Origin: Patescibacteria group bacterium | GTDB lineage: Bacteria > Patescibacteriota > Patescibacteriia > UBA1558 > UBA10009 | Assembly: GCA_018818425.1 (NCBI GenBank) | Contig: JAHISB010000021.1 | Location: 1 to 43,348 of the forward strand | DNA: 43,348 nucleotides | Reading direction: 5' to 3' | Shown: positions 1 through 43,348 of the stretch, piece after piece | How the letters are laid out: every line of letters begins with the position of its first letter | How positions within the stretch are numbered: the first letter of the stretch is position 1 | Notes under the pieces: generated by a model | Told to the model about the DNA's origin: nothing | Databases searched by the model: none | What the model saw: the letters and a program-made list of their open reading frames with translations, nothing else | Program-made: the position numbers and the translations under genes

Positions 1-103
1 GCGTAAGCCAAACTGTCTCGTCCTGAAAATACACATTGACTTCCGCCTGTCCATCTTCGGTTTGATAAATAACTATTTTTGATTGTTGATTATTTTTCTT
101 CAT
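1..103 (-). CDS. RhuM-family protein, N-terminal fragment (runs off window)
   Basis: Thirty-four codons of a gene that starts at 103 and leaves the window at its left edge. The visible N-terminus has the pattern YQTEDGQAEVNVYFQDETVW followed by LT, which is how RhuM/virulence-RhuM family proteins begin. These are often found beside restriction-modification and Fic-like genes. The function of RhuM proteins is poorly known; a defence or toxin-like role is suggested only by the neighbours. The start is followed directly by AAGAAAAAT codons and no clear Shine-Dalgarno sequence is visible. The family call rests on a short stretch and could be wrong. Confidence 0.6.
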   Translation of the reverse strand, partial: MKKNNQQSKIVIYQTEDGQAEVNVYFQDETVWLT

Positions 104-108
104 AACTA

Positions 109-168
109 TTAATTCTCTTCCACTATTTTTATCTCCTCCTCTGTCAAACCATACAGCTCATAAAACAT
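109..168 (-). pseudogene. Fossil C-terminus of a DNA methylase or restriction enzyme
   Basis: A 19-residue open stretch, with a stop codon immediately before its ATG, encodes YELYGLTEEEIKIVEEN and ends in TAA five bases before the RhuM-like start. Tails of the form YxLYGLTEEEIxIVE are typical of Eco57I/TaqI-like methyltransferase-endonucleases and N6-adenine methylases. No upstream coding continuation exists in this frame. I infer that this is the remnant of a lost restriction gene, the rest having been deleted or displaced by the Type III system. The peptide is too short to exclude coincidence. Confidence 0.5.
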
Positions 169-277
169 CTAATTATTTTTAAAAATTATCTAGTCAGCTT
201 CTTTAATCGTATTTTAGATTTCTAAACAACTTATAAACTTTTGGGTCAATTAATAAGTTTATCTGAATATTTATACC

Positions 278-2509
278 TTATCCCAAATCCAAAAATTTCC
301 AATCCTTAAGATTGTTTGGATCATAAGAATACTTTTTACTATCGTTATATCGCCAACTATTTTTATCTTTTAAAACAATGCCGCCAAACAACTTTTTGCC
401 TTTTTTGTTTTCCATCGCAATGTATTCTGCTAATCCTTCGGCGCGCTCTTTTGCGGTCCTGGCGTAAATACCGCCCTTTGTATCAAACAAGCTAATCCGT
501 CCATCATTGAGCATCGCCACAAAATCAAGATAAAACGGCTTTTCTTGTCCATTTTCAACATACGGCACGGCAAAATACGAACCATCCTGTCGGCCATTCT
601 TAAACCACCATTTTACTTGTTTAGCTTTTTCCAGATATTCAATAAACGCAATCTCGACAGCACTATCTTCTTCAAAAAGTGAGAGATTATTTGTGCCCTT
701 TGTTTTGGCGTAATAAGGCTGAATAATTGACCGCTTATAATCTTTTTTAACAAAGGTCAGATTATAATTGATCGTTGGTGGCACGTTCCATGGCTCATCG
801 TTCTGTATTACTTTATGCTTTCCCTTGCCAACAACTTCCTGATAAAGCTCTTTTGCCTGATTGATAACATCAATCATGGCTTGACGGTTTTCTTCAGCCA
901 AAACAATAGCTTGAATTTCAGGCCATCGATCCTCGTCTCGCGCCGCGCCAAAAAATTTATAGATTGAATCGTTAATTCTTTTTATAGAACGTTTTTCCGG
1001 CGCAAATGGCGCAAGGTTTTCTCTTGCAAAAGAATCGAATGCGTTTTGCAGCTCAACTTCATTTTTTGGAATATCTAATGTGCCTTTCTTTTCAATGCTT
1101 TTCGTTTCTTTATCTACATCATAAATTTTGCCGCTTGCGATAAGTCTAGTATCCACAATGCTATGTTTGAGCGAAATCCGGTCTTTAAGTTTAAGTTCAT
1201 CAGCCGCTTGAAAGAAAATCGGCACGAAATCCGATGACAAACGGGTTTCTTCGCGGAACCGTTTGGAGTGATATGAAGTTAGATTAATATCTTTGTAGTC
1301 CACGCATCGTTTTCCCTCAAAAACCGTTATGTATTCTTTGGCAATATCCTCGGCAATGCCGATATTGCTCAAACTGGTATAAACATAACCAAGATTTAAT
1401 TCAGTATTTTTGTAATGTTCGTGTTCGGGCATACGCATAATGCGCCCAATTGTCTGAATGGAAAATATCATGCTTTTCCATTCGCGGAACAAAACTAAAA
1501 TCGCAGCGCGCGGACAATCCCAACCAACAGCAATGGCCTGTTTGAAAATCATTACTTCAACCTCGTTTTCATTTTTTTCAATGTTTTCAAGGTTGATTTT
1601 GCTATCTTTATCAGAAAGATAAATCGCCAGCCGTCCGTTTTCCGTGGTAATGCCGTATTTACCAAGCAACTGCACCACCGCGTCTTTTTTATCAATCATT
1701 CCCTGGCGCGTATCTGGTATTTGTATAAGCATGAGCGGATTCACATTTGACCCTACCGCCTCGTATAATTTGGCGAGTTCCGCGCGCTTTTTCAAACCTG
1801 CCTCTACCACAATTTCATCTGCCGTCTTATCCGCAAGTTTCTTGTCCAGTTTGTAACTTTCAAATCCGGGGTTGATAACAATTTCTTTCTTGATCATTCC
1901 CTCGTCTTTGACATCTTTCAGTTCTACTTCCACGCCGCGGAATACGCCTTTAAGTTGCGGCGTAGCAGAAACCTCTATTGTTATCTTTGGACCGATATCC
2001 TCAATCAGCTCTTTAGATTTTTCTGTTTCAGCATTGCGATGGCTTTCGTCAATAATGAGAATAATAATCCGGCCATCATCTTTTGTTCGGGCGACAATAT
2101 TAGAAAGATTATTATCCCGCTCGTTCTCACGGACATAAATATTGCCTTTTTTGTTAATACTTGCCCAATTCAAAAACAAAATCTCATTTTCGCTGATTTT
2201 TCTTTCGTCTAAGTCCTCAAAATAGGAACACTTAAGGCCAACACCAAACTGGTCGTAATATTTTTTTAAACTATTACGGCTTTGGTCGTGCAGTTTATTA
2301 ACGGCGATCCAGATAAACGAAAACTCTTTGCCGTCAATGCGTGAATCAATCAGCCGCTTCAAAAATTCCGCCATCATCAGCGTTTTGCCAGAGCCAGTCG
2401 GCGACTTGAAAATGCAGATTTTGTTTCCTTCCGCATCCAAAAAATCGTTGACTTCCTGCTTCAACTTCACAATGGCTTTTTCTTGATAATTTTTGAATTC
2501 AATCCACAT
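278..2509 (-). CDS. res: Type III restriction endonuclease, Res subunit
   Basis: 743 residues with the layout of Type III Res proteins: an SF2 helicase/translocase core followed by a nuclease domain. Visible motifs are Walker A SPTGSGKT at about 36-43, DESH at 154-157, SATP at 181-184, motif V around 322-334 and QTIGRIMR (motif VI) at 352-359. Near the C-terminus LD at 661-662 and DTK at 676-678 form a PD-(D/E)xK-type nuclease site. With Mod it would form the complex that cuts DNA at a distance from unmethylated sites after ATP-driven movement. It is the last gene of a mod / AlbA-type / res run on the minus strand, 90 nt after the middle gene. All catalytic motifs look intact. The length is somewhat short for Res proteins, which often have 850-1000 residues. 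Confidence 0.9.
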   Translation of the reverse strand: MWIEFKNYQEKAIVKLKQEVNDFLDAEGNKICIFKSPTGSGKTLMMAEFLKRLIDSRIDGKEFSFIWIAVNKLHDQSRNSLKKYYDQFGVGLKCSYFEDLDERKISENEILFLNWASINKKGNIYVRENERDNNLSNIVARTKDDGRIIILIIDESHRNAETEKSKELIEDIGPKITIEVSATPQLKGVFRGVEVELKDVKDEGMIKKEIVINPGFESYKLDKKLADKTADEIVVEAGLKKRAELAKLYEAVGSNVNPLMLIQIPDTRQGMIDKKDAVVQLLGKYGITTENGRLAIYLSDKDSKINLENIEKNENEVEVMIFKQAIAVGWDCPRAAILVLFREWKSMIFSIQTIGRIMRMPEHEHYKNTELNLGYVYTSLSNIGIAEDIAKEYITVFEGKRCVDYKDINLTSYHSKRFREETRLSSDFVPIFFQAADELKLKDRISLKHSIVDTRLIASGKIYDVDKETKSIEKKGTLDIPKNEVELQNAFDSFARENLAPFAPEKRSIKRINDSIYKFFGAARDEDRWPEIQAIVLAEENRQAMIDVINQAKELYQEVVGKGKHKVIQNDEPWNVPPTINYNLTFVKKDYKRSIIQPYYAKTKGTNNLSLFEEDSAVEIAFIEYLEKAKQVKWWFKNGRQDGSYFAVPYVENGQEKPFYLDFVAMLNDGRISLFDTKGGIYARTAKERAEGLAEYIAMENKKGKKLFGGIVLKDKNSWRYNDSKKYSYDPNNLKDWKFLDLG

Positions 2510-2599
2510 ATCACTTATTCTAGTTACATAAAAATCCCTTTTAAATAGATGTTTTTTAATTAAAACTATAACAAAATTCTCATAACGATTACATAAAGA

Positions 2600-4060
2600 C
2601 TATGCCCAAAATGGCACATATTTTGCAAATTTTCGTGAATGTCTAGGCCCGGTATCTAAAAGTTTAATAAGAGAAGTCTCTATGGTATCTTTAATAATTT
2701 TTGAAGCTGCTGGATAATTACTATCTTTAATATTAAAACGTTTACGCAAACTTGAGTTATCCATGAAATTACTGGCAACATATTTTATGCAACAATGTTG
2801 ATAACAAGCACGAATTTTATCTTTCTTACTCATTTTAGTTAATTTTCTTGGTGCATAGAGGATTGCCTTAGTGGATTTGTCGGCTACTATAAAATCTGGT
2901 GCTGGCAACTGATATACCTCAATGGAATTAATAACCTTATCGATACCGCTACCTCTTTGCTCGCAAATACCAATTCGGCGCATAAAAGATGCTGTCTTTT
3001 CATTTCGTGCCTGTGGAGCACTATCAATAAATCGATCGGTGCTAATTAGTGGAATACCCTTATTAGTAATCTCTAATCGATTCTTAAATACTTCAATCAT
3101 TGGACCATTCCCATGTTCAAGAAAATCTTGATGAATCAACGCATTAGCGAGTAATTCTCGTATAGCAATTTCAGGATACATTTTCTTTTCGACCCTCAGT
3201 GCATCTTGAATCATCTCGTTAGACGGAAGCTTACTGTTAATATAAACAATAAGCTTTTGAAAAGCTGGCGCGTAACCCATATGTCCCTCTTGTTCCCTTA
3301 TAGTTTGCGTTCTATCATCGCCAGCATATTCAATAACTCGCACCGAATTATTACGTAAAGTATCAAATTCCTGTAAATTTTTTGCAAAAAGCAAAGCGCC
3401 AAGATTTTTTATTGAATAAAGGCCTCCTTGTTCCTTTTCTATTAACTTATCTTGCTCCAATTTTTCCAAGATTACATCGCGGCTATTTGGTAAAGGTTGT
3501 TTAGTTAATTCAAAATATGAAGGATAATCTAATAAAACTAATACATTATCAGCAGTTGTCCGCAACATGGCAACTTCCCGCTCAAAAGAGCGATGTAGAG
3601 GATTATTCCAAATACGACGCTCCTTTTCAGGGTAACTTTTTAATGGTTTTGTATAACTACCAACGCGAATATAAGCTTTATTATCAAAAGTCACAGGGCG
3701 ATCAAATGTCGCACATATTTCAAAAATAACAACCGGTTTTGTTTGATATTCAAATTCAAAAATAAAAAAATTAATTCGTGGCTCTAACTTATAAGATAAC
3801 CATGATTCTAACTCTTCATTACCTTTCTTTGTCATCCTCGGTTTAAATGTCGTTCCAATAATATTATGAGTTTTATCATCAATGCCAAATATAATATAAG
3901 CACGCTCTTTCTCATGAAGAGCTGCGCCATTTGATAGCGCAGAAATATCACGTCCAATTTCATCAGGATTAAAATTGTTATGCTTGAATTCAACCCATTC
4001 AGTTTCATTGGGTAGTTTCGATAGTTCTTTTACCAATATTTCTAATTCTACTTGTTTCAT
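2600..4060 (-). CDS. AlbA_2 (Schlafen-type) DNA-binding domain protein with HATPase-like C-terminus
   Basis: 486 residues. The N-terminal part (about 15-145) has the AlbA_2/Schlafen pattern: EWVEFK at 21-26, then DISALSNGAAL and AYIIFGIDD. The C-terminal half has RELLANALIHQD at 301-312, EITNKG near 330-335 and EQRGSG at 367-372. This is the arrangement of proteins annotated as RecG-related or ATP-dependent transcriptional-regulator-like, with an HATPase_c_4-type fold. These proteins are common in defence islands and their biochemical role is not settled. It lies between mod and res, 12 nt after mod and 90 nt before res, so it is almost certainly co-transcribed with them. It may regulate or modify the restriction system, or be an independent defence gene inserted into the operon. 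No Shine-Dalgarno sequence is apparent. Confidence 0.8.
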   Translation of the reverse strand: MKQVELEILVKELSKLPNETEWVEFKHNNFNPDEIGRDISALSNGAALHEKERAYIIFGIDDKTHNIIGTTFKPRMTKKGNEELESWLSYKLEPRINFFIFEFEYQTKPVVIFEICATFDRPVTFDNKAYIRVGSYTKPLKSYPEKERRIWNNPLHRSFEREVAMLRTTADNVLVLLDYPSYFELTKQPLPNSRDVILEKLEQDKLIEKEQGGLYSIKNLGALLFAKNLQEFDTLRNNSVRVIEYAGDDRTQTIREQEGHMGYAPAFQKLIVYINSKLPSNEMIQDALRVEKKMYPEIAIRELLANALIHQDFLEHGNGPMIEVFKNRLEITNKGIPLISTDRFIDSAPQARNEKTASFMRRIGICEQRGSGIDKVINSIEVYQLPAPDFIVADKSTKAILYAPRKLTKMSKKDKIRACYQHCCIKYVASNFMDNSSLRKRFNIKDSNYPAASKIIKDTIETSLIKLLDTGPRHSRKFAKYVPFWA

Positions 4061-4072
4061 AAATGAATTATA

Positions 4073-5836
4073 TTATTTAAAAATCTCCCGATAAACTTTT
4101 AAAATTACTTCGGGAATGGCACAAAGCGTAACCTTACCTTTTACATCAGCAAATTGTTTTTCATGTGGATCGTCGCCAAGCGAAAAAACATAAGTGTTGA
4201 AATATCCTTTGATTTTTTTAATCGCTTTCTTAAAGTCGTTAATGGCTTCCTCATAATAAACAATACCGAGATATTTGTCACTGTTCTTAAAAATCTTAAA
4301 ATCGCTTTCGTCCCGCACTAATTCAAAGGCGTTTTCGCGGATACAAAGCATTTCCGTTGATTCGCTTACAAGTTTGCGCTTATTCTTATCTGTCGGCTCG
4401 GCTTCCACAAAATCACAAACATAGTATTTTAGGCTGCCGCCAAGTCCGGCGACATTTTCACCCTTGGTGCTTTTATAGCCCTTGATAACTTTCTTGAGGC
4501 GCGGGTAGCAAACATCAGTACAGATGTTGTTTTCGTTATTGGTGCAAAGAATAAACTGCCGATTACCGTCGTCTTCTTTGTTGAGTGCTGAAACCGCATG
4601 GCCAGTTGTGCCAGAGCCAGCCATAAAATCTAAGACGATACCATTATTAGGGGAAGCAAGGATTACAAAATCCTTAATCAAATCAATTGGTTTCGGATTG
4701 TTGAATACTTTTTCGCCAAAAATTTCTTTTAGTTGAGCAGTGCCATTACCACTACTATATTCCGGCTTATAAAAAATCGTTTTGGGTTTCTTTGACGGCA
4801 AATCACCGAGAGCGGGGCGTTGCTTTTTGTAGATTGATATTGTCCCATTATTTTTTTCAATAATAAGATTGTTCTTTTCATTGCGAATTTTATCTTTGCT
4901 CCAACGCCATGACATTTCTTTGCTATCGGTTATTGGCAAAACCTTTATATCATCTTTGTTTTTGGCCTTATCATCATTCGTCACATAGAAATCACCATTT
5001 TTGATAAAGAAGATTGGGAAAAATAAATTTGGTCTTTTGTTTCGCGGAGCATTTACACCAGTTGCTTTGAGATTCGCACCTTTCTTAAAAAATCCTTCCT
5101 GATCTTCTTCCCAGAGTTCATCTATATCATCTTCGTTTAGTAAAAACTGGCCAATTTTTGCTTGTGTTATATCTTTGGCGTAAACCAATGTATATTCGTG
5201 TGTTCCGGCAAACCCAAATTGGTCTTGGTTGCCTTTCAAATTCATTATGGTGGGCAATGTTGCAACAAAATTCTTTTCTTCAAAAATCTCATCACAAAGT
5301 AGTCTTAATTGGGCAACTTCGTTGTCGTCAATGCTCATAAAAAGTAATCCAGTAGGCTTGAGTAACTTTTTTGCTAACTTCAAACGTTTTTCCATAAAGG
5401 CAAGCCATTTGCTATGTCTAAATGGGTCATCTTTCTGAACATAATTACTTTTAATCTTATCGTTGTAGGTAAAATCGTTATTTCCGGTGTTATATGGTGG
5501 ATCAATGTAAATCAAATCAATTGCTTCTTCGTGCGTAAAATTCAAAACTGCAAGCGAGTGATAGTTGTCGCCTTCAATTAGTAAATTTACCGGTTTGTTT
5601 TTATCGCCGTTTATTTCTTTTCCTTTTGTTTCTTTTAAAATCGGAAATGGTTTGCCCTTCATTTCATTGGGAAACATTTCGCTTGGCGTGCGCGCGTCGG
5701 GATTGATGAGAATATCAATTTTTTCTTCCGGCAAATCCCTATGCCAAACAAGGCCGTATTTCGTTTCTTTGATACGGCGAAGCTCTTTTATCAATTCTTC
5801 TTTGGACCAGTTGTCGTAATTTATTTTTCTTGGCAT
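4073..5836 (-). CDS. mod: Type III restriction system, Mod methyltransferase (beta-class)
   Basis: 587 residues. The catalytic DPPY is at 112-115 and the SAM-binding motif FMAGSGTTG at 404-412. This order, with the target-recognition region between them, defines the beta class of amino-methyltransferases to which Type III Mod subunits belong. The protein would methylate adenine in a short asymmetric site and provide sequence recognition for Res. The stretch between about 195 and 380 is the expected target-recognition domain. It is the first gene of the operon. I saw no simple-sequence repeat inside it, so phase variation of the kind known for some mod genes is not suggested. Confidence 0.9.
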   Translation of the reverse strand: MPRKINYDNWSKEELIKELRRIKETKYGLVWHRDLPEEKIDILINPDARTPSEMFPNEMKGKPFPILKETKGKEINGDKNKPVNLLIEGDNYHSLAVLNFTHEEAIDLIYIDPPYNTGNNDFTYNDKIKSNYVQKDDPFRHSKWLAFMEKRLKLAKKLLKPTGLLFMSIDDNEVAQLRLLCDEIFEEKNFVATLPTIMNLKGNQDQFGFAGTHEYTLVYAKDITQAKIGQFLLNEDDIDELWEEDQEGFFKKGANLKATGVNAPRNKRPNLFFPIFFIKNGDFYVTNDDKAKNKDDIKVLPITDSKEMSWRWSKDKIRNEKNNLIIEKNNGTISIYKKQRPALGDLPSKKPKTIFYKPEYSSGNGTAQLKEIFGEKVFNNPKPIDLIKDFVILASPNNGIVLDFMAGSGTTGHAVSALNKEDDGNRQFILCTNNENNICTDVCYPRLKKVIKGYKSTKGENVAGLGGSLKYYVCDFVEAEPTDKNKRKLVSESTEMLCIRENAFELVRDESDFKIFKNSDKYLGIVYYEEAINDFKKAIKKIKGYFNTYVFSLGDDPHEKQFADVKGKVTLCAIPEVILKVYREIFK

Positions 5837-6060
5837 AAAATCATATCAATTTTTTATATATCACTTTAACATAATAATGATTTTCTCTTTGGCTTTAAGT
5901 TTATTCATATTTTCGCTGACGACACTGACTTTCACTGACAAACCACTGACCGCTGACTTTAATTGTTAGTGGTTTCCTCCATAGGCGGGCAGGCGTGGTA
6001 AGTTTATGTTGGTTCGCGCCCGCCCTGAGCGAGCGAAGTGAGTCAAAGGGTCGTTCGTGT
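5837..6060. repeat. Intergenic decorated with degenerate GCTGAC repeats and a GC-rich palindrome remnant
   Basis: No gene is seen here. The stretch holds four to five degenerate copies of CACTGAC/CGCTGAC around 5920-5962. A GC-rich block follows at about 5981-6050, including GGCGGGCAGGCG and CCTGAGCGAGCGAAGTGAG. The first motif recurs at 26819-26870 and 36540-36590. Palindromes of the second type recur at 9724-9750 and 20030-20070. They look like dispersed intergenic elements. A promoter for mod probably lies near 5840-5880, but I cannot pick its boxes confidently. Confidence 0.55.
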
Positions 6061-6324
6061 TTATTCGTGATTATTAATTAATTCTTTAAGCAAATCAGCC
6101 GCTTTATCATATCTTCCTTGCCTGGCCAGTTCTCTGATTTCTTGAGATTTTTCACTGTCACCATCAATTATACCGCTTATCTTCTCGGCGTTTGCCAACA
6201 TCCATTCGTCCCGCTGTTCTTCGGTTGAATTATCGCCTAAAATTCTATTCATTAAAGCTATCTGTAAAAGATTGCGATATTTTGTTTCTAATCTATCTAT
6301 TTCTGACGATTGTTCTTTATTCAT
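6061..6324 (-). CDS. Small hypothetical protein, alpha-helical
   Basis: 87 residues, charged and predicted helical by composition, rich in Glu, Arg and Leu, with two segments (about 5-25 and 60-85) that could form coiled-coil helices. No signal peptide, cysteine cluster or recognisable motif is present. It stands alone between the Type III operon and the MBL/hydrogenase cluster. The start at 6324 has no clear Shine-Dalgarno sequence. It is followed by the repeat-decorated spacer and preceded by a spacer that can fold into nested hairpins. I do not recognise a family; coding status is supported only by the open frame and its isolated position. Confidence 0.5.
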   Translation of the reverse strand: MNKEQSSEIDRLETKYRNLLQIALMNRILGDNSTEEQRDEWMLANAEKISGIIDGDSEKSQEIRELARQGRYDKAADLLKELINNHE

Positions 6325-6356
6325 AATAATTTTAGTTTTTATACCCCTTCGCTTTT

Positions 6357-6452
6357 ATAATTCCGAATTTATCTAATTTATTAAAGTGAATTTTTTACTT
6401 TAATATCAGAGGATTTTTTAAAGTAAAGCTTCGGGGCATTATACGGAATTAT
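6357..6452. repeat. Nested inverted repeats in intergenic region
   Basis: An outer 9-bp inverted repeat (ATAATTCCG at 6357-6365, CGGAATTAT at 6444-6452) encloses a second 9-bp stem (TATTAAAGT at 6379-6387, ACTTTAATA at 6397-6405). A further TTAAAGT copy lies near 6419. The region sits just upstream of the 87-aa gene and downstream of the MBL gene. It could be a terminator-plus-promoter region or the decayed copy of a small mobile element. No target-site duplication was found. Confidence 0.45.
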
Positions 6453-6503
6453 TTAAGCACTTGAGTATAAAAGCTCCCGGCTAATTAATAATATCTTTAA
6501 GTT

Positions 6504-7301
6504 TCATTTTTTAGAAATTTTCTTGGTGGTTAAATCAAACACATCGCCGTCGGCTAAAGCGATTATTCTGACTTTGGTGTCTTTGGCCAGCTTTCTGGCC
6601 ATTTTTTTTATGCCATACTCCAATGACTTTTTGACCCAGTGCCTAAGCAATACTAATTGGGGAGAAATTTCTTTAATAATTTTCTTGGTCTGTTGATAAT
6701 AGTCGCCCGTTGGTTTCATGGCGTTTAAAATAATTAACTCTGATGCCAGGTCGGTAAATAATCCTTTTTTATAAAAAGTTTCGGGCAGATAAGTGAACCG
6801 GTATTTTTTACCGCTGACCTGATAGCCGAATTCATCAAGCTTATTTTTATAATAAGGTTTTTCAACTAATTTCTTGGTAGTCTTAATTTTAAGATGCTTT
6901 AAAAAATATTCTTGTTTGGGCTGAACCTTGATGATTTTCCCCGGCATCTTCTGATGATGTTTGGTGATATAACCTTCTTGATAAACATCAGCCGGCACTA
7001 ATACTTGGTAATCCTTAAAATTCCAGCCGCCTCTGGTCATCTGATAATGCACCGCCTCGATTAAGGCATTTAAATCGGCTGTATGGTCAACATGCTTATG
7101 GGTAACCAGAATGCCCTGCAAATCATCCGGTATTAAACCATGTTGCCTGATATGCCAGACAGCGCCCGGGCCCGGGTCAAAATATAAATTAACTCCCTCA
7201 ACATTGGCCCAAAAGCCGGCCGTAGAGCATTTTTGCAGACAGACCATGCTGCCGCCGCCGCCAGTGCCTAGAAATATAATTTTATTATTAATGCTTCTCA
7301 T
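6504..7301 (-). CDS. MBL-fold metallo-hydrolase
   Basis: 265 residues with the metal-binding signature THKHVDH at 67-73 (H68, H70, D72, H73) after a glycine-rich N-terminus GTGGGGS at about 12-18. The acidic FDPGPGAVWH at 41-50 suits the RNase Z/PhnP-like branch of the superfamily, which act as phosphodiesterases or hydrolases. Two Cys (21 and 25) flank the first strand. It lies 66 nt after the hydrogenase delta-subunit gene on the same strand, in the place where the catalytic alpha subunit would normally sit. Co-transcription with the hydrogenase is likely. Whether it has a role in maturation is unknown, and the substrate cannot be named. Confidence 0.8.
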   Translation of the reverse strand: MRSINNKIIFLGTGGGGSMVCLQKCSTAGFWANVEGVNLYFDPGPGAVWHIRQHGLIPDDLQGILVTHKHVDHTADLNALIEAVHYQMTRGGWNFKDYQVLVPADVYQEGYITKHHQKMPGKIIKVQPKQEYFLKHLKIKTTKKLVEKPYYKNKLDEFGYQVSGKKYRFTYLPETFYKKGLFTDLASELIILNAMKPTGDYYQQTKKIIKEISPQLVLLRHWVKKSLEYGIKKMARKLAKDTKVRIIALADGDVFDLTTKKISKK

Positions 7302-7324
7302 AAACTATGATGATAACCGTGTAA

Positions 7325-7344
7325 GCGACATTCCGGAATGTCGC
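7325..7344. promoter_or_regulatory. Perfect 20-bp palindrome between hydrogenase delta gene and MBL gene
   Basis: GCGACATTCC is followed directly by its reverse complement GGAATGTCGC without a loop. It lies in the 66-nt gap between the two genes. Loopless perfect palindromes of this size are typical of dimeric repressor sites. The minus-strand side lacks a T-run directly after it, so an intrinsic terminator is less likely. Function is inferred only from symmetry and position. Confidence 0.4.
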
Positions 7345-7367
7345 CTGCCCGAGCTGAAAATTATAAT

Positions 7368-8159
7368 CTATTTAGAATTTATAAACTCTTCAACATCGTT
7401 CCTTAGCCCATAAATCTCCAATTGATGATTAATCTCCTGCCTGCTGTAGCCAATTTCTTCTAAATGCTTAAGATGATTATTAACCTGCGCTCCCTTATAA
7501 AGCCCGCGGCAGCCCTGGCAGGGCATATTTGATTTTAAGCAAACAGCTTCACAGCCGCCCTGAATTATGGGCCCGAAGCACATCTGTCCTTTTTTGCCTG
7601 TTTTAGGGTCTGGCATTAAAACGCAATCATAACCCCTAAGCTGGCATTCTTCGCAGACCGGCCTCGGGCTAATTTTAAAATCAATGCTTTGCAATAAGCT
7701 GTAAACTAATTTTAAAAATTCAAGATTATTAATGGGGCAGCCGGGAATGGTGTAATCGACTTTAACGATTTTTTCTAAATCTAAAATTTCCGGGTTATCA
7801 ATTTTATTGGAATGAAAATAGACTTCCTGAATCATTTTTTGGGGCTGATGATAATTTTTAATCTGATGAATGCCGCCCATGCTGGCGCAGTTGCCTAAAG
7901 CCACTAAAATATCTGACTGTTTTCTGATTTCTTTGATGATTTTTTGGTTTTCTTTGGTGACTACCGAGCCTTCCACAAAACAAATGTCCATTTTAGGGGT
8001 CACAAAAACTTCTTCTTCCATTAATCTGAACTGGACAATCTCAATATCTTTAAACAATTCCAAAAACCTGTTGCCTAAATCCATTATGGCAAACTGGCAG
8101 CCCTCGCACGAAGTCAGGCCCATAATCCCCGCCTTAAATTTTTTATTGCTCGTTGACAT
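7368..8159 (-). CDS. hydD: [NiFe] hydrogenase small subunit (sulfhydrogenase delta, group 3b type)
   Basis: 263 residues without a Tat signal, so cytoplasmic. The proximal [4Fe-4S] cluster ligands are visible as C18 and C21 (TSCEGCQ), C91 (LGNCASMGG) and C141 (IPGCPINN). Further cysteines at 169, 172, 179, 194, 203, 207, 214 and 217 can carry medial and distal clusters. This is the pattern of the NADH:ubiquinone 20-kDa-like subunit of bidirectional NAD(P)-linked hydrogenases. It should pair with a large NiFe subunit that is not in the window. Beta and gamma partners lie upstream in the same direction (11635-12627 and 10787-11632), separated by transport genes. Confidence 0.85.
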   Translation of the reverse strand: MSTSNKKFKAGIMGLTSCEGCQFAIMDLGNRFLELFKDIEIVQFRLMEEEVFVTPKMDICFVEGSVVTKENQKIIKEIRKQSDILVALGNCASMGGIHQIKNYHQPQKMIQEVYFHSNKIDNPEILDLEKIVKVDYTIPGCPINNLEFLKLVYSLLQSIDFKISPRPVCEECQLRGYDCVLMPDPKTGKKGQMCFGPIIQGGCEAVCLKSNMPCQGCRGLYKGAQVNNHLKHLEEIGYSRQEINHQLEIYGLRNDVEEFINSK

Positions 8160-8207
8160 AAAAGATTCGCGACATATTAGAGATTATTAGCGATGATTCG
8201 CATTATA
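8160..8207. repeat. ATTAGCGAT/ATTCGCGA-type degenerate repeats
   Basis: This short spacer is made of near-copies of ATTAGCGAT, ATTCGCGAC and ATTCGCATTATATTAGCG. The same word family fills 25020-25200, 26870-26935, 36595-36690, 39915-39995 and 40440-40515. It is not a CRISPR: units are short, imperfect and without spacers. Confidence 0.6.
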
Positions 8208-8696
8208 TTAGCGATGTATTTGTGATATTTGCTGTTTTAATAAAACTGCTATCTGCTCTGGGTTGTCTGACGTAAAAAAATAGTCGCGGGGTTTTAGTTT
8301 TAATCTGACTCCCCGGCCGCCTCTGGCAATATAGCCGACAGATTTATCCCTGCCGAATCTAATGCCATAACCCAAATAAACAGACTTTTGGTAATCCTCT
8401 ACCAAACAATCGCTAATATCCGTTAAAAGTATCTTCTTTTTGAATAGCCCGAAGCCGATCTGCAGATATTTATTGGTTAATTTGATGGTCAGCCGGAAAA
8501 ACGACCAAAAAAGAATCAAGTCAACAACAGTCACCATTAATAAAGTTATTTTGGTGTGTTGAGGTAAAATGCTCTGCCCGAAGGTAGCCGGCGAAAAAAC
8601 AATAAATAAAAGAAAAACAGCAACTAAAATAAACACTAAAACTACAATTAAATGGGTTTTTTGTTGTTCTTCGTAAATAATGTTTTCTAGTTCCAT
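8208..8696 (-). CDS. Membrane protein with PH-like C-terminal domain, hypothetical
   Basis: 162 residues. Two hydrophobic helices (about 15-36 and 49-72) are followed by a beta-rich region (about 75-160) whose spacing resembles bacterial PH-like (YdbT/bPH) domains. I infer a small membrane protein with a cytoplasmic PH-like domain. It starts 2 nt after the CbiN-like gene and ends 48 nt before the hydrogenase delta gene, so it is probably part of the same transcript. No catalytic motif is seen. It stands where CbiQ might be expected after CbiMN but does not look like CbiQ. Confidence 0.6.
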   Translation of the reverse strand: MELENIIYEEQQKTHLIVVLVFILVAVFLLFIVFSPATFGQSILPQHTKITLLMVTVVDLILFWSFFRLTIKLTNKYLQIGFGLFKKKILLTDISDCLVEDYQKSVYLGYGIRFGRDKSVGYIARGGRGVRLKLKPRDYFFTSDNPEQIAVLLKQQISQIHR

Positions 8697-8698
8697 AT

Positions 8699-8974
8699 CT
8701 ATGATCTTTGTCGATTAACTATAAAACCAAACAAATATAATAATCCGAAAACAATCAAAGCCCCTATTATTCCAGCAAGCGCTGTAGCCAACTTTCCACT
8801 GGCAACACCTGGCATCGCATAATCAGGAATTAGACCTCCCCACCAACTTATAGCGGACTCCAAAAAATCCTTATCTTCAGCCACTTTTTCCAAGCCGTCG
8901 GGATAACTGGAAGCGAAAATAGAAAGCGCCCCGGAGATTAACAAAGAGATAATTAAAATAAATCTAACCTTCAT
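8699..8974 (-). CDS. CbiN-like / PDGLE-domain protein
   Basis: 91 residues: an N-terminal membrane helix or signal (about 4-22), an extracytoplasmic loop beginning PDGLEKVAEDKDF at 25-37, and a second membrane helix (about 65-87). The PDGLE sequence and two-helix layout are those of CbiN/NikN, which completes the membrane part of ECF-type cobalt or nickel importers. It overlaps the end of cbiM by 11 nt, which implies translational coupling. Given the hydrogenase genes on both sides, nickel is the more likely substrate. That is inference. Confidence 0.85.
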   Translation of the reverse strand: MKVRFILIISLLISGALSIFASSYPDGLEKVAEDKDFLESAISWWGGLIPDYAMPGVASGKLATALAGIIGALIVFGLLYLFGFIVNRQRS

Positions 8975-9662
8975 ACAATTTTAATCTTAACGCCTTAATA
9001 ATCAAAACGGTAAGCAAAACCTCGCCCAGCCCGATTAATGAATGAATTTTGACCATGGCCGGTACCACCGCCGAAAAATTGATGGTTCCGGAAAGGCCTA
9101 TTTCCAAAGCGCAAAATAAAGAGGCAGAAACCACGGTTAGCCAAGAAACAAAACCAATAATAACAAACTGGGGTAATTTACTAATTGATAATAATCTGTA
9201 AAGAAAATAACCCCCTAAACTAGCGATTACTCCCATATTAAAAATATTGGCGCCTAAAGCTAAAAGCCCGCCGTCGGCAAAAACTAAAGACTGAACAGCC
9301 AATACCATGCTGATAACTAACAAACCGGCCCACGGGCCCAAAGTTACAGCTAATAAAAAGCCACCAATCAAATGGCCGCTGGTGCCGTTAGTTACCGGAA
9401 AATTGATCATTTGCAGGGCAAAAATCAAAGCGCCCAGCATAGCCATTAATTCCATTCTCTCCTTTCCTTTTTTGGTTAACAACGATCGCTGATTTACCGG
9501 CGATTCAATTGCCGGCCCGTCAGCCAAGGCCAGTTTTGACGCCACCACTTTTTCAGTCAATGATTTTCTTAATTTGCTAAAACTGGCAATTAAAAAACCA
9601 ACTGCCACCGCTATAAAACCGACTGATATTTGATTATTAATAATTCCGTCTGGTAAATGCAT
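8964..9662 (-). CDS. cbiM: CbiM-like nickel/cobalt ECF transporter S-component
   Basis: 232 residues, the usual size for CbiM. The mature N-terminus MHLPDG carries the His-2 metal ligand characteristic of CbiM/NikM. The family block GTSGHLIGGFLLAVTLGPWA is present near 134-153, and six to seven membrane helices are evident. The stretch of about 40-70 between the first helices is a longer polar insertion. CbiQ (T) and CbiO (A) genes are absent nearby. Published work on CbiMN shows that MN pairs can retain some uptake without QO, so the pair may work alone or share an energising module encoded elsewhere. Confidence 0.88.
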   Translation of the reverse strand: MHLPDGIINNQISVGFIAVAVGFLIASFSKLRKSLTEKVVASKLALADGPAIESPVNQRSLLTKKGKERMELMAMLGALIFALQMINFPVTNGTSGHLIGGFLLAVTLGPWAGLLVISMVLAVQSLVFADGGLLALGANIFNMGVIASLGGYFLYRLLSISKLPQFVIIGFVSWLTVVSASLFCALEIGLSGTINFSAVVPAMVKIHSLIGLGEVLLTVLIIKALRLKLYEG

Positions 9663-9785
9663 AAATTTTATGATTGAATAATTTTTGACACGTGATATAT
9701 GCTACATACGATACAGGATACCCCTCGACTCGCTACGCTCGCTCGGGGCCTGTCGGCACGATATACGATATACGATACACGACGT
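9663..9785. repeat. Spacer with GATATACGA tandem words and a CTCG-rich palindrome
   Basis: Between cbiM and the antiporter gene lies a palindromic block around 9722-9752 (CCCCTCGACTCGC...GCTCGCTCGGGG). It is flanked by tandem variants of CGATATACGATATACGATACACGA at about 9758-9783 and by ACATACGATACAGG on the other side. The same ATCGTGTATCG words recur in opposite orientation at 31756-31795. No gene is seen. Confidence 0.6.
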
Positions 9786-10775
9786 TTAAAACAGCCCAAA
9801 TAATTTGGCAATAAACAAAACATAGATGAGTAAATACATCATCCCTTCCCAGTTATGAATCTTTTTGGAAATGCCGGAAAAAATATACAGGATAGTGGCG
9901 CCGATGACAAAGGGCAGGCCAACCGCAAAAGTGGCTTCATCAACCTTTAAAGTTTTAAATAACGAAGGGATGCCGATAACCATCAAAATATTAAAAATAT
10001 TAGAACCGAAAACATTGCCTAAAGCAAGTTCAAATTTACCTTTCCTGGCGGCTCCAACCGAAACTACAAGCTCCGGCAAAGAAGTGCCAATCGCCATGGC
10101 CGACATCACTATCAGACTGGAAGAAACGCCAATTAATTCCGCTATATTTACAATCGACCTGATTGTCCAATCGGCGCCAAAATAAATAAAGACAATGCTA
10201 AAAATTAAAACAAAAATCAGTTTTAAATTTAACTCCCGGTGTTTTTTTCGGAAGTGGTGGCGATGCTCTCTGGTCGCCGGAATATCTTCGCCCGGCACAA
10301 TGCCTTCGGGCCGCTTTCTTTTTTCTTTATCATCTTTAATAGTGTAAGCCGCATAAACAATATAACCAAGAATAGCCACAATGCCTTCGCCCATAGTAAC
10401 CTGCTTATCCCACAAAATAACCGCGATTAAAGCCGTGGCCGCGGCCAGTAAAGGCAGATCAATATCAATTAAGCTCCGCTTAACCACCAATTTGCCGGCC
10501 ACCAAAGCGGCAATGCCGATAATCAGCAGAATATTGGCGATGTTTGAACCAATGGCATTGGCAGCCACAATCTCGGTTTGGTCCCTGATGACAGCGATAA
10601 TAGAGGTGGCCAGTTCCGGCAAAGAAGTGCCAATGCTGATAATAGTAACGCCCACGATAAACGGCGAGATTTTTAAGACTAAACCGATTTTTTCGGCGCT
10701 TTCGGTAAAATAATCAGCCGCTTTGATTAAAATAAATAAGCTGGCGCAGAAAATAATTATCCAAAGAAATAACAT
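9786..10775 (-). CDS. Calcium/sodium antiporter, CaCA family (YrbG-like)
   Basis: 329 residues, about ten membrane helices. The two alpha repeats that form the ion site are clear: GTSLPEL at 49-55 with GSNIANILLIIG at 76-87, and GTSLPELVV from 230 with GSNIFNILMVIG at 257-268. A cytoplasmic loop near 145-182 is charged and contains HRHH, a possible metal-sensing or regulatory segment. It would exchange Na+ for Ca2+ across the membrane. It lies between the hydrogenase gamma gene (11 nt upstream) and cbiM, so it is probably co-transcribed with the hydrogenase set. The reason for that is not evident. Confidence 0.88.
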   Translation of the reverse strand: MLFLWIIIFCASLFILIKAADYFTESAEKIGLVLKISPFIVGVTIISIGTSLPELATSIIAVIRDQTEIVAANAIGSNIANILLIIGIAALVAGKLVVKRSLIDIDLPLLAAATALIAVILWDKQVTMGEGIVAILGYIVYAAYTIKDDKEKRKRPEGIVPGEDIPATREHRHHFRKKHRELNLKLIFVLIFSIVFIYFGADWTIRSIVNIAELIGVSSSLIVMSAMAIGTSLPELVVSVGAARKGKFELALGNVFGSNIFNILMVIGIPSLFKTLKVDEATFAVGLPFVIGATILYIFSGISKKIHNWEGMMYLLIYVLFIAKLFGLF

Positions 10776-10786
10776 AAAATCAATTT

Positions 10787-11632
10787 TTAAAATATATTAG
10801 GAATATTCTTTATTTCAGCATAATTGAAAACCGGTCCGTCTTTGCAGATATAGATCTCGCCACAGGCGCAGTGCTGGCAAATGCCAATGCCGCAGTCCAT
10901 CTTTCTTTCTAATGAAAGATAAATATCCTGGTCGGCAAATTTTTTTTCTTTTAATTTTTTTAAAACAAATTTGAACATCACCGGCGGTCCGCACAAAAAA
11001 GCCGAAGCGTTTTTTATTATTTCAACCTCGTCAAAAAGTTTAGTCACCAGGCCATAACTGCAGGGAGCGCCGTAAACAGTTTTGTTTCTGGGCTTTTCTT
11101 CGCTGAAAATTACATTTAACTTTACCCCTTTTTTCTGCCAGTCTTTATAGCGGTTTTCAAACAAAAGCTCCTCGGTGTTGCGGCAGCCGTAAAAAACCTG
11201 CAACTGGCGTTCTGATGATAATTGCTCAGCCGCTTCTTCTATAACCGAACGCAAAGGCACAAAACCGCAGCCGCCGCCCACCACTAACAGGTTCTTTTTT
11301 GGCAATTTAAACAAAGAGGGCCAGCCCCGCCCAAACGGCCCTCTGATCCATAAAAGATCGCCTTTTTGCAATTGAACCAGGCGCGAAGTTAAACGGCCAA
11401 CTTTTCTGATGGTAAATTCAATATATTCGGTGCTGCGGAGGGGGTTAGAGCAAATATCAAACGGCGCTTCGTCGTAGCCAGGTAGTCCGACCATAGCAAA
11501 CTGGCCGTGCCAAAAATGAAAATTCTGCTGAATTTTTTTATTGACAAATCTTACTTTAAACCACTTGACGTTAGGCGCTTCCCGCACCACTTCAATAATT
11601 TTAGCTGCCTCTGGCAGATAAAAATTTTTCAT
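10787..11632 (-). CDS. hydG: Sulfhydrogenase gamma subunit, FAD/NAD(P)-binding with [2Fe-2S]
   Basis: 281 residues of the ferredoxin-NADP reductase-like fold. An FAD region with GPFGRGWP at 98-105 is followed by a nucleotide-binding VVGGGCGFVPLRS at 117-129 and CGPP at 214-217. The C-terminal cysteines C247, C252, C255 and C263 (DCGIGICQHCACG...YICKDGPVF) form the [2Fe-2S] site of the PyrK/HydG type. It transfers electrons between NAD(P)H and the iron-sulfur chain of the hydrogenase. The stop of the beta gene and this start are 2 nt apart, so the two are coupled. Confidence 0.88.
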   Translation of the reverse strand: MKNFYLPEAAKIIEVVREAPNVKWFKVRFVNKKIQQNFHFWHGQFAMVGLPGYDEAPFDICSNPLRSTEYIEFTIRKVGRLTSRLVQLQKGDLLWIRGPFGRGWPSLFKLPKKNLLVVGGGCGFVPLRSVIEEAAEQLSSERQLQVFYGCRNTEELLFENRYKDWQKKGVKLNVIFSEEKPRNKTVYGAPCSYGLVTKLFDEVEIIKNASAFLCGPPVMFKFVLKKLKEKKFADQDIYLSLERKMDCGIGICQHCACGEIYICKDGPVFNYAEIKNIPNIF

Positions 11633-11634
11633 TT

Positions 11635-12627
11635 TTATTTTTTTCGAGCTGGGCTCGATTTATCTAATTTTTTCAAAACTTCTATGATATTAATAGCCAC
11701 CGGGCAGACTTTAAAGCACCTCATGCAACTCACGCAGCCGGGGACTTTATACTCTTTGGGAATCCTGACAAATTTATGTTCGTACCAAAAATGAATTTTC
11801 TTTTTGACGGTATCGGTAAAATCAAAGCCGCCCGCAATTTCCGTGAACTCCGGGTAAAAACAGTTGCCCCACTTTCTTAATCTTTTGACTTCATTTTTAG
11901 CCAAAACTTCGTCGCTGATATCGTAACAAAAGCAGGTCGGGCAGACAATTGAGCACTTGCCGCAGGCCAGACAAATTTTATCAAGCTCATCCCAAACCTT
12001 ATTATTAAAACTTTTTTTCATTTTTTGCTGAAGCTCCAGCATTCTTTTATCCGGGCCTTCTTCCTGGATTAAGCCGGCAAACTGGATATTTTCATAATCT
12101 CTGATTTTATTTTTTTCCAAAATTCTTTGGCCTTTCTGCGAACCGCTGTAAATCAGGAATTTTCCGTCTTTCATTTTTTCTAAAAAAATATCAAAAGGAA
12201 CATGCTCTAAAACATTTTCTTCCAGATTCAGGCTGAAAATTTTAAAATCCTCAAAATTCTCCCGGCTGGGAGCGCCCGCAGAAAGACCGACTGCCAAAGT
12301 ATTTTGCCGGCGCTTTTGATAGTAAGGGTCGTCTTCAAAAACTAAATCTAAAAGACCTAAGGCCTTTAAATCCAAAACATTCATGCCCCAGGCGCAAATT
12401 TTTGGATAATTGACTTTTGGCTCTTTAAAATTTTCATTCAGCAATATTTCTTGAGTCGGAAAAAATAAAAATTTCCAGGAATCAAAAGGAATTGCGCCTG
12501 AATAATCAACTGTTTTGCCGTTTTCTATCTTCTCGATGAAACTCGCCCCTTTTTTTCTAATAGGGGCAAAAACTTGATACTCTTTTTTAATTTTTTGTAA
12601 TAAACTGTCAATGTCTTTTTGAATCAT
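11635..12627 (-). CDS. hydB: Sulfhydrogenase beta subunit, two [4Fe-4S] clusters
   Basis: 330 residues. Two ferredoxin-type clusters are visible: C219-C222-C225-C229 (CLACGKCSIVCP) and C298-C301-C304-C308 (CVSCMRCFKVCP), with two extra Cys at 232 and 234. The N-terminal 200 residues match the HydB/anaerobic sulfite reductase A-like subunit. It relays electrons between the gamma flavoprotein and the delta/alpha NiFe heterodimer. It is the first gene of the hydrogenase run. Its ATG lies only about 5 nt from the predicted transcription start, so translation may be leaderless. A 19-bp palindrome covers the -10 box. Confidence 0.87.
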   Translation of the reverse strand: MIQKDIDSLLQKIKKEYQVFAPIRKKGASFIEKIENGKTVDYSGAIPFDSWKFLFFPTQEILLNENFKEPKVNYPKICAWGMNVLDLKALGLLDLVFEDDPYYQKRRQNTLAVGLSAGAPSRENFEDFKIFSLNLEENVLEHVPFDIFLEKMKDGKFLIYSGSQKGQRILEKNKIRDYENIQFAGLIQEEGPDKRMLELQQKMKKSFNNKVWDELDKICLACGKCSIVCPTCFCYDISDEVLAKNEVKRLRKWGNCFYPEFTEIAGGFDFTDTVKKKIHFWYEHKFVRIPKEYKVPGCVSCMRCFKVCPVAINIIEVLKKLDKSSPARKK

Positions 12628-12630
12628 AAG

Positions 12631-12667
12631 TTTAGTATATTATACTAAAAAATCGACTTTAAGTAAA
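12631..12667 (-). promoter_or_regulatory. Hydrogenase operon promoter with 19-bp operator-like palindrome
   Basis: On the minus strand a -35-like TTTACT (12662-12667), a 17-nt spacer and a perfect TATAAT (12639-12644) precede hydB. The -10 box lies inside a perfect 9+1+9 palindrome (TTTAGTATA, T, TATACTAAA; 12631-12649), four bases from the ATG. A dimeric repressor bound there would block polymerase. The predicted start leaves almost no 5' leader and there is no room for a Shine-Dalgarno sequence. The -35 half overlaps the T-run of the preceding terminator. Confidence 0.55.
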
Positions 12668-12671
12668 TAAA

Positions 12672-12697
12672 AACCGATTACTTGCGAGTAATCGGTT
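12672..12697 (-). terminator. Intrinsic terminator of the 437-aa gene
   Basis: A perfect 11-bp stem (AACCGATTACT / AGTAATCGGTT) with a 4-nt loop is followed on the minus strand by TTTATTTACTT. It lies 21 nt after the stop of the 437-aa gene and separates it from the hydrogenase promoter. Confidence 0.8.
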
Positions 12698-12718
12698 GGA
12701 TTTGGAACAGTTGATTGG

Positions 12719-14032
12719 TTAACAGATACCAGCCGGAAACTTCATCAGCCAGCCCATATTGCTTAAGGGCAAAGCAGGGATCTCGTTGTTATCTTTCATT
12801 GACTCATCAACTTTTTTTTCAATCAATTGAGTGAAGTCAAAGATTGATTTTCCGAGTTGGTTAAAATTCTGAGAATTAAGCTGACCCAAGCATGATTCAA
12901 GCCATTCCTTGTCCATAAAGGGAGCGACAAGTCTTACGCTTAACTCTCCCAACTGATTTTTGACGGCATGGAGTTGGCTTAATTTTGAGCTGATGATTTC
13001 AGCTGAATCAGAAAAAGCCGGAATGCTTTCGTAGGACAAATTAACCCCCAAACGCCTAACGTACATCCAGATGATATATTTAGGCAACTTGAGTTTGGAG
13101 CACATTTTGTCCAGAATTCTATTCCAGGCTGCTTCGGTATTTGGGGCAAGGTTGGCCCTAAAGTTATTTTTCTTGGCCAGTAATGCCTGTTCTGCAGCAA
13201 CTAACGGGGTTACCCATGGGCTATACGCCATGTACCGTTCGTACTGAATTGGATTTTTAACCCGCCATCTTCTACCATCAAACTGACAAAAAATCTGCAG
13301 AGCTTGGGACAGAAAGTAGTTAAAATCCAGGTCAGTCCATACGTCCATTAGCCCAAACACCGGCGGTGCATAGTTGGCTGGGAACTGCTTGGCAATTGCC
13401 CGAAGGTAAGCATTGCGAGTCTGATTTGTCTTAACTTCTGAACTGAAACGGGGTTCTTGGCAGGCACCAATGATGATGTCAATGAATTCCTTGGCTGCCT
13501 TATCCGGATTTTTTGAAGAAAGGTTTATTCCCCTCTCTTCAAGCAAATTAACAACCCAGTATAAACCAGCGTCCATTATAGCAAATTGGATTGGCTGCAG
13601 TTCTCTTGATTGGTCTTCAACTACTTGCCTCATTAGGGCAAAAAGGTCCAGGATAACCAGCCATTCGCTACGTATTCCACGATTAAAGGTTTCCGGGTTA
13701 AAGCTGGCACCCTTGTAAATTGGTGGTAGTAAAGGCACTTGAAGTCCACCAGATTCATTCTGGTTGATTGACCAATTTTCTAGCATGCTCTCAACAATGC
13801 GTCGCAAATCATTGGCCGTTAGAGTTAGTCCAACTGTACTTGCAGACTGCTTAAAGTTCTCGATTGCATCCAGAACTTCAGGAGCTGCTCTGTCGATATT
13901 AACGTTACAATAACTAAAGATACTCTTTAGAGTACCTCTGGTACAACCTGCTGGTGAAACTCCGCCAACTACCGGCAGAGAATCTGCCAGCGCATTAAGT
14001 AGATTTCTTTCTTGGCTTATGAGCTTTTCCAT
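12719..14032 (-). CDS. Unknown 437-aa protein, helix-rich
   Basis: I chose the ATG at 14032 because AGGAGAAG lies at the right distance before it. A longer frame to 14140 would add 36 Lys/Arg-rich residues that have the composition of read-through from the overlapping small gene. The protein has no signal peptide or membrane helix. It is rich in Asn, Gln, Leu and Trp and looks largely alpha-helical, with conserved-looking aromatic stretches (for example WTDLDFNYFL and YIIWMYVRRLG). No known motif is recognised. Codon choice is more GC-rich and the ribosome site is stronger than for most neighbours, which may point to acquisition or high expression. It overlaps the small upstream frame by 38 nt and has its own terminator. 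Function unknown. Confidence 0.75.
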   Translation of the reverse strand: MEKLISQERNLLNALADSLPVVGGVSPAGCTRGTLKSIFSYCNVNIDRAAPEVLDAIENFKQSASTVGLTLTANDLRRIVESMLENWSINQNESGGLQVPLLPPIYKGASFNPETFNRGIRSEWLVILDLFALMRQVVEDQSRELQPIQFAIMDAGLYWVVNLLEERGINLSSKNPDKAAKEFIDIIIGACQEPRFSSEVKTNQTRNAYLRAIAKQFPANYAPPVFGLMDVWTDLDFNYFLSQALQIFCQFDGRRWRVKNPIQYERYMAYSPWVTPLVAAEQALLAKKNNFRANLAPNTEAAWNRILDKMCSKLKLPKYIIWMYVRRLGVNLSYESIPAFSDSAEIISSKLSQLHAVKNQLGELSVRLVAPFMDKEWLESCLGQLNSQNFNQLGKSIFDFTQLIEKKVDESMKDNNEIPALPLSNMGWLMKFPAGIC

Positions 14033-14177
14033 TTTTCTTCTCCTTTTGTTTTTGACCTTCGCTTGGTTTTGATTGATTTTTAGAGGTTTTAATCTGGACT
14101 TCTGGCGCGCCCACGCCTTCGGTAATATGATATTGACCATTACCGATCTGCTCTTTTTGATTTTCTGATAATTCCAT
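13995..14177 (-). CDS. Small basic protein overlapping the 437-aa gene
   Basis: 60 residues if it starts at 14177, where AGGTGG precedes the ATG; a start at 14207 would add 10 residues. The N-terminal half is mixed and the C-terminal half is Lys/Gln/Ser-rich and probably disordered (KQKEKKNGKAHKPRKK). It ends 38 nt inside the next gene in another frame, which would allow coupling by re-initiation. It could be a nucleic-acid-binding or tail-like partner, or just a leader frame that controls the 437-aa gene. No family is recognised. Confidence 0.45.
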   Translation of the reverse strand: MELSENQKEQIGNGQYHITEGVGAPEVQIKTSKNQSKPSEGQKQKEKKNGKAHKPRKKST

Positions 14178-14207
14178 ATTCCACCTATTTAGTTTTTCAA
14201 AGAACAT

Positions 14208-14273
14208 AAAAACACCCTTAACTAATTTAAAAATCTCTCCGGGTGTATAAGAGAGATTCGTCAGACGGGGTGT
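14208..14273 (-). promoter_or_regulatory. Nested hairpin leader before the 60-aa/437-aa pair
   Basis: On the minus strand an outer stem AAACACCC / GGGTGTTT (about 14266-14273 and 14208-14215) encloses an 8-bp hairpin AATCTCTC / GAGAGATT (14232-14239 and 14251-14258). Both are followed by short U-runs. The outer stem ends in GGGTGTTTTT right at the first possible ATG (14207). The right arm of the inner hairpin can also pair with the left arm of the upstream terminator hairpin (CTCTCCG with CGGAGAG). This looks like an attenuator or another switchable leader. Confidence 0.45.
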
Positions 14274-14297
14274 TTATTAATGCGTGATATGTGTGAT

Positions 14298-14334
14298 TAA
14301 AAACGCCAAACCAACCTCTCTTACGGAGAGTTGG
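14298..14334 (-). terminator. Terminator-like hairpin after the YerC-like gene
   Basis: Minus strand: CCAACTCTC pairs with GAGAGGTTGG (one bulged G) at 14311-14334 and is followed by TTTGGCGTTTTT. It lies about 145 nt after the stop of the YerC-like gene. Its left arm may pair alternatively with the next hairpin. Confidence 0.55.
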
Positions 14335-14479
14335 TGTGATGATGTGATTGTTGTTTTGTTATATACATAAATTCACTTGGTCTTTAGTCTTTAGTCTTAA
14401 GTTTTTAGTTTTAAGTCTTAAATCTCAAATCTTAAATTATATGACTGAAAACTGAAGACTAAAAACTTTATGATATTTC
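14335..14479. repeat. Low-complexity TTAGTCTTAAG-type repeats
   Basis: From about 14378 to 14470 the sequence consists of degenerate tandem words such as TCTTTAGTCTTTAGTCTTAAG and TTTAGTTTTAAGTCTTAAA, then ACTGAAAACTGAAGACTAAAAAC. These are built from AGTCTT and its complement AAGACT. No coding potential is seen. Confidence 0.6.
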
Positions 14480-14779
14480 TTATTTTTTCAGACCGATCCT
14501 TTTCAACGCCAGCCGATAGCCGCCTTTGCCGTGATTAAGCCAATGAGCTACTCTGGCCACGGTAGTGGTACTCATTTTAAGACTTTTGGCTATCTCGCGA
14601 TAAGGACGATCCAGACTAATTTTTCTAACTGCCTGCCACCTATCGGCCATGGCAATGATTTCTTCTAAAGTGCAAAGGTCTCTGAAAAACTTTTTACACT
14701 CTGACTTATTTTTAAGAGTCAAAACAGCTTCCCACAGATCGTTGCATTTTTTTTGGCTTAAGTTATGAGCATGATGCAT
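14480..14779 (-). CDS. YerC/YecD-family TrpR-like transcriptional regulator
   Basis: 99 residues, the family's normal length. The N-terminal helices (about 10-55) resemble the TrpR dimer core, with the family block LCTLEEIIAMADRW at about 36-49. A helix-turn-helix lies at about 60-82 (YREIAKSLKMSTTTVARVAHWL), followed by the GKGGYRLAL tail typical of YerC. It is a cytoplasmic DNA-binding dimer whose target is unknown. Its promoter has TTGACA, a 17-nt spacer and TAAGAT, preceded by a perfect DnaA-box sequence (see separate entry). Confidence 0.87.
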   Translation of the reverse strand: MHHAHNLSQKKCNDLWEAVLTLKNKSECKKFFRDLCTLEEIIAMADRWQAVRKISLDRPYREIAKSLKMSTTTVARVAHWLNHGKGGYRLALKRIGLKK

Positions 14780-14816
14780 AAATTTACCTGTTTTAACGTA
14801 TTAACACATAGTAACA

Positions 14817-14863
14817 ACATCTTAACAATAAAAAAATAGCTTGTCAAGCCGGGGTGTGGATAA
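14817..14863 (-). promoter_or_regulatory. Promoter of YerC-like gene with DnaA-box-like site
   Basis: Minus strand: TTGACA, a spacer of 17 nt and TAAGAT precede the YerC-like gene. Just upstream of the -35 box is TTATCCACA (14855-14863), a perfect DnaA-box match. The same order (TTATCCACA, then GGC, then TTGACC) occurs before the M23 lipoprotein gene at 17826-17848. Confidence 0.55.
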
Positions 14864-14880
14864 GTGAAAATCACCTATAT

Positions 14881-16071
14881 TTAATAATGTTTTGTGAAAT
14901 AATTATTCAAAACGGATTCGGCCAACAGGCATTTTTGAAAATTATCATATTCCGGAGTATTTTCATCCGGAGCGGCGCCGCCGCAACCTTCACGCCAGAG
15001 CAATCTATCGGGGTAAGCTTTTAACGGTGAATTGCCGATGCAACAAACAGCGGTCGGATCGTTGCTGAAAGAAAGAAATTTTTTATTAGACCAATTTAAA
15101 TAATTGGGTGTGATATATAACGGCAACTCGCCGTTCAGCATCAGCTTTTTAACGCTGCCTTCCTTTGCTTTAGAATTAAAATCAAGATATTCTTTGTTGG
15201 CGGTGCATTCATAGCAGGCAAAATTCTTTTCCCAAGTTTCGGCGACTTCCTGATAAAGATCCCAGTTTTCGATTGATAAGGTCAATTTTTCCAAGGTCTG
15301 TTTGTCTAAAACAAAATCGATTGGCAGAATATATTTCAGACGATTTCGACCATCGGGATTATCGTAACCAAAACTTAAATTATCATACCAAGCCGGATTG
15401 AATTTTTTCTCCTTGGCTTTAGCAATGCCGATTTCCCAGCTATTAAAAAAACTGTAAACAGACAGCTGGATCAGCGGATTGATAAAATTATTGATGTAAC
15501 CGGACTCGGCGCCTATAATATAACTATAGGCCAAAACGCCGCTATTCGGGTTAAGCGAATAATCATTCAAATAAATCGGATGTGTAAATTGCTGAAATTT
15601 GTTGACTTTATTCGACTCGGCATTGATTCTAAAAAAATCCGGAATTGTCATAAGCGACGTTCCTCCCCAAAGATATTGGCTGTCCGCTGACCAGCCGATC
15701 AATTCCGTTGTCTCGCCCAATTCGTCAAAACTCACCTCATTATGGGCATAAGTGTCAATTGCTCCCGTTTTAACGTTTAATATTTTCAAGTAGGTGCCAC
15801 CGATGTTTATGGCTATAAAACGCTCATCGGGCGAGACTTTAATAGAATAAATTTGACCGCTGAAAATTTTTATTTTTTGGCCATCGCGATTTTTAACCCA
15901 AAGTTCATCATTATCATAGCCATCCTTAATTAAGTATTGATTACCGGCAATACATTCTCCCAATCTGTAACTGCCGGTCATTACGTTTTTATAAAAATTG
16001 ATTATAAAAATAAAAATTAAGGCCATCGCAATAAATCCCGCTGTTAAACCGATTGTAAATGCTTTTTTCAT
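14881..16071 (-). CDS. Membrane-anchored extracytoplasmic protein, beta-propeller-like
   Basis: 396 residues. An N-terminal helix (about 7-28) anchors the protein, with the rest outside. Repeated blade-like patterns (IKVSPDERFIAINIGG, ELIGWSADSQYLWGG) resemble the WD40/TolB-type PD40 repeats used by six- or seven-bladed propellers. The C-terminal third contains six Cys, including CCIG and CYEC, that could form disulfides. It follows the 230-aa gene by 3 nt, so the two are co-translated and may act together at the cell surface. No enzymatic motif is recognised. Confidence 0.65.
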   Translation of the reverse strand: MKKAFTIGLTAGFIAMALIFIFIINFYKNVMTGSYRLGECIAGNQYLIKDGYDNDELWVKNRDGQKIKIFSGQIYSIKVSPDERFIAINIGGTYLKILNVKTGAIDTYAHNEVSFDELGETTELIGWSADSQYLWGGTSLMTIPDFFRINAESNKVNKFQQFTHPIYLNDYSLNPNSGVLAYSYIIGAESGYINNFINPLIQLSVYSFFNSWEIGIAKAKEKKFNPAWYDNLSFGYDNPDGRNRLKYILPIDFVLDKQTLEKLTLSIENWDLYQEVAETWEKNFACYECTANKEYLDFNSKAKEGSVKKLMLNGELPLYITPNYLNWSNKKFLSFSNDPTAVCCIGNSPLKAYPDRLLWREGCGGAAPDENTPEYDNFQKCLLAESVLNNYFTKHY

Positions 16072-16074
16072 AAA

Positions 16075-16767
16075 CTATAATTTCATGCTAGCAATTATTC
16101 TTTCTATTTCATCAATTGATTTATTGTAAACATCATTACTTCTGTTCAAAATCGATTCCGCTTCTGTTTGGCAAATATGGTATATTTCATTCTGCGTCAA
16201 ATTCTTGTTTAGCCGATTATAAATTTCCGGAAAATTTTGTAATATTAACAAACCGGAGTAACCGTCGTTATCGGTCAATTTAATGGAATAAAGATGAAAT
16301 AAAATGTAAGTGCCTTCGGCAGTCAGATATTGGGTTTGTTCAAGAACTTGATGATCACCAATTTTCTTTATAACACAGCCGTTGCCTAGATTATCAATTT
16401 CGCTGGTCCCGCATAATTCATCAAAATTTTTGACACCGGAATAAAAATCATCCAAAAACGGTTTGTAATCCATGCTGGCCCGGTTTACGTAAACGTTTAA
16501 ATTATCACTGAAAGTGATGGAAGCGGCTTGGCCGGCCATAACCGATCCCGAGGAGTTGGCAACTGTTTTTATTTTTTCATTAACGTTGCCGTAAGAAGCA
16601 GGATATTCTAAAAATAATCTGCCTGAAGAACTTTGAAAATTTAATAATACAGCTGTATTATTGTTTAAGTTGTTGTTATCCTGTCCTTTTTTGTTTGTTG
16701 CTAAAACACTAATAATTATTATTACAATAATTACAAATATTGTTATTATTACATTCTTGTTTTTCAT
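16075..16767 (-). CDS. Membrane-anchored extracytoplasmic protein, hypothetical
   Basis: 230 residues with an N-terminal hydrophobic helix (about 5-23), then an Asn-rich linker and a soluble domain with two Cys near 119 and 130. PsbP- or lipoprotein-like beta architecture is possible (RLFLEYPASYG, a common opening of such domains), but I cannot assign a family. It is the first of a two-gene unit with the propeller-like protein. A MITE lies directly upstream of its start, so its native promoter was displaced or replaced. Confidence 0.6.
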   Translation of the reverse strand: MKNKNVIITIFVIIVIIIISVLATNKKGQDNNNLNNNTAVLLNFQSSSGRLFLEYPASYGNVNEKIKTVANSSGSVMAGQAASITFSDNLNVYVNRASMDYKPFLDDFYSGVKNFDELCGTSEIDNLGNGCVIKKIGDHQVLEQTQYLTAEGTYILFHLYSIKLTDNDGYSGLLILQNFPEIYNRLNKNLTQNEIYHICQTEAESILNRSNDVYNKSIDEIERIIASMKL

Positions 16768-16777
16768 AGTGTTATGT

Positions 16778-16918
16778 GGCGTTGTTGCATAAAGAATAGA
16801 CTAATCTTAGCGAAAAAAATGCTTAAATTTTTTTAAAAATCGTTAAATTTAACATTTTTTAGGCCATTAAAGGTAAATTTTTAGCTAATATTAGCAAAAA
16901 TGTTTATGCAACAAAGCC
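16778..16918. mobile_element. MITE-like element, 141 bp, IS5/IS903-type ends
   Basis: The terminal inverted repeats are GGCGTTGTTGCATAAA (16778-16793) and TTTATGCAACAAAGCC (16903-16918), 15 of 16 bases matching. They resemble the GGCTTTGTTG... ends of IS903-like IS5-family elements. Flanking 9-mers GTGTTATGT (16769-16777) and GTATTATGT (16919-16927) match in 8 of 9 positions, as expected for a 9-bp target duplication. The interior (AT-rich, with further imperfect symmetry such as CTAATCTTAGC and GCTAATATTAGC) has no transposase. Insertion lies 2 nt upstream of a start codon. Confidence 0.8.
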
Positions 16919-16985
16919 GTATTATGTTGTTATTATGTAATCATTCTTAATTAATTATAATCTTTGTGAATAAAATAGAAAATAG

Positions 16986-17008
16986 GGGGAGTCGGAAGCC
17001 GACTCCCC
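16986..17008 (-). terminator. Terminator of the M23 lipoprotein gene
   Basis: A perfect 10-bp stem (GGGGAGTCGG / CCGACTCCCC) with a 3-nt loop is followed on the minus strand by a T-rich CTATTTTCTATTTTATTC. It lies 28 nt after the stop of the M23 gene. Confidence 0.85.
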
Positions 17009-17036
17009 AAACGCTGATTTCCCAAAAAGGGAAACC

Positions 17037-17669
17037 TTACCTGTAAGCGATGAAAGAAGTGGGGTTGAACCACCCGTTGGTAGAACTTGAGTAACCCTTG
17101 CACCAGCTTGGATAGGTACCTGTTTGCGTGCCATACGGTCCATAGTGGATTCCGAGATGTAGGTGGGGTGTTGTCTGACCGCTCTGTTGCGTACTGCCCA
17201 CCGTACCGAGACACTGGTCCGTGGTTACCCAATTGCCTTGGCTTGGCGGCATGTTGCTACCGAGATGCCCATAAACCGTGCAAAACGGGAGGTTGTTAAT
17301 CATGCTCTCCACGATCATGATATAGCCCCAATTGCCGGTCCCGCCATGATAACCTTTGTACTTTACCGTCCCCTGGTAGATTGCGCAGATTGGCGTTCCG
17401 GGATTCCTAACGCAATCATCGCCAAGATGAACTCCTCGGCTAGTAACATTCCCGAAAGTATTGCTGGTGCCCAGCGGCAACCAGGGGTTGATCGGATAAT
17501 TGACATAACCCCAATCATCGGTAAAGGCTTCGCCATTCTTACTGCCGGCGGCTGAATCTGATAAAGTTGATTCTGCGCCGGTAATCGTACCCTGGTTGTC
17601 CGAAGTCTGACAACCCGCGATCGCCATCGCTATTAAAGCGATGACTGTGAGCATTAACCACTTTTTCAT
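17037..17669 (-). CDS. M23-family (LytM-like) peptidase lipoprotein
   Basis: 210 residues. A lipoprotein signal ends in the lipobox AIAGC (Cys20), so the protein should be lipid-anchored outside the cytoplasmic membrane. The peptidase domain shows HLGDD (H81, D85), YGHL (H135) and HLHLG (H169, H171), which supply the zinc ligands of M23 endopeptidases that cut peptidoglycan cross-links. Four additional Cys (86, 95, 130, 153) may form disulfides. AAGGAGAGAG gives a strong ribosome site and codon use is GC-richer than in neighbouring genes. It is preceded by copy 1 of the repeated promoter-leader element and has its own terminator. Confidence 0.85.
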   Translation of the reverse strand: MKKWLMLTVIALIAMAIAGCQTSDNQGTITGAESTLSDSAAGSKNGEAFTDDWGYVNYPINPWLPLGTSNTFGNVTSRGVHLGDDCVRNPGTPICAIYQGTVKYKGYHGGTGNWGYIMIVESMINNLPFCTVYGHLGSNMPPSQGNWVTTDQCLGTVGSTQQSGQTTPHLHLGIHYGPYGTQTGTYPSWCKGYSSSTNGWFNPTSFIAYR

Positions 17670-17744
17670 GACTCTCTCCTTTGTTGTATGAAGTTTTTGC
17701 CGGTCCTTTTATCCCGCCGGCTTTGGGATATTATTAAAATGAAC

Positions 17745-17831
17745 AAAAAAGGCCACTTGCCTAAGTTATAGACAAAATGACCCTATATTTTATTATAAAT
17801 TAATCTTAAACAATTATTAAAATATGGTCAA
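17745..17831 (-). promoter_or_regulatory. Promoter-leader hairpin element, copy 1 (before M23 gene)
   Basis: Minus strand: TTGACC (17826-17831), 17-nt spacer, TAAGAT (17803-17808), with a second TATAAT at 17792-17797. The transcribed part is AGGGTCATTTTGTCT, a short loop, AGGCAAGTGGCC and six U. GTCT pairs with AGGC, and TCA with the TGG-CC side. A perfect DnaA-box TTATCCACA lies just upstream (17840-17848). The leader ends about 75 nt before the M23 start. Confidence 0.7.
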
Positions 17832-17961
17832 GCCGAAGGTGTGGATAAGTGGATTTGGGGCTTTGTTTTATAGGTTAAAAATAAGTGCCCGCTTCCCAAA
17901 CTTGTTAAAAAAATGCCTGTTTTCTAAAAAAATGAAAAAGGTGATAAAATAAAGAAACTAA

Positions 17962-18906
17962 ATATTAACCACAAAATATATTAAATACAAATCAAAAAAA
18001 TTTAATATTCAATATTCTGCTCAATTTGATTCTAAGATTAATAATAATCAACTAAAGCTATGGCTTGCTAAACCACCTAATAACGATTATCAAAAAATAA
18101 CGAATTTTTCTGTTTCATATAAACCAAAAAGAAATTACACGGATAAACAGGGAAATCAAATTTTTTATTTTGATTTTAAAGATTTTCAACGATTTAATTT
18201 TAAAGTAAATATTTCAGCTGAATTGTATCAGAGTAAAATGAATTTGAAGAATAAAATTCTTTTTTTACCAAAAAACAATTTGCTACCGAGGTTTTTAAGT
18301 AGTGAAAAATTTCTTGAGCAAACAAATGATATAAAAAAATTATCACTAAGAATTACTAAAAATAAAAAGTCGCTCTATGATAAGATGGAAACCATTTTTC
18401 ATTTCGTTACTAATAATTTTAAATACTGCTATCCGGTAAAAAATAGAGGTGTTAAAAATCTAAAATTAGATAAGCTGATTGGTGATTGTGGAGAATATTC
18501 AAGCCTGTTAATAACAATGTTAAGATGTTTAGGTTTGCCCAGTAGGAATCAAACTGGATTTGTTATCGATCCTAAAAGTAAAAAGATTGTGGAACATGGT
18601 TGGGCCAGTGCTTATATAAAACCATATGGTTGGATGGACTTAGACGCCCAATATGCTTCGATAGATAAAGAAAATTGGAGAAATTATTTTTTCCAACGAA
18701 GTGGTTATAGAATAAATTTTGTTAATGGTTTTAACATACCAATTAAACCAAGGTTATCTCCAAAATTTATGTCAGATAACCAGAAAAAAATTGATACACC
18801 ATTTTCTTATAATTCAATTCAGACTCTACAACCAATTTTTTTTGTTTTTAAAGAGAGAATAAAATTTAAGGAGAATTTTACGTTTTCATCTGCTCTCCTT
18901 TTTTGA
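17962..18906 (+). CDS. Transglutaminase-like protein; start uncertain
   Basis: This is the only plus-strand gene. The catalytic triad of the transglutaminase-like superfamily is clear: Cys in GDCGEYSS, His in EHGWASAYI and Asp in GWMDLDAQ. Such proteins are cysteine proteases or transferases. The first non-ATG start candidate is TTG at 18223 (227 aa). However, the frame is open back to 17962, and the extra part (including LKLWLAKPPNNDYQKI) resembles the usual N-terminal beta domain of this family. No ATG, GTG or TTG lies in that extension. At 17932 an in-frame ATG AAA AAG GTG ATA AAA is stopped at once by TAA. So the gene either has an unusual start (for example ATT at 17980) or has lost its beginning. 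A terminal LLF tail overlaps an antisense leader element's reach. Confidence 0.7.
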   Translation: MLTTKYIKYKSKKFNIQYSAQFDSKINNNQLKLWLAKPPNNDYQKITNFSVSYKPKRNYTDKQGNQIFYFDFKDFQRFNFKVNISAELYQSKMNLKNKILFLPKNNLLPRFLSSEKFLEQTNDIKKLSLRITKNKKSLYDKMETIFHFVTNNFKYCYPVKNRGVKNLKLDKLIGDCGEYSSLLITMLRCLGLPSRNQTGFVIDPKSKKIVEHGWASAYIKPYGWMDLDAQYASIDKENWRNYFFQRSGYRINFVNGFNIPIKPRLSPKFMSDNQKKIDTPFSYNSIQTLQPIFFVFKERIKFKENFTFSSALLF

Positions 18907-18946
18907 TTTGTCCCCGATTCAGTCGAGGATTGGTTGTTAAAAAAAC

Positions 18947-19022
18947 AAAAAAGGCCACCTGCCTAAATTATAGACAAAATGACCCTATATTTTATTATAG
19001 ATGATTATGAAAATTGTGTCAA
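18947..19022 (-). promoter_or_regulatory. Promoter-leader hairpin element, copy 2 (no gene behind it)
   Basis: Minus strand: TTGACA (19017-19022), a 17-nt spacer and TATAAT (18994-18999). Then comes AGGGTCATTTTGTCT, a 7-nt loop, AGGCAGGTGGCC and six or more U. It points into the 3' end of the plus-strand transglutaminase-like gene and no minus-strand gene follows. Downstream an AAAGGAGAGCAG-ATG start opens only three codons. This copy supports the idea that the element can be a self-contained RNA unit. Confidence 0.7.
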
Positions 19023-19082
19023 ACAGGCCAAATTACAAAATCAACTACGTCGCAGCAAGCTGACGAGGTATAGTAAAGAATA

Positions 19083-19208
19083 TTATTTTAATTGAGAAAC
19101 CATTATTTTTTCAAACTCTTCCTTACAACACTTAATCCAGTCGGCCGTTTTTTTGGCTGTTTGATTTTGGCTATTTTTAGAGCAGAGCTCCCAAGGAAAT
19201 TTATCTAA
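19083..19208 (-). pseudogene. Orphan C-terminal coding fragment
   Basis: A 41-codon open stretch directly after the HExxH gene, in another frame and bounded by a stop on each side. It reads like a protein tail (FPWELCSKN, then TADWIKCCKEEFEKIM). It has no start codon or ribosome site. It may be what is left of a gene whose body was replaced, or the true C-terminus of the HExxH gene put out of frame. Family unknown. Confidence 0.4.
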
Positions 19209-19893
19209 TTATTAATACTGCTCTATCTATTAAATTTTTAAAATTTTTATCCTTCAGCCAAATATTTCTAAGCTTTTTCCTTAATTGTATATGCTCCGGA
19301 TATCCAAAATCATTTGATAAAATTATTTCTTCAAACTCCTGTTCATTTAATAAAAAAGTTAAGGCCTCTTTTAAATCCTCAATTTGATTATCTTTTAACC
19401 CCTCCTTTTTCAAATAATTTTGGTAATAATGTAAAAATTGAAGATGCATAATTTCATGGCAAATTGTGGTAATTGAAAACGGCGCGCTGTGCCAGAATGA
19501 TACCATAAACCAATTTTCCTTTTGATTATAGGGGCACATAAATCCTGTGGTCCAAAAACAACCAAAATTATCCGAAAAGATTGACTTTTGCATAACAGCC
19601 GCAAGTATTTTAAAGTATTTATTTTCAATAGTTCGCCATAATTTTTGTAAGGAATTAATTTCTTCTTTTATGATTAATTTCTTATACCTTTTTTTAGATT
19701 CATTTTTTATATATTCTTCGGTTATTTTTACTGCATGCGAAAAATTAGATTTTAAAATTTTAGATAAAAGGTCTGTTGGTATGTGGGCAATTTCATTTTC
19801 CCAATCTAACCCCCAAATATTTTTATCTTTGGCAATTACCACCCAGCTCCAGGCATCTTTATGTACATTATAATCAAATTTTATTTTAGCCAT
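19201..19893 (-). CDS. HExxH metallopeptidase-like protein, hypothetical
   Basis: 230 residues without a signal peptide. The zincin motif HEIMH (H146, E147, H150) lies in a hydrophobic helix (SITTICHEIMHLQFLHYY), with a further His at 155. The preceding FWHSAPFS at about 133-140 may form the active-site strand. The N-terminal 100 residues are charged and helical. It could be a cytoplasmic minigluzincin-like peptidase; the third metal ligand cannot be named with certainty. The tail near 215-230 overlaps, out of frame, the orphan fragment downstream. Confidence 0.65.
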   Translation of the reverse strand: MAKIKFDYNVHKDAWSWVVIAKDKNIWGLDWENEIAHIPTDLLSKILKSNFSHAVKITEEYIKNESKKRYKKLIIKEEINSLQKLWRTIENKYFKILAAVMQKSIFSDNFGCFWTTGFMCPYNQKENWFMVSFWHSAPFSITTICHEIMHLQFLHYYQNYLKKEGLKDNQIEDLKEALTFLLNEQEFEEIILSNDFGYPEHIQLRKKLRNIWLKDKNFKNLIDRAVLIIR

Positions 19894-19950
19894 GCGTTTA
19901 TATTATCATAATTATATATAAAATGGATAAGTGGATTTTGAACTTTATTT

Positions 19951-19992
19951 ATCCCGCACCTTTCCCAAATACTCCACAGAAAGGTGCGGGAT
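19951..19992. terminator. Strong hairpin between recQ and the HExxH gene
   Basis: A perfect 14-bp stem (ATCCCGCACCTTTC / GAAAGGTGCGGGAT) with a 14-nt loop lies about 90 nt after recQ. The plus side is followed by TTATTAGTGTTTTG and the minus side by AAATAAAG, so the U-run for the minus direction is weak. It probably ends recQ transcripts or protects their 3' ends. Confidence 0.55.
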
Positions 19993-20025
19993 TTATTAGT
20001 GTTTTGTTTAAAATATATCTTTTGC

Positions 20026-20071
20026 CCGCTTCGCCTCTCGACTTCGCCTCTCGACTTCGCTCGAGGCGAGC
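20026..20071. repeat. CTCGACTTCGC tandem/palindromic repeat
   Basis: Two tandem copies of CGCCTCTCGACTT are followed by CGCTCGAGGCGAG, which can fold back on either copy. The block sits just after the recQ stop. It belongs with the similar palindromes at 6015-6035 and 9722-9752. Confidence 0.6.
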
Positions 20072-20080
20072 ATTATAAAT

Positions 20081-22231
20081 TCAATTCGCCTGCTTAAAAA
20101 ATAACCTTGCTAACTTAAGCGTGTCATAAGAATATTCTTCTTTCAGATATTCATAAACCGGCTTAAGCTTTTCATCGCCGCGATTCATAAAGCCATCTTT
20201 AATTTTTTCAAAATCTTTCTGGCCGGGCTTAAGGTATAAAATGTCAATATCTTCTCCGGATTCCAGGAGCCGGTCAAGGTGATTTATGATTGTGCCTTCG
20301 ACCAAGCCCTGCTCTTTGGCAATTTCTGACAAAGAAAATTTTTCTAAAATCATTTTTTTAGTCTTTTCGTAAACAGGCGCGCGCCTAGACGCCAGACCAA
20401 TTTTTTTGCGGCGGCGATAAGGAACTTCTGAAGAGACAAGATTATTTTCTTTAAGATGACTAGTTATGACTTTCAAAAACTCATCGCCAAAATTTTCTAA
20501 CTTTTGAGCTCCCACTCCCTGAATTCTTGAAAAATTATCTTTATCCGCTGGCAAATAATAAGCCATTTCTTGAAGCGATACATCGCTAAAAATTACAAAA
20601 GGCGGAACTTTATTTATATCGGCAAGCTGCTTTCTTAAAGCTCTTAATTTTTCAAACAAAGCCAGGTCATATTCCAGCTGATATTGCGAAATATCTTTTC
20701 TTTCCTGATCTAAAACATCTTCTTTTATTTTGGGTAAAACAAGCGGCTCTTTTTGTTTAAGCCACTTAAAGCCCTTTTGGGCAACTGAAAGCGTTGGGTA
20801 TTTGTCTTGAGCGCTTTGCAATAAACCAAGATTTAAAAGAGATTTGATGATGTGTTTAAGCTCCTCTTTTGAATAATCCTGAACAATGCCATAAACAGAA
20901 ATCTGATGATGGTTATTATCCATAATCTGCTGTTTGCCGCTGCCTTTAAGCACATCAATGATGTAATTTTTGCCGAATCTGCCGCCTGTTTTAATAATGC
21001 CGGAAATAATTTTTTGCGCAACTTCTGCGGCCTCAAAAGTATCTTTAGGGGCCAGGCAAGAATCGCAGGCGCCGCAATTATCTTTTTTATATTCTTCTCC
21101 AAAATAGGCCAGTAAATGCTTTCGGCGGCAGCTGATTTGTTCGCAATATCTTACAACCTGATTCATTTTTTCTCTGGCGTTTTCCTGCTCGGCCTTATCT
21201 TCTATTTTATCAATAAAATATTCATGTTTCATAAAGTCGCCGTAAGAATAAAAAGTAACGCATTCGCTGGGCAGGCCATCGCGCCCGGCCCGGCCAATTT
21301 CCTGATAATACCCTTCCAGAGTTTTAGGGAATACCCAGTGAACCACCAGGCGGACATCGGGCTTATCTATGCCCATGCCAAAAGCAATAGTGGCAACCAT
21401 AATCCGGACTTCGTCCTTAGTAAATAGTTCTTGATTCTGTTTTCTGATGGCAGGATCAAGGCCGGCATGGTACGGCAAGGCCTTAAAACCTTCCTGCCTT
21501 AAATCCTCGGCAATTTCTTCTGTTTCTTTTCTGGAAAAACAGTAAATAATGGCTGATTCGTCTTTATGCTTTTTTAATAACTGAACCAGCTTATCAAAAG
21601 CATTTGTTTTTCTTAAAATTAAAAAGTGAAGATTTTTTCTGTCAAAACTGGAAATATACATTTTTGCTTTATTTAATGAAAGCTGTTTAGCAATATCCTG
21701 CTGAACCTTTGGCGTGGCGGTGGCCGTTAGAGCGATAATAGGAACCTCCGGAAAAGTTATTTTAAAAAATTTAAGATTGCGGTAATCCGGCCTAAAATCG
21801 TGCCCCCATTCAGAAATACAATGAGCTTCGTCGATGGCAATAAAACTGACTGTAAGAGTCTTTAAAAAATTTTGAAATGACTCCATAGCCAGTCTTTCGG
21901 GCGCCAAATAGAGAATTTTTAAATCCCCTGTTTGAGCACGATTTTGAATTCTGGAAATCTCCTGATAACTAAGAGAGGAGTTTAGGAATTCGGCCGCAAT
22001 ACCGTTAGCTTTTAATGCGTCGACCTGATCCTTCATTAAAGCGATTAACGGAGAAATTACCAAAGTAATGCCTTCAAATTTTAATGCCGGCAATTGATAG
22101 CAAAGCGATTTCCCCCCGCCGGTAGGCATAATTACTAAAGTATCATTTTTGGCTAAAACATTGCCTATCACCTTTTCCTGGAAAGGCCTGAATTCTTCAA
22201 AACCGAAATATTTTTTTAATAAATCTTTCAT
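20081..22231 (-). CDS. recQ: ATP-dependent DNA helicase RecQ
   Basis: 716 residues. Helicase motifs are complete: Walker A PTGGGKS at 36-42, DEAH at 134-137 followed by the RecQ-specific aromatic-rich loop (CISEWGHDFRPDYR), and IGRAGRDG in motif VI. A Cys-rich zinc site (CRRK...CGACDSC), winged-helix and HRDC domains follow. The last 100 residues add an HTH_40-like segment (LSEIAKEQGLVEGTIINHLDRLLE), which is common in longer bacterial RecQ proteins. It unwinds 3'-5' in recombination and fork repair. It is transcribed from copy 3 of the repeated promoter-leader element, whose U-run lies about 27 nt before the ATG. Confidence 0.93.
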   Translation of the reverse strand: MKDLLKKYFGFEEFRPFQEKVIGNVLAKNDTLVIMPTGGGKSLCYQLPALKFEGITLVISPLIALMKDQVDALKANGIAAEFLNSSLSYQEISRIQNRAQTGDLKILYLAPERLAMESFQNFLKTLTVSFIAIDEAHCISEWGHDFRPDYRNLKFFKITFPEVPIIALTATATPKVQQDIAKQLSLNKAKMYISSFDRKNLHFLILRKTNAFDKLVQLLKKHKDESAIIYCFSRKETEEIAEDLRQEGFKALPYHAGLDPAIRKQNQELFTKDEVRIMVATIAFGMGIDKPDVRLVVHWVFPKTLEGYYQEIGRAGRDGLPSECVTFYSYGDFMKHEYFIDKIEDKAEQENAREKMNQVVRYCEQISCRRKHLLAYFGEEYKKDNCGACDSCLAPKDTFEAAEVAQKIISGIIKTGGRFGKNYIIDVLKGSGKQQIMDNNHHQISVYGIVQDYSKEELKHIIKSLLNLGLLQSAQDKYPTLSVAQKGFKWLKQKEPLVLPKIKEDVLDQERKDISQYQLEYDLALFEKLRALRKQLADINKVPPFVIFSDVSLQEMAYYLPADKDNFSRIQGVGAQKLENFGDEFLKVITSHLKENNLVSSEVPYRRRKKIGLASRRAPVYEKTKKMILEKFSLSEIAKEQGLVEGTIINHLDRLLESGEDIDILYLKPGQKDFEKIKDGFMNRGDEKLKPVYEYLKEEYSYDTLKLARLFFKQAN

Positions 22232-22257
22232 ATTTGCTTATTTTGTTACATTTTCAT

Positions 22258-22387
22258 AAAAAAAGGCCACTCGCCTAATCCCCGATTCCCCCGACTTCCC
22301 CGATTGAATCGGGGATCGGGGGCGGGGAAGACATAATGACCCTTGTATTTACAATTTTATTTTAGATGATTCTAAAGATTGTGTCAA
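22258..22387 (-). promoter_or_regulatory. Promoter-leader hairpin element, copy 3 (before recQ)
   Basis: Minus strand: TTGACA (22382-22387), a 17-nt spacer and TAAAAT (22359-22364). Then come AAGGGTCATTATGTCT, a GC-rich palindromic insert in the apical loop (22278-22329), AGGCGAGTGGCC and seven U. The paired TGTCT/AGGCG keeps the stem with G-U pairs. The 22388-22496 stretch upstream shows nothing else. Confidence 0.72.
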
Positions 22388-22496
22388 ATTTAAAAGAACC
22401 GAACAGCTAAAAGGCTATTTGACTCTGATGTTTTTATAATTACACGTCTAGTTGTCCCATCAAAACTTCCTTATAAATAAATTATTTAACAATTAA

Positions 22497-22519
22497 AAAT
22501 CCACCCGGGCGGTGGATTT
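22497..22519 (-). terminator. Terminator of the GreA-like gene
   Basis: A 9-bp perfect stem (AAATCCACC / GGTGGATTT) with loop GCCCG on the minus strand is followed by TTAATTG. It lies 17 nt after the stop. Confidence 0.8.
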
Positions 22520-22535
22520 ATTGATCGATGTAGCA

Positions 22536-23036
22536 TCAAACAGACAACGTGTCTCTACTAAAGATTGATTCTGCGTTCGAAGGCCGCAGTATTTTTTTTA
22601 TTATTATCCTACTTTCCTTTTTACCTATCACTAGCACTTTTTCTTCTCCCTCTTTTGCTCCAAGCAACAATTTACCCAAAGGACTGTAAATTGAAACGCG
22701 CTTTTCGTCGGCTTCAAGCAAATAGCCTTCTAGGATAAATCTTTTTTCAGCACCGTTAAGTGTGATAATAAGACCATTGCCGATCCCTGCCACATCATCT
22801 GTTTCGATTATATCGGCCATGTAGGTTTGTCGTAAAATACCTTGCAGTTCCCCGATCCTTCTACTCCATGTGAGTTCTTCGCTCACTCCCTGCTTAAAGC
22901 CTTCATCATGCCAACCATCCTGACTGGATCCCGAGTCGGCTTTCATTGAAATTGCGCTATCGATGTTTGTCTGTGCCGTTGCTATGGCTTTTCTAATCTT
23001 ATCCAAGCCATATTTTGTGCATGCGTATAAAGGCAT
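22536..23036 (-). CDS. GreA/GreB-family transcription elongation factor-like protein
   Basis: 166 residues. The N-terminal 80 residues form the helical hairpin region, with acidic DE at about 43-44 in the turn (HDEGFKQG) where GreA keeps its catalytic acidic residues. The C-terminal part has the FKBP-like GreA/B core (VAGIGNGLIITLNG, then YSPLGKLLLGAKEGEEKVL). It should act in the RNA polymerase secondary channel to rescue backtracked complexes, or be a Gre-like regulator. The N-terminal region is divergent from classical GreA. It has a strong GGAGGAC ribosome site and a separate terminator, so it is a single-gene unit. Confidence 0.8.
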   Translation of the reverse strand: MPLYACTKYGLDKIRKAIATAQTNIDSAISMKADSGSSQDGWHDEGFKQGVSEELTWSRRIGELQGILRQTYMADIIETDDVAGIGNGLIITLNGAEKRFILEGYLLEADEKRVSIYSPLGKLLLGAKEGEEKVLVIGKKESRIIIKKILRPSNAESIFSRDTLSV

Positions 23037-23118
23037 GGTTGTCCTCCGATTTTTATGAAAAAACTAATTTATAATGAATAATTATTCATACCTAAATTTT
23101 AATATTTGCCAAGGCCGC

Positions 23119-24837
23119 TCATGCTTCAATGCCTGATTTTATAAACAAATCGCGGTATGGTTCATTTACTATCCGATTTTCGGTTAAACCAAATTTTTTT
23201 GCGAAAGCAATATTTTCTTCTATTGCTGATTCCCTTTCCCAAGTACTGTTAACAATTTCCTCTATCTCCAAAAAATATCCTAAATTTTCAATTTTATCCA
23301 AAGTTATGGTTTTTTTATCGAATAAAAATTTTTTACGAATTTTGCGGAAATCAGCAACTTTTTTAAAATCCAATAATTCCAACAAATATTCCATCTTATC
23401 TATGGAAGTATTGATTAAAATATCAATTTCTGATTTCCAATATTGTTCTTTAGTTAACATTTCATCGGTTGAAGGTCCTTTATATGTTAGTTCCAATTGA
23501 CCGTTTCTTTCTCTTATTCGCAAACATTCTTTCGTAGCAATAAAATCTCTATGAGGAGCGGTAAAATAAATGTCATGTTCACAAATTTCTTCTTTAAAAA
23601 CTGCTCCATAGTCATATAATATTTTTATAATATTTTCGACTTCATCGTCATTTATTCTTAATTTTATTTCAACTTCTTCTCCCTTCTTTTCTTCATGCAC
23701 CGAGGAATAATAATATCTGCCCTTAATGGTATTAATGACACCAAAATCAATTTTTTTGATTTTTATATTCTTTTCTATCAATTTTTTAAATTCATCAAAT
23801 TTAACAAAATTATTTCCCTGATCACCAAGAAAATTAATATAGTATAGATGCCATATCTTTGATAAAAAAGTTGAATGGTTTGGGTCTTCTATATCTATAA
23901 TTATCAATTGTTTGCTGGTTTCGGACAGCCAACTAATAAGTCTAGATTGCTCTTCCTCTGGTATGTGATGAAGCGAATTTTTAAAAATAACCAGATCAAA
24001 TTTTTTCTTAAAAGGAAAATCTAAAATGTTATGATTGGTAAAAATTACATTGCTGTTGCAGTGTTTATTTGTTAAAAGTGATAAAATTTTCAAAGAAATA
24101 TCGTTGGCTACACATAGCTTTGACTGAAATTTTTTTTTCAGAGAAAAAATCAAAGTATCATCGCCCGAGCATACATCAAGGATTGATTCAGGTTTGCCAT
24201 TGGTTAATTCATATATCTTTTTTCTTATTCTATAAGAAGATATCCTACCAATAAATTTGACAATATATTTATTAATAATATATGATAGAAAATATTTTCT
24301 AGCGCTGTCTATTTCATAATAAGGAAATCTAGGATCGCTGTTAACAACAATTTTTTTGGAGAGTTCTAAAATTTTTTTATTTTGATATAACATCTTTTCT
24401 GGAACATCGTTTGTATATATAAACTTTATATTATCAACTTGCGGAGTAACTTTTTCTCTTGATAATACAATAAAGGCAACTCCTCTATGAAGGATTATAT
24501 GATTATTAAATTTAAAATGATTATTGATAATTGCTACCGGCCGTAAGCCGTCGACTGTAATTCCTGTTTCTTTTAAAGCTATGCGATTTGCGGCATCTAT
24601 AATATTTTCACCGTTTTTCAAATAACCCCCGACCAGCTCCCAGCCGATATTTTTATTAAGATCCCTTAATAAAATAAATTCTCTTCTTTCATTATAAATA
24701 CTGATAATTACGAAATTATAACTGCTTTTACATAATCTAAAGAAATCAAAGCTTACCTCTTCTTCGTAGTTTAACTCTGGAAGGTTATAGATATCCTTGT
24801 ATATTTCGATAATTTCGCTATTTGTAAATTTTTTCAT
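23119..24837 (-). CDS. Three-domain fusion: NUDIX + SAM methyltransferase + CYTH
   Basis: 572 residues in one unbroken frame. Residues about 38-140 form a NUDIX domain whose box starts at G71 with E77, R85 and E90. It carries I86 and K89 where the canonical REUxEE has Glu, so metal binding may be weakened. Residues about 200-365 are a class I methyltransferase (motif I ILDVCSGDD at 219-227, then LHHIP at 289-293). Residues about 386-560 are a CYTH domain with ExExK (E388, E390, K392), R440/R442, K453, D514 and E524/E526. CYTH enzymes act on triphosphates such as ThTP, PPPi or ATP. The combination suggests a nucleotide or triphosphate metabolite repair or modification enzyme. The substrate is unknown. 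Transcribed from copy 4 of the repeated element. Confidence 0.82.
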   Translation of the reverse strand: MKKFTNSEIIEIYKDIYNLPELNYEEEVSFDFFRLCKSSYNFVIISIYNERREFILLRDLNKNIGWELVGGYLKNGENIIDAANRIALKETGITVDGLRPVAIINNHFKFNNHIILHRGVAFIVLSREKVTPQVDNIKFIYTNDVPEKMLYQNKKILELSKKIVVNSDPRFPYYEIDSARKYFLSYIINKYIVKFIGRISSYRIRKKIYELTNGKPESILDVCSGDDTLIFSLKKKFQSKLCVANDISLKILSLLTNKHCNSNVIFTNHNILDFPFKKKFDLVIFKNSLHHIPEEEQSRLISWLSETSKQLIIIDIEDPNHSTFLSKIWHLYYINFLGDQGNNFVKFDEFKKLIEKNIKIKKIDFGVINTIKGRYYYSSVHEEKKGEEVEIKLRINDDEVENIIKILYDYGAVFKEEICEHDIYFTAPHRDFIATKECLRIRERNGQLELTYKGPSTDEMLTKEQYWKSEIDILINTSIDKMEYLLELLDFKKVADFRKIRKKFLFDKKTITLDKIENLGYFLEIEEIVNSTWERESAIEENIAFAKKFGLTENRIVNEPYRDLFIKSGIEA

Positions 24838-24900
24838 AACCTTATTAAAAATCGTTTATAAAGGGTTAATTTTTCTCATAATATCTCTAGTTTAATAAAA

Positions 24901-25016
24901 TAATAAAAGGCCACTCGCCTAATCCCCGATTCCCCCGACTGGATCGGGGGCGGGGAAGGCGCAATGACCCTTATTTATTGTACAGTTATTTTAAACTATC
25001 TTCAAAATTCTGTCAA
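24901..25016 (-). promoter_or_regulatory. Promoter-leader hairpin element, copy 4 (before NUDIX fusion)
   Basis: Minus strand: TTGACA (25011-25016), a 17-nt spacer and TAAAAT (24988-24993). Then come AAGGGTCATTGCGCCT, a GC-rich palindromic insert (about 24921-24957), AGGCGAGTGGCC and TTTTATTA. CGCCT/AGGCG makes a full Watson-Crick stem. The promoter part is almost identical to copy 5 and differs from the others, which fits a recent local duplication. Confidence 0.72.
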
Positions 25017-25199
25017 ATTTAAATCGCTAATATAATGCTAATTATCGCTAATAATCTCCCGCCTACGCCGAGGCTTCCTCCTCCGCTAAAGCTACGGCGG
25101 ACAGGCCGGCGGGCAGGCACTAATAAGTCGCGAATTCCCATATAATATGTTATTAGCGAATTAGCGACATATTCGTGAATATTCGCGATGATTCGCATT
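25017..25199. repeat. ATTAGCGAT-type repeats with inserted GC-rich palindrome
   Basis: The flanks consist of ATTAGCGAT, ATTCGCGA and ATTCGTGAAT words. In the middle (about 25058-25118) lies a GC-rich block with CCGCCTACGCCGAGG and GCTACGGCGGACAGGC. Its relatives occur at 36626-36656. An 83-codon frame crosses the region but its Arg-rich content is explained by the repeats, so I do not call it a gene. Confidence 0.6.
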
Positions 25200-25250
25200 C
25201 TATCGGCGATATGGCATGGTGAAGATGAAGGCCGAGCCCTTGCCTTTGCC
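25200..25250 (-). pseudogene. Duplicated 3' tail of the histidine kinase gene
   Basis: Seventeen codons reading GKGKGSAFIFTMPYRR and stop. The true kinase gene at 26933 ends GKGKGSAFIFTLPIH. About 31 of 32 bases match over the shared part (25219-25250 against 26946-26977). The fragment starts directly after the stop codon of the 208-aa gene and has no start of its own. It marks one side of a duplication that brackets the RHS toxin cargo. Confidence 0.8.
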
Positions 25251-25877
25251 TTAACTTTTAGCTTTATCACTTTTTCGTTTTCTAACTAATTTAAACATTA
25301 GAATGATACCAATAATTATAATGATTCCGATACCTGTATAAATTAACAAAGGAATAAAATATACACTATTAGGACAAAATGCTGGTGGTTGATAGCAAGC
25401 AGTAGAAAATGAACAACTATCTTTATATGTATGGATGTAAACAGTCCAATCACCTGTTCTATCTTTGGATATAAATTGACTACAAGAGCATATTTTAGAA
25501 TTTATTACTTCTGTTTCTTTTAAAAAACTTGAGTACTCATCTGCTGATTGCTTGTTAATATAAATATAGTTGGGTAAATCAGTCTGATATTGTTTTATAA
25601 ATCTTAAAACTATCTCTTTATCCTCGTCCGACAATTTCAGATCGGGGCAAACCTCATCAATCGTTGTTCTATTTACTGATTCAATATCAATCGAATGTTC
25701 ACGGTATGGTTGTGAATAATTTTTATAAACATTGCACTCGTCTTCTCCAACACTAATTTGGATGGATGGACGAGCCATTTTACAGGCATAAAGTTTATCT
25801 ACATTTATTAATAATAAAAAAGGAATAATTAATAATATAAAAATTGTTTTTTTTATATATTTCTTTGTATAATTCAT
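25251..25877 (-). CDS. Cys-rich membrane-anchored protein; candidate immunity partner
   Basis: 208 residues: an N-terminal signal or membrane helix (about 10-28), an extracytoplasmic region with nine Cys, including CSCS and SCSFSTAC, and a C-terminal membrane helix (about 172-194) with a basic cytoplasmic tail. It follows the RHS/HExxH protein by 2 nt. That position is typical of an immunity protein. A membrane-tethered domain on the outer face would suit protection from a secreted peptidase. No family is recognised, so the role is inferred from context only. Confidence 0.6.
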   Translation of the reverse strand: MNYTKKYIKKTIFILLIIPFLLLINVDKLYACKMARPSIQISVGEDECNVYKNYSQPYREHSIDIESVNRTTIDEVCPDLKLSDEDKEIVLRFIKQYQTDLPNYIYINKQSADEYSSFLKETEVINSKICSCSQFISKDRTGDWTVYIHTYKDSCSFSTACYQPPAFCPNSVYFIPLLIYTGIGIIIIIGIILMFKLVRKRKSDKAKS

Positions 25878-25879
25878 AA

Positions 25880-26701
25880 TTAAAATATAAAACTAAAAGT
25901 TAACATCTCTGCTAGGAATCCATATATTTTATCCCTTTTGAAATACTTTTCACCATCAACGAAATTTGCTTTCATATAATTTTTAATATAATCTGTTAAA
26001 CCATACTCATCAACATTGGGATTTAAATCAAACCACCAATCAGCAACATCATTGGCCCAATGACCTAGCTCATGAATTAAAGTGCTAGCAACCGCCTGAA
26101 CACCGTCAATAATAGTTTCAAAATTTATCAATACATTATTTGTTAATGAATTATAAGCGCCATATAAATCATTTCCTTCACTGTCCTTCATTTCTTTTTT
26201 AAAAAACACATCCGGACCTTGATTATTATCTTCCAACACTGTTACAATGTCCACATCAAACTTATTAAAATAATCTATAACTTCTTGATTATCTTTAACA
26301 GTGTTCTGTAAATTAGTTAAAGCCTCTAAAAACTGCTGTTTCTGCTCCTCGGTCATATCATTATTAAAATGAATCTGAAACTCGCCCGTTGGGTCAATGT
26401 AGATTACAGGATTATTTCTAGTATAACTATACGGATTTAGGTTTTGAGGATTAGAAAGAAATTGCTCTAAATTCTGCCCAGTCTGTTGTTTTAGTTTTTG
26501 AGGATTGGCAAGATTATTAAGAACCGGGTCTGGTTGAATAAACTGGCCAGCGCTGGGGCTATACTGACGAGCATCAAAATTATACAGGCCTGACTCAAAG
26601 TCTTTTTCCTGGTCGGTGAAACGATAAGAGGGATCAAGAGCAAAAACAATGTTAGTTGAAAAGAACAAAATGATTAGTGATAAAATTAACACTTTTCTCA
26701 T
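25880..26701 (-). CDS. Mini-RHS secreted protein with HExxH toxin-like C-terminus
   Basis: 273 residues. A signal peptide (about 1-21) is followed by an RHS-repeat-associated core (YRFTDQEKDFESGLYNF, then RQYSPSAGQF, LNPYSYTRNNP and DPTGEF, ending at 108). This core is the cap that precedes toxin tips in RHS proteins, but the long YD-repeat shell is missing. The C-terminal domain carries HELGH (H210, E211, H214) and looks like a zinc metallopeptidase. The first 108 residues match those of the second RHS protein at 35481 with 19 differences by my count, while the rest is unrelated. Copy 5 of the promoter-leader element drives it, and a candidate immunity gene follows. Confidence 0.8.
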   Translation of the reverse strand: MRKVLILSLIILFFSTNIVFALDPSYRFTDQEKDFESGLYNFDARQYSPSAGQFIQPDPVLNNLANPQKLKQQTGQNLEQFLSNPQNLNPYSYTRNNPVIYIDPTGEFQIHFNNDMTEEQKQQFLEALTNLQNTVKDNQEVIDYFNKFDVDIVTVLEDNNQGPDVFFKKEMKDSEGNDLYGAYNSLTNNVLINFETIIDGVQAVASTLIHELGHWANDVADWWFDLNPNVDEYGLTDYIKNYMKANFVDGEKYFKRDKIYGFLAEMLTFSFIF

Positions 26702-26725
26702 ATAATTATGCCTTAATTTGTTAAA

Positions 26726-26811
26726 TAATAAAAGGCCACTCGCCTAAAATTAGACGTAATGACCCTTGTTTATTGTATAGTTATCTTAAACTATCCTCAA
26801 AATTCTGTCAA
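26726..26811 (-). promoter_or_regulatory. Promoter-leader hairpin element, copy 5 (before RHS gene A)
   Basis: Minus strand: TTGACA (26806-26811), a 17-nt spacer and TAAGAT (26783-26788), then CAAGGGTCATTACGTCT, loop AATTTT, AGGCGAGTGGCC and TTTTATTA. CGTCT/AGGCG pairs with one G-U. This is the shortest copy, without the GC-rich loop insert. Leader and gene start are about 25 nt apart. Confidence 0.72.
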
Positions 26812-26932
26812 ATCATTAAACGCTGACAAACACGGACCGCGCTGACTTTCACGAACCGCTGACAAAAATATTGGTGTTATTAGTGAATTCGTGACATATT
26901 AGTGAGTATATTAGTGAATTATTAGCGATATA
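26812..26932. repeat. GCTGAC-type and ATTAGTGA-type repeats after the kinase gene
   Basis: 26819-26870 holds CGCTGAC variants (ACGCTGACAAACACGG, GCGCTGACTTTCACG, ACCGCTGACAAAAATATTGG). 26870-26935 holds ATTAGTGAATT and ATTAGCGATAT words that run up to the kinase stop codon. The first half is closely matched at 36540-36600. Confidence 0.6.
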
Positions 26933-29659
26933 TTAGTGTATAGGCAGAGTGAAGATGAAGGCCGAGCCCTTGCCCTTGCCTGCTGATTCGGCCCAGATTT
27001 TGCCGCCGTGGGCCTCAATAATATTTTTAGCAATATACAAGCCCAGGCCTGAACCGCCGGTATGAATCTGGGCAATGCCTTCGCCGCGGACAAATTTTTT
27101 AAACAAACTATTTACCTCCCCTTCCTTGATGCCCACGCCGGTATCTTTAACCATCACTTTAACCTGATTTTCACCGGCTTCCACAAATACATCTATCCGG
27201 CCTTCGGGCGTATATTTAATGGAATTGTCTATCATGTTAACAACAACGTCCTTGATTTTATCCCTGTCTAAAGAAATATGGGGCAGTAATTTAGCCGGCA
27301 GATGCAAATGCAATTCTAAATTTTTCTTATCGGCATCCGGCTTGAATTCGGTTATGACTTCTTCCAATAATTTTATCAGGTCTATTTCTTGAATTACCAG
27401 CTCAAACCTTCCGGATTCAATTCTGGAAACATTCAGGAAGATATTGACCAGCCGGGTCAGCCGGTCGGTGTTTTGCGAAAGATTTTCTATAATAGTTTTT
27501 AAACCGGACGGCACCGGGCCATAATCGCCTTCTAAAATCATGGAAAGATAACCCTTGATGCCGGTTAAAGGCGTGCGCAATTGATGAGAAGCAATGGATA
27601 AAAACTCCGACTTGGCTTTATCCAGCTGCTGCAGCCGGACATTGGCCTCTTTAAGTTCGATATTGGCCTGTTGAATTTTTTGATACAAAGTTAAATTGCG
27701 GAAAACAATCCCCACCTGATTGGCTAAAGACTTCATCATTTCTTTTTCCACTTTGGTGACTTCAACGGCCGGCTTGGCTAAAACAAAATCAATCACGCCG
27801 ATTATATTTTCTTCTGTATAAACCGGCACGGCTAAAACCGCTTTAGCCCCCAACGCTTCCTGTATTTTCTCTGATAGCTGTTCGGGTATGGCCGGCTTAA
27901 AAAAGTCATGCATCCTTTCGCCCGAAATAATTTCCTTTTTAACAATAGCTTGCATGGCTAAATTGCCCGGCTCGGCTAAAGAAACTGAATATTTTTTAAC
28001 GTCTTGAGGCACCAGGGCAATTACTTTTTGTATTTGCGGCGTGTTAGAAATGGCGCCAATGCTAACGGTATTAGTTTTAGGATTTACAAAATTTAAAATG
28101 CCTCCTATATAGCCCAGTTCGGTATTAATTCCGTCGGCAATGGTCTGCATAACTTTTTGAAAATCCAGCGAACGGGTAATAACGTTGATAAGCCCCTGCA
28201 AAGCCACCAGATAGCGGTTGCGCTCCTCTAAATCGGCGGTGCGCTGTTTTACCAAATATTCCAGATTCAGCTTGGCGGTCTGGACTTCTTCAAAAAGTTT
28301 TGATTTTTCCAGGGCCGTGGCGATTTGCGGCGCTAAAATTTCAAAAAAGTCAATTTCGTCCTGCATAAAAGGACTGCCGGAAAGCTTTTGACCGATGCAC
28401 AACACTGCCGTTACTTTGTTTTTGGCCATAATCGGCATTACCAGACCCAGCTTTTGTTCGTCCAGTTTATTTTGAAGCTGGTCAATTTCTTCTTTTTCTT
28501 CTTCTGTTTTTAATTCCGCCTTTTGGCGCCCCAACTCCTCGGTGATAATCATCTCTTTTTTTTCCAGCAACCGCTTAATCACCAAATCCTCATTAAAAAA
28601 CTTTTCTTTCCCGTCAGTCCGGCAAAAGTATTGCTCGCCATGATTAATGCAAAGATACAACCTGGCCTGCCTGACCTTTATTTCTTTCTGCAAACTATCC
28701 TCCATTCGTTCTGTCAATTTATGCAAATCCAGTTCACTGGCAATAATCCCGCCGATATCTCGTAAAACCTCCTGATAGTCAATCTTGCCCCTGTAAAAAA
28801 AGCTGTCTGATAATCTGGCCAGCAGTTTTTTTAAAGGATCCAAACCGACAACTATTATCAAAGAAACCAACAAAGTAACAAACACCTCTCCCCTGCCTTC
28901 TAAAAGCTGACCGGTGGTAAAGGTGATAAAAGTAAAAGTAAGAGCGACTATGAGAATTAAGAGAAAATACAAAATGCTTCGGGAAATGACTAAGCGGATG
29001 TCCATGAGACGGTATTTTGCAATTGCATATGTTATTGCAACTACATAAAAAATTACAAAAAAATTACCAAAAGGGTATGTATTTATCAATTGCGGGAAAA
29101 AATTTGTTGTACCACCGCCAAAACCAAATAATGCTGTTAATAATATATATATTACTTGTTGCTTTTTTAAACCAGTTAAAGATTTATATTTCTTTAACAT
29201 TAAATAAACCGAAAATATGACTGAAATAGAAAAAAATAGTGGAAAAATTAAATATAAAGGACCTGGATCAATCCAAAAATTAAAATTAAATTTCGGAGAT
29301 ACTCCTCCTTTAAATAATGGGGTAAAACTTAAAATTGCTAAAACAAAACCAAAAAGGAAAAAGGTTTTAAAAATGTTCTTTTTAATTTTATACAAATCTA
29401 GTAAAACTAATGTAAAAAGAAGAAAAAATATTGGAATAAAAATTCCACTAACATCTAATAAATATTGAAATTTTAATGCAACACTTTCATCACTAGATTC
29501 AACAACTCCTAATAAACCCAGGGCCCATAAAGATGCGCATATACTCACAAAAAACCAACTTCTATTCAATAAAGATTTTGGATTTTCCCAGATTACAAAA
29601 ATTCCTATAATCAAACTAAGAATTAAAGTCACTAACGATGATAAACCAAAAATAGACAT
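26933..29659 (-). CDS. Large sensor histidine kinase: 7TM + two GAF + HisKA/HATPase
   Basis: 908 residues from the ATG at 29659, chosen because a longer frame would overlap the HAD gene. The N-terminal 230 residues form a HisKA_7TM-type membrane sensor. One or two more helices follow near 240-290, then two GAF domains (about 330-470 and 500-650). The phospho-acceptor His692 lies in ASHQLRTPL, the N box is NMIDNSIKYTP near 808, and the G boxes are DTGVGIK (about 839) and GGSGLGL (about 868). No response regulator is encoded nearby. The gene starts 1 nt after the HAD gene's stop. Its 3' end has been duplicated at 25200-25250. Confidence 0.9.
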   Translation of the reverse strand: MSIFGLSSLVTLILSLIIGIFVIWENPKSLLNRSWFFVSICASLWALGLLGVVESSDESVALKFQYLLDVSGIFIPIFFLLFTLVLLDLYKIKKNIFKTFFLFGFVLAILSFTPLFKGGVSPKFNFNFWIDPGPLYLIFPLFFSISVIFSVYLMLKKYKSLTGLKKQQVIYILLTALFGFGGGTTNFFPQLINTYPFGNFFVIFYVVAITYAIAKYRLMDIRLVISRSILYFLLILIVALTFTFITFTTGQLLEGRGEVFVTLLVSLIIVVGLDPLKKLLARLSDSFFYRGKIDYQEVLRDIGGIIASELDLHKLTERMEDSLQKEIKVRQARLYLCINHGEQYFCRTDGKEKFFNEDLVIKRLLEKKEMIITEELGRQKAELKTEEEKEEIDQLQNKLDEQKLGLVMPIMAKNKVTAVLCIGQKLSGSPFMQDEIDFFEILAPQIATALEKSKLFEEVQTAKLNLEYLVKQRTADLEERNRYLVALQGLINVITRSLDFQKVMQTIADGINTELGYIGGILNFVNPKTNTVSIGAISNTPQIQKVIALVPQDVKKYSVSLAEPGNLAMQAIVKKEIISGERMHDFFKPAIPEQLSEKIQEALGAKAVLAVPVYTEENIIGVIDFVLAKPAVEVTKVEKEMMKSLANQVGIVFRNLTLYQKIQQANIELKEANVRLQQLDKAKSEFLSIASHQLRTPLTGIKGYLSMILEGDYGPVPSGLKTIIENLSQNTDRLTRLVNIFLNVSRIESGRFELVIQEIDLIKLLEEVITEFKPDADKKNLELHLHLPAKLLPHISLDRDKIKDVVVNMIDNSIKYTPEGRIDVFVEAGENQVKVMVKDTGVGIKEGEVNSLFKKFVRGEGIAQIHTGGSGLGLYIAKNIIEAHGGKIWAESAGKGKGSAFIFTLPIH

Positions 29660-29660
29660 A

Positions 29661-30317
29661 TTATTTATGAAATATTTTAACCATCCATCCTTTTTGTTTT
29701 GCAATATTAAATAATTTTTTATTGGGATTCACTACAATCGGATTATCTGCCAATTCAAATAAATCATAATCTGAAATGTGATCTGAATAAGCGAAACTAC
29801 CCTTTAAAGATATTTTTTTTTCTTTTAAAAATTCTTTTATAAGATTTTTTTTATTCTCGCCATAAACAACTGAGCCAAAAATTTCACCTGTAAAAATACC
29901 ATTTTCAGACTTTAAATCTGTTGCAATTGCATAATCAAAACTAAAATATTTTCTTATAATCTCAACTAAAGGTAATAATGATGCAGAAACTAAAATAATT
30001 TTTCCATCTTTTTCTTTATGTAAATTAATTTCATTAATCGCATCTTTATAAAATTTTGATTTGATATCTTTAAAAAAATCATTTAATAAATCTATCGTAT
30101 ATAGCACGTTCCACCCCCTACAAATTCTAAAAGATATTTCTCTGATTTTTATTACATCTTTTACTAAATTTAATTTATATAAAATAAACCAAAAATAAAT
30201 CATCATCAAAAAAAATACACTAACTTTTTTTCTTTGAAAAAGGTATTTTACTAATAATTTCTGTGATTGTCCTTTTAATAAGGTATCATCAAGATCAAAA
30301 AAAACTACATATGACAT
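29661..30317 (-). CDS. HAD-superfamily (IB, SerB-like) phosphatase
   Basis: 218 residues. Motif I is FFDLDDTLLKG with D8 nucleophile and D10. Motif II is LVSASLLPL, and motif III/IV includes K near the GENKKNLIKEF segment and SDHISDYDLFELAD. This is the IB subclass that contains phosphoserine phosphatases and phospholipid-head-group phosphatases. Being between plsC and the kinase gene, and commonly paired with acyltransferases, it may act in lysophospholipid metabolism. It lies 6 nt after plsC. Confidence 0.85.
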   Translation of the reverse strand: MSYVVFFDLDDTLLKGQSQKLLVKYLFQRKKVSVFFLMMIYFWFILYKLNLVKDVIKIREISFRICRGWNVLYTIDLLNDFFKDIKSKFYKDAINEINLHKEKDGKIILVSASLLPLVEIIRKYFSFDYAIATDLKSENGIFTGEIFGSVVYGENKKNLIKEFLKEKKISLKGSFAYSDHISDYDLFELADNPIVVNPNKKLFNIAKQKGWMVKIFHK

Positions 30318-30323
30318 AAACCA

Positions 30324-30950
30324 CTAAAATTCATATTCCTCTCCACAAAGTAAACCAATTTTTTTCATTAAGTCTCTAGTCAATGATGCAACTTTATCCC
30401 TATCACCAATAATTTGTTTGTTATAATTATAATAAATTAATTGACCAAAATTGAGCTCACACTTTTTAAATTTAGGATACTTGTCGTGCCTAGACATAAT
30501 TTCAAATGTACCCTTAATACCAACTGGAATAATTGGGACTTTTGCATAAATTGCCAATTTTACTGCACCATTATAAGCTTTCCGTAGTTCACCATCCTTC
30601 GATCTTGTTCCTTCTGGGAATATGCCAATTACTTTACCGTTCTTTAAATAATTTAAAGCTTGGTTTACTGATTCGGATTTATCTTCTGCGCTTCTGTCAA
30701 CTTTTATCTGCTTTGTCAATTTTACCAGCCAAGCCCACTGCCATTTCCTAAAAAATACCTCACCAGCTAAAAAATAAATTCTTCTTGGGGTTACTGTATA
30801 TAAAGTTATAAAGTCAAAATAACTTTCATGATTAGAGGCGATTATAAAACTATCTTTCTTAGGAATATTCTCTAAGCCTTCTATATTTTTTACCCAAATT
30901 AATTTAATAATTGGTAATATAAATATTTTTAAAAATAAATAAAACATCAA
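30324..30950 (-). CDS. plsC: 1-acyl-sn-glycerol-3-phosphate acyltransferase (PlsC family)
   Basis: 208 residues. An N-terminal membrane-associated helix (about 4-20) is followed by NHESYFD (N40-D46; the NHx4D catalytic motif) and FPEGTRS at 111-117, the substrate-binding motif. It adds a second acyl chain to lysophosphatidic acid or a related lipid at the inner membrane face. The run is 7TM protein, plsC, HAD, kinase, with gaps of 26, 6 and 1 nt, so one transcript is likely. An acyl-CoA synthetase and a lipase-like hydrolase lie 6-8 kb away on the same strand. Confidence 0.88.
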   Translation of the reverse strand: MMFYLFLKIFILPIIKLIWVKNIEGLENIPKKDSFIIASNHESYFDFITLYTVTPRRIYFLAGEVFFRKWQWAWLVKLTKQIKVDRSAEDKSESVNQALNYLKNGKVIGIFPEGTRSKDGELRKAYNGAVKLAIYAKVPIIPVGIKGTFEIMSRHDKYPKFKKCELNFGQLIYYNYNKQIIGDRDKVASLTRDLMKKIGLLCGEEYEF

Positions 30951-30976
30951 ATTTTTTTCTAATAAATAAAAATTAT

Positions 30977-31651
30977 TTACAACCTTACTCTTACTTCCGG
31001 CAAAAATATCCCATAAGTAATTAAAATTGGATAAAGAAAAACAAAAATTTGACCGATCGGATACAGGCCGGTTAAAGCCATCACAAAATTGGTAATGCCG
31101 CCGCCAAAACCAATAATAACGGCTATGGCAATAAACAAAATTTGTTTTTTCTTAAAACCATTGGCTCTAGAATAATTTTTTAACAAAAGAAAAATTGAAA
31201 ACACAGTATAAAATAAAAAGTAGGTTAAATATAAATAAAATACAGGCATATTTACTTCTTCAAAATAGCCAAAATTTTCTAAATAGCGGAAACCTGTAAT
31301 TAAATGATTGGTAAAAAGGTTCAGATACAGCAAAATCAACGCTAAACTATAACCGACAATTAATAATGCTTTTCCCTCTTTCAACAAAAACTTTATGGTA
31401 AAATGAAAAAATAAAATGGGAATAAGGGTAGCGCCGGTGTATACAATCATTAAAGCAGTCATCACCGAGTTAGAATTATCTGTCATTATCGCCCATAAAT
31501 AGCCAACAGACCAGGTAGTTGCTGCTAAACATATTAAAAACCATAACCAATAAATAATTGATTTATGGTTTCGGCTTATAGTATAAATTCCTAAAGCCAA
31601 AGAAAAAACTAAAGTTAAAATAGTAGATACTTTTATTATAATTGACAGCAT
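30977..31651 (-). CDS. Orphan 7TM sensor protein (HisKA_7TM-like)
   Basis: 224 residues with seven hydrophobic helices and the same layout as the N-terminus of the large kinase. For example, GFGGGITNFVMALTGLYPIG matches the kinase's GFGGGTTNFFPQLINTYPFG. No kinase or other cytoplasmic domain follows: the frame ends after PEVRVRL. It may be a truncated kinase, a receptor that works with a separate protein, or an inhibitor by heterodimerisation. It is the first gene of the plsC-HAD-kinase unit. Confidence 0.7.
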   Translation of the reverse strand: MLSIIIKVSTILTLVFSLALGIYTISRNHKSIIYWLWFLICLAATTWSVGYLWAIMTDNSNSVMTALMIVYTGATLIPILFFHFTIKFLLKEGKALLIVGYSLALILLYLNLFTNHLITGFRYLENFGYFEEVNMPVFYLYLTYFLFYTVFSIFLLLKNYSRANGFKKKQILFIAIAVIIGFGGGITNFVMALTGLYPIGQIFVFLYPILITYGIFLPEVRVRL

Positions 31652-31740
31652 AATAAAATGCTTTTAAGGATTGGATATTTAACTTTCTCTCTTTTAAGTT
31701 TCTTAAGTATTTCTCTACTAAATTGTATAACAAATCAGCT
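31652..31740 (-). pseudogene. Fossil tail of a second 7TM gene
   Basis: The stretch before the 31651 start aligns to the end of the 227-aa 7TM gene and its downstream flank (33721-33845). Shared words include TTAAGAAACTTAAAAGAG and TTAAAAGCA.TTTA.TATG. In the frame of the 7TM gene it reads EILKKLKRE, against SLIFKKLKRGG. The rest of that gene is missing. No start or ribosome site is present. Confidence 0.65.
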
Positions 31741-31821
31741 GAAAAGACAATCGGTCGTATATCGTGTATCGCGAATCGTGTATCGTGTATCGTGCCGGCC
31801 AGCCTTTGGCTGATATCAAAA
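31741..31821. repeat. GTATCGTGTATCG tandem words
   Basis: 31756-31795 consists of near-tandem ATATCGTGTATCGCGAATCGTG-type words, the same family (opposite orientation) as at 9693-9783. No gene is seen. Confidence 0.6.
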
Positions 31822-31855
31822 TAAAAAAGCGGCTCGGTTCTTAATGAACAGAGCC
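31822..31855 (-). terminator. Terminator of the T9SS-domain gene
   Basis: Minus strand: GGCTC.GTTC pairs with GAAC.GAGCC (9 bp, one mismatch; 31831-31855) and is followed by GCTTTTTTATTTT. It lies 24 nt after the stop. Confidence 0.85.
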
Positions 31856-31878
31856 ACTGTGTAATCGTGTGATTGGCG

Positions 31879-32712
31879 CTATTTTATCAGCGCCATTTTG
31901 CCGTTGGCGTTGAAATCGCCGGCCTGCAGGCGATAGATGTAGGTGCCTGAAGCCAGATTTGAACCGTCAAAGGTTACTTCGTGAGTACCGGCTGTGCGCC
32001 AGCCGTTGACCAGCTCCGCCACCTGACAACCCAGTAGATCGTAAACCGTCAGCTTGACGATACCCGCCTTTACTAGATCAAAGGCGATGGTCGTGGTTGG
32101 GTTGAAGGGGTTGGGGTAGTTCTGGGAGAGGGAGTAGACTGTGGGGGGAACCTGCGAAGTTGGCGAAATGCCTAACGAGTTGTTATAGACAGTTATCACT
32201 GGTCCATAACACCTAACGGGACTGTATGGTTCTCCTTCATAGTAGAAGAAGAAGTCAGTTTGTACATTCAAACTGCACACAGCCACGTTGGAGGAATTTA
32301 CTCCGGCCAATAACTGAAAATCTATCCCTCCTCCGTCCGGCACCATTAGGTTTAATTCAATGCCACAGGAACCAGAGCTTAGTTCCACCACACTACTGGA
32401 AACCTGACCATCAATCAGAACGGAAAATCCACTAAGGTAAGTAGGATCGTTGAATGGGATTGTTCCATAATGCGTGCCGCTAGGAAAGGTGTTTATATTC
32501 GCGATCTCTCCCATATTTGCGAGCCTAAGCTCCAAATCTATCCCAGTATTATTTAGGATATAGAGATTACCACTTATACAAGCGGAGTCAGCAGGAATCT
32601 CTATGCTAAAATTATCCGACTGGAGCGTAACGGTTGGCGACTGTCCTAAAACCAAACCAGTACTAGCCATCATAACTACAATGGCTATTAGAAGACCTAA
32701 GGTCTTTTCCAT
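31879..32712 (-). CDS. Secreted protein with T9SS type A-like sorting domain
   Basis: 277 residues: a signal peptide (about 1-23), a beta-rich body without known motif, and a C-terminal domain (about 197-277). That domain opens with NYPNPFNPTTTI and continues LTVYDLLGCQVAELV...GTHEVTFDG...LASGTYIYRLQAG, ending in a KMALIK tail. It is the FlgD-Ig-like/Por secretion C-terminal domain known from Bacteroidetes, Ignavibacteria and relatives, where Type IX secretion exports such proteins. GGAGGAGGAG gives a strong ribosome site and GC content is higher than nearby. No T9SS gene is seen here. Transfer from an FCB-group donor is likely, and the protein may be simply secreted. Confidence 0.85.
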   Translation of the reverse strand: MEKTLGLLIAIVVMMASTGLVLGQSPTVTLQSDNFSIEIPADSACISGNLYILNNTGIDLELRLANMGEIANINTFPSGTHYGTIPFNDPTYLSGFSVLIDGQVSSSVVELSSGSCGIELNLMVPDGGGIDFQLLAGVNSSNVAVCSLNVQTDFFFYYEGEPYSPVRCYGPVITVYNNSLGISPTSQVPPTVYSLSQNYPNPFNPTTTIAFDLVKAGIVKLTVYDLLGCQVAELVNGWRTAGTHEVTFDGSNLASGTYIYRLQAGDFNANGKMALIK

Positions 32713-32806
32713 CTCCTCCTCCTTGGCACATATTGTGCCGATGATTTATTTTTTCTTCTTTTTTCTATAATTTTTTTAGATTTTTTAGAGAGCTTTTCTT
32801 ACTTAT

Positions 32807-32836
32807 ATATTATCCTGATTTTTTAAATTTTGTCAA
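32807..32836 (-). promoter_or_regulatory. Promoter of the T9SS-domain gene
   Basis: Minus strand: TTGACA (32831-32836) and TAATAT (32807-32812) with an 18-nt spacer, about 95 nt before the start codon. A small inverted repeat GGCACAtatTGTGCC (about 32735-32750) lies in the leader just before the ribosome site. Confidence 0.55.
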
Positions 32837-32888
32837 GTTGATAAATTGTTGATAAGAAATGTATGAATGACTAAAAGACGTTATATAA

Positions 32889-33719
32889 TTATTGAAAATG
32901 TTGAAGTTCAGAAACACAGCCAATCATATATAAATTGCCGTTGCTGTCAATGTAGGAAACAATATCGCTAAAACTATTTTCTATGATAAAATTGCCATCT
33001 ACTAGTGGAACTAATATCCCGTTTTGATATTCATGAATGCTTCTTACAAACAATCTATAACCCTCCCCCAAATAGTTACCAATAAAAGCAATTAAAACAT
33101 TGTCTTGATTGTATATAGGGAATGTATTGCCTTGAGTAAAACCAAAATAAGCACCAACGTAATTACCAACATCAGAAATGCCAGTAATACCCATCGTTGT
33201 TAAAATCTGCCCGGCATCGGTAAAAGCAAAAACAGTGTTGCCACTAGAGTCTTCAATGTATAAGGCATGGTTGTAATCATTATCAGTTATGTAGCAATGG
33301 TCAGGTTGTTGAGGCGGAGGACCGCCACTAGTATAAGAATAACATTGATAGCAATTTAACCACGGGCCATAATTAAAAGGAGGACCAATATCATAAGCAA
33401 ATCTCACCTGGCAAACACCACTATTACAGGCTCGTAATAATGATGTTACGGTGGGAACACTTTCGCCACAAGGACTACAATCATCTATAATAGTACAACT
33501 CTTATAACCGTAGCCGTAGCCACATATTCCAGTTTGTCCTGAGCCGGGATTCCAATACGGCGGATTGCATTCAGGATGAGTAATACAAGCAGTGCCCTCG
33601 CCGCCTACTTCAGCATAAATCTCTTTGGTGTTAATTAGAGAAAAATAAAGAAAGCCGGCTGTTATCAATATAATGCTGATTAAACTTGCTAATAATATCT
33701 TTGTTTTGTGTTTTTTCAT
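32889..33719 (-). CDS. Secreted Cys-rich protein, hypothetical
   Basis: 276 residues. An N-terminal hydrophobic segment (about 8-28) is followed by AEVGGEG, a plausible signal-peptidase site. The first half carries about twelve Cys in short spacings (CITHPECNPP, CGYGYGYKSCTIIDDCSPCG), implying a disulfide-bonded module. The second half (about 150-265) is beta-rich with IEDSSGNTVFAFTDAGQ and YIDSNGNLYMIG, which resemble short beta-strand repeats of phage-tail or intramolecular chaperone-like surface proteins. No family is recognised. It lies between the two 7TM-tail duplications with the T9SS-domain gene. Confidence 0.65.
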   Translation of the reverse strand: MKKHKTKILLASLISIILITAGFLYFSLINTKEIYAEVGGEGTACITHPECNPPYWNPGSGQTGICGYGYGYKSCTIIDDCSPCGESVPTVTSLLRACNSGVCQVRFAYDIGPPFNYGPWLNCYQCYSYTSGGPPPQQPDHCYITDNDYNHALYIEDSSGNTVFAFTDAGQILTTMGITGISDVGNYVGAYFGFTQGNTFPIYNQDNVLIAFIGNYLGEGYRLFVRSIHEYQNGILVPLVDGNFIIENSFSDIVSYIDSNGNLYMIGCVSELQHFQ

Positions 33720-33809
33720 AAATTTACTACTAATTTACGAATCGGTTACTAATATACTAATCAAGATTGTAATTGGCAACATACTAAAGTGCTTTTAATG
33801 ATTAAAAAC
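33720..33809 (-). pseudogene. Vestigial start of a second 7TM gene
   Basis: Right after the 227-aa 7TM gene an ATG (about 33782) begins MLPITILISILVTDS and stops. The intact 7TM gene at 31651 begins MLSIIIKVSTILTLVF, and the DNA before both starts is similar. So a tandem 7TM neighbour once began here and was cut off. Confidence 0.55.
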
Positions 33810-34493
33810 TTAACCTCCTCTTTTAAGTTTCTTAAAAATTAAACTCATAACATAGAAAATTGTAATTAAAGAAAAGTAAGGGCCCACCCAGATTAATCTA
33901 TAATTCCCCAAAAGTGGCACAATTAAATCAAAGGTAAAAGCAATAATAAATGAGATGGCAGTAATTATGATTAATTGTAATAAAATAAAACGTATAACTC
34001 CTTCACTCTTTTTAAATTTAGTTATCAGCATCTTATAAGCCAAAATTAAAAAACTGAAAAAATAAATGATATAAAGAACGTGGCCTAATAACTTCACATT
34101 AGCATCGTTCCCCCAAAAATAATGAGTTGCTTTTTCAACTAACAAAGTGGGGTGAAAAATTACAAAAGTAATTGTTAATAGAGGAAGAGTAATCAAAAGT
34201 AATTTATTTTCACTCACTGCAAACGACTTATAAGGAAAGTGGTTAGCAAAAAATAAAAAGGCAAATATTATTATCGCGCCGCCAAAATAATACAACCTTG
34301 CCCAAGCTATGGCTGTTTCCATATCTAAAGTCTTATTAAACATAGCTATGCCAAAGCTCCAAACAGCCACTCCAAAGGTGACTAAACTAAAAGAAACATT
34401 AATGGGGCTTTTTGCATTTTTCACTAACAAGGTTACACCTAAAAAGATATTGATTAAGGCCACAGCTATCAAAATAATATTTTTGATGTCCAT
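33810..34493 (-). CDS. Orphan 7TM sensor protein, second copy
   Basis: 227 residues with seven helices. The opening NIFLGVTLLVKNAKSPINVSF plus a WSFGIAMF block matches the layout of the kinase sensor and of the 31651 and 41982 copies. There is no cytoplasmic signalling domain: it ends KKLKRGG. It lies downstream of the RHS-B/DUF5063-like/143-aa membrane genes in the same direction, with gaps of about 34 nt, so it may be in their transcript. Confidence 0.7.
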   Translation of the reverse strand: MDIKNIILIAVALINIFLGVTLLVKNAKSPINVSFSLVTFGVAVWSFGIAMFNKTLDMETAIAWARLYYFGGAIIIFAFLFFANHFPYKSFAVSENKLLLITLPLLTITFVIFHPTLLVEKATHYFWGNDANVKLLGHVLYIIYFFSFLILAYKMLITKFKKSEGVIRFILLQLIIITAISFIIAFTFDLIVPLLGNYRLIWVGPYFSLITIFYVMSLIFKKLKRGG

Positions 34494-34527
34494 ATAGTTT
34501 TAATAACAAAAGCTAAATGCTAATATT

Positions 34528-34959
34528 TTATTTATACAAATCAAATATATATTTAATAATAAAAATATAAAAGATCACTGAAGTGATAACTGCCAAACTA
34601 ATAGCAATATACATTAATATTTTTTGTCTTTTTTTAAATTTAACTATATCTTGCTCGGTATTTTGATAATTAAGTTTCTGCCAAACCATAGCCCTGCCAT
34701 AAAGAACTAAATAAACAATAAAAGCCAAATAAAAAATATAAAATAAAGGATATAACACAGTTAAAACAGGATGATTGATTTTATCTGATGAATAATACGT
34801 CAAAAAAATGAAGGAGTATAATCCTAAATAAATAAAGGTAGCTGGCCATAATTTATTGCCAATGGTAAAAACCGGGGTGACAAAAAAAGCCAAGAGCGAC
34901 CAGTGCTGGACTATTTTGGGCAATTGCTGTTTATTGATTTTGAAAGAAGATAGTTTCAT
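34528..34959 (-). CDS. Small membrane protein, hypothetical
   Basis: 143 residues with about four hydrophobic helices (near 20-38, 41-55, 66-90 and 115-138) and a basic loop before the last one (KFKKRQKI). The first 15 residues are cytoplasmic and charged. Its position, 4 nt after the DUF5063-like gene, would allow a role as a second immunity protein or membrane partner of the RHS-B system. No family is recognised. Confidence 0.6.
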   Translation of the reverse strand: MKLSSFKINKQQLPKIVQHWSLLAFFVTPVFTIGNKLWPATFIYLGLYSFIFLTYYSSDKINHPVLTVLYPLFYIFYLAFIVYLVLYGRAMVWQKLNYQNTEQDIVKFKKRQKILMYIAISLAVITSVIFYIFIIKYIFDLYK

Positions 34960-34963
34960 AAAA

Positions 34964-35476
34964 TTAATATGTAGTAATTATATTATATATTGCCTTCATA
35001 GCATTAACGGCTGTCATGCCCCAATTCGTATTGTAAACTCCGAATCGCCAATGCCAAACTGCATCAATCATACTTGATTCATTGCCTTTTAAATAAACCA
35101 CTAAGCCATTTTTTAAATCCTTATATATATCAGCAATATCTATGGATAAAGTGGAACCGACCATTTTGCCACCTTTTACAGAATCATATATAAACCAATA
35201 ATAATTATATTTCCCAAAAATATTAGCGATTTCCTTTTGAATTTTTATATAATAATCCTGACTTATTGCTACCTTTAAGGGTTGCTCACCAACAGAGGAA
35301 ATATTAGGCAATAAAAATCCGTAGTGAATCAAATCCATTAATAATTCTAGACTTTTATGCAAAAAGTTCAGTTGATTGACACTTTGATTATTTTCAACTA
35401 GATCACAAAAAATTTTAACAGTTTCAATGAATTTTTTAATATTATCATCTTTAATTAATTTTTTATCATCTGACAT
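34964..35476 (-). CDS. DUF5063-like protein; candidate immunity protein of RHS-B
   Basis: 170 residues from the ATG at 35476, five bases after the RHS-B stop codon; an upstream ATG at 35509 would overlap RHS-B by 29 nt. The N-terminal FIETVKIFCDLVENN and following helical LHKSLELLMDL segment resemble DUF5063 proteins, which are often encoded behind polymorphic toxins. It has no signal peptide, so it should stay in the cytoplasm. That fits neutralising a toxin acting on a cytoplasmic target. The family call is from pattern memory, not a search. Confidence 0.6.
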   Translation of the reverse strand: MSDDKKLIKDDNIKKFIETVKIFCDLVENNQSVNQLNFLHKSLELLMDLIHYGFLLPNISSVGEQPLKVAISQDYYIKIQKEIANIFGKYNYYWFIYDSVKGGKMVGSTLSIDIADIYKDLKNGLVVYLKGNESSMIDAVWHWRFGVYNTNWGMTAVNAMKAIYNIITTY

Positions 35477-35480
35477 ATTA

Positions 35481-36356
35481 TTAACTTCTACTTTTAAAAA
35501 TATCCCCAATTATATTTAACTGTTCCTGATTTCTTAATAAATCATTTTTCCAATGCTCAATCAGACCTTTTTGATATTCTTTAGAAAAGTCGGCAAAATT
35601 TTCCGCACCTCTAAAAGGATTTTGTAATTTTTCTATATGACTTCTAACATTCTCTTCTAAACTTTTTATTGCTTTTTGCAGTTCATTATCGCTTTTTAAA
35701 CTATAATCCTTAAGAAATTTTGTATGTTTTAATCCTCCTTGGGCCGACTCATATGCATTTTCAGCACTCTTGATTATCGAATTTATTTCATTCCAACTGA
35801 CTTTGAAAGCTTTAATAATCCTGTTCATTTTATACATTCCAATCAAATTAGCTGTTGACTTCACAAATCTCTTAAACAAACCTCCAGTGCCAGCAGGCAG
35901 TATTGGCAAAAGCCCGATGGTATCAGCAGCCAGCGCTGCGGCGTTGCCCCAAGATGAATTCTTTTGATAGTCAGTTAAACTTTCATTAAAGAAAAAAATG
36001 TCTGTTGTTACATCGGTTACTATCGGAGCTGCAAACTCCCCCGTCGGATCAACATAATTAACAGGATTATTTTTGGTATAACTGTAAGGATTCAAATTCT
36101 GCGGGTCCATCAAGAACTGTTCTAAATCCTGTCCAGTTTGCTGTTTTAGTTTTTGAGGGTCAGTTAAGTTATTAAGCACCGGGTCTGGTTGAATGAATTG
36201 ACCCGTGTTAGGGCTATACTGACGAGCATCAAAATTATACAGACCCGACTCAAAGTCTTTTTCCTGGTCGGTGAAACGGTAACTTGGATTAAAGGCCAAA
36301 ACAGTGTTAGTTGTAAAAAACAAAAGAACGATTGATAGAATTAACGCTTTTCTCAT
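35481..36356 (-). CDS. Mini-RHS secreted protein with variable toxin-like C-terminus
   Basis: 291 residues. The signal peptide and RHS core (1-108, ending DPTGEF) match RHS-A closely, then the sequence changes completely. The C-terminal part has a hydrophobic hairpin (about 130-160, including PILPAGTGG) and a charged helical end with GGLKHTKFLKDY and NPFRGAENFADF, which resembles toxin tips of polymorphic toxins. I cannot name its activity. The immunity candidate follows after 4 nt. Copy 6 of the promoter-leader element drives it. Confidence 0.78.
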   Translation of the reverse strand: MRKALILSIVLLFFTTNTVLAFNPSYRFTDQEKDFESGLYNFDARQYSPNTGQFIQPDPVLNNLTDPQKLKQQTGQDLEQFLMDPQNLNPYSYTKNNPVNYVDPTGEFAAPIVTDVTTDIFFFNESLTDYQKNSSWGNAAALAADTIGLLPILPAGTGGLFKRFVKSTANLIGMYKMNRIIKAFKVSWNEINSIIKSAENAYESAQGGLKHTKFLKDYSLKSDNELQKAIKSLEENVRSHIEKLQNPFRGAENFADFSKEYQKGLIEHWKNDLLRNQEQLNIIGDIFKSRS

Positions 36357-36418
36357 AGTATTATGGATTAATGTTATAAGATTGCTTGTCTCATATAATT
36401 ATGCCTTATTTTGTTAAA
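36357..36418 (-). promoter_or_regulatory. Leader of RHS-B with a vestigial upstream start
   Basis: The sequence ATAATTATATGAG that surrounds the start of RHS-A is also present here (about 36388-36400), but the frame reads MRQAIL and stops. The working start lies 36 nt further on. The short frame is either a fossil of the ancestral start or an upstream ORF. Confidence 0.5.
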
Positions 36419-36533
36419 TAATAAAAGGCCACTCGCCTGATCCCCAATTCCCCCGACTGGATCGGGCGTGGGGAAGGCGCAATGACCCTTATATTTATAA
36501 TTTTATTGTAGATAATTCTGAAAATTGTGTCAA
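36419..36533 (-). promoter_or_regulatory. Promoter-leader hairpin element, copy 6 (before RHS gene B)
   Basis: Minus strand: TTGACA (36528-36533), a 17-nt spacer and TACAAT (36505-36510). Then come AAGGGTCATTGCGCCT, a GC-rich palindromic loop insert (about 36440-36476), AGGCGAGTGGCC and TTTTATTA. CGCCT/AGGCG is fully paired. Confidence 0.72.
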
Positions 36534-36678
36534 ACCATTAAACGCTGACCAACGCAGATCGCGCTAACATTCGCAAACCGCTGACAAAAATATTGGTGTT
36601 ATTAGTGAATTAGCGACATATTCGTGCCTGTCCGCCGAAGCTTTGGCGTAGGCGGAAGTATATTAGCGATTATTCGCA
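36534..36678. repeat. GCTGAC-, ATTAGTGA- and GC-palindrome repeats
   Basis: 36540-36600 is nearly colinear with 26819-26875 (GCTGACAAAAATATTGGTG is identical in both). It is followed by ATTAGTGAATTAGCG words. Then 36626-36656 holds CCTGTCCGCCGAAGC and GGCGTAGGCGG, a palindromic element. More ATTAGCG words run up to the stop of the acyl-CoA synthetase gene. Confidence 0.6.
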
Positions 36679-38403
36679 TTATATTAGCGTCCTATAATTA
36701 TCCAGTATCTTCTCCCTTCTTAACTTTAACGTCGGGGTCAGCTCTTCTCTTTCTTCACTAAATTCTTTATCAAGTATAACAAACTTTTTGACCTGCTCGT
36801 TGTCTGGAAAATCTTTTAATTGATTATTAATTTCTTTTTGAATTAAATCTGAAATCGGCTGATATTTCAAAAGTTCAAACAGCTCCAGTTTGATGTTATT
36901 AGCTTGAGCATATATTTTCAGCTCGGCAAAATCCGGCACCAGCAAAGCGCTTAGATATTTCTGCCTTTCGCCTACCACCATAGCTTGGCTGATGTATTTG
37001 CTTTCCTGCAAAGCATTTTCTAAAACCACTGGGTTGATGTTTTTGCCGGTAGAAGTTACAATCATCTCTTTTTTTCTGCCGATGATGGTTAAATAACCTT
37101 CTTGGTCAAGATAGCCCAGATCGCCGGTTTTAAACGAACCTTCCCGGGTAAAGCTATCTTGAGTAAGAGCAGGGTTATTATAATAACCTTTCATAACACT
37201 TGGGCCCCTAACTAAAATTTCTTTATCATCGGCAATTTTAACTTCTACGCCGGGAATAACTTTGCCGACAGTGCCGAATTTATAATCATTAACCGGATTA
37301 ACCGAAATAATGGGCGAGGTTTCGGTTAAGCCGTAGCCCTCTAAAATTTTTATGCCCAGGGCTTCAAAAAACTTGGCTACCGATGGATTTAAACTGGCGC
37401 CGCCGGAAATAGTATATTTTAAACGGCCGCCTAATTTATTTCTGACTTTGCGCAAAACAGCTTTATCGGCCAAATAGTAATTGATCTTGAAGATAGGCTT
37501 TAAAAATGAATCCTGATTTTTAGCGGAAATATATTGACGCGCAATCTTTAAAGAATTAAAAAATAATTTTTGTTTGAAGTCCGGCTCCTGCCTGACCTTA
37601 TCCATGACTTTATCATGAACCCTTTCAAAAATTCTGGGCACGCTCACCAGCACGGTGGGCTTGACTTTTTTAATATCTTCGGCTAGCGTTTGACGGTCGG
37701 AAAAATAAATAGCGCCGCCAAAAAACAAAACCGCGTAATAGCCGCCGGTCCGCTCTAAAACATGGGATAAGGGCAAAAACGATAAAAACACATCCTGGGA
37801 AGTGTAAGGAACATATTCTGTAGCCGCCTCGATGTTGGCAATAAAGTTTTGATTGCTAAGCATTGCGCCCTTAGGATTTCCGGTAGTGCCCGAAGTATAT
37901 ATAATAGTGCAAAACTCTGATTCAATCGGCTCCGAAGTGTCCGGCTCTTCTTTGAATAAATCGCCAAAATATACCAAATCTTCCTGCCATTCAATCCGCT
38001 GAAAGGTAATAACCTTCTTTAAATTAAGCTGGTCTTTAACGGCTAAATATTTAGAAAATAAATCGCCAATGGCCAGATAATCGGCGCCGCAATCACTTAA
38101 AGTATAACTGATTAGTTTTGGCGATAAGGTAGTATGAATTGGCACAGTTATGGCTCCAATTTTATTTAAAGCCAAGTCCAATTTTACCCAGGCCGGCCTA
38201 TTCTGGGAAAAAATCGCCACTTTATCGCCCCGCTTAATACCCAGCTTTTTTAAACCGGCAACGCACCTGTTAACCTCTGCCAATAATTTTTTATAAGAAA
38301 TAGTTTGGTAAGAACCGTCTGCTTTCCAGCCTAAAGCTATGTTTTGCGGATACAACAAAGCCGCCTCCTCGAACCTGCCAAAGATAGTAGCAGAGTTAAG
38401 CAT
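36679..38403 (-). CDS. AMP-forming long-chain acyl-CoA synthetase (FadD-like)
   Basis: 574 residues from the ATG at 38403, where AGAAGGG lies at ribosome-site distance; a start nine codons upstream is possible. The AMP-binding signature YTSGTTGNPKG is at 169-179. GYGLTETSP and the hinge TGDLGYLDQEGYLTIIGRKKEMIV with the catalytic-lysine region are present. It should activate a fatty acid with ATP and CoA. Organisms of this kind often lack fatty-acid synthesis, so it may serve salvage of host or environmental fatty acids, with PlsC and the alpha/beta hydrolase. The exact substrate cannot be told. Confidence 0.87.
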   Translation of the reverse strand: MLNSATIFGRFEEAALLYPQNIALGWKADGSYQTISYKKLLAEVNRCVAGLKKLGIKRGDKVAIFSQNRPAWVKLDLALNKIGAITVPIHTTLSPKLISYTLSDCGADYLAIGDLFSKYLAVKDQLNLKKVITFQRIEWQEDLVYFGDLFKEEPDTSEPIESEFCTIIYTSGTTGNPKGAMLSNQNFIANIEAATEYVPYTSQDVFLSFLPLSHVLERTGGYYAVLFFGGAIYFSDRQTLAEDIKKVKPTVLVSVPRIFERVHDKVMDKVRQEPDFKQKLFFNSLKIARQYISAKNQDSFLKPIFKINYYLADKAVLRKVRNKLGGRLKYTISGGASLNPSVAKFFEALGIKILEGYGLTETSPIISVNPVNDYKFGTVGKVIPGVEVKIADDKEILVRGPSVMKGYYNNPALTQDSFTREGSFKTGDLGYLDQEGYLTIIGRKKEMIVTSTGKNINPVVLENALQESKYISQAMVVGERQKYLSALLVPDFAELKIYAQANNIKLELFELLKYQPISDLIQKEINNQLKDFPDNEQVKKFVILDKEFSEEREELTPTLKLRREKILDNYRTLI

Positions 38404-38486
38404 AGTGACCCTTCTTTTAAATTTTACCATGAATTGCTGTTTAGGGGAATAAAAAACAGAGTTTTAGCTCCGTCTATTTCTCTTTT

Positions 38487-39248
38487 CTATAACGACCCCA
38501 AAAATTCTTCAACTTTGGCAAAAATCAAACTTTTTCTTTGCGACATAGCCGGATTATGGTTTATGTCGTCTAGAATAATCAGTTCTTTTCTGGGCGAACT
38601 GATTCTTTGATAAACAAATTCGGAACTTTTAGGATGAGTAATGGCATCGGCCCGGGAATGAATAATTAAAGAAGGGGCGGTTACTTTATGAAGTTCTTTT
38701 TTGGTATAAGAGTTGACAAAGTTATAAAAATCATAAACGCTTTTGGTGGGCATATAAACATAGCCGCCGGCTTCGGCATATTCTTTAAGATATTTCTTTT
38801 TGATATAAGTTTTTTTATATCTCTTTAGAAAAAAATGAAAAAACGGCAACAGCGTTTTAATAAGATATTCTCTTTTTAAATAAACAGAAATGCCCAAAGA
38901 AACCACTCCCTTAACAATATCGGGATATCTGGCCGCCATATCAAAAGCTAAATTGGCGCCGAAAGAATAGCCGATAATAAAGATTTTTTTGTATCTGGCA
39001 GAAGCGTTTTTAACTTCGTCGTCAACAGCCTTCCACCAATCATAGTAAGAGGTGTTTTCCAAATCCTGCCAGTCGGCCGAGCCATGCCCGGCCAGCCGAA
39101 CGGCTTTAGCCGAATACCCCTTGACGGCTAAAAACTTGGCTAGTTCCCTCATATCGTCGGGAGTGCCGGTAAAACCATGGACTAAAATAGCCAGCTTGTC
39201 ACTGGATTCGTATAAATAGGGTTGGGCTTTTTCTTTTATTTCAGCCAT
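38487..39248 (-). CDS. Alpha/beta hydrolase (monoacylglycerol lipase/esterase-like)
   Basis: 253 residues. The oxyanion-hole HGF is at 24-26, the nucleophile elbow GYSFG at 93-97 (Ser95), the acid in HSRADAITH and the His in DINHNPAM. These are the elements of the carboxylesterase/monoglyceride lipase group. A basic hydrophobic cap lies near 130-165. No signal peptide is present, so it should be cytoplasmic. It stands upstream of the acyl-CoA synthetase on the same strand with an 83-nt gap; release of fatty acid followed by activation is a reasonable joint role. Confidence 0.82.
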   Translation of the reverse strand: MAEIKEKAQPYLYESSDKLAILVHGFTGTPDDMRELAKFLAVKGYSAKAVRLAGHGSADWQDLENTSYYDWWKAVDDEVKNASARYKKIFIIGYSFGANLAFDMAARYPDIVKGVVSLGISVYLKREYLIKTLLPFFHFFLKRYKKTYIKKKYLKEYAEAGGYVYMPTKSVYDFYNFVNSYTKKELHKVTAPSLIIHSRADAITHPKSSEFVYQRISSPRKELIILDDINHNPAMSQRKSLIFAKVEEFLGSL

Positions 39249-39258
39249 AACTTATCTA

Positions 39259-39287
39259 AAGTTAGCTGAAAATATTTGTTTTGTCAA
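39259..39287 (-). promoter_or_regulatory. Promoter of the alpha/beta hydrolase gene
   Basis: Minus strand: TTGACA (39282-39287), a 17-nt spacer and TAACTT (39259-39264), 10 nt before the ATG. The predicted start would leave a very short leader or none. Confidence 0.5.
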
Positions 39288-39314
39288 ACTTCCCTTAAAG
39301 CATGTGGCGCCCAA

Positions 39315-39914
39315 TTAATCACGGCTTTGAGCATCGTTTTTCGGCTTCCGCAAAAAGCTCTGATACAGCTCATCGCCGGCGATTTGCCCGTCAATTAATT
39401 TGCGGAGATAGTCGGCTTTGCTGATTTTTTTCTGCTTGGCTTTCCAGTTAATATAACGGCTGGAGCGGGGCGTAAATCTTAAAGTGAATTTGATGGTCGG
39501 CACTTCTCTTCGTAATTCGCCGGTTTCAATCAAATCGATAAAATCAATTAGAAAACTATTTAAAGTTCTTTCGCTGTAATACCTTAATAAAAATAGTTTA
39601 TGAAGTTTTTTATTGTCCTTTAACGATCTAAGCTGGTCGGGCAGAATTGCCCCCTTGGGCAGTAAATACAAAATCGGCTTTTGCTGGGCCAGAGCCAAAG
39701 CCACTAAATAACCGACTTCCTGAACCGAGCCCCTGCCCTCAACCACCAGGCCGTTCATGTCTTCAAACGAAAGATGCTCTTGCTGGTGAGTGCGGTGGGT
39801 TAAATTGGAAATCAAATCAACGCCGTTTTCCTTAAAAAACTGAATGATGCGCTCATGGGTTTGAGTTATTTTTTCGTCGTTATCTTCGTTTTTGGTGTAA
39901 AAGTAAACTTTCAT
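39315..39914 (-). CDS. NDT-like domain fused to a ribbon-helix-helix domain
   Basis: 199 residues. The N-terminal 130 residues look like a nucleoside 2-deoxyribosyltransferase/Rossmann-type domain (DMNGLVVEGRGSVQEVGYLV, with Glu66 at the catalytic position of the family, then PILYLLPKG). Residues about 138-180 (IKFTLRFTPRSSRYINW, then KKISKADYLRKLIDG) have the pattern of a ribbon-helix-helix DNA-binding domain. A fusion of nucleotide sensing or processing with DNA binding would suit a regulator. The second half of the call is less sure than the first. Confidence 0.65.
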   Translation of the reverse strand: MKVYFYTKNEDNDEKITQTHERIIQFFKENGVDLISNLTHRTHQQEHLSFEDMNGLVVEGRGSVQEVGYLVALALAQQKPILYLLPKGAILPDQLRSLKDNKKLHKLFLLRYYSERTLNSFLIDFIDLIETGELRREVPTIKFTLRFTPRSSRYINWKAKQKKISKADYLRKLIDGQIAGDELYQSFLRKPKNDAQSRD

Positions 39915-40000
39915 AAAAACTCGAATATATCTCTAATAAATCACGAATATCCTCTCGAATGTTTCTCGAATTCTCGAATAATCGCGAATCGACTCTTTAA
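39915..40000. repeat. CTCGAATA/ATCACGAATA-type repeats
   Basis: The spacer is built from ACTCGAATATATC, ATCACGAATATCC, TCTCGAATGTTTC and TCTCGAATAATCGCGAATCG, degenerate relatives of the ATTCGCGA words elsewhere. No gene is seen. Confidence 0.6.
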
Positions 40001-40402
40001 CTAATCATTGTTTTTTGCATTAATAACTCTTTTATAATCTAACTTACCCTTTCGGGTCGCATTTATAATAATGCCTAATTTTATTCCTGCAACTTCAATA
40101 TATCTCTTAATCTGTCGGATATCTTCTAAAGTAATATACTTTGACCTTTTTAGCTCGACAATTATTTCGTTTGGTGGCTCAAAAACTATCAAGTCTGCAT
40201 AGAAATCGCCTACTTTCCCATCTGAAATATTAAATTTTATCTCTGACTGGCTTTTAAAAGGAATTTTATGCTGTTTTAATTTTAATTCTACTGCTTTTTG
40301 AAAATGCTTTTCCTGATAACTTACCGGTCCTAATTCGTTGTAAGCCTCAAATAAAATTCCCATTAATTGATAACTCTCCTCTGGTAAGATTAATTCTGCC
40401 AT
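40001..40402 (-). CDS. GxxExxY-family protein
   Basis: 133 residues, the usual length of this family. ELGPVSYQEKHF at about 17-28 occupies the place of the GxxExxY motif, in divergent form. The later DFYADLIVFEPPNEIIVELKRS (D, E-x-K) gives the PD-(D/E)xK nuclease-like core at about 66-88. The cellular role of these proteins is unknown; nuclease activity is only suggested by the fold. Confidence 0.82.
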   Translation of the reverse strand: MAELILPEESYQLMGILFEAYNELGPVSYQEKHFQKAVELKLKQHKIPFKSQSEIKFNISDGKVGDFYADLIVFEPPNEIIVELKRSKYITLEDIRQIKRYIEVAGIKLGIIINATRKGKLDYKRVINAKNND

Positions 40403-40509
40403 ATAAAATCGCCTTTCTACTGACCGTTAACGGTCATTAATTGTAATATATGATATTAGTGAATTCGTGTGATATTAGCGATGTTTATTAGTGAATTATT
40501 AGGGATATA

Positions 40510-41478
40510 TTAGTGGTGTATAAATTCGTTGCAGAGCTCGTGCTTCATTAATATGCCAACGTTCCCGCCCTGGCCCAACGCCCACATGAATTTAACCACG
40601 GCTGTTTCCCATGTTAAATCATCAACAACTATAATATTATCCGATGCTGTTTTTGTGCCGTGCATAAAAGGGCTGTAGACCAGAATCGGCGAACTGCGCT
40701 GATTAACATCCAGCAGCCGCAAATTAGGCAGGTCTCTGATAATTATTCCTTTGGCCTGATTATCCATGGCTTCATTAAAATCAATTCCGGGCAGATAATT
40801 GATAATCTGGATTTTATCCTGAAATTTATCGTTAAGTTCAACTCTCTGGTTTTTAATCGGCAACTTTTCGGTCAAGCTGATGCCAAAATCGATCTTGCCC
40901 AAATAACTGCCGTCCGCGCTTTCAAAAAGATTTAAACCAAAACGCTGAATCCTTTTAGCTTTGACCGGCCTGATGATGCGGTTGCCGAACATTAAAGCCG
41001 CCGCCGGCAGGCCTAAATTTACCGTTTGGACGCTGTTGATTAAATTGGCCTTTACGCCCAAACCGCCATACGATTTTTTCTTTTTTTCCTGCCAGTCCGA
41101 AAGTTCAATTACTTCCCGGGAAATCTGCGAACTGGTTAAAATTATGGCTTTATTTAAATTTCGCAGAGCAAAGGAAAGAGCAATGCCTAAATTTAAAATC
41201 GCCTCCAAACCGGCGACAATCACAAAGCCGTCGGCCTTATCTGCTTTTTCGTAAATTAACCGGCTGATTTTTTGCCACAACTCTATGCCTTTTAATTTAT
41301 TTTCTTCGCCGCAAATAAAAACCGGCTCGATTTCGGCCATTAAGCTTATTTCCGCAATTTGATTTAACCACGACTGAATATCTTTCTCCTGATGCACGGA
41401 GCTTCCCCCTATATCTTGTTCATTTAAAGTTGTCCCGCCGGCCAACAATAAGACAATTTTTTTGTTTTTGGATTTCAT
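40510..41478 (-). CDS. Asparaginase-like protein with altered active site
   Basis: 322 residues from the ATG at 41478; a longer frame to 41562 is antisense to a pseudogene tail and adds unlikely residues. The N-terminal LLAGGTT at 11-17 retains the first catalytic Thr region of type I/II asparaginases. The second motif, normally HGTDT, is VAGLEA at 88-93, so the second Thr-Asp pair is lost. LTSSQIS (about 114-120) and LMFGNRIIRPVKAKR keep family features. It may bind rather than hydrolyse its ligand or use another substrate. The protein has no signal peptide. Confidence 0.72.
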   Translation of the reverse strand: MKSKNKKIVLLLAGGTTLNEQDIGGSSVHQEKDIQSWLNQIAEISLMAEIEPVFICGEENKLKGIELWQKISRLIYEKADKADGFVIVAGLEAILNLGIALSFALRNLNKAIILTSSQISREVIELSDWQEKKKKSYGGLGVKANLINSVQTVNLGLPAAALMFGNRIIRPVKAKRIQRFGLNLFESADGSYLGKIDFGISLTEKLPIKNQRVELNDKFQDKIQIINYLPGIDFNEAMDNQAKGIIIRDLPNLRLLDVNQRSSPILVYSPFMHGTKTASDNIIVVDDLTWETAVVKFMWALGQGGNVGILMKHELCNEFIHH

Positions 41479-41480
41479 TA

Positions 41481-41982
41481 TTATTTTACTTTGCGAGGAT
41501 GTAAAAAAATCAAATAACCCGCAACCACAAAATGAATTAACATAAATATAGCGCCTAACCAATCATAAGTAAAGTTATTAAATAATAGAAGTATAATGCT
41601 CACAATTCCAGTGGTTATAAAAGTTGCAAAGGTGGCTATAATTAAATATTTAATCTGACTTTTGTAAATACCAATAGTAATGGTAAAATATTTTTTTAGA
41701 ATAGATTTTAATTTTATATGGAAAATTATATGCCAATAATAAATATGCGAGCGGCGCTAATATACCAAAAAAATAAATTAACTTGGTTATTAAAATATCA
41801 TGTAAATGTGTGTTTAATACAGTCAGCTGAAAAAACTTCACTACACCCCACGAACCACCAAATAAACATAAGAAAAAATATGAGATGTTACTTGGACTTT
41901 TATAATTCTTTTTAAAAATTAAAATGCCTAGCAATATATTTAGCATGCTTACAATTAAAACAATGATAGCTTTTAATACCAT
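41481..41982 (-). pseudogene. Broken 7TM sensor gene (frameshift and internal deletion)
   Basis: The 5' part (41650-41982, 110 codons) has the opening of the 7TM family (NILLGILIFKKNYKSPSNIS, then NFPYKIKIYSKK). The frame then stops near 41650. From about 41701 another frame continues with ILKKYFTITIGIYKSQIKYLI and ends in LIFLHPRKVK at 41481. About 50 residues present in the intact copies between these parts are missing. It is a decayed paralogue of the genes at 30977 and 33810. Confidence 0.75.
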
Positions 41983-42133
41983 ATATTTTCAATATTAGAT
42001 TTATAAAACCACTAAAATCAAATTTTATGCCATAAATTTTTATTAAATTTTCTCAATGAGACGGCGCGAAACAAAGCGACGGCTCTATGTTAAAACTATA
42101 CTTTTCTTAATTTTTTGTCAAACATTAAACCAA

Positions 42134-42156
42134 AAACAGGGCCCCAAGCCCTGTTT
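42134..42156 (-). terminator. Terminator of the thioredoxin-like lipoprotein gene
   Basis: A perfect 9-bp stem (AAACAGGGC / GCCCTGTTT) with a 5-nt loop is followed on the minus strand by TTGGTTTAATG; the first T-run is continuous with the stem. It lies 22 nt after the stop. Confidence 0.82.
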
Positions 42157-42177
42157 ATCAAATTCTAAGTAACTATT

Positions 42178-43137
42178 TTAACCCCCGCAATCCCCGCCGG
42201 AACTGGAACCGCCGGCGCCGTAGCCAAAGCCCGCTGACGGTACGGTAGAAGATAACTGCTGGCTGCATTCGGCCGGAGGATTATCAAAGCCGGAGCAAAT
42301 AAGCGTCAGCAAGCTCTGCGGATCTCTGGCCGGCTGAACCGAACCTTGATTAATAACCAAAGTGGGGGAGCCCTGAACGCTGTATTTTTGATTATCGGCC
42401 GCGTAAACATCAAAGGACGGGTAATTGCCTTTCCAATTGGTTTTAGCATTATAATTTTCTGTAACTTGATACTGGCTGTCGGTTTCTGCAACACAGCTGT
42501 TTAACATTGAAACATTGATGCCTGCCTGGGCAATACAGCTGGCGCCGTCGCCGGCTTCTAAAAAACAACCCAAATAACTTAATAATTTTTGAGGCTCTTG
42601 TTTTTGAATGCAGTACTGGCTTAGCTGTTCATCCAGCTCTTTTTTGTCGTGCATGGCATAATCGCAAAACTTGAGCTCAAAATCTATTTTATCTCCCAAA
42701 AGTCCCAGAACAGGCAGAAGGCCTTTTTCTATTTGAGTGCCGTAAGGGCAGTGGCTCATGACAAAAAGTTCTACCTGGGGCTTGTCGCTTTTGGCCGCCT
42801 GTTGATTAGCAGGGGCAGAATTGCTGTTTTGCTGATTGTCTGCGGCCGCTGGCGGCTCCACCTCAATAACCTGCGGAAAAAACCTTTTGCCGTCTAAGCT
42901 TAAGTAAGAATTAATCTCCTGGCCGTCTGGAAAAGCAAAAACCAGTTTATAAACGCCATTTTCCTCGGTGATTTCCTTGACCGAAACTTCGGTTCCCGGC
43001 TGAACCAGATTTTCCTTAACAAACTCCAAAGCCATGGCTTTGGCCTCTTCCGGCTTTAGAACGCTTCTGCTCTTCAATAAACTGCAACCGGTTAAGGTTA
43101 GAGCTAAAAGCAAGCTGATAATAATGATTTTCTTCAT
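42178..43137 (-). CDS. Thioredoxin-fold (DsbA/GILT-like) lipoprotein with single active-site Cys
   Basis: 319 residues. A lipoprotein signal with TLTGC (Cys18) is followed by a PepSY-like or small N-terminal domain (about 25-90), an Asn/Ala/Gln-rich linker (about 95-120) and a thioredoxin-like domain from 120. The active site reads HCPYG (C130) where CxxC is usual. Further Cys at about 158, 179, 195, 205 and 219 allow other disulfides. A Gly/Ser-rich tail ends GGDCGG. It may be a membrane-tethered oxidoreductase or disulfide isomerase, or a folding chaperone if the single Cys is inactive. It is a one-gene unit with its own terminator. Confidence 0.78.
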   Translation of the reverse strand: MKKIIIISLLLALTLTGCSLLKSRSVLKPEEAKAMALEFVKENLVQPGTEVSVKEITEENGVYKLVFAFPDGQEINSYLSLDGKRFFPQVIEVEPPAAADNQQNSNSAPANQQAAKSDKPQVELFVMSHCPYGTQIEKGLLPVLGLLGDKIDFELKFCDYAMHDKKELDEQLSQYCIQKQEPQKLLSYLGCFLEAGDGASCIAQAGINVSMLNSCVAETDSQYQVTENYNAKTNWKGNYPSFDVYAADNQKYSVQGSPTLVINQGSVQPARDPQSLLTLICSGFDNPPAECSQQLSSTVPSAGFGYGAGGSSSGGDCGG

Positions 43138-43171
43138 AAATATAGCTTATTAGTTAATTAATTTGGCCGCT

Positions 43172-43348
43172 CTATTTTACTCTATCTGAAAAATTAATGC
43201 AAATTTCTGTATTAGTCCAGCACATATTGGACATTAAGTTATTTTTTAATAAATAATCCACAGGAGAGGTTAAATTTAGACTCCAATGATAACGTTCGGT
43301 ATTATACCATATCAGCCAATCAACAAGCTTTTGATTAAAGATATTAAC
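43172..43348 (-). CDS. IS481/IS3-like integrase C-terminal part (runs off window)
   Basis: 58 codons and a stop from the right edge. The sequence contains LVDWLIWYNTERYHWSLNL and TSPVDYL, the end of the integrase core (rve) of IS481/IS3-type transposases, followed by a short tail with SNMCWTNTE. The catalytic DDE residues would lie beyond the edge, so it cannot be said whether the gene is complete. The inverted terminal repeat is not recognisable in the visible part. Confidence 0.75.
   Translation of the reverse strand, partial: VNIFNQKLVDWLIWYNTERYHWSLNLTSPVDYLLKNNLMSNMCWTNTEICINFSDRVK

What the first reader, a model, noticed from the sequence alone, without database searches (positions are those of the whole stretch)
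25880..36356. Two mini-RHS proteins with a common core and switched toxin tips
The proteins at 25880 and 35481 share a signal peptide and RHS core (19 differences in 108 residues by eye) and diverge abruptly after DPTGEF. One tip is an HExxH peptidase-like domain, the other an unknown helical domain. The long YD-repeat shell of normal RHS toxins is missing: a signal peptide leads directly into the cap. A pared-down secreted polymorphic toxin in a presumed CPR cell is unusual and could act on host or neighbours.
Basis: partly seen in the sequence, partly recalled or inferred. Interest (0 to 1): 0.8.

Follow-up and report, generated by a model that had tools for sequence, protein, structure and literature searches.

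The report
Shell-less secreted RHS toxins, swappable tips
Two small genes (and a third elsewhere in the same tiny bacterial genome) each join an export signal and only the last ~87 residues of the normally giant RHS toxin casing to a different, exchangeable toxin-like tip, and related bacteria keep the same design with matching protective genes, so it looks like a real slimmed-down line of bacterial weapons rather than broken fragments.

Summary
Window genes A (26701-25880, -) and B (36356-35481, -) share a signal peptide and an 87-residue RHS core (19 differences in 108 residues; mature-core dN 0.09, dS 2.0) and lose all similarity after DPTGEF. They are not broken 3' ends. Each has its own promoter region. 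A third copy with a CHAP tip lies on contig C37. Eight such genes with the signal joined directly to the core occur in four genera of the window's family, and their cores form their own lineage. A second form, with 58-121 extra residues, recurs across the class, in one family usually just upstream of a full-length RHS gene.

Their tips are drawn from the pool used by full-length RHS genes, and similar tips are followed by similar downstream genes (odds ratio 211), as in toxin/immunity pairs. Tip B's toxin-like part occurs on other RHS cores, including a Leptospira RHS-HINT protein; tip A occurs on another core in another family. The retained core is the aspartyl-protease plug of the RHS shell, both aspartates intact.

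Best reading: Sec-exported, shell-less polymorphic toxins, many acting on cell envelopes with membrane-anchored immunity. Export, cleavage and toxicity are inferred. New variant of a known kind.

The parts
25880..26701 (-). Mini-RHS A (273 aa): signal peptide + RHS plug/core + HExxH tip
26639..26701 (-). Signal peptide of A (residues 1-21, MRKVLILSLIILFFSTNIVFA)
   Evidence: hydropathy/cleavage heuristic; not SignalP
26378..26638 (-). RHS core/plug of A (residues 22-108), aspartates D58 and D103
   Evidence: TIGR03696 E 6.7e-16; Asp pair conserved
25883..26377 (-). Tip A: zincin-like HELGHWAND domain; relative on another RHS core in G204 (29-32% identity)
25251..25877 (-). Putative immunity of A: 208 aa, signal peptide, Cys-rich exported part, C-terminal TM
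   Evidence: position and topology only
35481..36356 (-). Mini-RHS B (291 aa): signal peptide + RHS plug/core + helical tip
36294..36356 (-). Signal peptide of B (residues 1-21)
   Evidence: heuristic
36033..36293 (-). RHS core/plug of B (residues 22-108)
   Evidence: TIGR03696 E 1.9e-16
35817..36032 (-). Tip B linker (residues 109-180), 70% identical to a mini-RHS of G003 that ends in a different toxin part
35487..35801 (-). Tip B toxin-like helical domain (residues ~186-290), 41% identical to tips of G001 and G008 orphans, 31% to a Leptospira RHS-HINT toxin C-terminus
34964..35476 (-). Putative immunity of B: 170 aa cytosolic DUF5063 protein, 4 nt after the stop of B
   Evidence: PF16702 E 2.7e-28; assignment by position only
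26730..26811 (-). Promoter-like TTGACA...TACAAT and 5' hairpin with T-run before A
36421..36533 (-). Homologous promoter/hairpin leader before B, with a nested GC-rich hairpin and a 6-codon upstream ORF
24898..25251 (-). Direct-repeat bracket of the A module: copy of the upstream kinase 3' end plus leader, matching 26981-26723

Best explanation
A and B (and the CHAP-tipped third copy on C37) are Sec-exported, shell-less RHS polymorphic toxins. SHOWN by sequence: signal-like N-terminus, the ~87-residue C-terminal plug of RHS proteins with both protease aspartates, a switched tip, a tightly coupled downstream gene, family-wide conservation, and a tip/downstream-gene pool shared with full-length RHS genes. 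INFERRED: after export the plug cuts itself after the D-P-x-G motif, or simply serves as a fixed connector, and frees the tip at or outside the surface of the producer; the tip acts on neighbouring cells or the host; the downstream protein protects the producer. Many tips of this form act on envelopes (CHAP, M15 peptidase, alpha/beta hydrolase, zincin-like) and need no shell or membrane crossing; their immunity proteins are membrane-anchored. The minority with cytosolic immunity, B among them, must cross a target membrane in an unknown way. New tips arrive by recombination at the core.
For: Family-wide SP+core genes in 4 of 5 genomes. SP+core genes cluster on the core tree (2 changes against 7.7 shuffled, 0 of 500), and the f5 minis form a clade apart from f5 full-length cores. 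Purifying selection on the core and a GC drop at the tips. Asp pair in 21 of 21 minis, corresponding to the autocleaving C-terminal plug of Rhs1 (PMC8636562) and matching solved RHS/TcC structures by profile. Tip similarity predicts downstream-gene similarity: 21 of 23 similar downstream pairs have similar tips, OR 211, p 1.7e-25; for example a G008 mini tip is 88% identical to a G028 full-length tip with 65% identical downstream genes. CHAP x7, M15 x1, alpha/beta hydrolase x1 among 22 minis, all nine followed by a TM-containing protein. Anchored downstream genes: 14/22 minis, 4/15 full-length (p 0.045), 10/41 full-length plus orphans (p 0.003). The heuristic calls no new signal peptide in the core ORFs sampled from the wider phylum and other phyla.
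Against: No experiment. Signal peptides were called by a hydropathy heuristic, not SignalP. No evidence the plug cleaves without its shell. B's DUF5063 partner is unlike the downstream genes of B's tip relatives, and DUF5063 genes elsewhere can sit in housekeeping-like places. Tip A's and tip B's activities are unknown: no Pfam toxin match, no PDB fold match for tip B. Fisher tests ignore shared ancestry.
Confidence: 0.72

Rival explanations
1. Archive of tips: the minis are orphan rhs-CT modules, kept as donors for recombination into the full-length RHS gene and for their immunity genes, as in enterobacterial rhs loci; the signal peptide is incidental.
For: Tips are shared between minis and full-length genes. 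Classic orphans without signal peptides also lie in these genomes. Orphan modules are a known phenomenon (PMC3150448).
Against: Described orphans mostly lack translation starts; these have start, signal peptide and leader kept in four genera, purifying selection on the core and a lineage of their own.
Confidence: 0.13
2. Wall-opening helper: the envelope-hydrolase minis loosen the producer's or target's wall so that the large RHS protein can leave or enter, as EssH does for the staphylococcal type VIIb system; the anchored partner restrains them.
For: In family f5 the mini and its anchored partner lie directly upstream of the full-length RHS gene, about 30-50 nt apart in G017, G025 and G027. 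CHAP or M15 tips there. EssH precedent (PMC13059805).
Against: [quoted passage not shown] G030 has a CHAP mini and no full-length gene beside it. Tips and partners swap like toxin/immunity pairs. The plug would have no purpose.
Confidence: 0.1
3. Broken 3' ends of longer RHS genes or assembly artefacts.
For: RHS cores do break assemblies here: C23 and C37 both end inside RHS genes.
Against: A and B sit inside one contig with leaders upstream; the same form recurs in four genera; dN/dS about 0.05.
Confidence: 0.03

Closest known systems
Rhs/YD-repeat polymorphic toxins (e.g. Photorhabdus Rhs1, TcC, WapA)
   Same: Rhs_assc_core domain with the aspartyl-protease plug, DPxG boundary, variable C-terminal tip, downstream immunity-like gene
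   Different: No YD-repeat shell and no N-terminal plug; signal peptide joined directly to the C-terminal plug
Orphan rhs-CT/rhsI and cdiA-CT modules (PMC3150448)
   Same: Short piece of core, tip and downstream gene; tips shared with full-length genes
   Different: Described orphans mostly lack translation starts; these carry start, signal peptide and leader, conserved across genera
Small secreted polymorphic toxins such as Neisseria MafB (PMC4287609) and PrsW-linked toxins (PMC3482391)
   Same: Short signal-bearing or processed N-terminal part carrying exchangeable tips with immunity (MafB compared from its abstract and general knowledge)
   Different: Different N-terminal domain; here it is the RHS plug itself
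EssH, CHAP hydrolase of the type VIIb system (PMC13059805)
   Same: Exported CHAP enzyme encoded with a secretion route for large toxins (f5 minis only)
   Different: EssH has no RHS core, and the paper's abstract does not describe tip switching

Membership tests
RHS polymorphic toxins | Rhs_assc_core domain (TIGR03696) | tested here: met
   A 58.6 bits, B 60.3 bits, cut-off 32.5
RHS polymorphic toxins | YD-repeat shell before the core | tested here: not met
   21-residue signal then core; no YD sequence upstream
RHS polymorphic toxins | Catalytic Asp pair of the C-terminal plug | tested here: met
   D58 and D103 in 21 of 21 minis; motif role from PMC8636562
RHS polymorphic toxins | Autocleavage releasing the tip | not testable with these tools
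   needs protein work
Polymorphic toxin systems | Same N-terminal part with unrelated tips, same tip on unrelated cores | tested here: met
   A, B and C37 tips unrelated; tip B and tip A relatives on other cores
Polymorphic toxin systems | Cognate immunity gene downstream | tested here: met
   For the set: tip and downstream-gene similarity linked, OR 211. For A and B individually only position and topology; B's partner does not match those of its tip relatives
Polymorphic toxin systems | Tip is toxic, immunity neutralises | not testable with these tools
   needs expression tests
[quoted passage not shown]
   Own start, signal peptide and leader; no full-length rhs in the window

The most novel reading that the evidence does not exclude
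The RHS C-terminal plug works without its shell as a free-standing self-cleaving release module for Sec-exported toxins, and in part of this lineage a wall-cutting mini-RHS and a full-length RHS are expressed together as a two-stage weapon in which the small one opens the envelope for the large one.
Probability: 0.15. Interest if true: 0.8.

Novelty: new variant of a known kind. Interest (0 to 1): 0.57.

Why it matters
The RHS shell is thought to be what packages and protects the toxin, and the plug is known only as part of it. A lineage that keeps the plug with its protease residues but discards the shell makes it directly testable what each part is for. It also shows that very small, probably host-dependent bacteria carry a diversified set of exported toxins with matched immunity, many aimed at cell envelopes, which bears on how such cells deal with hosts and rivals.

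Tried and rejected
Assembly breakage or 3' fragments: rejected. Leader hairpin as a mini-RHS-specific regulator: rejected, it also precedes unrelated genes of the contig and is absent before the family f1 relatives; no Rfam match. Trans-completion of a full-length shell by the minis: not favoured, since full-length genes of f5 keep their own core. DUF5063 as a general immunity family: inconclusive; on plasmids it occurs in housekeeping-like places and once beside barstar and SMI1 genes. Tip A on plasmids: no match. Structures: whole-chain confidence low (pLDDT 63 and 69); Foldseek gives only short core matches to Rhs structures with E above 0.1 and no match for tip B. Literature searches found no description of signal-peptide-plus-plug RHS toxins, in an open-licence library only.

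Full report
OBSERVATION. The window is the whole of contig C46 of a 1.23 Mb draft genome of 54 contigs, 94.5% complete. They differ at 19 of the first 108 residues. Their mature cores show dN 0.089 and dS 1.99, so both have been kept under strong purifying selection for a long time. GC falls from 0.41 in the cores to 0.30 and 0.335 in the tips and 0.28 in the downstream genes, and the tips have no real similarity to each other. The shared part is the Rhs_assc_core domain. The shared stretch begins ~240 nt upstream of the start codons, in a promoter and hairpin leader.

NOT FRAGMENTS. There is no YD-repeat sequence upstream of either gene. The own genome has a third gene of the same form on C37 with a CHAP tip, and a separate full-length RHS gene (SpvB, FG-GAP, RHS repeats; 2309 aa, cut by the contig end) on C23. 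C37 also ends inside an RHS core. RHS genes therefore do break this assembly, but A and B lie well inside a contig.

THE FORM RECURS. Searches of relatives, class and phylum and a systematic reading of the loci gave 22 short RHS-core genes with a signal-like start. Eight have the signal joined directly to the core, all in the window's own family (4 of 5 genomes: G000 three, G003 three, G001 and G004 one each); one has a 20-residue spacer; thirteen have 58-121 extra residues, in several families of the class. The same heuristic calls no new signal peptide in the core ORFs sampled from the wider phylum or from named bacteria of other phyla. On a core tree the eight direct-junction genes need 2 changes against 7.7 for shuffled labels (0 of 500 as low). 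In family f5 the minis form a clade (95/83) apart from the full-length cores of the same genomes. With 84 columns the tree is coarse.

TIPS AND PARTNERS. Pfam finds CHAP in seven mini tips, an M15/VanY peptidase in one and an alpha/beta hydrolase in one; all nine are followed by a protein with a TM segment. Full-length tips include one M15 peptidase, also with an anchored partner, and an RNase. Overall 14 of 22 minis are followed by an anchored protein, against 4 of 15 full-length genes (p 0.045) and 10 of 41 full-length plus orphan genes (p 0.003); shared ancestry is not corrected for. Tip similarity and downstream-gene similarity go together strongly: 21 pairs share both, 134 the tip only, 2 the downstream gene only, 2693 neither. 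The same tip and partner occur on minis and on full-length genes: G008 mini and G028 full-length, tips 88%, partners 65%; G027 mini and G008 full-length, 68% and 50%. The C37 mini of this genome shares its CHAP tip and partner with G025 (62% and 38%).

TIP A has HELGHWAND and a relative (29-32%) in another family, G204, on another RHS core; two 84-residue proteins with an N-terminal anchor follow it there. In the window the follower is a 208-residue Cys-rich protein with a signal peptide and a C-terminal TM. This agrees with an enzyme that acts outside the cytosol. TIP B is itself modular: residues 109-180 are 70% identical to a G003 mini that ends differently, and residues ~186-290 are 41% identical to tips of G001 and G008 orphans and 31% to the C-terminus of a Leptospira protein with an RHS core and a HINT domain. 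Its follower is a cytosolic DUF5063 protein starting 4 nt after B, but that is unlike the followers of B's tip relatives, so immunity is by position only.

THE CORE. In Rhs1 the C-terminal plug of the shell is an aspartyl protease, and the Asp of the second DP motif is needed for cleavage (PMC8636562). Both aspartates are present in all 21 alignable minis, and the core profile matches the corresponding part of solved RHS and TcC structures. The minis are thus signal + plug + tip. Whether the plug folds and cuts without the shell is unknown; the models are of low overall confidence.

MOVEMENT. The A module (mini plus partner) is bracketed by imperfect direct repeats: the 3' end of the upstream kinase gene and the leader occur again after the partner gene (26981-26723 and 25251-24898), which looks like the footprint of insertion or duplication by recombination.

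MECHANISM AND RIVALS. The simplest account is a Sec-exported, shell-less polymorphic toxin. For envelope-acting tips neither a shell nor a membrane-crossing step is needed, which would explain why the shell can be lost. Tips such as B, with cytosolic partners, are not explained by this and need an unknown entry route. The archive and wall-opening rivals remain open; the latter rests on f5 gene order and on the EssH precedent (PMC13059805).

NOVELTY. It uses known parts (RHS plug, known tip families, immunity-like partners) in an arrangement for which no description was found in an open-licence library, so it is a new variant of a known kind.

Noticed in passing
window 17747-17831, 18949-18985, 22256-22388, 24898-25016, 26730-26811, 36421-36533 (all -): A repeated 5' element: TTGACA/TANAAT-like promoter, then a hairpin starting GGGTCA and ending TGGCCTTTT, in some copies with a nested GC-rich hairpin inside. 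It precedes unrelated genes (RecQ-like helicase, M23-like lipoprotein, both mini-RHS, the Nudix fusion); no Rfam match.
   Followed up: partly
window 23119-24837 (-): One protein joins a NUDIX domain, a SAM methyltransferase and a CYTH domain, an unusual three-part fusion.
   Followed up: no
window 24880-24930 and 36380-36400 (-): Short upstream ORFs starting ATGAGA (MRKINPL*, MRQAIL*) follow the leader before the Nudix fusion gene and before B; they resemble leftover or duplicated mini-RHS starts.
   Followed up: partly
L080, L084, L085, L086, L078, L075 (family f5): A mini-RHS and its anchored partner lie directly upstream of a full-length SP-bearing RHS gene in most f5 genomes examined, a conserved gene order whose purpose is unknown.
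   Followed up: partly
L025 9143-10252 (C37): An ISL3-like transposase gene (named by eye) lies between the RHS tail with its followers and a degenerate RHS core fragment.
   Followed up: no
window 31879-32712 (-): A secreted protein with a Por_Secre_tail (type IX sorting) domain, unexpected in a very small genome.
   Followed up: no
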